The notes under the pieces are model-generated. The model made no database searches, had not been told where the DNA came from, and saw only the letters and a list, made by a program, of their open reading frames with translations. A DNA stretch of 64,000 nt. It comes from Protonemura montana. Taxonomy: Eukaryota > Arthropoda > Insecta > Plecoptera > Nemouridae. Location of the stretch: assembly GCA_947568835.1 (NCBI GenBank), contig OX387607.1:10927701-10991700 (forward strand), in the 5' to 3' direction. This document shows, one piece after another, positions 1 to 64,000 of the stretch (position 1 is its first letter; each line of letters opens with the position of its first letter). The position numbers were made by a program, and so were the translations under genes.

Positions 1-1410
1 AAAAAAATGTAACGAGAAATACGGCACACACAGATTATTACTGAAAATGAAATTTCTGAATCTAAATCCCGACTCGCGATGGATTGCGACAAACAAAATT
101 AAAAGAAACCGCCTCCAATTCCATTTAATTTTCTAGAAACAAAGATCTCATCGCCCAAAAAAACATTTATTTTTAACCCATACCAGACGCTTATAATCAG
201 CAACAACTCATTTCGCAACGAATCTACGCCAAGCTCCAGCCTGACAGCTTATTTTCCAGCCCACTCTCAAGTAAGCACACCCCGTTTTAAGTGATGAAAG
301 CGTCAGTTTCTCCCACTCCCTATTACTTTCCCTCGACGCCCAGCGTTAAGCACAATTTACGACTCGCTCTGATGAAAACCAACTTTCCTAATCATCAAAA
401 AAACCCATCGCGCAGACCAAAGCACCAGAAATCTTTCCCATCTTACATGTTTAACGTTAAAATAAATGTTTCCCAAAGCAGCATCCACTCTCTCTCTAGC
501 CTTCTAGACTACGTACCCCGACTCCGCCAGGTCAGCAGAGTAAAACGCCTCCACCTATCTACACCGACGATCACGGCAACTAGCCCACGATTATCATTTA
601 GAGTAGCTACGCGGTGGTCTTATCAGGCATCCACGTATAGACCGAGTACAACAGGTCAAAGGGTGCCCTACAGTTCATATTAATTTACCCCATGGCCAAC
701 ACGCGAGAAGCATTACGTTTTCGTGACGGGGGGAAAGGGAATAGGATTTTGGCTGGTTCTAAAGGGGTTGTAATTAGGCAGGTTAGTTGGCGAGGAAGCA
801 AAGAGGTGGAACCTATAGCCTTTGGTTGGTCGTGCTCTTCTGCCATGTAATGAGCTTAGGTAACTCAACAATATTATGCTCGGGCAGCTTGGTGCAATGT
901 TTGAGCGATAGACTAAGGTGATTGTCTTGCGTTTAAGTCGGGGCGTCTGACAGGGAAAGTTTTAACCGCGCTAAGGGTTAGGAGAGTGGGTGGGTGGAGG
1001 AACAGTTTAAGTCATTGGGATGAGAATGTGTGCTTTTAAACGAGATTGATGTGGTAAGTGAACAAAATTACTTGAAAATTGCTGCGTATTTGATATTCAG
1101 GATTTTTTTTGGAATATTTTATGATGTTTTAAAGTCATTAAGAAAGAGTGAAAGTAAAAAAGCAGAACCTATTCAGAATATTGTTAGTTTATTTTATTTT
1201 TTCACTTGTTCTTACATGCAGATTGCTGCAATTAAGATATGCAATACTCAATGCAAATTGATTGTTTAATGAAAACGACATAAAATGTAATTCATTGGAA
1301 TTAACTGCATAATTAGGCCATTTCAGACTGACAACTCACTAAATATAAATTAAAGAAATATTTTTTTTTTGCAATTGATTAATTTGCATTTAAATTCTTA
1401 CTGATTCGAA
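1..1410. other. intergenic sequence, no gene recognised
   Basis: I see no gene here. The longest open frame (294-683, plus, from its first ATG) is rich in Ser, Pro and Thr and shows no domain I recognise. Nothing like a splice or promoter context supports it, so I treat it as chance. The right part (about 700-1030) is G-rich on the plus strand, and 1030-1400 is AT-rich with T-runs. Confidence 0.5.
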
Positions 1411-1712
1411 AACCGGCCCGGTGGCTCTGGTGTAATAGTTTCGGTTAACGAGTGGATTTTGATGCTAATCTGGACTACGAAGGGGTAGAGAAATCTGGTG
1501 CCAGTGGGTACTTACTCCTGCCGAAGAGCACAAAGAGGACCACCGACCTACCACCGTCCCCTTGGAAGAACATCACAATTTAAACAACAGGATTCCTCTC
1601 CAAATTCATACTTTCGAGAGGTTCATAAGAAATACCTGACTCAGCGCAGCGTTACTTAACTTCGGCGATCTCACGAGAACCAAGGTTCCAACTCGCCAAA
1701 CCTTTTGGCTTC
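1411..1712 (-). repeat. 5S-derived SINE copy, 3'-truncated
   Basis: The sequence aligns in minus orientation with the best SINE copy at 57673-58092. The 5S-like head is at the right end, with plus-strand words such as 'cttcggcgatctcacgagaa' and 'ctcagcgcagcgttacttaa'. It is followed leftwards by the body words 'gaccaccgacctaccaccgt' and 'aaatctggtgccagtg'. The last part of the 3' tail (the GTGCGTCGTTAAAC region) is missing or unrecognisable. The copy is moderately diverged, so it is probably old. Confidence 0.75.
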
Positions 1713-2208
1713 TCTTTTAAGTAGTGAATGCCTCATTCATTTGTCTAGTTCGAGCCCAATTACACCGGAGGTAAAAAAAAAAACTTACAAAAATACCACG
1801 ATTTACAAATCTCCAAAGTTCTTGCACTGTACGGACCAAATAAAAACACAAACACAAACCCCAAGTGAATTTCTGTCCATTTACACACACAACAAAAAAA
1901 CTTGCATAGCATTATATCCGACAGAGAGCATGTTTGTTTTCAATTACACAGTACGCATAACATGTCAACATGCCTGTGTGACGTGCTAATAGTACTTTAC
2001 CTACAATATTTGCGTGCGTATAGCGCAACGTAACGTTCTGATTGGTGTACTTTTCGGTGCTAGTTTGTCTAACGCCACGTTCAACTAGGTGCTCACCGGA
2101 ACGTTAACTTAGCACACATTTCGCGTGCACAGTTGCATGTGTAGTTGGTGCCAAGCGTCTATATTAAACTAAAAAGCTTTGCGTTGTTGGCTTCGGAGCT
2201 AAAAGGTT
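1713..2208. other. spacer before the Sola-like transposon
   Basis: AT-rich sequence lies between a SINE copy and the transposon. It contains CA-rich stretches (about 1848-1895). An open frame of 94 codons has no recognisable domain. Nothing functional is visible. Confidence 0.4.
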
Positions 2209-2212
2209 GTTT
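2209..2212. repeat. 4-bp target site duplication, left copy
   Basis: GTTT lies directly before the terminal GGGTCATT and is repeated at 5993-5996 directly after AATGACCC. A 4-bp duplication is the value known for Sola elements. Being only four bases, it could arise by chance at about 1 in 256, but the flush fit to both ends supports it. Confidence 0.7.
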
Positions 2213-2704
2213 GGGTCATTCCATATCAAGTGCCCACACTCAAAACCTTCACTATCTCAGAACTTGACGAAATTTTCAGGAGGGTTAGAACACCGGAAAT
2301 AAAAAATCTCTTTTAAAGTTTTTTTCCATACGCCTAGCGGTTTGCCCGTGGCAGGGGATGGAAAAATAAAATATTTTACTTTTTGCCCCGCACGGCCATT
2401 CACTATATTCACTCTAGCGTTTGAACAAATAAACTTAAAACGATGGGATTAGTTCTAAAATGATAATCGTGCTTTCATTAACAAGAAAAAATGCATAAAT
2501 TGCTTACTTATCAAGTTTAGGGGTAGAAAAAATCCACCCTTAAATTTCAACCCTTAATAACTCGAGAAGTAATTTTTTTTTTTTTTTTTGTTTTGTTGTG
2601 AAGCATCTCCTGTCTATTATCTTTCCATGAAAAAAAAATTAATCATTAACAGCCGTATGATCAGAAGTTATGAGATTTTTATTGTATAAATGTGTGTGCA
2701 TTTA
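2213..2704 (+). repeat. left terminal inverted repeat of the transposon
   Basis: The first 470 or so bases match the right TIR essentially base for base, including a T-run of about 17 (2573-2589). The match decays only in the last 20 bases (substitutions near 2690, 2697 and 2700). The inner end holds TTTATT at 2678-2683, which read on the minus strand is an AATAAA polyadenylation signal placed about 140 bp after the transposase stop codon. The TIR therefore probably supplies the 3' end of the transcript. Confidence 0.9.
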
Positions 2705-2822
2705 GTTGTGTTTCTGCAAGTCTGTTAGCATGGTCCATGCAATTCACCCGTAAATTGATAGATTATATAATTTTTCAGTTTAAAAATTGTGTGTAAGTAC
2801 TACAAAGATTCTTTTTACTCAC

Positions 2823-4892
2823 TCATTTCTTCGTTTCACTCTGACCTATCACTCTGGCTTCTTCGAACAACGGCGAGGAGGAGAACACCCGCGTGGCTAC
2901 TGAGTGCTCAGACACGGGTACGAAGCAATGCAGTTTTTGCGTGCCGGGAATTGGCCGGGATGACGCAAATCGTGTGGCTAGCAGCTGTTCTGTGTCTTGG
3001 TGCTCCTCAATAGTTCCGAATGTGAAGTTGATGGTCGGGATGGCTTCGACCGCCCAATCGAAGAGTTGCCGGGGTGTTATTATTTGCGACTCGTAGGGGC
3101 GCTGAAGACTCGCCCGCGCTGCCAGCCGCTTGACCGTCCCTCCGACGCCGTCGCAGGCGCTCTTCCCATGTGACGTCGCCGTGAAATGCCACTCCACGTC
3201 GGCCCCAAAGTCTCTTTGATAGTGGCACAAGTTGGCAAAATTTTTCCTATTTTTATATTGCGAGGCTGCCCCATCAGAAAAAAAGAACATCTTCTTTATG
3301 GTCTGAAATTTATTGTGCAAAAAGCTCACGAGTTTTTTTATGAATAGATGCACTGCGACAGTGTTGTGGATCAAACTCTCGGAAATTACAACAAAGCTGA
3401 TGTGGCGCTCTTCCCCGCCCTCTTTGTAATATGCCACGAAGGGGTGGATGGTGGCGGACGCATTGTTCCAGTGGAACCCCTGGGCCTCGTCTTGTAGCAC
3501 GAACGCATAGTTTTCGGCAAAATCACAGATCACCAAAAACTCGCCGGGCAGGAGACCGCACTTGATGTCCGATTGGTGCGAAGATTGTTTTTTAGCAATA
3601 AAAGAGTGGCGGCACAGAGCAACTAATTTTGCACAAAAACTGTCCACGAATTCCTCGGATGAATCGATGTGCGTTTGCAGGGTGCATCGGTCGGTGCTCT
3701 CCCACTGCTTGTAGATAACATTGTCCACCATTTCGTCGTCCAGCAGTTGCGTGAGGCGCTCCTTTAACGGCTCGATGCCCGGGCACTCCTCACACTCGCC
3801 TAGATGGCATTCGGGGAGGGGACTGTCGCAGACCAACTGCTCAAGGCAGTCGTGGTAAGATGTTATCGGATAAGATTGGTCCACTGTCAACTTCGTCAAG
3901 TCGGCACCGATGATCATTAGCTTGACGTTTTGGTGGATAGTGCACACGCACACCGAATGAGTCCCACTGGCACCAGGCAACACACAGTTCTTCGGCCGCA
4001 GCTCTGCAAATTTTGAAAATCCTATTTTTTTATTAGGAAATTTGTCCTTGAATTGGGTATGGAGGTCCTTAAGGTTTGAGAGTACGAGCCTTTTCTGGAT
4101 GTGCACTCGAGTGCCGCTCGCCTCCTTGACGGAAACATAGTCTTTCTTGCCCGGCATGGCTCGGCTCACATCGTCTGAATTGTAAAAAGATTTTACTCGG
4201 TCAACTGTGGCTCGGTCAATTGTTTTTCCTGGCTTTGGATTCGGGGTTGACAAAATTCCCTTTTCCAGGACGAGCTTCTTTGCCTTGCGGACCATGCGCT
4301 CTGACGCTTGAAACTCTGCCACTGTTCGCCGGACAGAGCAGCTCTTCGGGAGGACAGTTAGAACATGCACTTTCTCGCTGTTGGATGTGGACGAGTGAAA
4401 CTTCTCTTTCAGCTGATTAATCATTTCGCGACCATCAGCTGAATCTTGGCCACTGTCGCTTTCAGCGTCGGAGGTAGTGGTTCTTTTAAGCGCACCTTCG
4501 AGTTTCTTCAATTTCTTCCTGGGATAACTGGATTGCGCCAACTTTTTCTTAACAATGGGCGATTGCCCTAGCTCCGCCAAGCCCACGTTGATGTTAGACA
4601 AAGCAGCGTCTTGTCGGAAAAAATATGCTTGACTCTCGGCGTTTGCACCACTGCAGCCGGGCTGCGAGTTGTCGCCATCGCTGGAGGTCGTCGTCGTCAC
4701 TGGAGAGTCGCTGCTGATTGGTTTTACGTAGTTATTTAAATCTTTCCTACATTTGGCACAGATTTTGCTTCCTACTGGAATCGAGGAAATCTTTTCAATC
4801 ATCCACGGCTGGACGTTGAGGAGAGACTTCAGCTGTGTGTGGGAAACGTGTTTAAAAGGATTGCAGCACTTCGCTCGAGTAAACGAGTCCAT
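2823..4892 (-). CDS. Sola-like transposase, 689 aa, intact
   Basis: This is the presumed transposase that cuts and pastes the surrounding element; it would act in the nucleus. I chose the ATG at 4892 (MDSFTR...); the frame is open for eight more codons upstream but has no ATG there. In this numbering: an N-terminal putative zinc-binding part (CC at 9-10, CAKC at 45-48); a Ser/Thr/Asp-rich linker about 60-155; a probable helix-turn-helix about 180-225; a Cys/His cluster with CVC at 315-317, H320 and several Cys from 349 to 370. The catalytic-looking region follows: D457 in LVICDFAENYAF, D540 in FFFSDGAASQYKN, and D581 in HGKSACDGVGGTVKR. The D-N-D spacing and the DGAASQYKN and HGKxxCDGxGGxxKR blocks are typical of a widespread animal transposase family usually filed as uncharacterised protein. 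There are no stops, frameshifts or visible introns. That these Asp residues are the catalytic triad is an inference; the family name is moderately sure. Confidence 0.85.
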   Translation of the reverse strand: MDSFTRAKCCNPFKHVSHTQLKSLLNVQPWMIEKISSIPVGSKICAKCRKDLNNYVKPISSDSPVTTTTSSDGDNSQPGCSGANAESQAYFFRQDAALSNINVGLAELGQSPIVKKKLAQSSYPRKKLKKLEGALKRTTTSDAESDSGQDSADGREMINQLKEKFHSSTSNSEKVHVLTVLPKSCSVRRTVAEFQASERMVRKAKKLVLEKGILSTPNPKPGKTIDRATVDRVKSFYNSDDVSRAMPGKKDYVSVKEASGTRVHIQKRLVLSNLKDLHTQFKDKFPNKKIGFSKFAELRPKNCVLPGASGTHSVCVCTIHQNVKLMIIGADLTKLTVDQSYPITSYHDCLEQLVCDSPLPECHLGECEECPGIEPLKERLTQLLDDEMVDNVIYKQWESTDRCTLQTHIDSSEEFVDSFCAKLVALCRHSFIAKKQSSHQSDIKCGLLPGEFLVICDFAENYAFVLQDEAQGFHWNNASATIHPFVAYYKEGGEERHISFVVISESLIHNTVAVHLFIKKLVSFLHNKFQTIKKMFFFSDGAASQYKNRKNFANLCHYQRDFGADVEWHFTATSHGKSACDGVGGTVKRLAARASLQRPYESQIITPRQLFDWAVEAIPTINFTFGTIEEHQDTEQLLATRFASSRPIPGTQKLHCFVPVSEHSVATRVFSSSPLFEEARVIGQSETKK

Positions 4893-5500
4893 GATTAAAT
4901 TACATAAAATATACAAAACTAAACGCTGTGATTATAACTATTAAATAAACTAGCTATTACTATACTATTGCTATTAATTAAAAATATGTTCACAAGACAC
5001 TTCCAACGGTATTATTAACACCCCTCAATTCACGACGCACAAAAATAATGCAAAGAAAACTTCGAATCACTCGTCTACTTGCACTGAGCTAAGTGTTTTG
5101 CGACTGACCAAGAAACCAATGCAGAAACAACTGAATTCGCTGTCTCACGGCTAAACTTCCGGCCATAAGGGTTGAAAAGAGAAACAGGTAGCAAGGGCTG
5201 CACGTGTTCGTGGTGGGATTCTTTAAATAGAAGTAGGTAAAATATGAATTTCGTCAGATCCGTGGTCATAATGCACGGCAGAAACACAGACCTAGTATCG
5301 TGACCAGAGCCACATATTATCATGTTTATAGCACAAAGCCCAAAAATATCACATCCTTATAATAAAATTTTAATTGCTCGACTCCATCCCAAATTCAAAT
5401 CTTTTCAAGCTTTATTTATGCTATGACAAACTTAGCATAATCGAATGCTTCTGAATTCAATTTGGTTCATGCTCAACAAACTATTTAGCAAAAGCACTTC
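4893..5500 (-). promoter_or_regulatory. 5' region of the transposase gene inside the transposon
   Basis: About 600 bp of AT-rich sequence separates the transposase ATG from the right TIR. It must contain the promoter or 5' UTR if the element is autonomous. Several TATA-like words are present but none is clearly placed, and an 82-codon minus-strand frame here (5075-5323) has no recognisable domain. Confidence 0.35.
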
Positions 5501-5992
5501 TAAATTCATACACATCTATACAATAAAAATCTCATAACTTCTGATCATACGGCTGTTAATGATTAATTTTTTTTTCATGGAAAGATAATAGACAGGAGAT
5601 GCTTCACAACAAAACAAAAAAAAAAAAAAAAATTACTTCTCGAGTTATTAAGGGTTGAAATTTAAGGGTGGATTTTTTCTACCCCTAAACTTGATAAGTA
5701 AGCAATTTATGCATTTTTTCTTGTTAATGAAAGCACGATTATCATTTTAGAACTAATCCCATCGTTTTAAGTTTATTTGTTCAAACGCTAGAGTGAATAT
5801 AGTGAATGGCCGTGCGGGGCAAAAAGTAAAATATTTTATTTTTCCATCCCCTGCCACGGGCAAACCGCTAGGCGTATGGAAAAAAACTTTAAAAGAGATT
5901 TTTTATTTCCGGTGTTCTAACCCTCCTGAAAATTTCGTCAAGTTCTGAGATAGTGAAGGTTTTGAGTGTGGGCACTTGATATGGAATGACCC
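5501..5992 (-). repeat. right terminal inverted repeat of the transposon
   Basis: This is the reverse complement of the left TIR, near-identical over about 475 bp. It ends at AATGACCC and is followed at once by the GTTT target duplication (5993-5996). It lies upstream of the transposase gene in the direction of transcription. Because the arms are this long and alike, a single strand could fold into a long hairpin with the gene in the loop. Confidence 0.9.
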
Positions 5993-5996
5993 GTTT
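5993..5996. repeat. 4-bp target site duplication, right copy
   Basis: GTTT directly follows the right TIR end and matches 2209-2212. Sequence outside the pair shows no further similarity, so the transposon limits are set at 2213 and 5992. Confidence 0.7.
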
Positions 5997-6890
5997 GCAA
6001 AGCGAGTGGGTAATTTTAACGTGATGAGCAGTGAGCTAGCAATGGTTAACAGGCTGTTGCCACGACAACGGTCGAAATCGCGTGTGATTGTTGTCGTAAG
6101 TACCGAGTAAATTGTTGTAATTTTACTTCTGGTTAAAGTGGGGTTAAAATCGTCTGTTTGACTATTTGTCTTGATGCCCTCGTTGCAACTCTCAGACAAC
6201 GATACTAAAATGATGTTTTGTTGCATGTAAATTCACGTTTACATTTTTTAAATTGACATATTTGAAATTTGAGGTTATAATTTTCACAAGAACTTTTCTT
6301 TCGTAGAACTTATCAGAAAACTAGCGACAAAGTTGAAAAAAACAGAAAGTTTCCGTCTCAATGGTTGTAAAAAAATAAGTTAAATTAAATAATTAAAAAT
6401 TTATTGTTACTTAAATTTTAAGAACGGTTGCGGTTTTTTTCGTGCGCTTTTCGGTTCTGCTCTGATTTGAAAAGGTTTGCCTTTTTAAGGCTGAAAACGT
6501 CCACAAACCAGAGCGTACCCGAAAAGTAAATCAAAATTCATTGCTCTAAAAACCTTCGCGCAACCTAAGTTAGGTACTATAATTGTTAATGTTTTTTTTT
6601 AACATACCTACGTTACTATTAAAGCTAGAGAGAGCGAATGACAGATTTCATAAGTAGCAACAAAAAGTGGAGCAAATACATTAATCATGAATACCTTTCG
6701 ACCAAAGAAACTACGTCGCATCCTAAAAACAACAAAAAAAAACTGCTTGAGCAAGCGCTCACTTCCCGCCTAAACATTTGCATAATTTAAAACGACTCGA
6801 GGGAAAAAAAAGGCTTCTCGCCACACTAGGTTTTCGAAAAGACCGCCATTTCCTCTGTTTTAATTTGTCGTCTAATTTATCACACTGCCC
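5997..6890. other. intergenic sequence, no gene recognised
   Basis: AT-rich DNA with short A and T runs. The frame of 107 codons that crosses from the TIR into this flank (5903-6226, minus) is a by-product of the TIR sequence. No repeat or gene is recognised. Confidence 0.4.
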
Positions 6891-7150
6891 GTTGGATGAG
6901 ACCACCCGTGTGCTTTTCATGCGTCGAATGGGCTCGCAGGGGCCGTGAAAATCGGCGCCCTTTGCCGTTAACGTCCGACGGCGACCTGCGGAATTGACTC
7001 ATAACTCTCCGTGAGTCGAGGGCCGCGATCCAAAGGGCCGTATCGTAATTATGCATCTCGAATGTCGACGCCGTGGGCTAACGAAGGGGTCGGTGGCGCG
7101 TTAGTTCAAACGATGCCCCACAGTGGACGGTGACTTGCTTCGTGGTGGGT
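6891..7150. other. GC-rich, CpG-containing island
   Basis: This stretch stands out from the AT-rich surroundings. It has many CpG dinucleotides (for example 'tcggcgccctttgccgttaa', 'cgtccgacggcgacctgcgg') and no open frame of note. No repeat match within the window was found. It could be a conserved regulatory element or an unmethylated promoter island; this is an inference from composition only. Confidence 0.3.
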
Positions 7151-7705
7151 TTTGTAAAGCAGGATCGCAGCAGCTTACTGATTTCTTGAGCTTTCGGATG
7201 AATTCGGCAAAATATTTCAGTTTTGAGTGAAACCTACCCGCCTGATAAAATCACACTGAAAGTAGTGCTGGCGAAATCAGCCACTACGGGCGAAAATCTG
7301 GTGAAAGGTTCACTTAACTGCATGTAATTCATACAAAGAAATAACTTTAACTGTTTCTTGTAGAAGACGCAAAGTAAGAACCATCTTTTTTAACGCACGC
7401 ATTTTTTGTAGTATTTAAAATAATGATTTGCCAGTAATGGACTGTAAAAACTAAAGAACAAGTGCTCGTAAAACTGGGTACCCGCTATATAAAAGAATCC
7501 GTTGTTGCAAGACTTAACTGTTTTGTTTTGTAAATGTCAAAGTTAGTGGCTAACCTTCAGTCCTGTGAACAGGCTTCATGGTAAAACAGTTTGTTTGCTT
7601 AGAGTTTTTTAAAACCTTGTGTAGATGTGAGATCATGACTCAACTGACACAAACTCATGTGTAGATCATGACAATAAGAAAGAAAAAACAAGGTATGGGC
7701 ATCTA
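7151..7705. other. intergenic sequence, possible degraded LINE upstream part
   Basis: No gene is seen. A short direct repeat ('gtgtagatgtgagatcatga' at 7620 and 'gtgtagatcatga' at 7661) lies just upstream of the LINE 3' end, so part of this block may be decayed LINE sequence. Confidence 0.3.
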
Positions 7706-8013
7706 TTGAAAGCAGAAAAAATTCTGACAAAATACGACATTAAAAATCCCAACGTCACTGGTTATAAATTCTATAATAAAGCAGTAGCTATTTGCAATAT
7801 TAAACCAACAACTGTGAATGTATCATATTGTAAGATTACTGTAAAAAAATTTCTGGTTCTAAATGCATTTTATACATTAGACGAATTTTTGTCTTGTACA
7901 ATGTGAATTGTGAATTGTATTGTATATATATATATATATCGACATGTCTCATGCCAAAAGCGGCCAATTGTGATTAATAAACAATTATTATTATTATTAT
8001 TATTATTATTATT
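7706..8013 (+). mobile_element. LINE 3' end: ORF2 C-terminus, 3' UTR and (ATT)n tail
   Basis: A frame to the stop at 7904-7906 ends in KKFLVLNAFYTLDEFLSCTM. This closely resembles the C-terminus of CR1/L2-like LINE ORF2 proteins, which often end in a pattern like 'FK..LK.fLl..aFYtldEFl'. Upstream, GYKFYNKAV resembles their 'G.KifNkLP' motif. The stop is followed by a short 3' UTR with AATAAA near 7977 and then an (ATT)n tail at about 7985-8012, a tail type known for such elements. The frame has no ATG in a sensible place, so this is a 5'-truncated copy. The reverse transcriptase domain is absent. Clade assignment is uncertain. Confidence 0.55.
7922..7940. repeat. (TA)n microsatellite
   Basis: An alternating TA run of about 18 bases lies inside the presumed LINE 3' UTR. 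Confidence 0.8.
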
Positions 8014-8080
8014 TGGTCTGGAATCTGCATTGAACATATAACACTTGTTTTACTTTTACACACAATAGTTTTTGCTGCAG

Positions 8081-8310
8081 ACCGAACGCAGCCCACAGAA
8101 CATTTTCAAATTAAGTGCAGAAATCGCACGTTGGCTATTTGAACACGCCCAAAAGTCACTTAGGACAGTGTCATTAAAATAAACATGAGTTGTCCAGTCA
8201 TTCTGGGCCATACCCCTTTGTGCCCCTGAACGCAGCCCGCAGACCTGTCATGGCTCCTCCACCGAATGTACCGAACGCAACCCGCAGAGCAGACATGGCT
8301 TCTCCATTAG
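8081..8310 (+). repeat. dispersed 46-bp minisatellite, about three degenerate units
   Basis: Units containing 'cgaacgcagcccacagaa' (8083), 'ctgaacgcagcccgcaga' (8226) and 'cgaacgcaacccgcagagca' (8272) recur. The last two are about 45 bp apart and share 'catggctcctccacc' or 'catggcttctcca'. The same unit recurs at 39108, 49486 and 61553, so it is a dispersed family rather than a local accident. No coding sense was recognised. Confidence 0.7.
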
Positions 8311-9250
8311 AAAAAAACTATTTTACAGTTTTATTTTATTAAAATCGGACAGAAGTAATCTCTATTGATACGGAGTGGAGAATGTCAGTAAAATACCCCC
8401 CCCCCCACCCCCTCTTCACCACCCTCAGACCGCACTCGCCAAAACAAACAAGCAAAACATGAAATGCCACAGCTCATTGAAACTTTGTCTAGAGATCTAT
8501 GTGGGCATGGTGAAGACTTAGTCTGTGATGTTTGTATCGTGGCTTTGTTACCCTCTGGGTTTTCCCATTGTTGCACGCTGGATCAACAGCGCCTCCATGC
8601 CGAATATCAAGAGTGCCTGCTTGGTCAGTCACGGCCACTCGGCGCTGAGACAATGGCCGACCGATTGCAAATGAACACACGAGGTTAGGGCAAGGAAATG
8701 GACAACAGAAGGGCGTAGCGTGCGTCTTGCGGTGGTGGCGTTGACTATAAGGGTTGCTTGGACGTAAGGGCTTTAGGGACGTCGTCCATTGTGAGTGGCT
8801 TACTGGTTTGCTTGCATTCTCGTACAAACGTGTTTAGTCAATTCGTTGTCTTTGGCCGTTTTGGTGTCTTCAGTTCTTATGAATGCAAGTATGATTTATT
8901 CACACAAATATGGAAGCAGGCGTGGAGGGCAAAAGACGTAACAGAGAATAAATTGAGTCTCTATTTAAAAATGGGATAGCATAAAAAAATTGCAGCAGAT
9001 AAAAAGCCATATGGTTGAAAGCGCATGGAATATGAATTGGTCACTTTTTGCGACAATTTGAAAGAACAACAAAGATAACCATCATAGCACCAAGACCGTG
9101 TGCCTTAGTGGGATATATTTTTTTTCAAAATTCATAACAAAGTGACTGTATCAACAAAAATGACTTTGTGCATATCAAGAAAACCTGTTCTCTTGGTGAT
9201 TGTTCTTAGACTCATGTCTACTCGATTTAACCCTAGCACTAGTAAAAAAA
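8311..9250. other. intergenic sequence
   Basis: A C-run of about 11 lies at 8396-8406, followed by a pyrimidine-rich stretch. Overlapping short frames between 8385 and 8979 on both strands have no recognised domain. No gene was supported. Confidence 0.4.
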
Positions 9251-9530
9251 AACTTTTTGAAATGGGTTTTGAATGTTAAGTAAAGAACAACTAAATTTCC
9301 CAACGTTTCGTAACTTTTCCCTGTTACTTTTTCAAGGGTAAGAGCAGTCCTGACAATTTTCCGATAGCAAAAGATTCGTTTAACATGCCATAACAAGTGT
9401 TGAACAAAAGTTATCGGAAAATTGTCAGAACTGCCCTTACCCTTGAAAAAGTAACCAGTACAAGCTACGAAACGGTGAGAAATTTAGTTGTTCTTTACTT
9501 AGCATTCAAAACCCAGTTGAAATAGTTTTT
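9251..9530. mobile_element. inverted-repeat element (two head-to-head 116-bp arms)
   Basis: Left arm 9251-9366 and right arm 9411-9530 are reverse complements with roughly 85-90% identity by eye. Both contain 'aagtaaagaacaactaaatt', 'ctttttcaagggtaag' and 'gacaattttccgata', separated by a loop of about 44 bp. The words 'ttgaaaaagtaacc..ctacgaaacggtgag' resemble the family of 'GAAGA...GAAACG' motifs seen in parts of Penelope-like and other retroelements. It may be a head-to-head dimer of such a fragment or a foldback MITE. No target duplication was identified. Confidence 0.6.
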
Positions 9531-10514
9531 GTTCTGTCCTCTTGGTATTTAGTGTAAAAACATTGCCATCGCTTTGTTTTCGTTTTCGAATCAGATTACT
9601 TTGGAGCACGTTGGAGTCGCACTTGAAGGTGGTACGAGTTAAAGCAAAAACAGACGATAAATGTTTAAGATGATCTACTCACCTCTGAGCTGTTTCACTC
9701 CAAGATCTCCTCTGATCTTATAAAGCTCTGACACCGTCGAACAAAGCTTAACATCTTTAACCAATTACTCGTACCTTTTTTTGCACCACCTATTTTCTGC
9801 GTACCTAATCAGCTTCTAGCTTAATTCTCTCTCAATTTAATTCGATTTTTTTCGGGTGACTTCTTTCTTCAAAAAATAACCTTAACTTACGTCTTAACAT
9901 TTAAATTTTTGTTTAAGATAACTTCAATTCTAGTTCGGCAAATCGCGCTGAAGGTTAACTTGTCTTTAATACTCAACGTTAATCCATTACTTTATTAAGA
10001 AATTACCTACGGGCCTTGTCATAAACACGAAACAGCCAAAGTTTGACGCCATATTGCGCCTCCCAAGTCTGTCGATCACAGAGACCGTGATGTGATGTTT
10101 AACGACGCACTACATTGTTAACGACACGACTTTGGTGATATACGCCGGCTTGGGATAGAGTGACGACGACGGAAACTCAGACAAGTTATTAGGGTTGTAA
10201 AACTAGAAACTGGGTAAGTCATTCCAATTTAAAGCGAAATCATTTTTGTAGCACCCCAAAATTCAGAAGTCAATTTACAAAGGCATTTTTGGTGTCTTAC
10301 TTATTGCGTTTCGACTTTAAACGTAGGTGAGAATAACGTTTTTCAGGTCTAGCCACAATAAACGCAAATGACAGTGAATAAATTCAACATTTAACTTCAA
10401 ATGAGTTTAGGACTGAACAATCGCTGACGCAAGATCACCCAAAATTGGATATTTTTCAAGAAAAAGCATTTTCTTGATATTAACGCCCTTTTTATTAAAA
10501 AGACTAAACTAAAA
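9531..10514. other. intergenic sequence with one possible SINE tail fragment
   Basis: Mostly AT-rich unique sequence. At 10098-10130 the words 'gtttaacgacgcact...ttgttaacgac' resemble the reverse complement of the SINE 3' end, but only over about 30 bp. No gene was recognised. Confidence 0.35.
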
Positions 10515-10848
10515 ATGATTGGATGACCATCAGACACGTGACCAGTTTGGGGGAGAAAGGATGTAGTTTAAAACAGCGATTTCATCAGCCTTGCTTAGCA
10601 ACCTCTTGAAAGCATGGATTTGTGAAGGAATCCTGTTGTTCGCGTTGTACCGTCCTTTGGAAGTAACATTAAGCCGGTGGTACCCTTGATGCTCTTTGAC
10701 TGGAATAGGCTACGTGCCGGCACCGAGTTTCCCTACTTTTTTCTTTGCAAGATGAGGTTCATCATTATACACAAATTAACCTACGCCATTAGACCAGTGC
10801 CGCAGGGTCCGTTGTCAAAAAATTTCGTCGTTAAAACCCACTAATAAA
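10515..10848 (+). repeat. 5S-derived SINE copy, head mostly lost
   Basis: From 'gattggatgaccatc' (remnant of the 5S C-box) through the body words 'cttgcttagcaacctcttga', 'gttgtaccgtcctttggaag' and 'taagccggtggta' to the tail 'gccattagaccagtgccgca' and 'gttgtcaaaaaatttcgtcg', this follows the consensus order in plus orientation. The first 70 or so bases of the 5S-like head are missing, as expected of a 5'-truncated retroposed copy. Confidence 0.8.
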
Positions 10849-12659
10849 TCATTCTACGCCTATTGTGAGCGTTCACTTGTTATGACTTGCGCCTAGCGCC
10901 ATTCAGTTCATGTTTGCGTTTATGGTACAATCAACTGGTCGTCAACAGCTGGAGTTGCCGTTGGAGCAACGTGAGCGGACGACGACATGACCTCGGCCGG
11001 TTGTCGATCTGTACCCCACGCCGTGGGCCAGCCAAAGTGCGCTGTGCACATATTTGCCTTGGAACTCTCGTTTGGCGACGCTTCGGGGCAAACTAGTCGG
11101 TAACAGCTAATTATTTCGGCAAACGCGTTGCGCTTGAAGTACAAAGGCGGTGAACCGCTTGATTTTTGCTGCGTTTCAAAATGGTTTTCCAGTTCCAATG
11201 GAAGTTTAAAACGTGGGATTTCTTTGACCAAATATTGGCCAATCATTAAATATATTTTTTGAGTTACCGTTTTTATGCTGTCTCCATAGCTCGAAAGGTC
11301 ATATATTTTTGGAACTTTGACGCTTTACCAGTCCCACTTTCCATTATTTTGTTAGTATTTAAAATATGACTACTTAAATTACGACTTTACCTGTTTTATC
11401 AATGCCACTCGCATTGCGGATTGGAACTCGTATATGAGCAAAAATGCACCTCACGAGGTACGGAGCATTAAAATTTTGTTAATTGAGATGAATCAGAATC
11501 ATACAACATATTTTTTTTGTAACCAATAAATAATTCATTGAAACCAAGAACGGCGAGATCAAAATCTCTGGATCCTTGCAAAGGATCATGTACAGGTGCC
11601 TAGAGGGTTGCTCCCCAACCCGCTTCCAATCCGAGTCAGAAAGACGTAGCAATTCATCACTTCCGGTCCAAGCGAAGCTGGAGTCGACCGGAAGTGAGCT
11701 ACGTCTCTCACGAGCCCCGTAGATCGCCAGACGTGATAAATCTACCAAGATGGCCGCTTGCAGAATTTTTCGCGTGAGCAATGCTGTAAACCTACATTCC
11801 TTGAAGCAATTCTGCAGTTATTAAGATTATCTCAAACTTTAAAAGAAATACCACAGAAGAATGTAAAAAGAATTCTTTGACCAGTCAAGAGAGATAGTTA
11901 AATATGAAAAGATTTTAGACAATTTTGCTGCTACATTTAGTCTACTTGCTGGGCAACTGATACGAACCGCTATTTTCCATTTTCTATTTTTTCTAAAATG
12001 TGATGGTCAAGACCAAACGACTGATGGTGTTAGCTGTTTCCACTAAACTTTCCCGGCTCTTTAAACTTAACTTTTTTTGCCACCTAATTCGCGTCAAGAT
12101 ATTCGACATGTTAGCATAAGCCACAGGCACTAAACAATGCTCAGTTGTTCAACTGTTACTAATTGCGCTCATACCGAACTTAGTACTTACTGTAGTATAT
12201 GCTCCAATTCCATAATCCTCATTTTCATATTCATAGTCCAAATAATTGAAATTTACATATTTCGCCAACGGCTAAACTAATTTAACTAATTGTTTGATTT
12301 GGTCGTGTTTTTAAACTTGCGACTGGTGAACTGCGTAAGGCGCAAAGGGAGACTGTTAAATTAGTTAATCTTCCTTCTTTTCCATTTCGATTGCAATTTT
12401 CCACTTAGTTTTTCAAACTCTCCTTTTCGTTTTCAAGCGACATTGCCTCGACGGTCGAATGTCATGATTGCCAACTAACTCACTCAAACTTTTAATAGCA
12501 GTTTACTGTTATTGCAAAGTCTAATTTCGATGCCAGCCACGAGCGTCAGTGCAAGACTGAAAACTTGTTTCTTACAAAATAAAAATGCAAGGAAAGTACT
12601 ACTTTCATCAACCTTGACTGTCCATCGAGTAAAGAAAACGAAATGGATGCCATTTCTGT
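10849..12659. other. intergenic sequence
   Basis: No gene recognised. Short antiparallel frames at 10887-11246 fall in a somewhat GC-richer part and have no known domain. At 11742-11756 'accaagatggccgct' matches a YY1/Pho-type motif (AAGATGGC core). The block 11570-11770 is GC-richer than its flanks. Confidence 0.35.
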
Positions 12660-12705
12660 GCGTGGACGCCATGCTTGCCACAAGACCGACTGTTAAGCCA
12701 TGGAG

Positions 12706-12748
12706 CATTGATAACCAGTGAGTGGCTGACTCCAAGCGTGGACGCCAT
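12706..12748 (+). repeat. short dispersed motif, copy 1
   Basis: The words 'ttgataaccagtgagtggct' and 'gactccaagcgtggacgcca' recur in diverged form at 13017-13055 and 46926-46962. The piece 'gcgtggacgccat' is also directly repeated 76 bp upstream (12660-12672). It is probably the end of an unidentified mobile element. Confidence 0.5.
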
Positions 12749-13016
12749 AGGTTTGATTTAGTGTTTATACATTCAACAAATTTGAGACCCATAGCTTCTA
12801 TGCAATCACGAAATACGCCTTGAATAGGCTACTTTTACAACAATTGTAACTGTAACAAAAAACAGTATTTTAGATGTTGAAAAGCTTCAATCTGTTGAAA
12901 ATTTGTTGCATTTGGACAAGTGGTGTGGCCACCGAGTTGTATCCAGTAAAAGGTACAGTCTGCGCGGGAAAAGACCCGAGCAAGTTCCCACTCCAATAGG
13001 CTTGTGTCATGCAACG
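12749..13016. other. spacer between two motif copies
   Basis: AT-rich DNA without a recognised gene. It may be internal sequence of the same unknown element, since motif copies flank it in the same orientation. Confidence 0.3.
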
Positions 13017-13055
13017 TTGATAGTCAGAGATTAGTTGTCTCCAAGCGTAGACGCT
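13017..13055 (+). repeat. short dispersed motif, copy 2
   Basis: 'ttgatagtcagagattagtt' followed by 'gtctccaagcgtagacgct' aligns with 12706-12748 and 46926-46962 with several substitutions. Confidence 0.5.
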
Positions 13056-13239
13056 AGGGTTGCCTTAAGACGCAGCCACAAAACTGGGCTAAAATAATAA
13101 TCATTTAAGCGAAGTGTCTTTAGACAATGTTCGGAAAATATTTTTTTATTTCTCAAGCAAGAAATCTCTCTGCAACACAAACAAAACTAACGTTGCAAAT
13201 TCCTGTCGGTGCACTTCAAATTATTCCGGAAGATTTTCA

Positions 13240-13650
13240 CTAACTGCGACACAGATCTACCTATAGTTTGTATCCACCGGCCAGCCAGTCGCCGGCGACA
13301 CCTCATCAACCCCTCATCACTCTACTTGAGATAACGTAACGTGGTCGACATGGGACGGGCGCGAGTAGCACCGATTAAAAGTCTGCCCCGATGCACCGGG
13401 CCCGGTGGGTGGTGCGGGAGGGGGCATCATTTGCATACTGATTGAAGTGAATGAGAGCGGCGGTCGGCCGGGCAGAAAAAAAGTATTTTACATGTTTAAG
13501 CGTGCGACGCTTTGAGCCGGCCGACGCCGACGCTGTCGCCGCGAGATAAGGGCTGATTGTCGGAATGGACGCCCGTGTGGCCCTCCAGCCACAATGGGGT
13601 CGATATCCGGGCATTTTCCCACTGTGAACTCTTTGGCGTAGAAAAAAACG
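13240..13650. other. GC-rich, CpG-rich island
   Basis: About 400 bp is clearly richer in G, C and CpG than its surroundings ('gccggccgacgccgacgctg', 'cgcgagataagggctgattg'). Two overlapping minus-strand frames (92 and 70 codons) cross it but resemble no known protein. TAATCAGC-like and TTTGCAT words are present. It is a candidate conserved enhancer or promoter, from composition only. Confidence 0.35.
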
Positions 13651-14067
13651 CAACGGCCGCTCGCCGTAACTATTGTTTCAAATTTGCGTTTATATTGCAT
13701 AATTAAGCGTCTGTACAGCTTACAATATTTATAGAGATGATCGCAACTTCATGTAGAGTATTAGTTTGTACGCAGATTATATGAATTAACATCGACGATG
13801 TTCTGCACGAGCTAGTGTAAGGATCGGGAGTACGCTAATGAATGAGATGCGACGCTCACTGAAGTATTTCCTGCTTGAACGAAATTGATTTCATGCTCGA
13901 GGAAAGCTCGACTGAGAAAAGCTTTCATGTTTCTCATTTTAAATAAATACGCGCTCTCTCTTTGGAAGTTCGTTTCCTGGCGATACCGTCTTTAAAGTAG
14001 CGCTTAGTGAAGTGGGGAAAAAAGCCGGGACTTTTCTTATTGCGATATATTATGAATAGAACCCGAT

Positions 14068-14142
14068 ACATGCGTTGCTCAACTTCGGTGATCTCACGAG
14101 AACCGGTGTTTTCAACACTCCAAACCGTTCGGTTCTCCCCTT
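14068..14142 (-). repeat. 5S-like head of a SINE copy
   Basis: In minus orientation this is the 5S-related head: plus-strand 'gctcaacttcggtgatctca' then 'cgagaaccggtgttttcaac' and 'actccaaaccgttcgg'. It ends in the middle of the A-box region, and the body is missing. Directly to the right lies a SINE tail in the opposite orientation. Confidence 0.75.
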
Positions 14143-14154
14143 TAAGTTGGTAAG

Positions 14155-14265
14155 ATTAATCATGATCCTCATCATCATCCACTCATTAACCGACGCAATT
14201 AGACCAGTGCCAAATGATCAGATGTCAAAACAGTGCGTCGTTCAACCCCAATAATTATCATTAAT
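14155..14265 (+). repeat. SINE 3' tail fragment, opposite orientation to its neighbour
   Basis: 'cctcatcatcatccactcat', 'gacgcaattagaccagtgcc' and 'aaaacagtgcgtcgttcaac' are the consensus 3' end of the SINE, followed by 'cccaataattatca' as tail. It reads plus, whereas the head at 14068-14142 reads minus. The locus is therefore rearranged, either by an inversion during retroposition or by two independent insertions. Confidence 0.75.
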
Positions 14266-16825
14266 CAGAAATGCACAAAAGGTTGCCTGTAGATATCTGA
14301 AACGTTTTCAGTCTCGAGCTCGTGGGTTCGATACGCGACGCCAGTGCGAGGATTGACGTGGTCAGCGGGTAATTTACTTGTAATTGTAATCATCTCGCTG
14401 ATTGAAACCCAGCCGCGGTGTAATTAGGAATTACATGCAATGTGTGTCATGGTGGACTGGACAGTGCGTGCCTGTAGCAGCATGTGGAGACTAACCCGTT
14501 TCACTCAGGACCTGTTTGAGAAACATGCCAAACTTGAGTTGTTCAAAAGAGTTCCATTGGTTGCAGTTTTGAAAAATATCCAGTTCTATTTCATTTTCTT
14601 TTTAGATAGTGATTTTTGTTGCCAACATTGAAAACACAACCATGGGATGCATTGGTAGTCTTCACTGTTAGTAGCCGTAAAGATGCTGAGATCGTCTGAC
14701 AAGAGCTTCTAAAATCTGCTTTGTTATGTTAGCGCGGGACATAATAATACAAATAATAAAAAAAAGAACCACTTAATTTCGCGATTTTATACAACCGGAA
14801 ATTACAAAATAGTTTGTCTCCAAGGTACACACAATATATTCAGCAATATAACTATTTTGCCGGAGATTAAGATAGAAGTGAATACATCTGGCTTGCAGTA
14901 ACCATGGAGATGAATCTTTAACTGGCAGTTATCTATTTAACCAAACAATTAAAACTAGCCACAATGATCAGCAAGTATCAGCAGTAATCTTGTTAAAGCA
15001 ATTGGCATTTTCATTCCTAGTTACTTGATGTAGAATTTTGATCCTGTCTTGCTAGTTGACGTCCCACTTAAAGTTACATATATTTATCACAATTTTGGAA
15101 CTGTATTTTGCTTAAAACCAAACGGAAGTCAGGTTTTGCGACAAAACCGAGGTCAATTAAAAATTAAAAATGCATTTCTAAAGACGAGTTTACTTGAAGA
15201 AATGTTTGAGATGACCTGAAAAAAGTTTTTGAAAGTTATATTAACGGTCTCTCACCAAATCAGCGACGTCACGGGCGTCTCTGACGTCACCCTAACAGGC
15301 GTCCTGTCGCATCAGACGTCGCAAAATCTGAGGAAAAAGAAACGGAAATTATTAACGATGTCAATGCATGCGTACCTCTCCTGGATTCCAGGATTCCCAA
15401 GATTTTCAGTGCACATCGGGACGTGAATCAGATCGAGCCAATTCGTTTTGCGCAACGGAATCGCGACATGCGGATTTCGTCGCGCTTAAGTTGGCATCAC
15501 TGCCAGCTAATAATAGATGACTGACTCGTCTTTACCAATTTATTTCTTATTCACATTTAAAAAAGTCACAGGCGTAAAAAACTTTCTTTTCCTGATCAAT
15601 GTCATTTTTTTACTGATTCCTCCAACACGCGACAGATGCATTCGTTTTCCACTGAATGTTCCCCGGCACCGGTGTCAAGTCACCGACCGGCACCCATCGA
15701 TTCGCCGTCGTCGACGGAAAAGTCTCTACCACCTCACCATTTTCCTTTCGTATTATAATAATAACTTTCAGGGAGCACATAAATTTTCCCGTATCGCCAT
15801 CCACGTCCCAACTCCCTTTTCCCGACAGATACAAGGTAGAGAAATGATTGACGGGGTACCCTCATGAAAATAAATTCCAGCAACCACAGCCCACAGCGCG
15901 CGCATTATAAATTTATCTGAGCACACATTTTCGGACCACCAAACGGCGTTTGACTTAAAATAAGTGGTCGAGTTTGCAAGTTTTTTTTTTGGGCCATACT
16001 GTAAACAACTGAATAAAACATATGACACAGAGCCGCTTCCCTACAGTGGAGACGTTGAGCGGTCTAAGCTATAAGTCGGACGACGTTGAAGAAACGTACT
16101 TCGCCAAGAGCATGACAGTTATCCGTGGCCGCTTAGAATAATACGACATAGGGTCTCTGTATAACTTTTCTAAGGGTAGCTATGACGAGCCCTTGGTCTA
16201 CCAAGTCCTTGGTGGAGAGGAAACCTCCTTTGCTAGCTTACAGGGGTAGGGGCAAAGCTTGTAAGTAGATTGCGTTGATTTTTTTCAAAGCATAAGGCAA
16301 CACAGGGCACGAATCGCGCGACCGGAATATGAAAGTTCCTTTTTTTCTTTGCAGACACGTGACTACGTTTTTCAATTTTCGATGAGAGTGTGCTGTCTTA
16401 TTATACCGAAAATATATACGCCACCATGTGACAGGAAAATTGGAAGAAACGTGGGGAAAGTCTATTAAAGAGTTTTCCTTTTTTTTAGACCACGTGCTTC
16501 CCACTGACGGGCCCCCTACAAGCCAAGCTACTAAAAGGAAATAGCGTTCTACACAAAATTCAAATGCACCACATTTGTCAGACTACGAATGTGTGTGTGT
16601 GTAAGTGCGCTATTCCACCGTCATAAATTCATCTCTGACTTTGCAGCATGAAAATGTCATTAATATCAGAATATCAGAGAAATCTAGACCACAGGCAAGA
16701 TAATAAAACAACAAGGCCTATGACTTGTCATGGCAAATATCTAGCCCAAGTACATGGGACTTGGGAGTCTAAACCGACATTGGATTCATCAGCACTCCTT
16801 GCATATCTATGTATCTTTGTGACTC
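14266..16825. other. intergenic sequence with a CRE-like cluster
   Basis: No gene supported. At 15255-15325 the words 'gcgacgtcacgggcgtctct', 'gacgtcaccctaac' and 'gcatcagacgtcgc' form a cluster of TGACGTCA-like half sites. Frames at 15517-15867 and 15768-16028 have no recognised domain. 'cgtgggttcgatacgcg' at 14322-14338 looks like a degenerate tRNA T-arm. Confidence 0.4.
15255..15325. promoter_or_regulatory. cluster of CRE/ATF-like sites
   Basis: GACGTCAC occurs twice within 30 bp and AGACGTCG once more about 35 bp on, in an otherwise AT-rich setting. GACGTCA is the core bound by CREB/ATF-type bZIP factors. Function here is an inference from motif clustering. Confidence 0.3.
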
Positions 16826-17098
16826 CGTGACAGGCTGCTTGTTTCGCTCCCCGCAAAGAAGCGGACACTCGGTCGTCTCTGTTCTGGACATTCCGTGACA
16901 GGGTGATTGTTTCGCTCCCCGCAAGGAAAATGACTCTCGCCGTCACCTCTGTACTGAACATTTTGTGACACTGGCAGGGTGATAGTTTCGCTCTCCGCAC
17001 AGAAGCGGACACTCGCTGTCACCTCTGTACCGGAAATTCCGTGACAGGGTGATAGTTTCGCTCTCCGCAAAGAAGCGGACACTCGACAGTGTCCGCTT
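16826..17098. repeat. 70-bp tandem repeat, four units
   Basis: Four successive units begin with 'ccgtgacaggctgc', 'ccgtgacagggtgatt', 'tgtgacactggcaggg' and 'ccgtgacagggtgatag'. Each continues with 'gtttcgctccccgcaa' or a variant and 'aagcggacactcg'. The unit is about 70 bp with about 80-90% identity between units. The array ends in a perfect inverted repeat (AAGCGGACACT, 4-base loop, AGTGTCCGCTT at 17073-17098). The minus-strand open frames across it are repeat translations, not genes. Related units occur at 62040-62180. Confidence 0.85.
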
Positions 17099-19319
17099 AA
17101 AAGTGTGCGAAACATGTGTCGTCCTAGGCACCCTTGCACAGAAATCGCATTGTTTTGGACTAATGCTCGGTCGCCGAGACGTACAATCTATCCCCGGCCG
17201 ACGCGCCGCGACGCCAGCATACGAATTCATTTTTGGCGTCGAAACGCCGCGAGACTCGGCGTCGCCGCGACGCCCAGCGTCGGTCCAGCGTCGTATGACG
17301 TCACGAACAGCGGGTCGCGCTGCGTGGCATAATATTTTACGTGCTAATATCTTATGAGTAGAAAAAGTCGACCATCATCGATAGCGTAGACAGCTATATT
17401 ATACAAAAAACCAAATAAAACAATGGTGTTTTCAGAAAGTGAATTCCTTTTAAAAAATAATTTTTAGAATACTTGTTCGCAAAATTTTGAAATTTGAGTT
17501 AAGTACGCTTCTGACATTTTACTTCGACAGTCTTTGAACTTTTACTCCGAAATACTTTTGGCAATTTCTCACTGTGCACCAGGAAAACTTGACCCAGTTC
17601 CTGTATTTGCATTTCATTTCAAAGAATTTCCACCTACAAAGTCCAGCAAAGCAGCGAATACTTCAAACCATATCCAATCTTGATGGCTTTCTGGACCTAG
17701 AATCTCAGCCTCCAGAAGCAAGACTACAGCGTCTCGTTTTCCCAACTAGTTCACTTGTCTTTTGAAAAGTCAGATTTTTTAGAGCGGATACGAAATTTGA
17801 GGATCTAATACGCCTTTTTACGAATTCTTTTTAATACCTCTTCTGTGCACGGCGACGACGCCACTGGCAAGAAACCAGCGTCGTATGTCACCCTCCAGGA
17901 ACGACGACAACGGCAACCTATTGCACTTGTACATCACCCCCTATTGCGCCGAACGTCCTCCGCGAGGAGTTCGGATGCCAATAAAAGAGGTAACAGATTA
18001 TTGTCGACGACTTTCAATGCTTATCGACTCGCCGAAATTAAATTTACAGTGTCGATAGACGGATACAGTTTAGCGAGCAACGTTCGATTTGCCGTGTCGA
18101 TAGACAGACAGCGTAGAAAGCATACATTGCGTCGGTCGTGTCTATAGCGGCCAGTAAATATGGCCGATGATTCAACTTTCCGTCAACCTTATGACTATTT
18201 TACTATTGTGTTTTTAGATTTAGTCCGTAACAGCGCTAGTGTTGCTGCTGAACGTTCTGCTGAACAAACGAGCCGGCAACACGTGGTGTTGTAGGTGCCT
18301 CCGAAGGCGTTTGCGATATACCTTTTTAAGATACCATTAGAATCAAATAATTACGGCTAAAATTATCAATAAATATATACTTTTCGTTGCGGGTAATATC
18401 GATGAAGATTAATTTAGAGTAAACTCGTCTTAAATGAGATTAGCCTGGGGGATAATAACAGAATGAGTTTTAACTCGGAAAAAGACGGTGACTCCACGTG
18501 TTCGTATAGTAGCAACTGCCGTTTTCGGCGTTCTTGTAGATCGGTATTTTTTTGTTGCGATTACAGAATAAAAATTAGCGCCAATACTTGATCAACTGTA
18601 TGCTTGCAGGTACCCAGTATTACAAAATTTTTCAAAATTGTCAAGCTCTTAACTTTCAGAAACAGCTGACTTTCACTGCATGTGATTGATATCACTTTCA
18701 CTTTATCTAGGAGTTACGAACATTTCGATACTAAACATAAAAATACTAGATAATTTGTCATTTTTTGGCGGATTTCATCCTGAAATGTCTGTTTCAAAAT
18801 AGAAAATCTGCCATGGCAATAAGAATGGATAGTTGATCCAGCAACGTTCCTCCTTTGACGGCTGCACGAAACTGATAAAAACATTTCTTTCCAAAGTTTT
18901 GTCAGTTCTATCGAATTGTCACACGGATGGGTCATACCGTCAATGCATCACTGCACAATGTGCATTCTATACAGTAATGCAGTCTTGCACAATGCAATCC
19001 ACCTAATGCACCCAATTCCATTTGGTGCAACGAATTTAGTATGCATGCATGACGAGGCTAGGCGACGGAAAATATTTTCGCTACACTCGTCGGAACTCGG
19101 TTGTTAAAAGAACCTCTTTTATGGTGAAAAATTGGGTCATTTTCTTTTTTTGCTTTGGTTGTACGATAGCTGGTTTTGAAAATGTCACCATGTCAGTGCT
19201 GGGGCCATTTTCATGGACATACAAACATCGAATTTCTTTAAAAATGCTTGCTTCTACTAGTTGACAAGAGTAAAGTCATTAATTGTTTTTGATGATTTAC
19301 GCTCCGAATGAAAGGATTG
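17099..19319. other. intergenic sequence with CpG-rich patches
   Basis: Patches at 17160-17330 and 17840-18160 are CpG-rich. The second contains three related words ('gtgtcgatagacggata', 'gtgtcgatagacagaca', 'gtgtctatagcgg') and is crossed by a 100-codon plus frame with no known domain. At 18945-19015 several TGCACAATG/GCATT words repeat. No gene was supported. Confidence 0.35.
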
Positions 19320-19590
19320 GTAGAAAGGTTAGAGAGATGCAAGCTAGCACAATAATTTCTCTCGCCTTGCTTATCAACCTCTCGACAGCAAAGATCATGG
19401 ATAGTTTCAGTTGAACCGCCCTTTGGAAGGAACGTTAAGCCGGTGGTCCACGTCGCTTTCATCCAAAGGATTCTTCTTCTTCTTTCTATTCTTTCTCTTT
19501 CTATTTCTCTTCTCATTTAAACGATGTCATTAGACCAATGTGAAATGACCAGTTGTTAAAAAATTGCATCGTAACACAATGGGAATCAAT
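19320..19590 (+). repeat. 5S-derived SINE copy without the 5S head
   Basis: The order of words follows the SINE body: 'agaaaggttagagagatgca', 'cttgcttatcaacctctcga', 'accgccctttggaaggaacg', 'taagccggtggtcca', then a TTC-rich expansion at about 19468-19512. The tail follows: 'gatgtcattagaccaatgtg' and 'aaaaaattgcatcgtaa'. It is moderately diverged and plus oriented. Confidence 0.75.
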
Positions 19591-22440
19591 TAAATTAATT
19601 TGATAATTATCTTTAAGGGCTGAGTCACAAATGTTTTGGACGATTTTTATTCCAAAATACGGGATATCGGATCTAAAACTCAGGCAAAAAAAAAATAAAA
19701 ATTTTTTTACCATTCAAAAGTCTGTAAAATCCGTTTTAAATGAATTCATAATGAGAAAATAAAATCCTATAAAGTTTGTTATCCAAAAATAACTTCATGC
19801 AAATTTAAAAACACATTGGTAACGTATACACGGAACATGCTCGGCACAAGCACGTATATCGTGCAGGTTAATCATGAAAAATTCTTTCAACAACCGGCCC
19901 AAAGTCAATAAAGACATTTTATTTACCCACGATTACAAAATTTCGCAAAACCTCCACCGTGCCCACGCCCTAAACAGCACACACGGCGACATGAAAATAT
20001 ACAACAGCCACATACTAGAACCACATTCGCTCCACGTTATATTTGCAGTGATGCTTCATGGCTGTCGGACCGATGGTGCGAATGATTTATTTGCCCGGGT
20101 CTCTCACGGGGGTAGGAGGCGCTTCACTCGCCCCGGGACGAAGGGGTTCGATCATATCGTTGACACAAGCTATTACTGGCAAGCGTCGGCAGACCTTGCG
20201 ACGACCATGACAGCTGTTTGTGTCAAACGTCATGGACAAGCGCTCGTGGCATCCAGAAGGTTGTTTGTTCTTCTGTACGCTTTTGTTCGTGCGCGTCCGA
20301 TGGTAATTTGAAGAGATTGTTAACTTTCGAAGAACTGTCTGCTGTGATATTATGTTGGAATAATGAACTCTACTGTTATGTGATATTCATTTTTGGTAGA
20401 ATATAAAACAGAGTAAAAAATGCATAAAATATATTAATAAAAGTAAGTTAATCTCGCCTGCATTGAGGGAAAACTGTATCATGCATGCAGTTTTCCTCGG
20501 ATCTTGAAGCAGCGAGATATGAAAAAGTAGCTGCATAATGTAACTGACTTCAGGGTAGCTACTTATTGGATCTTGGATCTGCAAGGATGTTTATGGATTA
20601 AGATTTTCCAGGAGTGAAATTAAGCTTGGAAGTGGGACGCCAGCAAGGTTTGAGATATTGCAAGAAGAATCCAGTACACGCTGGCATAAATTTAAAGCGT
20701 GGAAAACTTTACGAAAAATAATCTATGGCACCGGGATTGCAGAATGGAAATGCACAATCGGGCACAATTGTGCATTGTCAAATTAGATCAACAAAGCGCC
20801 AAAAATTTCCGACAAATGCACATTCAAAAGTGCAATTTCTGCGGAAAAACTTTCCGTGCCCGCCCGCGACGCTCCATTGTAAGCCGAAAAGAAAATGCAG
20901 TTCAAAGTTTTCCTTGTATAACAAAATGGTGAAAAATCCCGAAAAAAAAACAAACACACCCGAAAAATTGCCCTCGTGGAGTTCTGTTGTGTGCAAACCA
21001 CTAAAAATAAATCACCCCAAGCGCGTGCGCAAAATAGAAGACACCGCTTGGTTGACTTCCAATTGATAAAGCCAAACAAGATTTCCATACAGCCGTGTGC
21101 AGCGCTCTTCAATTTGTCTACGTCTTCGTGCTCCATGGTACACGGCCTCATTGATCGCTATAAGTTCTTTGGAGCAAGCTGCTTGAAAATCGCGTACATC
21201 CATTCTCAGCCCTCGCTTTTGTTCGCGGGCATCCTTCGTGGAGCCGGGAGGAAAAAAAGCGCATAACGGGGCATAATGGGCAGCTAAGTGCCCTTCAGAG
21301 CTCGTACTAGAAGTCAAAAACTAACTGCAATGCACATTTTCAACAACTAGTCGGCGTTTGAAACACGTAGACCGTAAACGAATCTAGCGGCCAGTATCAT
21401 TTTTCTCTTCTCTGATTTGATAGATTGAATTGTACTGTTGAAAAATTAATCATATTATTATTGAAAAAGAATTGCGATTTTACTTGTCAGTTTTTGCAAT
21501 AATAGCTGCTTTGAATATATAACTAATTTGTATGTTTCCAGAAAATAATCGCTCTGAAAATATCTGAAATCGTCGACTACCACCCTGGCTCCCTTAGGAA
21601 ATACATCCCAAATCGTCATTTCCACTCATTATCGTACCTTCTTACCATACCAACATACACATCATCGTCGTTACCCGCGCAGAAAATCTTCAAAATATGC
21701 TAATGCCATCTCGGTGGATGATCCTCGCCGAATTGAACCAAGCCATCTTGGCCGCATTTTGTCTTACGATGCCGCCGCACGCCCGCGTCCTGCACCGGAA
21801 GTGCATCGTGGCTGTACATTATGCAAGTCGAGAGAACCGCCATGGACCCGTTGAATTAACCACGGAATAGCTTGACCTATTACCACGCCGGCTCTCGATG
21901 ACTTCTTTTGTTACAACACAGCTACATTTTCTGCTGATAATACGCAAACGCCAAGGCACGGCCAACTTGAGACTAAACAATGCATTTTCTCTCTTGAGAG
22001 AGTGTTGGATAGAGAGAGAGAGGGAGAGAGTCTGGGGTACGCGGACGTGGAAATCTAGTTGCAGTGGCCGGGTGCATGCATTGTTGTTGCACATAGCTGT
22101 AAGCGAGTTTGGTACTAAATGCTGTTCGATTAGTCTGGGAAAACCGGCGAATGTCGTGTGAATGGCCATGTGGATGTAAATCGCTTGCGTTCAATATAAT
22201 GTCAGTTTCTCGGTCGGGAACAGAAGGCGATAGCCCGCGAAATCGTGCCATAGTGGATGTCTTGGCTATTGATGGTTGCACTCAAGAAGACACTGAGATG
22301 GTGAAACTTTGTCTTTCTCTTATCTGACAAGATCGACATTCTAAAAGTGAATACTGAAGAACATTCTCGAAGGTCTGGCTTATAAATACTACGCAATACT
22401 CATAAATATTTATCTTAAAAAGTATTTTGTTTTCTAAGCC
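19591..22440. other. intergenic sequence
   Basis: No gene supported. The 145-codon frame at 19874-20311 starts at an ATG but has no recognised domain and no codon pattern that convinces me. A hairpin lies at 20466-20499 ('gagggaaaactgt'..'gcagttttcctc'). A GA-rich microsatellite lies at 22010-22032. The block 21570-21900 is GC-rich with a palindromic 'gccatcttggc' word at about 21744. Confidence 0.35.
21570..21900. other. GC-rich island with YY1-like palindrome
   Basis: Composition rises sharply compared with flanking DNA ('gatgccgccgcacgcccgcg', 'cgtcctgcaccggaagtgca'). It includes the palindrome-like 'aagccatcttggccgcattt', whose core matches the YY1/Pho motif on one strand. It has no frame worth reporting. 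It may be a regulatory element. Confidence 0.3.
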
Positions 22441-22800
22441 TTACCGCAAGTGGCCGTTATACCGTACCATGGTGCTACATAACCCCAATGTAGAGTGGTA
22501 CTTTTCAACATTGCTATACAAATTTGTTGATTTCATCACCACTAGCAACCAGTGCTACAGTGTTGCTACGACGGTAGAATAATCAAGAAGGCCTACAGGG
22601 TTTCAGTTCATCATCACAGTGCAGTGAGGACAAAGCAACCAATTGCATGAAGCGTTACTGAAACCAAAGTCACTGAAAATGGTGATAATTATGTCGCTCT
22701 TGGTCGAGGGTTAGTGTTTGGTGCTCCAGTGGTGCTGGTTAACGTGGTGCTACTGACAGATAACCCAGGGCTACGAAGTAACCGCTTAAGGCATAGCCAC
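22441..22800 (+). repeat. interspersed repeat of unknown class, copy 1
   Basis: The diagnostic words are 'caccactagcaaccagtgct', 'gtgttgctacgacggtagaa', 'aattgcatgaagcgttactg', 'gtcgctcttggtcgaggg' and 'gctactgacagataaccca'. They recur in the same order at 54355-54640 (plus) and in reverse at 24905-25235. Three copies in one window mark a real repeat family of about 300-360 bp. No coding capacity or clear terminal repeats were seen, although the two ends (TTACCGCAAGTGG and GTAACCGCTTAAGG) are weakly complementary, as in a MITE. Confidence 0.7.
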
Positions 22801-24268
22801 TGTTGATGATGGTTATTAAAAGTCAGCAGTAATATTTAAAGGTAGTTTCGTGGAGAATTTAAACCTTATTATGCCGTGGTTTACTTTTGTGGTTCAATTT
22901 TCGAATTGTGTGTACCATTGTCTTGGTCAGAATTCATCTCTCTTGATGAGATGGAAAACGTGATAAAGACTCGGTTGTTAATACAAATTGATGGCTCTTT
23001 CCATTAGCAGGTTGTTGTCGGTAAAACTCTTTGGGTCATGATTTATGTCAAGAGTGCATTATACGGTGAAACCATTGAACACAAATGGCATTGTCAGTGC
23101 ATCAGTGCATCCTCGTGCCTTTTGTTTGCTACCACAATCCGTACTCTAGGTTCGACGTGATTTGCCAAGAAACGCTCGGTAAATATTTCGCACGCGAGTC
23201 ACTAGAAGAATGCCATTTTAATTGTTGAAAGTTTATTGGTCGAAAAACGGCTAGTGGAAAATTTAATTAGATGAAAACTTGAAATGTTATGTTTCCAAAA
23301 AGTTACATCTCTTCTGGTAACCCAGCGGTGTGGAAAGAGGGGGTGGGTACACATTGTTGACAAAAACTATACTTGAACAAGGAATTTTGGTTTAAATGTG
23401 GAGGAAAAAAAATAAAAAAAATGGGTTCCTGTCGATATTCTGATTGCAAACGTTGACCAGTCGCTTGTTAGGGCAGTCACTTTTGCGACCTACCACATTA
23501 GCGACCAGTCGAATGTTCGACAAGTCAAAACTCACGCCAGTGCGGCTACTCCGTGAAAAAAAACAGAAATCAGACTTTTCAAAAGCTGCTTTTTCCACGA
23601 AACTCGTTACCATTTCGCTAAACAATCGTTTGTTTTTATTATGTATCCGCCAGGCAGTGAAACGGCAACGCTTTGGAAAAGATTTGCGAGCCAGAGAGAG
23701 AGAGAAAGAGAGAAAGTGAGGGAGAGAAAAAAACTTAAAAACTCGTCTGATTTCATTACCGCTCCGTACACACGGCGCAAGCGCAGTTTCAATTAACCAA
23801 GTGAAAATCCGTTAGCGCCAAAACGATAACACTTCTTCACAGTGTCGTCGCGACGATAAAAACGCAAACGCCTCTACCCCGTAATCGTTCCCGAAACCAA
23901 ACGCCCACCTACTTCTATTTTCAACAACACGTTTGCCCACGAGTCGCGCACTCTGCCGGATCTCTAAATAAATAGGGGATATGCCGTTGGTCGCGAAGAT
24001 GCATCGACTAGGTGCTAATAAATTGTTGAACAACAATGCTGAGACCGGAGAACTGGTGTAAGTAGCTTGGCACCCTCATACCCCAATGTGTTCCTGTGAG
24101 AAGTTGGCCAGGTGGTAGCCGGCTAACGGCTGGGACGATTAGAAACCATTTAAACCCTTCGAAATCCTTTGTGGAGCTTCCTACACGTTGAAAGGTGTGA
24201 GGGTTAGTGAGCCGATACCGATTCTAATAGTGGACGTTTCGGGGTTCGGTTTTCAGTATCGGCATTTT
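22801..24268. other. intergenic sequence with a GA microsatellite
   Basis: No gene supported. A purine-rich GA/GAAA stretch lies at about 23690-23728. Short overlapping frames at 23392-23792 have no recognised domain. Confidence 0.4.
23690..23728. repeat. GA-rich microsatellite
   Basis: Alternating GA with interspersed AAA and GGG covers about 38 bases. Confidence 0.75.
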
Positions 24269-24647
24269 AGAATAGAATAGAATAGAAGTTTATTTACAAC
24301 TTTTGGATGATACATAAAATGGAATGAACACATTTTTTTCTTCCCGTTGGTAGCAATAAATTGTGAAGTTAAGAATAAGTTAACATATCATTTTTCCATT
24401 AGTGACACCATACCGTGATATATCTATTAAATTAATTTATTACTAGATTAAGTAGTTTTGTAACACTAGTGATAGGTAACTAAAAGTCCTTTGCAGATTT
24501 GATTTTACTCATTTTTGTGCGGGGGATATTGTTCCAGTCTCTTCTTGTTTCGGTTTTGAAGCCAGATGTTTTTTTTGTACTGTGGGGCGTTACACGTATT
24601 ACCCAATTATGTTGTTCGTTTATATTTATAGTAGCAGGTTGTAAAAA
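24269..24647 (-). mobile_element. 5'-truncated LINE with (TTCTA)n tail
   Basis: On the minus strand a 55-codon frame is followed by a 3' UTR of about 185 bp ending in a (TTCTA)n tail (AGAAT units on the plus strand at 24269-24287). The tail follows AATAAACTTC. The frame carries the hallmark of LINE ORF2 C-termini (see the pseudogene entry). Tails of 5-8 bp simple repeats containing TTCTA are known in CR1-like elements, so CR1-like is my best guess. The reverse transcriptase is missing. Confidence 0.75.
24480..24647 (-). pseudogene. C-terminal remnant of LINE ORF2 protein
   Basis: The 55 remaining residues include LQPATININEQHNW, then KKTSGFKTETRRDWNNIPRT, and end KSAKDF before TAG. The arrangement 'Y.L.p......Y..sF...T.rdWN.lP.......s...F' is the well-known end of the CR1/Jockey/RTE-type ORF2 protein, downstream of the reverse transcriptase. 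A TAA stop directly precedes the piece in frame, so the copy is truncated or decayed upstream. Confidence 0.75.
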
Positions 24648-24904
24648 TTAAATCAGCATTGATTATAAGTGATTTATCACAAAATCGTTATGCATGCAAC
24701 ACAATATATGATAAATTATCGAAATTATAGAGCCAGCTACTCATTATTAATTTCAAAAACAATTATTTGACGGTACTTTTAGATGTAAATACATGACTGT
24801 GTCATCATCAAAACTGTCACGTAAAATCGCCACGGTTACCAGGGAAAATTAATTTAAAATTATTTCGATCCTTTCCTACCAATCGCGCTCGTTACATTCT
24901 ACGT

Positions 24905-25235
24905 TGTTGCCAGTTGGTAACGGCCTAATATAAAGCGGTAATTTCTTAACCCCGGTATTACTGTCAGTATCCCAGTACTAACTAAGCGCAAGCAGTAACC
25001 CCGGCCTAGAGAACTAGAATAAATCAACACCACTTTCACTGACTCTTTGCGTCAGTAACGCTTAATGGAATATATTTCATTGTCCTCACTGGACTGTGAT
25101 AATTAATTGAAACCTAGCACGATTTCTTGATAGTTAAATAGTCGCACACAAGTAATACAATTGACTAGTGGTACTGAATTAAAAAAAAATCCTTTTTTGT
25201 TAAAAAGTACCACCATAGGTCGGGATAATATCATA
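24905..25235 (-). repeat. interspersed repeat of unknown class, copy 3 (reverse)
   Basis: Read on the minus strand it gives 'cagtaccactagtcaattg', 'gtttcaattaattatcacag', 'tccagtgaggaca', 'taagcgttactgacgcaaag', 'ggccggggttactgcttg' and 'gatactgacagtaatacc'. These match the order of copies 1 and 2. It is the most diverged of the three. Confidence 0.6.
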
Positions 25236-28200
25236 CAGCCACACGTACTATCCACACGTACACACTATGTAGCACCATGGCAACACTGTCAAATAGCTGC
25301 TCAATGCACGACCCCAGCTGTTAACTAGATATTGACGATAACAATGCAACACAGCAGATTTCATTAATGCATTCGGCTTGAATCCATGATTATCACCGGG
25401 CCAGTGCGCGAGAAGCGAACCGTCCTGAATTGTGTTACAATATGCATTTCCAAGGTCCCAATCGCACTTTGGACACACAGCAATCTAAATAGCAGCACAA
25501 TTTCACCACACAATATCATTCGACGTAGCGTCCCTGAATGCTCACGTCGTTCAATGCTGCAAAGTTGAAATGCCGTGGTCCTGTGTCGACGCCGTCCCCC
25601 CGGACCGAAATGGTGACTCTATTTCAGAATCCTCCCCTTTCCAAGGCTAACGGAATTGGATTACAATTTGTTTAAATTTGTATTTGCATACTTTCGAAGT
25701 TAATTAACGAAATGGGTTAATTTTGTAGTTGGTCGCTAGCGGCTTCCCACAATGGGCTGCTCGCTGAAAGTGTTGTCGAATTTGCAACTAAAGCTTCGCT
25801 TGCTCGGTTCAATTTTGCGTTCAATCTATTGAAATGAAGCATCAATGACTCTTCTCAATCATACATTTGAACAAGGACTACAAGCAAGGTTCAGTTTAAG
25901 TTATGCTAACATTTTTGGGTCAAGCGGTAACTCTACTGGTAGTGGAACTGGTTTTAAAAAGTTTTTAATCAAGTATGTAGGGCAGGGAATTGTCGTCTGT
26001 TGGTCTTCTGAAGTGGAAATTAAATATTCAATTAGTAAATTAAGCCAGCAACTAAACAAAGCTCGACTCAATATAGGGAAACAACAAAAATATTTGTATA
26101 GTAAGCTATAAACGCAGCACCGTTGAAGTAAATATGAACTGACACCCTTTTTAGCGACAAAAATAAAAATAAAAAATAGCTGTGCAAACGTCTTCGCGGC
26201 TTGTTGTCGATCACGTCGTTGTTAGGAAACATGCCATCAGTCTTTCGAGTACTTCCAAGTTGTACTGGTTACAAGGGGGGTGGGGGAAGGGGGCCTGATC
26301 TACGATTACACAGCGGCGTTTTACGGGAGACGTTAAAATTTTACTGCTAGGAAAAGCTGTCACCACCATAACGACAACTTCTGGTATTCTTGCACAGCAA
26401 GTTTTACTGTCTGTGTACATGATATTTTTTCAAGTAATTTACGTTGTATGCTTCCCGTGGGAAAAGATACCATACTTAAGCCCTTAAAGATGTTTTTGTT
26501 GCAAGATCTAGCAGAAAAAAAATGTATAAAGGGATTTAATGCAGTATCATCTCTCATGGAATACACTTAAGAGATGTACGAACCAGCAAGGTGCGTCAGG
26601 GAATTCAGATCAAGCGTGCATTTAAGATATTGAGTTTTACCGCTTGAGCGATCTGCAGAAAGACAGCCGATTAGACTGTGTTTGTTATTGTTTAATCTTG
26701 CAATGCGATTCGTGTAATCGTGTAATGTTTGCAGCTGATAGGTGAATTACACACTGTGTTGTGTGTGGTACAAAAGCACACAGGGCAATCAGAGAGTGGT
26801 TTTCATGTTTGCGGTACATGTGGTGAAAAGCAAGGTATTGAAGGATTTCTGTTCGTGCAACTCGTTGATGAAAATGTTAGCACTCAGGAAAGTGCACTTC
26901 GTGATCTGCTTGGTAATGCACTTTGGGTAATTCTTCCGCTTGCAATGCTTTTACGTGTAGTACATGAGAGCGATTTTCTGTTCATATCAGATATTTTTAT
27001 CCGTTGGATCGCTGGTTTTAGAAGAGAGATATTTTCTTGTGAAATATTGATGATTGAAAATTCAATTATGTCGGTCCGAGGCGAGTGATGTATTTCTGTG
27101 TGTCGCTGGAGGGAGATTAGTTGATATTTTATGCACAATAGCTCGTCTTGTCGATCCATATTGCCGCAAGATTTATTTTATTACTTTTGGAAAGGAGTCT
27201 TCGCGCGGGTGAAATATTTGCAATAATAAATAAAAATGAGTAATGGATATCCTAATTTTACCGACGAACATCAATTTATCTTTGCTATAAAATCAGTTTG
27301 TTGGCCTCAAAATTTTGAATAAAATCCAATTTTCTTTAAATAATTCATTTTTAGAAACCGCATCCCGCCGACGCCACCGAATGCAATCCTTAAAACATAA
27401 ATCTTACGATGTAAGTTTTCAAGCGAAATTATTAAACTGGCAGTGAAATTACTTAAATAAGAGGTTCAGTGACTTCCTTACACAGATTATACCATTACCT
27501 AGACACCATTTTGAAATATATTTCAAAATCCCACGTCTGACACCAAATGTAGTGAGGAAAATAAACTTCTGATCCCAACTCTTTCCCACACTCTTTGGTC
27601 AAATACTTTATGTGACTGACTCAAGTTTGTCACATTCATCATTTCAAGAATTATTTTAAAAGATCTTTGGTCTTTTCAACTTTCAACAACTCCGTAAAAA
27701 ACTTTTCGCCAAATCCACACACAAAAGTCCCACGCTTCATTTCTTTTACCTCAATTTTGCACTTATTCGCATGATCAGGTCTCTGTTTGTTCAATTGCCT
27801 GCGGCTTCGTACTTAAGAACGCAACTAAAACTTAACCCAACTTTTCTCTCTGTCAAAAATTCCAATATCACAAGCCTCGTGATTCCTCTCGGCGTTCACT
27901 GCCTGCTGGATCCCTGTGGTCGGCGATGAGGTGATTCACGGAGGCCATGGCACTCCGAGCTAATTCAATCCTGGTGGCCGTTGGCGGGATTACTCTGGGC
28001 AGCTAGGCCACGGCCGGTTGGACAATAACCGTACGTTATCCACTAGGCTGGGACGCGACGCCAACTGCGTTTGTCTTACGGCTACGCACTGGGAAATTTC
28101 AACTGGGGTTGGTTGAAGTTTTAAGATAAAAGGATCTTACGACTTCATCTTTGGTCCACATCCGACACTGTTAGTTAAGAATTTTAAAGCATCTACTTTA

Positions 28201-28400
28201 TGAGGCAATCAAATTTATTCAGTAGTGAAACCCTTTTAACGAGTAGCTCTGCTTAAAACAATTAAGTTGTATTACAAAGGGAAAACATATATAAAAAAAA
28301 CACATTCTTGGAATGATGAATTATGTCAGAGATCTTTTAACTTAATTTAAAATAATTCACGCACAGTTTATTTTGAAATGTTTATGTTGGCTATTTAAAG
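25236..28400. other. intergenic sequence
   Basis: No gene or repeat recognised. A G-run (about 26273-26290) and a GC-richer patch at 27880-28090 ('gaggccatggcactccgagc', 'ctaggccacggccggttgga') stand out. The 119-codon plus frame at 26729-27088 has scattered Cys but no domain I know. Confidence 0.35.
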
Positions 28401-31400
28401 TGAGTAAGAACTTAATTATTGTGCTAGGTGAAGTTAGAATCACGTCATCAATTTTTATCGCACAATTGCACAAATGTTTTATATTTGTTATGTTGCTTTT
28501 TAAACTAAATAATCACGTACTGTGCAATCACTTTGCCTGCCTTGCAGAAATATAATTGAAGTTTCTTAGCTAAAAAAAAAATGTATTGACATTTTACAAC
28601 TCACTCTAGATATTGTTTAGCAAAAATAAATTGTCGATTTTGCTGGAAGGCGTTTGTCGAGATCGGGAACAAAACTTGAAATTGGTGAACTTAGAAACTG
28701 ACCGGCTCGTTTGCTCAAACTTATCTTCACTACATTAACAGAAACTGTAAGACGAATTGAACATTAAACATGTGGATTCTTAAATTTTCTCGATATTATG
28801 AACCGATATCTCTGTTTTTTACTACAAACAGAACCAATAACGTTGTAACTGCATCTGTGGAACATAATAACCCTGTATTTTCGTTGTGGCTCTGCCATGA
28901 GGAAACATTATAAATACAAAATATTTTGTTTCTAATTGTAGATCAATTAACTTAAGTGTTACACATTATTGATATCAAGCAGCTATGTTTAAAGTCTTGA
29001 AAAAAAATGCATATATGTTTTGCTGCAGAAATATTGCAGCGCCAATTGCGTTTACATATTGTCAAAGTGAGCGAGTTAAATGAATAAACATCCAAACAAA
29101 AGAAGACATCTCAAAAGATTGCAACAATGATTTTCCCTGCGGCCATGTTAAGGGTTGTGATACGCCCAAGACATTGTAATACCTTTTGTAGTCGAGTTTC
29201 CCGCTAAAAAGTCCCTTCTTGATATGACAATAAGTGCCCTAGACTCTCTCTTATCCGGATTATATGACAGTGAAAGGGTCAGATCACCACCGCGGCCGTG
29301 CTCAGATTTTAAGACGGCTCTTTGTTGTTCGAGCTCTTTGCAGACAATGGGCTTTCTTTTGCGCTGGTTTATTGGCTGTCGGTGAATGACAGGGCAGAGA
29401 TGAAGTTTCTCTAGTCTAACAGGGAGCCTAACAGCTCCGATTACTGTTGCTCATTAAGCACTGCGTTATAGCTTTGCATTTGTGGTACCGTTTCTGTTGG
29501 TTGATGTTTAAGCTAGTCTGGTCTAACAGGGTTTTTCAATTAACGCATTAAAGCAAACTTTCACGACATTTTTAGCTGTGAGTTGAGTTTCTTAAACTTG
29601 CGGAAACATCTTAAAAATACCTCTAGTGAATTTTTTAAACATTATCGTGACATTTTCTATCCATAAAGTTGGGGTAAAGAATGCTTAAATTTGAATGTTA
29701 TTAGATAAAGTATCATACTTTGTAAAAACGTTTTTTTTCGAAATATTTTCCCCGGTTACCGAAACGAACTCCAAAAAAGCAATCTTTTAACCAAGGTCAG
29801 GGAATTTATTTGTCAAAGTGAACACATTTTTGAAAAAAAAACTTCATGTGCCAAAATAAAATATCATTCATCAACTACATAGTCGATTACTGTCATTCTT
29901 ACCTTCAAGTTAGGGCCAGAAAATCTCTGAATAGTTTTGCATGTTTCTCGACATTTTTACTCTTACTTGATGACTTTGTTCTCCCTGAGAATATGAAGTT
30001 GCTGAATAGAGCATAGGATCCAGCTTGCTGGTGACAGATGAAGTCAGTCAACAATTATTGGTTAAGGGCTGCACAAAATTCGAGTTAAATAAACAGAAAA
30101 GTTAAAAAAAAACTGCAGGAATTCTTTTCAAAACTTCTTTACATGTGTTTGGAAGAGGCTATAGCAATATTTCAACCAGGGTAAAACTGTGGCTCACTGA
30201 TTTTTATAGACTTTGTTATTTATCTGCTCCTTTGTTACTGGTATATTGTCTTTAAGAAATAACAGACTCTAGCCTGTCCTAGAAGAAAGTCAAGGATGAA
30301 CTCTGTGCCAGGAGGTTTCTTGCTACTTTATCCGACTTTTGACTGGAATTTAAAAAGAAAAATACACTTAAATTACATTTTCTAAAAGAGAGGGACAGAG
30401 AAATGATGTTCTGGTCAGTTTCTTGTTGTAGCTACAACTTAGTAGACTGGAGGACTCTACGCAAGGGCATCGCTATGGTGCGAAACATTTCAACAATAAA
30501 ATGGCATGTCCTTATTTTCACAGTGAGAAAGTTTAGAAAGCGTTCTCTGTTGTTGTCGTTGTTTTTTTTTTGTCAGCAGGGAGCGTGGAAAACTTCTCTT
30601 TGGCATTTGATGCGATGGGAAAAAAACCACACAAATAAAACCTGAAAAAACATAACGCTTCATTAAAATTTAATTAGCAACCGGCAGTGTATTAAGCTTG
30701 GTTTTTTTTCCTGAAAATAGAAATGGCTTAAATAATAACGTCAGCTATTTAAAGAAAATATTTCAAGCTAATTAAAAAGGACACCAAAAGCATTAATGCA
30801 GCTCACGAGGAATTTCTTCAACAAAAAGACAGCTTTATACGCTTTCGCATAACATGCTTTAAAATAAGCATAATTAGCAATTAACAGCGTCTAGGGGGTG
30901 GTTTTTTTCCAAATGGCAGAGCACCATGGCTCTATCACGGTCGGTATGATAATAATTAATGAAAAAATGAAGACACTGTCGTCCGCAGAACAGCGCCCTA
31001 CTCTGAAAACTTCCTGAGAACTTTCTAGAGGGCGTTTTTTTATAACCTCTGACAAACAGACTAGAAAAGAGCACAACAAGCTCTTGGGGGGTTACCACCG
31101 TCATGCGCTTTGACGACGTTCACGATCGTCTGTAGAATAATAATGCGAAAACAAGAAAGCTTAGATATTATTCACTGCAGCATAAAATGGTTTTGGTCAC
31201 TTTTACTGTCTTATTTCGTGTTTCTCTTGTTTGAATGCAATTTTCATTGAATTTCGTACGAAAAAATTGGGGTATTTCATACATTACGTGTGAATATTTC
31301 CGTGATTTTCGCGATTTCTACGTAAATTACTTGAAGGTAACACGTACTTATAAAAATAAAAATAAGACGACGACCTCTTTTCGGAGGATACAAGAAAAAA

Positions 31401-31480
31401 AACATAAAATTACATACCCTTCTTTTGACCTAGAGCTGTAAAAAGCACAGGTGGCAAGCTCGTATTCTTCTCTCCGATCT
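28401..31480. other. intergenic sequence
   Basis: AT-rich DNA with no supported gene. The patch at 29130-29420 is GC-richer ('caccaccgcggccgtgctca') and may be a conserved non-coding element. Several T- and A-runs of 8-9 are present. Confidence 0.35.
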
Positions 31481-33150
31481 CCATGCAAATTTAATTCCTA
31501 CAACATCCGTTGACCACCCGTCACCTCCCAGGCCAGGCACGGTCGCCGTTGACATAAGATATTTAACATCGCCCCCCGTCTTATGTACACTGTCTCAGCA
31601 CTCGCGAAAATGTTCACCGTTAAAGGAGCCTGAATAGCAGCTTGTTTAGCTGCCTACGTTTGTGAAAGCTTGCTGAAGTATTCGAGCTGTGTTCTCATCA
31701 TGTCTATACGATAGGTCACAAGACTGCTTCGGTACCTTTTGGACCACTAATAAATTACTAATTTAATTATCAGTTCGTGATTAATACCTTTTAGCTAACA
31801 TTTCTCCAAAATTACTGAGAATATGCCAAATAACAAAAAACCTTTGATTCGGCACTTTTTTGACCAGATACTATACATTTTAGGGATCAAACAGCTGGCA
31901 GGTAAAAAAAATCCCTGAAAGTAGCATGCTTAGTAAAACTTGAACAGGAGAAAATTTGCTTTATGGAAACCTGGAATATAGTACTTATGTGCCTAACTTC
32001 CAGACCGACCAAAACTAGAAACCTAGCCCAATATGACGATAAATTGTGTCTAGGCCCCTTATTTCTCACAATAACAACATCTGTTGGTTGCCCTCCGGAC
32101 AACAGAACGTCGTCCCCTTGACCACAGTCTCCTGCTGTTATTGGAATTCCCAACACACCGTACGCACGAGGCCAGGACGGCGTGCGGCCATTTCCAATTC
32201 CAGCCGTCAGCTTCTTGGCGCGTCCCTGAGAGAGTAAAACGCCTCCCCTCCTCCAACCATTCGCCATTTGGCGGCGGCGTCGAGGTCACCGATGACCGCA
32301 CGACTTGGAGTTGTCTCTCAGGGGGAAGGTGGAAGTCGTTAATACGATAGTCGGACGTATGAAGGGAATTCGTCGAAGTGATGGTCGGGTTGAAAAGTTG
32401 TATGTCCGAGTATGACGCAGTCTCTGGTGATTCAGCTGCCTTTTAGATGAATAAAAATACACTTTTTTTATTGAGAGTGAGATATGTTGTTGCAAAATAT
32501 CGGTTGTCCTTTTGAAATTGAGAGCCTCAATGTTATGTGCAATTTTTTGAAAAATATCAACGCCTGAAATCTGATAGCTTATTGATAAGGATAGCTAAGA
32601 TTTAAATTGCACTTGCTAATGAAATCATTTTTTATACTCAATTATAACAATTTACATGACATTTTCACAAATTCTACATGTTTGGCAGTGCAAGAAGCCA
32701 CAAACTTACATAATTAGGTTATGTTTACTTTTATCTTAACAGATTTTCTTTATATTTGGGTAATTTAGCGCGAAGCATGCCAATATCTTGTGAGGTTCAA
32801 AGATATTCAAATTCAAAGCGTTCAAATTTGTTTTCTCTGAATATGCATGTTTTCTTCATTAAAATAATGGATTACCTAAAAGAAGAACGCAAAACAGTCC
32901 GTATGGCAGGAACTGCAATTACTTCCATGCTTTTCCTTGATGTTACCTTTTAAAAAATACCTTAGCACTGCTTTACGACTTTGGAAGACAAAGCTACAAA
33001 TGCATTCTCTTAGTTACTAGAAAAAAAAAAGTTAGGTTACTATCAATTTATCAATTCAAAAATTCTCACCTTGATGAAGCGAGCCCTATCTTGCTCAGGA
33101 TTCTCAATCTGAAACATAAAAAGGTTCCCAGCGATTACTAAAGCTTCTTT
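31481..33150. other. intergenic sequence with a CpG-rich patch
   Basis: No gene supported. The part at 32050-32400 is GC-rich and crossed by a 126-codon minus frame (31887-32267) and an 88-codon plus frame. Neither has a recognised domain, and both reflect composition. Confidence 0.35.
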
Positions 33151-33255
33151 CGAACGGCGTGACGTGTAAGAAAAGTTGGTTCTCGTGAGATCACCGAAGT
33201 TAAGCAACACTACGCTGGTTCAGATATTGGATTGATGACCATCGTACATATTGCC
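33151..33255 (+). repeat. 5S-like head of a SINE copy, interrupted
   Basis: 'cgaacggcgtgacg' is followed by 'ggttctcgtgagatcaccga', 'agttaagcaacactacgctg' and 'attggattgatgaccatc'. This is the 5S-derived head of the family, with the A-box kept and the C-box mutated. The matching body and tail resume at about 33501, so one SINE is probably split by the sequence between. Confidence 0.8.
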
Positions 33256-33500
33256 AGTTGTAATTATTATTATTAATATACTATGTAAAAAAGAAATATT
33301 TTCATTTCTGTCTTGACTTACAAAAGAATACACAGTTTACCCACCCACACACAAGCGAAGGCTTATGTAGGTTATTTTCCTTTTGTTTCCTATGTTTTTT
33401 TTTGTTTTTTTTGCCTATGTTAATTTTTTTTATGTAAATGTATGTAATTGTTCTCTGAATGGAAAATAAACATTAATTAATAACAAAAAAATAAAAAAAA
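33256..33500 (+). mobile_element. retroposon 3' end inserted into a SINE
   Basis: About 245 bp separates the head and tail of one SINE copy. It ends in 'ctgaatggaaaataaaca' followed by an A-rich tail ('aacaaaaaaataaaaaaaa', about 33482-33499), as expected of a 3' end made by target-primed reverse transcription. T-rich stretches fill the middle. No coding remnant was recognised, so the source element is unknown; a LINE 3' UTR is likely. No clear target duplication was found. Confidence 0.5.
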
Positions 33501-33630
33501 TCGGCTGAGAGGTGAGAGAGATGCAAATTAACTCATCTGAGTATTAACCACTAAACATTCATCATTTAACCAACGAAACTAGGCAAGTGCAACAAGCCAG
33601 CTTTCAAAACAGAGCGCCGTTTAACAAAAC
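33501..33630 (+). repeat. body and tail of the interrupted SINE copy
   Basis: 'tcggctgagaggtgagagag' followed by 'atgcaaatt' matches the sequence that follows the C-box in intact copies. 'ttaaccaacgaaactaggca', 'agtgcaacaagccag' and 'caaaacagagcgccgtttaa' match the 3' tail. The middle of the body is deleted. Confidence 0.65.
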
Positions 33631-34430
33631 AAATCATCAAATGCTGCTAAACATGATTCTGAACCCATATGAAAAATGTTCGCACAGTTTTTGAGCACAT
33701 TTTTTTACTCCGAACATGGATGTCAAATTTTTCTTTCAATCACTTAAACTCTCGTCACTGTCACGAATTTTTCCACGCGGACATGCACGATTCCGTCATG
33801 CCAACTTAACAACATTGCCACCCTCGAAGCGGGATATTTTTACACCATTTTGACGGCTGACCCTTTTTTTCGCGAGCTAGATTTCATTACATTAAAAGCA
33901 TACGACGAGCGCACCCTACACATTCGACCCACGGCCGGCTTGACCCCGATTCCAGCCGCTCGGGGAAAAATTCGTGTCATTTTGCGAAACATTGCCGGCG
34001 AGAACACGGCCCGATTGAAACACAGAGTTTTTGGATGTGGAACGACCAGCTTGAGAAACAAGATGGCTGCTGCATATTATATTGCACTATAATGGCAATT
34101 TACATACAGTTTGATGCCAAAATGTGACTGTTTTCCTAAAATTGTAAGTTGCATCTGCTTTGTGGTGACATTATGACCAAGAACTGCAATTTCATTTATT
34201 TTTTTTTTTTACCTGAACAATTAAAATCGGTAGAACATTTACTAATTGTAGAAGCATTTCCCAAAATGCATACAACGTTCTTACAAATAAATGAGAATAA
34301 TATACCAAATATCAAAATTGAGATTTTAGATTTTTAATAACCTTACTGCGTTCTGATTAAAATTTAGAGAAAATAAGGTAACAAAAAACCGCCATCTTTT
34401 TAACAGTAGCAACTCTGCACCCTACCACGG
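33631..34430. other. intergenic sequence with a GC-richer island
   Basis: At 33770-34080 the sequence is GC-richer and open on both strands (80 codons plus, 73 codons minus), ending in 'caagatggctgctgca', which fits a YY1/Pho motif. Neither frame matches a family I know. The plus frame starts at TTG, so an ATG-initiated gene is not supported. It is a candidate promoter-like or conserved element. Confidence 0.35.
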
Positions 34431-36715
34431 CTTTTGTCATGAAACGAGCACTGCAATCAAGGGGACCTCTATCAACGTCATATCCGCTTTATTCAAAGCC
34501 CACTGGATTCACAGGCGTGCGTGGGAAAGAGTAGGTAGTGGGGAAGGGGGCGACAAAATGGCCCTCTGAATCACCTTGATTGCGCCCATTAAATCATCCA
34601 AGCTGCCGTGCTTCATTACGTAGCGCGGGTTGCATAAGCGATGTGCGGATCATGATGCACGTCTGTTTGAAAACGCCGACAAAGTTTCCAACTGGCTTAT
34701 GTCCCCATAGTAACAAAACTGGACCATATCGGTTCCTATTAAAATATTGCCTGCTTTTTGTCTGTGTTTTTTTTTGCAGATTAAAGCAAGTGTCAATGTG
34801 ATTTTCAAAATCCGGTAGCTTGGTTTTTATGATCCCAATTATTCATCAGAATTTAAAAGCTATGGAGTATATTAATAAAGCACTGTGACATTTAAGCTGT
34901 AATTAGTTCTGAATTTATTGCTTAATTTTTTTTTTCGCATTAGTTAGCAGTGCTAAACATTTTCTTTGATAATTGGTTACCATAAAAAAAGAACAATTTT
35001 TCAATATTTTTTCCACTAAACTAGGTCGTCTGGTCTAGAAAATGGTTCTTTTCAAATCAAGACATCAATTTTTCCGGCCACCTGGATTGAAGTGATGAGC
35101 GTCATTAATTTCCAGAGCGTCAACGCAATACCAAGTGGCGGTTACTGTGATTAAACAACCTTCCAAAGTCTGAAATGGATTGATAAATAGATAAAGTTAC
35201 TGCCAAGCCGATGACAGTTCTTTTGTGGGAATACGTTTTGAACGGACTTGTAGATTAATATAAATCTGGTGACGTGAAGTTCGATTCCATAAAACTGCAT
35301 CGTACAGTGCGATTAATTTCCAGTACTCGAGCACATCGATCATCTAGAAGGCTGTACATCGCCTTCTTTGTACGTTTTTTTGTTTACGACACATTCACAA
35401 CAAGCTTTTCCACATATGTGGCTCGATCATGGCAGCAGTGCTTTCAATAAAGTTGCAAAACACCACTAGTGACGTTAAAAAACAACACCGACCTAGAGTA
35501 GCACCGACTTTTTGAGAGTTAAATATATGAATTTGGTTATTTGTGACAGATTACTTTTATTTGAGACTGAACTAAGCTCAAATAATATTAATTGATGCTA
35601 ATCGTAACAAGTTTGATACATTTATCGATATTCTGGATAATAATTATTTAATATTAGTTGAAAAGAAAAGCTGCTCAAGCGCCGTCAGGTGGCACCTACT
35701 GTTACCACTTGTTTCCAGTTCGTTTGCTCAGCAGAACGTTAAAAATGAGCGCCAGGACTCTTGACTAAATTAGAGATTTGAGTAGAAAAAATGTGTGTTT
35801 CTAAGTAATGTGCTCCGTTCTAAAAGTCAAGCATGCAGTGACAAGTACGTCATGGTCATTCAAACTTTCTCTAATCACAAAATAGAACCAGTTTTTCGCG
35901 CGCAAAAAAAAGGACAAAAAAAAAATACGCTGGTGCTTTAATTATTAACAACGTGTTGAGCCATTTGTAATTTGTAATCGCAGGCTCATCAACTGTGTGT
36001 GGGCGTGTGTGTACACGCGCGTAATGCATATTTTGACAAACAACAAAAACAAGTGAAAAACACGTGAGCCGCTCGGCGCCAACGAATTTTGTAATCTACT
36101 TTTGTTGCTCGATGCGTCAGTGTGCAGTGAAGGCAGGACAGGAAATTTTTTGACGGAAAAAATTAATAGCTTTTGTTTGAAAATTAGGGGATGTTTGTTT
36201 CATGTGCGTATTTCGTTTTTTGTTTTGTTGTTTCCATTCGGATGTGGTAGTTGATTATTTTACTCAGATTATTAATTTCTTGTTTAGCTGACACGTACGA
36301 CAAAATTAACAAGAGGATACACTGGTTTAAACTTTTTTTAACCGTGCTTTTTTTCAGCGGGTTTTGTATATTTATTTAATCAAAAGAAGTGGTATCTACG
36401 GAAACGCAAGCGAGCTAGATACTTTTTTTTTGTTGACAAGATCAAGCAAATGGCTGACATAAAAGCGGTGACTGTAAATTATATTATATTTCAACACTGC
36501 ACCATTTTTAACTGTGATAACGGATACAAATATGTAAAATGAATTGAGCCAAAGAGATAACTGGCAACCCATATTAAGTAAAACATATTCAAATAATTAG
36601 TAATGAGTTAGTTTATTATTCCACGTGAATCGAACGAGATCATGTGAACCACACATAAAAAAAGCACTCGCATAATTCAAATCTGTAAAGCTGTAATCTG
36701 TAGCAATCACTCAAA
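34431..36715. other. intergenic sequence
   Basis: No gene supported. The part 34440-34700 is GC-richer. 'gccgtcaggtggcacct' at 35681-35697 is a weak CTCF-like match. GTGTGTGGGCGTGTGTGTAC lies at about 35994. Confidence 0.3.
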
Positions 36716-37199
36716 TTTTCTCCCACAGCAGCAATCGACCAACCCAACGACAGGCATTAAAACGAAATCATCATCATTGTGCACCAACCAAGCAAAGCAT
36801 CATGAGCCCGTGCACGGTCTCGTATATCATTCGTCCACAAACAAGGCAAATTCACAAATGCGAAACATCAAAAAGGATTTAGGAAAATAGACGGGCCGTG
36901 TTTCCTGCAAGAAAAGATCGCATCTCGACGGCACGGCCCGCCAGACACAGGGATTTACTTTCCAGGGCCTAATTTAATCATTCGAAAGAATGGCGTATTG
37001 TTAGATATAGATTTTTTGTCTCTGTGCTGGGATGTTTTGGGTCGAGTGCTGTGACGGCTACGTTTGATCTGTAGAGTATACAGAGGACTTGCTTGCAAAG
37101 GAAAAGTAGTGAATATAATTATCTTGAACTTTCAAAGTGTAAGCTAAAAAGGACAGCGATATGAATTGACTGGTAAGCTAAAAGAGCTGGCTTTTTAAT
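36716..37199. other. possible conserved non-coding block with hairpin
   Basis: 'gacgggccgtgtttcctgca' and 'gacggcacggcccgcc' (36891-36943) form an inverted repeat GGGCCGTG...CACGGCCC with a loop of about 33 bases. It lies in a stretch of low simple-sequence content. I cannot assign it to a known RNA. The rest of the block is ordinary AT-rich DNA. Confidence 0.3.
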
Positions 37200-37420
37200 A
37201 TCACATTTAGGCTGGGTTTTACCAAAATGTTCAACTATCAGCTGGACCTCTAACTCACCGAAACATTTGAATTTTACTGCATGTGTTTGAAAGTCGCCAT
37301 GGTAATAGTTTTAACTGGCACTTCAATTAAGAGGCGATATTTTGATAAAACAGGACTTCAGTAATCAACATATCCCTAAGAAACAAAAAGCATTTTCTGA
37401 TTGGCTATATAAAAAAATAT
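37200..37420. mobile_element. possible degraded MITE
   Basis: The left part 'gggttttaccaaaatgttca' and the reverse complement of the right part ('ctgttttatcaaaatatcgc') are similar. The right end contains 'ttctgattggctatat', like the arms of the element at 51030-51302. Decay makes the limits uncertain. Confidence 0.3.
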
Positions 37421-38481
37421 ATACGGGCTGACAGGTGTTCTGAAAAACCACCAAAATAATGCGAGTAACAAGAAGAAGTAATGAAAACACAAAATATTAC
37501 ATTTTACATTGGAAGAAAAAAAAGTATTGTGGTTAAAAATCGTTAATTTAAAATAATTGTCATGCTTGCTGCAAATTTTTAGCTTTAATGGCTTTAAATT
37601 GGTTGTTTAGCAATCAACACGAAAAACATAATTTCATTGCGATCAAAGCCCAAGAGAGCAGACAAGATAACCATAGCTCTTTATAATCTTGATAGGACTG
37701 GATAAAACACTGCCCCTTTTATAGCAAAGTTCGTCGAGGTAAGATCACGGTCACAGAGATTGAAGTACTCTTATCCGGTACGTAAGCACAAGCGTTTGTC
37801 TTAAGAATAACCGATGTCATTCATACCTAAAAATTCTGCAGGAAAAAAATCACCTTTTTGAACAATTTTTCGACTAAAACAACTGAAAACAACAGAAACA
37901 TTATAAAAACCATTTGAATCTGCATCTTAATAAAAACTATTTTTAAGCCTATCACCTGAATTTTAGAGTTATTTTTGCAGGATCAACTTATTTCCCAAAA
38001 TCGTATTGATGTGGCTTAGACATAGCCTTGTCTTCATGTCTTCATGTCATGTCTTTGCTATTTTAAAGTTACGAATGTTCAACAAAAATTAGCCCGATTT
38101 AGCCTGATCAGTTTTACAATGTTAAGTTAAACTTTTATTTCCATGATAACAGCCAATAATGTGCTGGCATTTCTTTCTCAACCTCCAGTGATATTTTCGA
38201 ACTGAAAATGAACACCAGCCATCGGTGAAGTTCGAAGAACTAAATCGCCAAAAAAACAAACAATTTAAAGCATTCTTGCTCAGTATTAACTCCACAGAAA
38301 CAACCAAATCGAACGAAATACTATTCCCCATAAACTAACCAACAAACAACTATTCCCTGAAACGTTCAAATCTGAATTCCAACAACTTGTTCCTCTTCCA
38401 GGTAAGCTCAACGCAGCTCAATTCCAAAAACGTCCACCAGATGCCGCCTCTGCGCTCGACTCGAGTGTAATCAATCTGCAG
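37421..38481. other. intergenic sequence
   Basis: AT-rich DNA without a recognised gene or repeat. 'tgtcttcatgtcttcatgtc' at about 38031 is a short local duplication. Confidence 0.4.
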
Positions 38482-38503
38482 CTTACAGCGCCCTCTACTC
38501 GGT
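38482..38503 (-). promoter_or_regulatory. CTCF-like motif
   Basis: On the minus strand the sequence reads 'accgagtagagggcgctgta', close to the conserved animal CTCF core (CCACYAGRKGGCGC). It lies in a GC-rich patch (38440-38700). Binding is an inference. Confidence 0.35.
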
Positions 38504-39107
38504 GGAAGGGGGTGGGTGCAAAGGAGGTAGGGATACATTTCTCATCCGCGGCTTCCCGGATAACCGAGGGCTGGCGGCGCGGATAAGGAACTCTTGATAA
38601 GACCCCAAGAATGATGGCACCTACCACCCATGGCTCGCCCACACTTCAACTGCACCCAACATGTACGCAGTGGCGCCTCCGGGAAAGTTGTAGACAAAAG
38701 ATTAAAGGTCTTTTGGTCAACGCCCTGGGGATTGCTAATCTGCGAAGATAACACTGATGCGCCTTGATGATTCCAAATTGGTGACCGTAAGTTATCAGCC
38801 CTTCGCTGGAAGTGTTAAGCTATCCTCCTGGTCTATGTTCCCTTTAAAGACATAGCCATATTAAGCCTAAAAGACAAGCTAATTAACCAGTTACACTGGT
38901 ACAGCGATAGTTCTACAAATATATAAGTGAAAAAGGTCTATGATTCTTTTTCTGAAATTAATATGGTCATGAGAATTAAATTTAAAAGTCGGTATGAGGG
39001 GGTATTTTTGAAAGTGTGAAAACGACCTATTTTTTTTTTAAACCTGGGCTCACGTTGTTGGTACAAAAATATCATGTTTTGACTCTAAGATCAATTTATA
39101 CCACAAG
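38504..39107. other. intergenic sequence, GC-rich at left
   Basis: 38504-38760 is GC-rich with overlapping short minus-strand frames that match nothing known. The rest is AT-rich. No gene was supported. Confidence 0.35.
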
Positions 39108-39218
39108 CCTCTGAACGCAGCCCGCAGAGCAGACTTGGCTCCTCCACCACGTGCCCCTGAACGCAGCCCGCAGAGCGTACTTGGCTCCTCCACCTTGTTC
39201 CCCTAAACGCAGCCTACA
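39108..39218 (+). repeat. 46-bp minisatellite, 2.3 units
   Basis: 'cctctgaacgcagcccgcag', 'cccctgaacgcagcccgcag' and 'cccctaaacgcagcctacaa' follow at exact 46-bp spacing (39111, 39157, 39203). Each is followed by 'acttggctcctccacc'. This is the clearest array of the family also found at 8081-8310, 49486 and 61553. Confidence 0.85.
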
Positions 39219-41560
39219 AAACAAAATATGACCAAGAAATTCTAAGTTGGTTGACAATCAGGATTTTGCTGTTCAAAGTGAAAAATGTCCTCCCCAACAA
39301 TGAACTGGATTTATAAACAGGAGTCTTTTAAACGTTATAGAGAAATGTTTCAATATTTTTGTGGTAGTGAAGACAACGCGACATTCGACTTTAACACTCC
39401 TTTATTTTTTGTTTTTTTTTAAGGAGAAACCCAAAAAAAAGTGGGTTTCTTTATCACTATGAGAGAAGATAAAGTGAGCATTAAGGCGAGCAAACATTTT
39501 GCCAATTATTACGAACGACTTTTTGCCTTTACGTAATATGGTAGGTACACCACTGTTTTTCAAACACCTACTCGACAAGCCCCGAAACGCACTCATATAA
39601 CGTGAGCGCCAAGAGTGTAGAGGAAATTCAGGACAATGCCAGGCGACAAAGATATTTATTATGTTGTTCGTCGTCGTTTCGTGGGACGCCGTTGAGCGTG
39701 AGGAAGACGGCCTTAAAACTATGGCGGCGATGTCGGCGTCGAATTTAGGAGCCGGTTGTCACTAAATCTTGCTTGCTGTATGTGTTTTTTTGGGTGTGTA
39801 AGACCCGGCGTGCATAAAGTGGTGTGGTGCGGGCGTTATCCGTGTGGCTATCATCATTTTTGAGGTGAAAAAATATCACATAAAGCGTCCGGAGTGAAAT
39901 ACGCGACGGGATTGGGTCGTTTATGTGAGCTTGCAATTTATTTTAAAGAGCTCGATTTTTTTTTGCTGTTTCTTTGTGCGCTGTTGTTTTTATTATTAGA
40001 GATAGCGTTTCAGAGAAATGTTTTGAGAAGGTTAATTTTGTGTTTTTATTAAGCAGTTGTTTCTGATTTTACTGGTTTACTTGTTGTGCTCGCCTCTTTT
40101 TTTTTAAGATGCTTGCGATAGAATGTTTGGTCTCAGAATTGTCAGATTTTTTAATAATTAAAACTGTTCATATTTTTAGTACATCGTCGGCTATTTGAAA
40201 CATTTTATTAAAAATATAATTATTTATTATTAAAAAAATATAATTAATAAAAATATATATGTACAAATAAAAAAAAAAAAAAAAAAACACGAACGCTCTA
40301 GTTTAAACTTAAGTCATGGGAGAAGACACCTTATCAAAACACTTTTTCATTTTTTTTTAACACTCAAGAGAGCTTAGGAATGGTATCTTTTCTAACGGGA
40401 ATATTCAGTAGAAGCACTGGTATATCTGTCGTAAAAGAATAAGCTGAACATTGCAAAAAAATAGAAATATTTTCTAGATAAAAATTAACAGAAAACTTGC
40501 ACATTAACTATTCTTTAGAATTATTTTTATCTATTTTTTCCTGTACGGAAGGTTATTTTTTCTGAATTGCCAATTGCTCTGAGAGACAGAGATTTGACTT
40601 GAATTGGTAAAATTACCAAAGGCTTCTCGAGCCCACTGTGTTTTGATTCAGCCGGTAACACTGACTAGGGGATGTGTTCACACAAAATTCACCATCTAAC
40701 GAAGATTTGTTTACAAACACAACTCGGTAACAACAGGATGGCGGAAAAAAATGTTTGTGCCTAATTTGGCACAAAAGTAATTAATTATTTATTTCAAATC
40801 AAGCCGCGCAAACTTTGTGCCACCAATGCACGAGGGCAATTCATCATTTATAAATATAACCCCTTCACTTGCAACAAAAAAAAAATGTTTCACCAACGCA
40901 CAAAAAAAAAAAAAAACAAGAACACGGAAATTATTATTTGTTTATTTCTACAAAACAAAACAACAACTAGAGTAATGAACGGTGAAGCACACACCGAGAG
41001 CTTTTTGTCAAGTCTTCTTTTTGGACATAATAATTGATAGCGTGAACCAGCAACCGCCTTCTTGGTCGGATGCAGCGTTGCTCTCACGGCCCTATAAATC
41101 CGAAACCAATTTAAATTTAAACACACACACAAGAAACAAAAAGAAAGGAAACGCAATCGACGTTCGGAATTCCAGACAATCCAATATCTTTACAAACTTA
41201 AGTTGCCTAGGTCAACTCTTCTTTCGTTCTTTCATTTTTATTTGATTAAAATAATGTAGCTCTAGGAATCTGAAAAGGTTTCAGCGATGGATTTCAGTAT
41301 AAAAGTATGATTTTCCGTCAAAAATCACAAATACCTTACATTAAATATTATATTATTTCTTATTCTGCATAAACGGACATTTTTAGCCATATTTTCCTCT
41401 GTAATTACCAAAATCGTGATTGAATTCATTTAAAAAGTTATTTCATTGCATTTTAAGACAAATGTCGAATATTCTCTTGCAGGATACCACAAAATTCCAG
41501 GAATTCGCAATGTCACAAAATTGAGACGTCTGTCACCAAAATATTTTAGAAATGTGTCCT
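39219..41560. other. intergenic sequence
   Basis: AT-rich DNA with homopolymer A runs (40269-40287, 40904-40917). The patch 39600-39760 is GC-richer. No gene or repeat family was recognised. Confidence 0.4.
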
Positions 41561-43264
41561 TAAATGCCTACGTGTCAAACGTCGCAGCGCACTCGAACTA
41601 ATCTCAGGAATTTCGACTTACTCCCCCTACCGTTCAAGTCTTCACGGTGGCCCCTTAACCAGATTGCCCGGCTTCATTCCAAACATCGCTCCACCGGCAA
41701 CTCCCGGCCAATTATTCCCGATGGTCGAGACGTTCCCTTTCCTGGCGCATCGACGGTGACCCCAAAACGTCAACGTGCCCGTCGCCCCATTACATTGGAG
41801 GCGATTAAAAGACATGTTTACCCCGTGGACTGCCCGTGGCAGCCCACGAATCCAATTACGAAGAGTGAGTTGGTTCATTAACATGATTTACTGGGCTTGG
41901 CCGTTGTTCTTGCAGCTGCAACTTCAGTACCAACTGGATCAGATCGTGATTCATTTGAGGTTAATTGGAGTGCGATAGAAACATATGTCGTGAGATTGGT
42001 TCCGTGTTTTGTGTATTTTTTTGCCTGAAATGGTAATCAAATTGGCGCGATAGTCGCAGGGAAATGGAACAGAAAACGAACTTTAACTCAAACTGATTTG
42101 ATGAAATCGCCTTTTTTACATCTTGAAACTCAAATTTAACCCAAACCTGGATCTTTTATTTTCTTCATTTATTTAAACTTTCAAAAAATTGATAAAACTA
42201 GAATAGTAAAACTGTGAGATATGTTAAAGCAAACTCTTGATGAGAGCAGATTTAATTGTTGATCTTGACCTTTCTCGCGTCCCCAACAACACAAAAACAG
42301 TAAAATGAGTCACAATGAAAAGTTTTGTGTTTTCTGGTGATCTACTCACTAAACTCTCACAATAGTTTTGCAATTTCCAGACGAAAAATTTCAGCAGGTG
42401 AAGATTTAAAAAAGTATTTTTATATCTTTGACGATGGAGATGACATAAAGTTACGTGTGACATTTTTGACATAAAGTTTCCTGTTATTTTTTAACGAGGA
42501 ATTTCAAATCCGGCCTTAAAATCCTTTATGTAACCGCTACTCTTTGTTTAAATAAATTATGTTACTGTCCCGGCTTGGAAAGTTATTTTTCGCACTATTT
42601 TCAATGCTCTGTTGAATGACCAGCCCCCTATCGACCAATTGCGCTCTATGAACGTAGCAGCAAGCAAATCCTACGGGAACGACACCGGGACGGCGCTTAA
42701 AGAGGAGCGAGGACAAACAATCAGGATCACGAGCAAAGGGAAAGAGGGTAGAGGATGATGTCAGAGACTCAAAGGGCCTCGTACAGCTCAGAGAAGCTGT
42801 TCATTAGGGGAATAAAATATGTCCTGAGGACAATGGGCTATCTTGATTCGATGTTTGTCCGCTTCCACCGTGATTCCTTATGCTTTGCCCAAAAGGATGA
42901 ATGCAGGGCTATGATACGATCAGCAAAAACAATTAGAGAAAAGAACGTATGTTTCTAATAGGATTAAGGGATAAAAGGGAGTTAGAGGTGAACCCGGTGT
43001 CAGCAAGGATACTACTCTTTTTCAAAAACACCGAGAGCTGGTCACCGCTTAGCCAATTGTCTGAACACTGTGTTGGCGGCGTCCCTGTGGTACTCGACTT
43101 TATCTGACATGTTGAACATTAACCAACCTGGCCTAAAAGGAAGCCAGGGGAGTTTCAGGTGAAGGTAGAATGGTTGTTTTTATACGTCATTCAGGCGTTT
43201 TATTGGTTGATTGGTTAATTGGTTGATTCATGTTGTTGATCCACTTTTTGTATAGCTTCTAAGG
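41561..43264. other. intergenic sequence with a GC-richer patch
   Basis: The patch 41560-41960 is GC-rich and has a 105-codon plus frame without a known domain. At 42755-42958 a 67-codon frame rich in charged residues follows a purine-rich leader; I do not recognise it and cannot exclude a small exon. 'tgaacccggtgtcagcaa' at about 42987 resembles a SINE body word. Confidence 0.3.
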
Positions 43265-43635
43265 TCTCAACTTGCGTCGATGAATGATGAAGTGATGATT
43301 TGTACGCTGATGATCCTAACCTCAATTAGAAAGGAGGCGAGAAAACCCGGCGCCAGTGCCAGAAATAGTCTTACTTTTTTAGAAGATAATTTATTGGACC
43401 GCCGGCTTAACGCCCCCTTCGGAAAACAATACAAGTCAATCAACAAAATGCTTCTAAACATTCAAGACTAAAGAAGTAGTTGTACTGAAACTAATATCCT
43501 TCGAACTACTCTTCCGAAAAAACTGGTTAGATGTGTGATGGTCACCCATCAAAAATCTTGTTCAGATCAGTATTGCTTAAACTCGATTATCTCTACGGTG
43601 ATCAATTAGTTCAACACACCAAACCGTTTGGAAAA
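43265..43635 (-). repeat. 5S-derived SINE copy, diverged but nearly full length
   Basis: Left to right on the plus strand it reads the reverse of the SINE: 'gcgtcgatgaatgatgaagt' (tail), 'aggaggcgagaaaacccggc', 'ccgccggcttaacgccccct' (body), 'ggtcacccatcaaaaatctt' (C-box), 'agtattgcttaaactcgatt' (A-box), and 'caacacaccaaaccgtttgg' (5' end). The last bases of the tail are absent, and substitutions are frequent, so this is an old copy. Confidence 0.7.
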
Positions 43636-45990
43636 CTTCACAAAGAGCTGGCCATCTCCAAGTATTTGGAGATGTATTTGGAGTATTTACATCTCCAAGT
43701 ACAGAAGAAGAAAGACTGAAGATTATCCAGCTGTAAACGCCTGGTCTCTTGATCCGTCAGATCGAGTTCTAAAAGTAAACGCTCGGAATCGGTTTTCAAA
43801 CTACATAAAGCTGCGATAAAATACAAATATATGCGGGACGGCAATTTGAATGCCAGGACATAAAACCGGTGTCCGTTGTCAGTTGTCCTGGCTCATAACA
43901 ATAAAAAATTCGAGTGCAAAGATACGATTCAGACTTTATCAACAATGGAAGCAGTCGTTGGCTTGTGACAGTCTTATTTCTGCCATCTAGAAGAGGACTT
44001 TGGCATTTCCACCCTATCGCGTTCGACGTTGTAGTTTTATTCAAAAAATGCCCGGGGGCTATAAAGTATTATTAACGGCCAGTAGTTAAGATGTCATCCT
44101 AGACGACTGCTACTCTCAATTCTCAATAAGTTTGCTCGCCAGAAGAAAGCGTCGCGTTTCTTTTTTTCTTTGTCTTGTCGTCGCTGGCGCTTTTTAAAGT
44201 GTACGAAAAAGAAATGTTGGGCAAATTCCGATTTTTTTTTGTTCGCCTCCTTGCATTTTGCGTTCGGCTGAGGCCAAAGTAGCGCGAAGTGGCTCATGAA
44301 ATAAAGATTGCGTCCTGAAAACTTTGTTAACTTTCTATTTTTTCCCGTCGTGCTTCGAGAGTAGGTTATGGAAATCGTCGCGAAGAGGTTTTTTCTCCGT
44401 TGAGAGGAAAGTCGAACTGTCATTTTCGTCGAGTGTCAATATTAGTGTAGCTCTAAGAGAAGGTGCTGAAGTGATTCAGAGGTAAATAAATATCGGGTGA
44501 TTTTTTTCATACGCATGTCCAAGTAATTTGATAGGAAATATTTGATAGTATTGACATTTATTTTTACCTTTCTATCAGAAACGATGTGAATATTTTATGA
44601 GCAAATATGAAAACGTTTCGATTTGTAATTTAAGTCACTTTTAAAGTAAAATTTAATATGCAAGGCTCAGAAAAAAAAATACTTTCAATAATAACAAATT
44701 TGCAATTCTGCTTTTCGTAAGATTGAAAAAAAAAATCGGAATCAAACAATTTCTGGCCTTCTTTCTGCATTATTGCCATATTAAATGAACGGATCAAGTT
44801 TTGCTCAAAAAAAATAATTCAATATCATTCCTTTTTTTAGCTTATTTATCCTGGCATAACCTTCACATTTTTTAAGAATTCAAAACTGTTTTGCTCTGAA
44901 ATTTTTTTCTATTATTACCTATTGCTCTTGTTTAAGAACAAAAATCAACCTTTATTCAAACCTTATTGACGGACTTCCTTTTTTCAATACAAAAGAACTT
45001 AAAGCAAACCAAATCTCGCCTAATCTTGCGAATTTCATTACAAATCAAAATTCTTCACCAAGTATCTTTGAAATATCGACAACTGTCTCAAACTGCGCAA
45101 ACTCTCGGCAAGACTCGACCACAATTCGAAACTATTTGATTAAACGCAAAACGCGGCACGGCAAACAACTAAAACAGTGGCGAGGAGCGTCTTTATTCAA
45201 GCTGCGGCAGCCAGATTGAACAAGTTTGTGTGTTTTACAAGACTTGGCCCTCCTGCCTTCACCCCCCTCCCCCACCCCCGCTCCCCACACCCAAGAAAGC
45301 CGACTCAGCAGCAAGAAGTTTCACTCATCAGCCGCCATCTTTATCAAGTCGCGGAATGTAGCGATGTCCCGAACACACACTACTCTATCTACGTTTAGGA
45401 TCCTTAATTGAAATATTTATTAAGAACGCTTCGGGCTTTGTGAATAATCTTATGCGAAAGTCCCGTTCACCATGGTCGTAAAATCACACAGTAGATGAAA
45501 ATGTCTGCCCAGGCATTTAAATCCGTATCTCATAAGCTAATCTTAAAATTATTTTTATAGGCTTATAAATCTTAAATTTACATTTTTTTTAATCTTATAT
45601 TATAGATCACTAGCGTTGCGTCCTTGTCTGGCACAGAAGAAGTCCTGCCCAATGTTGTCCAACACTATCTTACCCTCTCACTTGCACTCACTCAAACAGG
45701 CAGGAAAAATATTCAGAATAGACCAATAAAAACAGTTTTCATTTTTTCCCATAGTTTTTACGACTCACATGGGGGAAAGCACACAACCACCATCCAACTC
45801 ACTGAAAAAAAAACGCTGGCTAGAAACAAAAATCATGGTTTGAGTAAAAAAAAAAAAAAAAAAACTTTGCACCCGGGCGCGTTTTTGCGGAGAAATGGTT
45901 TTTAGAATTGTTGTTTGGCCGAAAGTTTCGGCTAAATTCTGATGTTCCGTTCGGGCGGGCGCCGGCGATGCGAAAACTTTTGCAAACCTT
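43636..45990. other. intergenic sequence
   Basis: A local hairpin-forming repeat lies at 43648-43706 ('catctccaagtatttggaga' and 'gtatttacatctccaagtac'). A C-rich patch lies at 45257-45293. An A-run lies at 45847-45863. The 109-codon minus frame at 44094-44423 is low-complexity, rich in Lys, Arg and Phe, and unlikely to be a gene. No gene was supported. Confidence 0.35.
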
Positions 45991-46008
45991 CTAACAGATG
46001 GCGCTGTT
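45991..46008 (+). promoter_or_regulatory. CTCF-like motif
   Basis: 'ctaacagatggcgctgtt' contains AGATGGCGC, the insect CTCF core, with a flanking CTGTT. It lies in a GC-rich context (45940-46260). Occupancy is an inference. Confidence 0.35.
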
Positions 46009-46925
46009 GAACATTAAAACACTTTTATTGTCGCAAGACGACCATAGGGTTGGGGGGAGGGTCTTGAGAGGTCCTTGCTATTTTAAAGGCGGCGGTGATT
46101 GTAAAACAGAAAGCAGTCACGGCCGCGATAGAATCAAACGCCTAGTTTTCCGATCGGACAGGCCGGGAAATTTCCCATGACTTGGCAGTTTCGAGAAGGC
46201 GGTGGGATCTTAGAGTGGAAACCCCTCAATTTGCTGGCACGGCGCGTTTGAAGCAAGTTTCAGTGCAAACAAATCAGCATCGACTTGGAACTGGCTAATA
46301 AATTTGCGTGTGTTATCAGTTATACGCCTCGATCCATAGCTACAATCTTGGTATGGGACAGCTGGTTGCAAATCCATAGGAATTTTGAATATTTATAGAA
46401 TTCAAAAAATTGCTATCCCTTGTGCTGCCAAAATGTAGATACCTATATCAGAAACAAATATTTTACAGTATACTTTGTATGTAATTTATATAAATTAATA
46501 CATACTAGTCAATACTACGTTGTTTATGTAATTCATTTGTTTTATATTAACAATTCTATACCAGAACCACCCAAAAATGAACTTAAAATATATTCAAATA
46601 TCTAAAAATGAATGTAAACTGATATTGCATCTGATTATGGCATCAGCTTCCTGCGCGAATCTCAAACAGGCATGGAAATCTGATTCTCTTTCGCGAAACA
46701 AACCTCCTCAGTGAAAGCCCACGCATTTGCAGCAGGCCCCTCGAGGACTCTTCCGGGAAAAAAGAACGGTTATTGCTTCAAGTGTACACAGAAAATCACG
46801 GGCACACGCGCATTATGAAATAAAGTGGCTATTTATTTTGCTCCACAAGGCGCGAGAACCGATAATCGTGATACACGAGGCTCTGGCATTTGCCTCTCAT
46901 TTCTCTAATGCCTTGGTGAGAGAGC
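46009..46925. other. intergenic sequence
   Basis: GC-rich to about 46260, then AT-rich. No gene is recognised. The right end may belong to the same unknown repeat as the motif at 46926. Confidence 0.35.
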
Positions 46926-46962
46926 TTTGATAGCCAGAGAGTGGCCGACTCCAAGTGTACCA
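46926..46962 (+). repeat. short dispersed motif, copy 3
   Basis: 'ttgatagccagagagtggcc' followed by 'gactccaagtgtaccattg' matches the motif at 12706-12748 and 13017-13055. It lies about 20 bp before a SINE copy. Confidence 0.5.
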
Positions 46963-46983
46963 TTGTATTCAGAACCAATTCGT

Positions 46984-47295
46984 TTCGAAAAAGAGGTTGA
47001 AGAGATATAAGTAAGAACAACACTCTACTATCCTTGCTTTTCAACCTCTTCGACATCAAAGATTTGTGAAAAAATCTTGTTTTATAGTTTTACACCGTTC
47101 CGGAAGGAATGGGAAGTCGGTAGTCCCGTTGAGCTCTTCAACAGGAGTAGGCTATGTGACTGTCTCGGGTTTCTCCTTCCCCCTTCTAGGCAATGTAAGG
47201 TCAATTATCTTACCTATCAAACTCTTTCAGCCATTTCTTGTAACAAGTACCAAAAGGCCTGTTGTCAAAATAGTAAGTCCTTATACTAAACTCGG
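46984..47295 (+). repeat. 5S-derived SINE copy without the 5S head
   Basis: 'cgaaaaagaggttgaagaga', 'cttgcttttcaacctcttcg', 'caccgttccggaaggaatgg', 'caacaggagtaggctatgtg', 'gggtttctccttcccccttc' and 'aggcctgttgtcaaaatagt' follow the SINE body and tail order in plus orientation. The 5S-derived head is missing. Confidence 0.75.
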
Positions 47296-49485
47296 CGATC
47301 AATCAAAACCGCATTTTAGATTTTAAATTTGAGTAATTCTTCTTGTTAGGACCACAATTATCAATTTATCATTGCTGAAATTACGCGCGAATCCAAAATG
47401 GCTACAGTTTGTTTATTTGTTAAACTACCAGCCACTCCCTGCCGGACCCAAGGCCTTCTCGATCACGGCTTAAACAAGAGTAGGAATAGCGCCACTAGAT
47501 GGCGCTGTAGTAGCGGTGAAAGCAGCCCCTGGGGCTGGATAAGATTTCGGCGAGCGCAGCGCGCACTTGTTCTGTTATTACAGTTGGCGAAACAAGAGCG
47601 ATTACAATAATTCACATCTACATCGTGACTCGCTGTTAATGGCGTAATGAAAAAATTCCCACAAACTTTCAGACCGATTAAAAGTGCTGTGAAAAATACC
47701 GGTGTAAGATTTTAAGATAATTTAAGATTTTCGTCGTTTTTTGTTCAAACTTTTAGACTCATCGCGAAACATTTGTTACGTCAACGGGAGCTGAAAAACA
47801 ATTAGCCGGTTGGATATTAAGACCACGGCACGTTGGTATCCAAAAAACAAACAAAAAAAATGCACAAAAAGGCGTGAATTACTAACTGTTATTCACCATC
47901 AGAAACTTTGTTTTATACTTTTTATCGTCAAAAACAATTTACTATCGTTCCCTTGGGCCATCCCTCGTTCCTCCAACTCTCTCCGACTCTCACGTCAGCA
48001 GCAGAATTCCTGCTCAGCACCGAACGAAACTCAAATTCTCATTTTCTTTGACATCATTCACTCTAGCGTCATTAAAGGCGGAATGATTCATGAATAATTC
48101 GCGAAAGAAACGCGGAGCGCACAGCACGTAGCGGCACACAAGCCAGTCTAGACGAGCTAGAGGCCTCCATCAATTCACGGGTCTACTTTTTTTCCGTGCA
48201 GATATACAACGCAGACATCCTGACCCTCACTGCTTCCTATTTCCTACATAGCGGTTCATTCAATAATGCAGCGTCCGTACAGGAAGCTGTGCCTCGCTAT
48301 CTTACATGCCGTGAGCAGCGAAGATTTCGCATTCCGAGGCTTCCTTGGTGCAAATCTTGGTGCGCGTCTTAAACTCATTCAGTCACAGCCTGTGTGATCA
48401 ACCGCCAGATCACCGCCCTCTTGAGACTGACTGGTTGTTGATCGGCTGGAAAAACGTTCCATTTTTGCACCGAAATCAAAAAGTGTCCATCACGAATCGG
48501 TGGGGTGCAGGAACGACCGCACCATGGGACAGTATTTGTTTTAGTACGGCGTCTAGACACCCAGAAAATTATTGGAAAATTGACTTTAGTTTGAAAAAAA
48601 AAAACAATAAGTAATATTTTTACTATTTCTTCGTTTCGTGTTTCTTTGTTCTTATAGCTGTTATTAAAAACAAATCATTGTTATTCGTTAACTGTGTTTT
48701 CATCCAATGTGGACTTTGTAGATTGACCCTATCTAATCCTGAAAACGCGGCTGGTGGTCTCTATTTACAATTAGGCTTACCAAACAACCTCGCGGCAACA
48801 AAATATCGTCAGTTGTGCGAAGAATAATATTTACGCTGTGACAATAACTATGACAACAACAACGATAATAACAACAGCGATAACGACGACGAGTGGAATG
48901 TCACAGAGCTCGCCAGTGAAGTGCAACTTGATGCTGAAACAAAACACTGTCGACGACTGCAGCGCTGCGCTTGCGGCACGGTCGGAAATTTCATTAGAAA
49001 GTCACGATGACGGTTGCACTTTTTATCACCGTTTGTTTTGCGATTGGTGAACAAATGGAAATTTTATGGAAGCGGAGATTTTTCTGATTTGAAATTTTGC
49101 CTGAAGGGATAGACGTTTGATGTCAGCGATCTGCGACGGATTGATACTGAGATTAAGATTCAATTGAAAGTTTTTCAGTGTTTTTTTTTAAGTCAAACAA
49201 TTTTAGTTAACAAATTTTTATTGACTTTTCTGAGCGCATTTGATTCGAATCCAATTAAACATATCTTTATTTCACTTTTGTGAGGATGGATATAAGATAA
49301 AAAACATCACCGGCACAATATTTACTTCTACTAACAGTCAATCAGCTTCATAATTCGCCAAAATGCGGTCAAAACACAAAACTTAAAATTGGCTTCTCGT
49401 GGTTAAGAGATATTGCATTTAAGCATTATGCATTATCGCATTTACGCAACTGCAGAACAAAACTGTCGTCCACTTCTGCTTTTAC
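47296..49485. other. intergenic sequence
   Basis: No gene supported. It holds a strong CTCF-like site (47490-47510, separate entry) and an ACA/ATA-rich simple stretch (48840-48890). The frames at 47810-48097 and 48345-48614 have no recognised domain. Confidence 0.35.
47490..47510 (+). promoter_or_regulatory. strong CTCF-like motif
   Basis: 'gccactagatggcgctgtag' fits the conserved animal CTCF consensus (CCACYAGATGGCGC) at essentially every position and is the best of the matches in this window. It could mark an insulator or domain boundary. Function is an inference from the motif. Confidence 0.5.
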
Positions 49486-49511
49486 TCCTAAACGCAGCCC
49501 GCAGAGCGACT
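49486..49511 (+). repeat. 46-bp minisatellite, one partial unit
   Basis: 'ctcctaaacgcagcccgcag' followed by 'agcgac' is a partial unit of the dispersed minisatellite. It directly abuts the 3' end of a SINE copy. Confidence 0.6.
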
Positions 49512-49894
49512 GACTCTACAGCTCAGCCCTAAGATGCACTGGTCGAATGGCGATAGTAAATGATTTGGTGACAATGAGGATAATGGCCAACTTAGCCTGG
49601 ACTAAAAGAGAGAGAGAGGAAACCCGGTGCCAGCGCGTAGCCTATCCTGGCGATAGGTACTAAGTGGACCACTTAAAGTAAATTTTGTACAAAAAGGTTC
49701 CTTCAAAAATCTTTGCTGAAGAGAGGTTGACAAGCAGAAAAAATTGCTCTAACTTTCATCCCTCTAACCTCTTTCCCAGGCATAATAATTCTTGAGTATC
49801 ATGGTCGTCCATCCAATACATGACGCAGCGCAGTGTTGCTTAAATTCTGTGATCTCACGAGAGCCGGTGTTTCCAACACGCCAAACCGTTCATT
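49512..49894 (-). repeat. 5S-derived SINE copy, nearly full length
   Basis: Reverse orientation. On the plus strand the tail side shows 'gcactggtcgaatggcgata'. The body shows 'ggaaacccggtgccagcgcg', 'gtggaccacttaaagtaaat' and 'ctgaagagaggttgacaagc'. The head shows 'gtcgtccatccaatacatga', 'cgcagcgcagtgttgcttaa', 'gtgatctcacgagagccggt' and 'caacacgccaaaccgttcat'. A- and C-box regions are recognisable with few changes. Confidence 0.85.
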
Positions 49895-51029
49895 AGGAGA
49901 AAATGTACTACATGGGTATCACACTGTTTTAGTACCACCATATTATTTATTTATAATAAAATTAATCCTCAATCTACATTGGCCACGCACGATAAAATAA
50001 TAATCTACCCAGCATGTCATTGCGCACACACCACTCGTCCTAACATTTAACGACCCCCCATAAAAATATCCATACACACAGAAAAAAACACAACACACAA
50101 GCTGTCCGCTAAATATTTACGGCCAATTCACCACCGTGGCACAAGACTTCAATCACCGTCCAAACAAACGAAATAAAAAAAAAAACTACCTCCCTCCCTT
50201 CACTATTTAACACCCCCGGTTAATAGTCCGTGTTTCCCAATATACATTCAACCCTGAACTATGGCCCGAAATTGAACCCCCAACTCCCATTCCACATATG
50301 TTTTATGTGCTTGTACCACCGATCGGGAGTATATATGTGTATGGCTTTAATGTCAGCCGTATAATATGGAATTCGAGTGCGTTTGACGAGTGTTTCCCAT
50401 TGCCTAGGACGGTTTTTTTTTACACATGAAGCCGTGAGTATAGCTTCATCCAGGATCGCTCACTGCAGTGTTTGTCAAGTATGTTGACCACGGTCCATTT
50501 GTTTCACGTCACTCGTTGTTATCGTGTGCTTGTGTATGTGTGTGTGAGGGTGAGTGTGTACGAGGAGGCCGTGACAGTCGACGGGATACCAACATAATAA
50601 AACATGACGGAGCGTTCGGGAGATATCGCTCTGATGGACTGTTTTGACAGGTCCGGGCATGGCCTATTGGAAAACTGTGTTATGAGGCGACAGAGGGCAG
50701 AGTTAATGAACGTTTAAAGGTAAAACAGGGTCGGTTGGTTTTTGTTTTCACGGTAAAGGTCAATATTCGAATGAACGTAGAGCCACTTTTACAATATCCT
50801 GTGAAAAAGACAATTGCCAGTTCATGATCACAGCCAATCAGATGGAATTTTTTTGTGGATTTTTTTAAGACCTTAACAACCCATACCTGGGACCAAAAAT
50901 AAGTAAAATTCTTTGGCCCAGTTTTCTAATATTTTGAACTCTTCGATAAAGTGGGAGTTTAATCAATTGCTGGAACGACTTCCAATTATACGCAGTGAAA
51001 TTAGGACTCTTTTCAATTAGAACCCCATT
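49895..51029. other. intergenic sequence
   Basis: C- and A-rich DNA at 50030-50330, GT-rich at 50520-50560. No gene was supported. A short stretch at 50812-50846 ('cacagccaatcagatgg') resembles part of the MITE arm at 51215-51302. Confidence 0.35.
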
Positions 51030-51302
51030 TTAGTACAGGTTTTTTCAGTCACAAGTTAAGTGATACCAGGCCGTTAATAAACAAAAGGTCTTCTGATTTG
51101 GCTATTGGGTTTAAAACGATGGCTTGAAAAAGTGGCTGTGAGTAAAGAAATATTTAAAACTCACGGCAAGTTTTCAGTGATCCGTTATGAACCTAACAGT
51201 CTGTACCTTTGTTATTTACTTGGCAACAGCCAATCGAAAGATGTTATTTGTCTGATAACGGTCTGTTAATCACTTAACGGACCACTGAAAAACGGGCACT
51301 AA
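51030..51302. mobile_element. MITE-like element with about 90-bp inverted arms
   Basis: The left arm (51030-51120) and the reverse complement of the right arm (51215-51302) share TTTAGT, 'ttttcagt', 'gttaagtgat', 'ccgtta' and GATT-GGCT-TTG words in order, at roughly 70% identity. The element is about 273 bp and has no coding capacity. No clear target duplication was seen, so the superfamily is unknown. Confidence 0.5.
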
Positions 51303-52019
51303 ACGTAATTACAAAAGTTTTTCAATCCAATTACAAGTATGACTAGAGGTTCAGATGAAAATGAAAGAATCAAATTGATTGTGATCATAGTAGGTACATA
51401 CCATGTCTATATCTGGCAGTTTAATGGACTTTAAGAAACTAGCTATAAGTTAGAATGTTCAAATGTTTTATTTATTTCTGTATTGCATTTGTTTTGTCTT
51501 ATCGCAGTTGTTTATTGGTCTGTTATGAAGTTATTATGATTGGTGTTGCCGTGGTTATGGGGGAAATTGATAGCTTGACCTGGAAAATGGTTCGGCGTGT
51601 GACTTTTCTCGTTGCGCGGAAAATTATGCATGTCATAACTTGAAGGGAAATAGAGTGCACCGCGGTCGCGATTTGGAGTGGAAATTGGATTCTCAATCTT
51701 GGGCGAGAAAATCGTGAATGGTGTTTTCTCTCGACTCGGCCACGGCATGGTCACTGGATGCTAGAATTTTATGTTCGCGCCTTATCTGAATCACTTGGGC
51801 TGTGGACCAAGTCCCAAAAGGCTTTACAAAAATATTGTGCGTTAAATTTTTCTTCACTGGGTGCACATGTCCGTCAATGTTATCAGCTTCGTTTCCTTGA
51901 AAAAATGCCAGTCATATTTTAGTATCTGAACCAGCTAACATGTTGTGTATTATTTTATTCAAGACATTAAATTTGTAGGTGACCATTTTATTTATCTTAA
52001 GTTTTGTTCGGGAGAAAGA
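51303..52019. other. intergenic sequence
   Basis: No gene or repeat recognised. Two overlapping short frames around 51455-51754 lie on opposite strands and match nothing known. Confidence 0.4.
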
Positions 52020-52325
52020 TTATATGAATTGCTCTAGATAACTTTTTTCGCATTGCTTATTAACCTCTTTTTGATAGCATAAATTTCTGCGACTATACTA
52101 TGGCTCAAGTTGTACCGTCCTTCGGAAGAGGCGCTAGGCTTTTGACCACCTTGGTGCTCGACAACGGGAGTAGGCTACGTAGGTACCTACACTGGGTTTC
52201 CCCTCTTCCATTCTGGGCTAGGTTAGGTTAATCGTCATATTTATAATGACCTACTCACTCATCGAAACCACAGAGCCTGTTGTCAAAAGAGTTTGTCATT
52301 CAGCTTACCAAACATTATTAATTGG
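52020..52325 (+). repeat. 5S-derived SINE copy without the 5S head
   Basis: 'attgcttattaacctctttt', 'gttgtaccgtccttcggaag', 'caacgggagtaggctacgta', 'gggtttcccctcttccattc', 'gggctaggttaggttaatcg' and 'agcctgttgtcaaaagagtt' follow the SINE body and tail in plus orientation. A 4- to 8-base duplication lies in 'gtaggtacctac'. The head is missing. Confidence 0.8.
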
Positions 52326-53545
52326 CTTTTACTTTTGTATCAATGTCTTGCCAAAAAATTACAAAACGCGAGATATTATGAGCCCCGATTGAATAGTGAT
52401 TTTTGGCAAGCGATTTTTCTTTTTGCATTTTGATGAATTAGTGTCTCATGAAGCAGGCACACAATTACAACTCCAATGACAGCTCTCAAGTCTGGTACAT
52501 AGTGCTTGCATCACTAGTTCTGAATCTTTGAAATAACTCAGAAGTTATGGTCATCTTTTTTGGCTTATCCGCTTTGTGAATTTTGTAAATTTTCTCCTGC
52601 CATATTTCCACCGACGCGCTACGCAAACTCAAAACCTCCACGCTGCACGAAATTTCAACAAAAATCCATCCATCAATATCAAAACAATAATATATCATCA
52701 TCCCCAGAGGTTATGTACGTACCTTTCTACCTACCTACGTACTTTCACGGAAGATAAATTCTCGAGCACATACGATATTGCATTCTCAATATATCGTCTC
52801 TACTGACAGACAGGGAAAAAAAACTAAAACCCAAAACAAATCCGATCTTTCGATGAAAACTTTCCAAAAAAAAGAACCCTCGATCCACAGCGATGACAGC
52901 TAAGAAGGTACAGGTCGGTACCACCCAGCGAGCTCAACACAAATTGTATCGGTCATATTTTGCCAGCCGCTTCCCAAAAACTTCATGCACGCGACCCCCC
53001 GCCCTTTGTCCGACGCCATGCATGATAAATCCCAACCACAGCCATGTGCCGCTTCTTCGGGGTCGTCGGAGGTAGCGAATAAATCATCCCTAGCCCGACT
53101 CCGGCGTCCCGGGTTCCTACCCTGACACTATAAACTTGCGAAATAGTCAGGCGGTGCCGTGGGTGCTGGAGAGGGGATGAGGTAGAACAGACTATACGCC
53201 CCTAGTCTGAATTATGAAGCGAGGTCAATGTTAGAAAGGCGCGAAAAAAAGCTATGGTGGCGCTATCTTTTATATGAGGCTAGTCTTTTCATGAGTCTTT
53301 CTTGTTACTTTGTAAGTAGCTCTACGCCAAGGTGTAACAGCGCCTATAACTTGTATGTGAATCTTTTCACATATAATATGCTTTACTTGCCATACATAAA
53401 GCAAAGAGCCAACGTTAACTTGATGCCAGTTTTGGCACCTAGCGAGCTACAAACGCTTTTGAATAGTGACTGAAGAGACTTGGGGGTGTAAGTCAGAAGA
53501 TCTTTAGGACGTGTTTTCAACAAAGAATCTATTTATGTACAAGCA
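52326..53545. other. intergenic sequence
   Basis: A GC-rich patch lies at 52910-53200. The word 'aataaatcatccc' here (53079) recurs at 61727 in a similar C-rich setting. A CTCF-like 'gctatggtggcgctat' lies at 53251. No gene was supported. Confidence 0.35.
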
Positions 53546-53805
53546 TCGGATGGTTTTGGCATGTTAAAAACACCGGTTCTCGTGAGATCACCGAAATTAA
53601 GGAACACTGTGCTGAGTCTGGTATTAAATGGTCCACCTTCAAACACATGACCAGTTCTGTTCGGAAGAGAGGTTGGAGAAGAGAGGTTGATGGGAGGAGA
53701 GAGGTCGCTCGTCTTGCTTATCTTGCTGAAAAACTGACAGATTGGATAATTAGAAGAATCATGTTGTCTGAGCTGTACCGTTTTTTTGAAGGGATTTTTT
53801 TGCAT
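53546..53805 (+). repeat. 5S-derived SINE copy, 3'-truncated
   Basis: The head is well kept: 'tcggatggttttggcatgtt', 'aaaacaccggttctcgtgag', 'atcaccgaaattaaggaaca', 'ctgtgctgagtctggta'. It is followed by 'gaccagttctgttcggaaga', 'gaggttggagaagagaggtt' and 'cttgcttatcttgctga'. It fades after 'gagctgtaccgtttttttga'. The C-box is mutated ('aaatggtccacc'). Confidence 0.8.
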
Positions 53806-54354
53806 GGCAGAACATTATTTTTTAAGCCTTGTAAATGGTATCATGCATTAGGTCTTTTAGAAACAAGCACGTTGTAAAATTTGTGAAAAGTCCAAACAAT
53901 TAAACAGTTTGAGGGGAATTTTTTTACGATTTTAAAACCTAACCTTTTCCAGATCGAGGTAGCAATAGGTACTAACCCGATGACGTACGTAGGCTATTTA
54001 TAGGGCTACTTTGCAGACACAAATAAAAGAGGCTGTGAGCTAGTTGAAACCTGTAAGTTGGCGCCCTGTGCTAGGTATAAGTGGACTTTGAAGTTCAGAT
54101 CCATCCCAGATACTTAAAGTTTAGTAACGGGTCGCGTACTTCTGCTCTCTCTCTCTATCAGCCATGCACCGTGAAATGACCGGACGGGACGGACGCTGGA
54201 AATCGGAAAATCGCTAGACGATCGGATCAAAGGCAACGTTCACTTAGTTAAAGTAGAACTTTTTATTTTAATTCCTTATGCTAAATGTAAGATGCTTTTA
54301 ATGCAGAGTCCTACCTAGATCTGCCTCTACATTGGAGCAAAAAAACATGTCCGG
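53806..54354. other. intergenic sequence
   Basis: No gene. A CT microsatellite lies at 54142-54155. 'agttggcgccctgtgctagg' at about 54056 weakly resembles a SINE body word in reverse. Confidence 0.35.
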
Positions 54355-54640
54355 TTGTTTTAGAGTGAAATTTTTCAAGCTAGAATTTGTTGATAAGCAC
54401 CACTAGCAACCGGTATTACGGTGTTGCTACGACGGTAGCATTATCAAAAAGAAAACTGAGTTTCAGTTGATCATCAAAGTGCAGTAAGGACTTTTCAAAC
54501 AATTGCATGAAGCGTTACTGAAGCCAGAGTGACTAAAAATGATGCTTATTAATACCGCCGCTCTAGGTCGGGGTTACTGCTTGGTGCTATGATTGGTGTT
54601 TCTGACACGGCTACGACGTCAAACCAAGTTCTCTGTAAAT
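54355..54640 (+). repeat. interspersed repeat of unknown class, copy 2
   Basis: 'aatttgttgataagcaccac', 'tagcaaccggtattacggtg', 'ttgctacgacggtagcatta', 'aattgcatgaagcgttactg', 'gctctaggtcggggttactg' and 'cttggtgctatgattggtg' match 22441-22800 in order, with about 75-80% identity. Confidence 0.75.
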
Positions 54641-57600
54641 TTGAACTAGATCTGTATTTAAAGAAATCCTATCGGTCATCTCTGTCTATCTTTGTTCTTC
54701 TCTGCTTGAACGAACAAAGAACGATCAACAAATGAAACTAGCTTATTAAAGCAACACAGGAAATAAGATTAGACTGGTCAAATTCAACCCTTCACTTTGA
54801 TCTACGAAAACTCTTTCCCATCCAAACCCTTTCAGCTATCTAACTTCCCTCATCTATCCCATCCTCTAACAAATAATACAGTTTTCTTCCTAGAACAATT
54901 GACATTTCACGCAGTCCAGCGCCCCGTGGAAACTCTAGTCATCCTGGGAAATGAAATCCAATCAAGGAGGTCGTTCGTGCAACATTCGTCTTTGGCGGTC
55001 ACGGCTGGTCGGATCCTCGTTTTACAATCTCACTGGTCTTACGGCTCGCAGCAAGCAGAGATATCGCGCGACTCTTTTGTCTTCAAAAAGGTATTTCGGA
55101 ATCCTTAGTTGAGTTCTGGGCAAAGCCGCCTCTAGGTCGTGGTAATCGATTCCGCCGTGTTTCCAGTGGAATCCAGACGGCCGGGATACATCTCGTTCGA
55201 TTAGTTCGAGTATTTACAACAAGAAAAATACCGTACTTGTAGAAGGGTTTCGCGGAAATTCTGCTGAGTACGAGCGACTTCTGAATTGACCTAGTTGCAC
55301 TGCTTTACAAAGGAAGGCGATATCCCTGTATTTCGTCATTTTATTTTTTGTAAAAGAGTTGGTTTCTTTGAATTTATGTCACGTTTTTGGGCAAACCAGA
55401 CGCTGGTGGAATTTTTCTTTTGTCGTTGCGACTTGCCTTGTGATCATAGTAATACGATATTTTTTCGATAAATCAGAGTCATCTATAGCTTCAAAATCTT
55501 GAACCGCCACTTTTAAGCTAAATAAAAATTGTGCCCGTGTTTGGAATACTTTTCACGTCGTCATCGAGGCGCAACATTTTCGGCGTCGTTGTCCGTGGTT
55601 GGCGTCGTATCTATTTTGTGGTCGTACCGTTGCCGTGGAAAGTTATGCAGCAAATGGCGTTTAACTCTGGGCCCGAGGGACTTTGTGCATCTTAGCGACT
55701 CGACGACACCTTTCTCTGGGGCTTGGCTGAGACGACGACGCTGTTGACGGGCCACGCGGGAGAGTTTGGCGAGACGGCAGATTCAAAAGTAATTTACTCC
55801 ACAGAACGAATAAAATACAAAAATCCGCGTTTCAATTTGTTATTATACAAGTATGGAACCAAGGAATCCCCAAGAATTCTCAATGTAATAGAATCAATGG
55901 AATGGAACCAAGAATGCCCACAAAGGAAATGTATGATTAAAACTCGTGAAACGATTAAAAAATTACAAAACGATATAGTCTATGATATTAATTTTTTCAC
56001 CTTATTCGCAAATTTGTCGAAACTATCACCTAACAAACATTTGCTACAAAATAACAAGCTCTATTTAACTAAATTTGTGCACTTAACACCAATTGTTTTT
56101 TCTATCACGCTGGTCTTTTTAGCATGGCATGAGAATATTTTACGAAACTATTTTAATCAAACATCGAAGCTCTCTTTGCAGAATTAATCATTGTCAAAAA
56201 CTGGAATAGCCAGCCAAAAACACTGGCCCTTTGTAAGCCACTGCCACCCAACGCTAAAACAATTGCCGCTACCTTCGTCCATTGGCACGACACGGGTACT
56301 TTCAGGCCGCACGTACACCGAAACAAAACACTCCGCGGAAAACAAACAGAGCCAAAAATCAGGACATCCTCCCTGCATTGTAAACAAAAGGCAGTGGCGA
56401 CCGCTCACCCTTGGATCTCTATTATTACAAAATGCAACGGCAAAACAATTGAAATGTGAACCCACGCGTTTTTTGAATAATCGAGACCGTGTTGACTTTT
56501 TTTTTTCGTTTTTTCTCTATTCCCGAAAACACTCGTTTATTTCCGGACCGTTGTTCGGGACAATGGGACATAGAGAACTAAATATCCTACGAATTTTTCA
56601 CTCCAATGAAATCGCCACTTTTGCGAATTTTATACGTAATAGTTTTTTATTTTTTTTTATTTTAATAACTGTTCAATAGATTTTATGAAAATCCTGTTTT
56701 GCTTTCTTTTGATTTCCCATTTTGTCCGCTTGGCGCGTCGCAGTCGCACATCGAGTGCATTCGAGTGGCAAAGATTTCTGGCGCGCGATAACAATAAATT
56801 GATAAAAACATCGTTTTTTGAAAGTAGATAGAGGTTTTATATAAATCTAGAGTTGCGATCAAAATTGGAAATTTCTAATTTATCACAACATTGTCTGGCG
56901 GTGCGATAAAACGTCAGTTTTATATATTTCCAGTAAATTCTGTGTAACACGCACAGTTAAAAGTACAGTTGTGATAAAACGTCGTTCACAAAATAAAAGT
57001 GTTCACTCCAGGGTTTTATGTTCATCATTTATTTCCAAGCGAACAAAGTAACGACAATTTATTAGCAATGCTAGTTTCAGTAATTTCTGCTAGTTTCATT
57101 ACAGCAATCGCTTTGTTTTTGCAGTTTCTTGCACTTAAAACTAGAAAGAAAACAGCTACAGAAGTCGGCTAGCTTACAAAACAGCTCAACTGACACGGCG
57201 TTAACCAATGAAATAAAAATAAAAAATAAAAAGGAAAATGAAATAGCTTTTGTAAAACAATTTCGACAGCTCACAATATATTATGTAGCATCCTTTTATC
57301 CGTACAGTGTTCCGGAAAGCATTGAAATGCTGTTGTAAATAAACTCCATTCTCACCACTAAGCCATAACTGACAGCTCCGATGCAAAATACTGCACCGTG
57401 AAATGCACGCGTGCATTGTGTAATGCAATCTGCTTGTCATCGAGCTGTTATGAAGTTTAACTGTCAAAAAAAAAAGCGGTGTATTTATTTGGATTGGTCT
57501 GCCCAGAGAAATTATGTGGTGGCTCTGACCCATTTTGGTGGGAAATAGTTGTAGAGAGAATAGCGACAGTCGCTTGTTTGCCGAGTAATGGCGGCCGTGA

Positions 57601-57672
57601 TAACGAATGTACCAAGGTAATTCGTATCAGAAAGGCGGGAAAAACGCCATTTGTTGGCTTTGATTGACTATT
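54641..57672. other. intergenic sequence
   Basis: Frames of 154 codons (55723-56187, opening at TTG) and 162 codons (56191-56679) have no recognised domain and are probably chance. The patch 55510-55780 is CpG-rich. 'gataaaacgtc' occurs at 56905 and 56973. 'cgttttttgaaag' and 'cagggttttatg' nearby give a cluster of ATAAAA words suited to homeodomain binding. No gene was supported. Confidence 0.35.
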
Positions 57673-58092
57673 TGCGGTTTAACGACGCACTGTTTTGACA
57701 ACGGGTCCTGTGACACTGGTCTAATGGCGTCGGTGAATGAGCGGATAATTATGAGGATGATGTTGAACCTAACCTAGCAAAGAAAAGAGGAGGCGAAACC
57801 CGGTGCATGTAACCTACACCTGTCGATTAGTACCAAGGGGACCACCGGCTTAAAGTCCCGTCCGAGGGACGGTACAACTCAAATAGCACGATTCCGCCAC
57901 AAATCCATGCTGTCGAGAGGTTGATAAGCAAAGCAGGTTGATAATGAAGTTGATTTTCTAACTTTCATCCCTCCAACCTCTCTCCCGAACAGAAATGGTC
58001 ACCCATCCAGTACCTAACTCAGCGCAGTGTTGCTTAACTTCGGTGACCTTATGAGAACTGGTGTTTCCAACACGCCAAACTGTTCGGTTTTA
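57673..58092 (-). repeat. 5S-derived SINE, best full-length copy
   Basis: About 420 bp, reverse orientation. Its 5' part (about 57990-58092) reads on the minus strand 'gtttggcgtgttggaaacac', then 'ggtcaccgaagttaagcaac', 'actgcgctgagttaggtact' and 'ggatgggtgacc'. This follows animal 5S rRNA from about nucleotide 10 to 90. The central body (no known origin) holds 'ggttggagggatgaaagtta', 'cttatcaacctctcgacagc', 'gagttgtaccgtccctcgga' and 'taagccggtggtccccttgg'. The 3' part holds 'gacgccattagaccagtgtc' and 'caaaacagtgcgtcgttaaa'. SINEs with a 5S head are known as SINE3-type; this body is not one I recognise. The 3' part probably mimics a partner LINE. It has no coding capacity. Confidence 0.9.
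57997..58046 (-). promoter_or_regulatory. internal Pol III type 1 promoter of the SINE (A-box and C-box)
   Basis: On the minus strand 'gaagttaagcaacactgcgc' corresponds to the 5S A-box and 'ggatgggtgacc' to the C-box bound by TFIIIA, at about the spacing seen in 5S genes. These are the best-kept parts across the copies in this window. That fits their being needed for transcription. Confidence 0.65.
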
Positions 58093-59138
58093 CAATTTGG
58101 AATTAGTTTGAAATTTGATTACTTTTTGATTAATTTAAATCTATAGTTAAGCAAGTAAGATAGGGATTTTGTTCTTGATTTATGTTTTCTTACAAATAAA
58201 GTTTCTTAAATAGCTTAAGACCGTTTCTTGAATCATATTCAAAAAAATCCATTAGATCTCTGGCGAATACTTAAAATAGTATGTTTTGAACCATTTCAAA
58301 TCTCACTCAGTGAATTGAAAATAACTTAATAATAAAAAAATAAAAACAGTCCTTGGTATAAACCTATAAACCAACAATCAGTAAGCAAAAAAGTTGAGCT
58401 CTGCGCAAAAATTACTCAATTTCCAGTCGCCGTTGTATAGAAACTTGTCACCTCCTCGCTGCCATGAAACTGTCTTTTTCGTCAAAACAAAACGCGAAAC
58501 AAACTAGAGTGTATGCCACCGCAAACAATTACGGGTGCCTCATCTCTTTCGAATTGCACACCAGAAAAAAAAAAAACACGACTTTACATTACCGACCACA
58601 GACATATGGACCAAAATAGTGCCCACAACGGCAGCGCTATTTATATGTACATTTCATACAAGATTCGTCCTGGCTCATAACACATGTAGATATATACGTT
58701 TGATAATAGAACGAACAAAATATGCTTTTGTATGCCCCACAATGCAACGGACCAAAACAAAACAAAAAAACTAGCATATATAGTTATTTTGAAATGGTTA
58801 AAAGCACTTTTATGTCCAGATGTATATATATGTATAAACAAACAGACAGTCTAGGTTTTGAGTTGTTTGCCGTAATTACACAGTTTTGAGACACGAATTT
58901 GCTCACTACTTACTATGACATGAAAGCCCCGCGTTACCATGCCAACTACTTGTTATGCTGCTTAACTACCAAGTATATTACACGTCTATGTATAGAGAAA
59001 TATAACGAGTCCGCCGAGGTTCGAACCTGTGGTCCCGAAGGAGCTTTCATCTAGAACGTCATCATCATCAAAAGAGACGAGAAATGGCATTGCGTTTTAG
59101 TTTCTTTTCGTCCCACGCGAGAGCGCTAGTTGGCCTCG
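58093..59138. other. intergenic sequence
   Basis: AT-rich, no gene. 'cgaggttcgaacctgtggtc' at about 59016 looks like a tRNA T-arm (exact B-box GGTTCGAACC), but no A-box or cloverleaf could be placed upstream. Confidence 0.4.
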
Positions 59139-59145
59139 ATACTAC
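59139..59145. repeat. 7-bp target site duplication, left
   Basis: ATACTAC lies directly before the inverted-repeat element and is repeated directly after it at 59546-59552. Confidence 0.75.
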
Positions 59146-59545
59146 CGTTGAGTGTAGGTTATAGGTAGAGTTTCAACGTCAATGTTAAAGTCTCTGCGTG
59201 AAAAATTACTACCTTACCGACAAAAATGCAGAGTACCGGAAGTTCACGTTAAGTGGAGCCACTGTCGTATGAATTTTAATTTGGATATTTCTCGTAGGTT
59301 AACTCACTTTTGAAACTTTTCATGCTCAAAAAATCTTCATCAATGTTTACCTCAACGATTGATATACACGTAACAATATTAAGAAGCGAGTAAATACGAT
59401 AAATATCGAAATTAAATTTCATACGACAGTGGCTCCACTTAACGTGAACTTCCGGTACTCTGCATTTTTGTCGGTAAGGTAGTCATTTTTCACGCAGAGA
59501 CTGTAACATTGACGTTGAAACTCTACCTATAACCTACACTCAACG
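59146..59545. mobile_element. 400-bp foldback MITE
   Basis: The arms 59146-59290 and 59401-59545 are about 145 bp each and are reverse complements with roughly 97% identity (for example 'cgttgagtgtaggttatagg' and 'ggaagttcacgttaagtgga' in both). They flank a 110-bp AT-rich loop, and the element is flush with ATACTAC on each side. It has no coding capacity. A 7-bp duplication is unusual: hAT gives 8 and MULE 9. If the terminal CG is counted on the right, the duplication becomes CGATACTAC (9), which would suit a MULE-derived MITE. Confidence 0.85.
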
Positions 59546-59552
59546 ATACTAC
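59546..59552. repeat. 7-bp target site duplication, right
   Basis: ATACTAC directly follows the right arm and matches 59139-59145. Confidence 0.75.
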
Positions 59553-61552
59553 ATTGTATTATAATGGCTCACGAGCTCTGATTGGATTGGCTACGTGACG
59601 TCATTATGTGAGATGCTGGCGCTACATAATTAAGTACGGTGAGTGTGAAAATTAGAAACAAGTCTTGTTTTTGTAGTGGTTGTTGTAGCACAGTGGAATT
59701 TTTTTTTTGTGGCAAATTCCAATTGGTTTGCATGTTGCTTTTATATAATTAAATATAGAAATATCTTGCGAGATTCAAATTGGGAATGCAACGAGAATTG
59801 CAACATGTTAAAACAGAAAAAACTTCTTTCTAATCAATTCTCATGTTTGAAAAGTGTTTGATAGAAATTGGATGCTTTTACCAAACAAAATCAGAAACGA
59901 TTTCGAGCAACTTTTTGCTACCACCCGTTTCAATGCAGGTTTCAGGCAAATATCGTTCGGGAAATACAAATATTAAATCCAGATATTGTTAACGTTGAGC
60001 ACATGCAATATCAACCAGAATTAACGGCAAGATAATTAAAATTGATCTCTCAAAATGGTTCATTCATGTCGGTTTTTCTTTCAGACTTACTTAATTTGGA
60101 AATATTGCGAATTTTAATTTGGCGGGTTGAAAATATTTTTATTTATTTTACTCAAAAAAACATTCTTGAGCTCATGACTCTATGCGTTTACAGTTGAGCT
60201 TGAGTAACAGTTTACTGAACAAGAAGTTACCAAGACTTTAAGGAACCCGTGACTAAAAATGAGATGAGAACACAATTTCCACCTCGAAAAATAACTGCAA
60301 ATATTACCGGACAGTCAAAAGTTTCACGGCGGGCTAGATAAGAACTGACCTCACACTGACAAAACTTGGCCGGCGCAAAAACATCTCCAAAAACCAACTG
60401 ACTACGTCGAACATTCAAAAGTTGCCAACACGATCGAACCACCAGACAAACGCGACAGGGAATTCACAAGTTTTGAGCTCGACATCGTGCAAATCTACGT
60501 GGCCGGGAAAGGCAGGATGCGTGAAAGGTTCGCTCACGACATGCGTTTTGCATAATGCGTTCGGTAGCACGCATGGTGAAAATGTGTAGACGCAGTTTGT
60601 CCAGAGTTCGACATCGGAAAGGGGCGGAAACTGAATCGAAGTAGTGCAAACTTGCTCGACGTTATCATGCGAATTGAGTATTCTCGCCGGCTTTAAATTG
60701 ACTTTACTTTGGTACATTTTCAAGCGGGGAAATGCCTCTGGATTACAAAGATGTATTCACTTCCGGTTGCTGCTCTTTTTGAACAATTTATGATTAATAA
60801 CTAACTATCTGTAGTTAAACCCTGTTCTATGGAAAGTAGCCTAAATTCTTGTAACAGAAAATCTCCGGCCTTAAGTTTGCCAAAACTATAAAAAAATACA
60901 TATTTATAAGGACTGATAAAAACGGGATTTTCACATTCAAATTCGTCCTTAAAGCACAAAAACTACAATTCAGAAGGAGTATATTCTAGTGTATGTTTAA
61001 TATGTATATATACTTATTTATAAAGATATTAAGTCCTTTTAGTGGTACAAACTTTTTTTTTAACTAAAATAAAAGATACATGATTACAATTGTAAAATGT
61101 GCCCTTAATGGGCCTTTTTCACAATTTATTGAAATTTCTAATGATAGCAACCACTAAAAGAAAGCATGACAACCAATGAGCGTCGTCAAAACCAAGGTCC
61201 AAAGCCAGTAGAATATCTAACTGACCACTCCTATCTACTCTCGATATTTTCAACGCGATATTATCGCCATCTGCTTCGTTTTGCGGTTGCAACTGCACTT
61301 TAGTGCAACTGCAGCAAAACGATTATTAAAATGCACTTTACATTTGGGAATTGCTGGATAATCAAGTTGCAAATGGCGTGCTAAATCAATTTTGAAATTA
61401 GCTCTCATGTGCTAGCACCAGTAGCGGCACTGCAATCAGACATTTTTTTTTTGTTTTCCGTTTTCGACATTACCGTATTAAAGCCATTTACATTCAGATA
61501 GTGTGATAAAAATGGCACTTACTATTTATTCGAAGTTTTAACCCCAGCATGA
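59553..61552. other. intergenic sequence
   Basis: No gene. 60240-60720 is GC-richer with consecutive minus-strand frames (71 and 102 codons) lacking known domains. 'cgaagcagatggcgataa' (minus, 61262-61279) has an AGATGGCG core like a weak CTCF site. Confidence 0.35.
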
Positions 61553-61600
61553 AACCCCTAAACGCAACCCGCAGAACAGACTCGGCTCCTCCACCCCACG
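61553..61600 (+). repeat. 46-bp minisatellite, one unit
   Basis: 'acccctaaacgcaacccgca' followed by 'gaacagactcggctcctcca' and 'cccc' is one full unit of the family best seen at 39108-39218. Confidence 0.75.
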
Positions 61601-61892
61601 TCCTCATCCATTAACCAAAGCAAGGTCTCTTAACTACCTCCGAAAACCCTACCGCTGAAGATCGCTCTAGTACCCATGGACACCCATCCACGAAACGAAA
61701 CATATTTCAACCACGTCGTCGCGAGCAGCAAATAAATCATCCCACGTACAACGCTTCCCCACCCACACCGACCACCCTTCGAACACCTTTCTTCATCGAC
61801 TCTGCCAAGGTTATCCCCCTTCCCATTTCATCTACCACCCCTTTTCCAGCTTTAAAGTGAGTTACGGCCCAGACATCCGTCTCAACGCCTAT
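61601..61892. other. C-rich unique sequence
   Basis: Pyrimidine-rich DNA leads to a long C-run. It contains 'aaataaatcatccc', shared with 53079. No gene was recognised. Confidence 0.35.
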
Positions 61893-61916
61893 CCCCCCCC
61901 CCCCCCCCCCCCCCCC
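61893..61916. repeat. poly-C tract, 24 bases
   Basis: An uninterrupted run of 24 C, giving 24 G on the minus strand. Such tracts can form G-quadruplexes and are prone to length errors. Confidence 0.9.
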
Positions 61917-62039
61917 TCAGACGCCCATCTACCACAACCTTCATGTGTTTGCACACAGCTTATCGTTGCCGGTCCAAGCAGGGTCCACGTCGGTCGGCTC
62001 TACGGCGATGCTGAAGGCTAAACCGGCCGAAAATTCTCA

Positions 62040-62180
62040 AAGGGGCGGACACTCGCCGACGCCTCTGTTCTTGTAATTTTGTGACAGGGCGGTTGTTACA
62101 CTCCCTGCAAGGGAGCGGACTTTTTCAGTTTTCTTTGTGCTGGAAATTTCATGACAGGGTCCGTGCTTCGCTTTTCGTCG
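62040..62180. repeat. two diverged units of the 70-bp tandem repeat
   Basis: 'ggggcggacactcgccgacg', 'ttttgtgacagggcggttgt' and 'ccctgcaagggagcgga', followed by 'atttcatgacagggtc', correspond to the array at 16826-17098 in the same orientation. The family is therefore dispersed, not confined to one array. Confidence 0.7.
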
Positions 62181-64000
62181 TCCCTCTTCATCACAAGTTA
62201 CCCCATACAAACTATTTTCTTTGATGTGTTTTTCATTAATGTTCAATAAGTTGAAGGTGAATAATGTTCAATTGAGGTGAAAGTTGAAGGTGAGGTTGTG
62301 CGTTTTTACCAATGCGACTATTTCTAAAGGAGCTTGTTTTAATAAAAAAATTTGCTAGAGTTTTTGTTATTTTGCATGATTAAAATAACGCCGGTCTAGG
62401 CAGATTAATTTACGGTAATACCAACCTACTGCAATCACCTAAAATAATAACGACTGCACTCGACCGTATGTCATCTGGACTAACAGATGAAGATAGCTTG
62501 CTGTTACTGATCTAAGAAGCTTATGCCAGAGCGCACGTCAAGCGTTCCACATTTCCTAATTGACTCTTGCACGGCTGTTTATTCCGCCAGCGCCTTCTCG
62601 ATTTTCCACAGCGGTGACTCGAAACAAAAGAATTATTACTTGGAGCTGGTCGATAGTGTCCGCTTCATTTAGCAGGCGGTGATGGCCGACGATATGTCAT
62701 ATAGCGTCGGGTAAGAAAGTAATTTTCTCCGACCGCAGCAATTCGGAAATCTCGTGTAAAAATGATGGCCGACATCGTCGTTAGAGTTTATACGCAACTA
62801 CCCTGCGTTGCCGTTGACTCTTACGTGCCCGTATATATCTATCGATATATAAAGAGATTTCAGTCCCCGGTTGAAGAAATATGGCATCGTGTAAAAGTAG
62901 TCGAAGACGAAGTGTTATTGTAACTCCTATAATCGAATGTCTATCGGTGGGACCGTGAGGACTAGAGAGATGATTGAAGTTTGACGTCACTGCACGAATC
63001 TAATCTTCACGTTTTCAGCGTTCACAAACTCTTCGATTAACGAGAGGCGTTAATCCACGAATCGTACACACAAAGCCATCGCATGTTTTTTTGTTATTCT
63101 GTTGCCACTACAATGGTGACGGTGGCGGTGGGATTACGGTTGCATTCTAGGTGGCAGTGATAACAGCGAGAGTAACAACAGTGAATCGAGTGGTGACTTG
63201 GCAAACCACGCGGCCAAAGCCACGTCGATTGGTACTGTAATTCATGAAATTTACATAATATTTTCTATCGGATGATAGCGGTGCAAGGGATATGCGAAAA
63301 GTTTCATTCTTACATGTATCTAATTTGCATTTAGATTGCGATTTTCACGTGTTTTTTCTTGAAAAATTTTTTTTTTGGTGGGCTCTATCGTTTTCGTTCT
63401 ACTCGAAAGCAAGTTTTGTGCAATTTATAACATTTGTTTTGGTCCACGCGCAATATGGAAGGCGGTGAAAATTAAAAAAACGTAACAAATACCTCGTCGG
63501 CCTACTTGATCGTTGCATAAAAATGCAATCAGCTTTCAATGGCACGCGCGAAAAATAAATGAACGCGCTCCTCAAGGAACGCTTTCAATTTTCCAATAGG
63601 CGGAGGTATATAAAAGAAATATTTCATCAGCACTTTTTTCTCGGTCCTCTTTTTTTACAGGATTTCGCCGTATATAAAATAATATCCACGGCCCGTCATA
63701 ATCTAACGCTTTCATCTATTTTTATACGTTTCTCTCAATCTCCCACCAGCACTTTTTTTCTCTCCCCTTCAGACAGAAAAATAAATTCGGTCAACCGACA
63801 ATTTTCAAAGGGCCCTGCACTGCCCAGATTAACGTGGCTAACGAAATTACTTTTTATGTTGATTTGTACGCAAAAAAAACACACGCTCACATTTTATCCA
63901 TCGTACGAGACCGCGTATTAGGCCGCGCGCCAATTCGATAACTGGACGCGGGAAACATGTCGCTAATCGGTTAACGCAGCGTTAAGCGTTAACAGCCGCT
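62181..64000. other. intergenic sequence to the end of the window
   Basis: No gene supported. 62640-63240 contains CpG-bearing patches. The 120-codon plus frame at 63559-63921 is Phe/Ser-rich without a recognised domain. The end of the window is CpG-rich and holds GTTAACGC...GCGTTAAC as an inverted pair (about 63970-63993). Confidence 0.35.

Follow-up and report, generated by a model that had tools for sequence, protein, structure and literature searches.

A 5S rRNA-headed SINE3-type family of Protonemura montana with internal 91-bp tandem arrays and a predicted 5S-like fold of its head

The stretch of 64,000 nucleotides of Protonemura montana DNA analyzed here (the window) carries, at positions 57673-58092, an element that begins like a 5S rRNA, and this raises the question of what the element is and what its 5S-like head serves. 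It is very probably a copy of a SINE3-type (5S-headed) non-autonomous retrotransposon, the head of which derives from a whole 5S rRNA gene. The features displayed by the family are a head that derives from 5S and retains boxes A and C, a common body, a conserved 3' end, a microsatellite tail, target site duplications (TSDs), and 5'-truncated copies. Alignment of 21 copies, that is the window copy and the next 20 of 40 scored genomic copies, gives a consensus of 442 bp with sharp ends, starting with ACCGAACGG and ending with GTCGTTAAACACCACAAA followed by (TAA)n. The twenty genomic copies, which were selected as best hits, are 95.3-99.3% identical to this consensus, and the conserved 3' end (ACGCCATTAGACCAGTG...GTGCGTCGTTAAAC) of the original prediction is found in it. 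The 3' tail consists of GTGCGTCGTTAAACACCA and TAA repeats, (ATCA)n taking the place of (TAA)n in several other, older copies. The consensus is devoid of a T4 run.

The original prediction would have been overturned if the 5S likeness vanished from the consensus; it becomes stronger there. The head and the host 5S gene are identical at 63 of 76 positions between residues 17 and 92, and their local alignment scores 100, as compared with 38 for the best of 500 shuffles and 16.5 for the remainder of the SINE. Identity amounts to 5 of 16 at positions 1-16 and to 30 of 33 at positions 17-49. With boxes A, IE, and C at the positions that we assume for them in the head, 13 of 15 bases agree with host 5S in box A, 3 of 6 in IE, and 12 of 13 in the part of box C, in keeping with the claim that the A- and C-boxes are retained, IE being poorly preserved. 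All 20 young copies scanned lie above the Rfam 5S cut-off over the full model (1-120; 47.8-66 bits), indicating that the 5S-derived head covers the entire 5S, the sequence outside the central block having diverged. The host 5S genes themselves score 108.7-117.5 bits, at the 47 places that were scored as the best among 52,711 candidates. At the start of contig C11 (L054, C11:1-9600), some of them occur in both orientations within a ~9.5-kb repeat that also holds a histone 3' stem-loop.

Within the window, the consensus identifies 13 merged loci, well above chance, as 114 kb of reversed sequence yields no match. The expectation of at least eleven window loci with a common structure is thereby borne out in number but not in completeness, since only seven of the 13 start inside the first 10 head bases and six do not; likewise, the full ~420-bp structure holds for the given copy, the other loci being gapped in the body or incomplete. 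The given copy (57669-58088, minus strand) is the sole one that approaches full length with a body free of large gaps. Its 5' end lies at 58088, its head at 58088-57983, followed by the body and by the 3' end near 57673; it spans consensus positions 1-434 at 84.6% identity, and Rfam assigns its head to 5S rRNA (47.6 bits, model 1-120, cut-off 38, at 57983-58088). It lacks 15 head bases (~positions 96-110) that are present in the other 20 aligned copies, as does one further copy elsewhere in the genome, and is therefore not the best representative of the family. Rfam reports four 5S-like stretches in the window, two of them above the cut-off. The second of these (43.8 bits, 53546-53665) belongs to a copy at 53546-53794 (plus strand, consensus 10-241) whose remainder is missing or decayed. 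The two stretches below the cut-off belong to a headed copy at 49536-49897 (minus strand, consensus 4-388; 34 bits) and to a head fragment at 14074-14133 (minus strand, consensus 1-60; 29.7 bits), which abuts a 3' fragment of opposite orientation at 14135-14261 (plus strand, consensus 312-439). Heads are also kept in an old copy at 43274-43631 (minus strand, consensus 2-374, 66%), in a copy with an internal deletion at 1400-1708 (minus strand, consensus 2-412), and in a fragment at 33151-33259 (plus strand, consensus 3-111), which may form one interrupted copy with the 3' fragment at 33566-33637 (plus strand, consensus 364-436). Four plus-strand copies are 5'-truncated: 10516-10847 (consensus 80-435), 19319-19578 (118-425), 46959-47286 (90-424), and 51978-52265 (86-371). 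Elsewhere in the window, positions 2823-4931 of the minus strand hold an open frame of 702 residues that returns no Pfam match at E 0.01.

The window belongs to a genome of 258 Mb in 34 contigs, in which the head pattern (at most 3 mismatches) matches 8,561 places, the 3'-end pattern (at most 3 mismatches) 10,759, and the body-start pattern (at most 1 mismatch) 7,555, as compared with 0, 4, and 0 matches for the respective controls, the one for the head being the reversed pattern. As these patterns are strict, the true copy number is probably larger. Ten 5-kb samples taken elsewhere contain four SINE loci, three of which are in one sample, so the window looks richer in SINEs than average, as far as so small a sample tells. 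Exact TSDs of at least 8 bp (8-14 bp, in a scan that lets the repeat reach up to 2 bases into the element) flank 12 of 21 copies and none of 420 mismatched flank pairs. Two more copies exhibit a 7-bp TSD, a length also reached by six of the 420 control pairs, and reading by eye adds probable 7-10 bp duplications in L013, L021, and L027 that the script had missed, but yields none in L026, L028, and the window copy. The length of the TSD thus varies among copies, and 5'-truncated copies are present.

Does the body point to another kind of head? The original prediction had named a body matching a described tRNA-headed SINE as another finding that would overturn it, and no tRNA-type head was seen with this body. 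ARAGORN reports no tRNA in the window, and inspection by eye upstream of four of the six headless window loci reveals no other head. The exact body-start pattern lies behind letters other than those of the 5S head at 28 places, where the six upstream letters have no common form except in local duplicates and near-SINE cases; an alternative head was rejected on these two sets. Outside this genome, the body motif has no match in collections of viral and genome contigs, a null result that says little since these collections hold few eukaryotes; for one motif match and 26 tail matches in viral contigs, the likeness to the SINE extends over no more than 21 bp. The motif GGGACGTTAAGCCG..GGTCCC presumably resembles the bodies of lepidopteran SINEs.

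In broad terms the element is of an ordinary class, but two of its features are unusual: the predicted 5S-like fold of its head and its internal 91-bp arrays. Lepidoptera and Tribolium are known to carry SINE3 elements, and the kind as such is therefore not new. 5S-headed SINEs have been reported in fish, mammals, Tribolium, and several Lepidoptera (PMC3272025, PMC8010984, PMC10886601), and in Aspergillus (PMC5063351); the published descriptions considered here treat the 5S head of such elements as a borrowed promoter. The rarity that had been ascribed to 5S-derived SINEs is overstated for insects, in which HaSE3, PxSE4, PxSE5, LaSE2, CsSE2, and further SINE3 families (PMC10886601) are on record. 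Like the present SINE, HaSE3, PxSE4, and PxSE5 possess a 5S-derived head, in which boxes A, IE, and C are stated for these three, and HaSE3 and PxSE5 are described as having a LINE-like 3' end (PMC3272025, PMC8010984). Compared by description only, PxSE4, PxSE5, LaSE2, and CsSE2 measure 294-389 bp and reach 532-4,415 copies (PMC8010984). The body of HaSE3 is shared with a tRNA-headed SINE (PMC3272025), whereas no other head was seen here for the body start. SINE3-1_TC of Tribolium, likened by name only, is another insect 5S-headed SINE (PMC3272025, PMC8010984). Cassandra and Ajax are also mobile elements with a captured 5S promoter (PMC10853983, PMC10886601), and Cassandra RNA is said to take 5S-like structures (PMC10853983); however, both are LTR elements carrying 5S in the LTR, while the present element shows no LTR, a variable TSD length, and a microsatellite tail. 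The main text of the HaSE3 paper is devoid of the word 'tandem' and uses 'secondary structure' for HaSE1 alone (PMC3272025), and a limited open-access search brought up no paper whose title or abstract deals with internal arrays, or with conservation of the 5S fold, in a 5S-headed SINE.

Predicted alone, head residues 1-121 fold with -43.3 kcal/mol, as compared with -43.4 for host 5S. The prediction places helices II and III and eight of the nine helix I pairs as in host 5S, the missing one being an end pair, and gives helices IV-V a similar layout in a shifted register. The head exceeds all 300 of its dinucleotide shuffles in stability (z -3.6), whereas 14 of 300 are as stable as host 5S (z -1.8). 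The head fold recurs in the MFE structure of the whole 442-nt SINE RNA, the overall stability of which is unremarkable (z -1.27; matched by 13 of 100 shuffles). A hairpin at the 3' end was discarded, being no better than shuffles in a region that folds worse than most of them (z +1.0). Helices I-III offer 26 comparable host pairs, of which 17 are unchanged and nine changed in the head; eight of the nine, in helices I-II, still pair, six with both sides changed. The probability of keeping at least eight is 0.0047 under uniform letter change and 0.042 with a transition bias, for a test based on nine pairs, one head-host comparison, and one alignment choice. Double changes would be fewer if helix I were aligned with gaps, so this pairing evidence is suggestive and not a proof.

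Four loci from a 19-place search of the tail, L076-L079, entered the sets of heads and 3' ends. After identical heads are collapsed and headless copies set aside, 37 distinct head copies remain. Pair 82-95 is G-C in 15 of these 37, A-T in 11, A-C in seven, G-T and G-G in one each, and is gapped in two, a distribution that would fit a two-sided change via an A-C step. The predicted energies differ little, with -45.3 for the older G82-C95 form, the most stable of the three, -43.3 for the youngest one (A-T), and -43.1 for the A-C intermediate. Read by eye, the first 100 box C matches, which lie mostly in arrays, comprise 89 G-C, seven A-C, two A-T, one G-T, and one T-C. Across the 37 copies, 1,376 of 1,502 cells pair at their predicted partners, as compared with 448-631 of ~1,500 when slid, an excess to be expected of a structure derived from the consensus itself. 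The modeled head fold and the changed but still paired positions of helices I-II hint at selection on a 5S-like RNA and not on the promoter alone.

The second unusual feature came to light through box C, whose pattern matches 16,025 places, about twice the count of heads, in runs with 91-bp steps. The seam, or unit junction, matches 23,969 places genome-wide (at most 1 mismatch; control 0). The array unit corresponds to consensus residues ~49-140, flanked by AAGTTA direct repeats 91 bp apart (49-54 and 140-145), and thus joins a part of 5S to the start of the SINE body and contains the Pol III boxes. Locus L063 comprises 5.5 copies of the unit (95% matching), and its array, like that of L004, continues into the SINE body and 3' end. 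Among the first 100 box C places on contig C1, 84 fall into 16 multi-unit clusters and 16 are single, although some of the latter (e.g. 267570) still show several seams. An exact SINE 3' end lies downstream on the same strand of eight of the 16 clusters (296-582 bp) and of four of the 16 singles; the opposite-strand control for clusters returns none, and as exact tails alone were counted, further arrays may have altered tails. The organization that defines a SINE-derived satellite, an array plus an end unit continuing to the SINE terminus, is hence found in these eight C1 clusters, and many of the arrays are thus SINE-internal expansions. The first 100 seams listed are all on C1, 58 of them, by eye, within its first 2.3 Mb. 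In the squamate sSats, too, a portion of a SINE is repeated in tandem and the last unit continues to the SINE end, but these satellites derive from Squam1-3 (PMC10702118), as opposed to the 5S head, the 91-bp unit with Pol III boxes, and the ~24,000 seams in 258 Mb observed here. Recombination or slippage between the AAGTTA repeats would multiply the control-region segment into tandem arrays within many copies, and either array-bearing RNAs may move or arrays may grow in place. The arrays connect an interspersed retrotransposon with a dispersed tandem repeat, and because each unit carries an internal control region, they could act as sinks for TFIIIA and TFIIIC or as sources of small RNAs.

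Two further arrangements on C1 involve such arrays. At C1:31759283-31759706 (L011/L004), a young SINE copy with a 12-bp TSD sits inside a 91-bp array of older SINE units. Three pairs of inverted arrays (8952526/8955993, 20984620/20988064, and 23320508/23323980) have inner seams 3,444-3,472 bp apart, and the first pair is enclosed by inverted 5S heads at 8952314 (+) and 8956294 (-). The pairs may represent a repeated segment or a foldback-like composite with two converging SINE copies.

A likely course of retrotransposition can be outlined as follows. RNA polymerase III would transcribe the SINE from the 5S-type promoter inside it; a partner LINE would supply the reverse transcriptase that recognizes the 3' end and primes cDNA at a nick, and the simple-repeat tail would form during priming. 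With less certainty than for these steps, the RNA head would be held in a 5S-like fold, which may give access to the partners of 5S RNA, among them ribosomal protein uL18 (L5), TFIIIA, and La. These partners may lend the RNA stability and closeness to ribosomes translating the LINE mRNA, by analogy with Alu, which uses SRP9/14. We therefore put forward, as a tentative proposal with clearly less than an even chance of being correct, that the SINE RNA is a selected 5S mimic, with a five-helix fold kept by paired changes and with loop A lost, which enters the uL18/L5, TFIIIA, and La pathway to ribosomes beside the nascent LINE protein, and that the element, through a 91-bp VNTR that includes the promoter, both copies itself and seeds Pol III control-region arrays genome-wide. 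In the 7SL-headed SINE1-1_EBu of hagfish, the fold of the parent RNA is kept with compensatory substitutions and read as a sign of constraint (PMC7245038); that case concerns the 7SL Alu domain and SRP9/14 and not 5S, and ours relies on one head-host comparison. A head with a predicted full 5S fold and changed but paired helices allows a direct test of whether 5S SINEs exploit 5S partners as Alu does SRP9/14.

The head might instead be kept for its Pol III internal control region, the 5S-like fold being a leftover or a coincidence, and we give this explanation slightly less than an even chance. It accounts for the retention of boxes A (13/15) and C (12/13), and it gains from the transition-biased simulation, which at best gives P = 0.042, and from pair 82-95, at which the older G-C head (-45.3) is predicted to be more stable than the youngest A-T one (-43.3) and the A-C form nearly equals the latter (-43.1). 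It fits less well with the best-kept block (17-49, 30/33), most of which precedes the classical control region that we take to cover ~45-97, though the insect 5S control region may extend further 5' than the vertebrate one. Nor does a promoter explain why helix I and loop A have diverged (5/16 at 1-16) with helix I still paired in eight of nine pairs, or why the single-sequence head fold beats 300 of 300 shuffles. Ajax does provide a precedent for an element that keeps just the promoter region, with no 5S fold predicted according to Kojima (PMC10886601).

A divergent 5S paralogue or a foreign 5S gene could also have been the source of the head, in which case the paired differences in helix I would date back to 5S genes instead of having arisen within the SINE. 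The strong departure of helix I and loop A from host 5S speaks for such an origin, and divergent 5S variants may exist beyond the 47 best candidates that were scored out of 52,711; however, loop A of the head reads UUUG instead of the conserved CAUA of the Rfam 5S consensus, without which a working 5S gene is unlikely, and block 17-49 matches the 5S of this very host at 30 of 33 positions. We regard this origin as unlikely. Less probable still is that the arrays came first, a SINE having later been built into a 91-bp satellite, or that both belong to a larger element whose inverted ends bear arrays. Seams (23,969) do outnumber heads (8,561), the three inverted pairs on C1 share a spacing of 3,444-3,472 bp between inner seams, and no clear TSD was seen in the three array-bearing copies whose flanks were read. 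Yet the unit joins part of 5S to the start of the SINE body, the aligned young copies with TSDs have a single unit, and the exact SINE 3' end is reached by eight of 16 mapped clusters, all of which speaks against this order.

Regarding the partner LINE, neither the tail patterns nor 16 reverse transcriptase flanks, covering few of the families present, reveal one that shares the SINE 3' end. Three patterns that exclude SINE letters upstream locate tail parts behind non-SINE letters at 69 places (9, 41, and 19). Upstream DNA was compared at 21 of these (9/9, 12/41, and 0/19), and the stretches they share are all SINE-derived; the compared places were rejected as a partner LINE, as their unshared remainder looks like 5'-truncated stumps. 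Stop-free frames upstream of tail places reach at most 160 residues, except for a simple-repeat frame of 315 residues (L071). At L062, several very short fragments resembling the SINE 3' end (TTTAACGACGC or similar) occur within a few hundred bases. The reverse transcriptase search with RVT_1 scored 150 of 1,781 candidates, few 3' ends of which were read. BLAST of the SINE tail against ten of these loci with 1.5-kb flanks (L117-L126, five of which look alike) returns at best a 22-bp AT-rich match (E 0.023), and a further locus, L127, gives just TAA-rich matches of up to 16 bp. The motif CGTCGTTAAA is absent from the 3' flanks of L128, L129, L131, L132, and L133, the last of which has an early stop, so that its true 3' end may not be shown. 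L130, read within its open frame, exhibits by eye an RNase H-like stretch. The abundant reverse transcriptase families with open frames of 1,239-1,261 residues are the best remaining partner candidates. The best 10 of the 150 scored reverse transcriptases are all located in the first 1 Mb of C11 or at C16:29.48-29.53 Mb, near the contig end, two regions that also hold 5S genes. As for other contig ends, the left end of C16 (L052) starts with TTAGG-type repeats, in line with the arthropod origin guessed in the original prediction, and the right end of C1 (L053) is a (TTTGG)n array as far as it was read.
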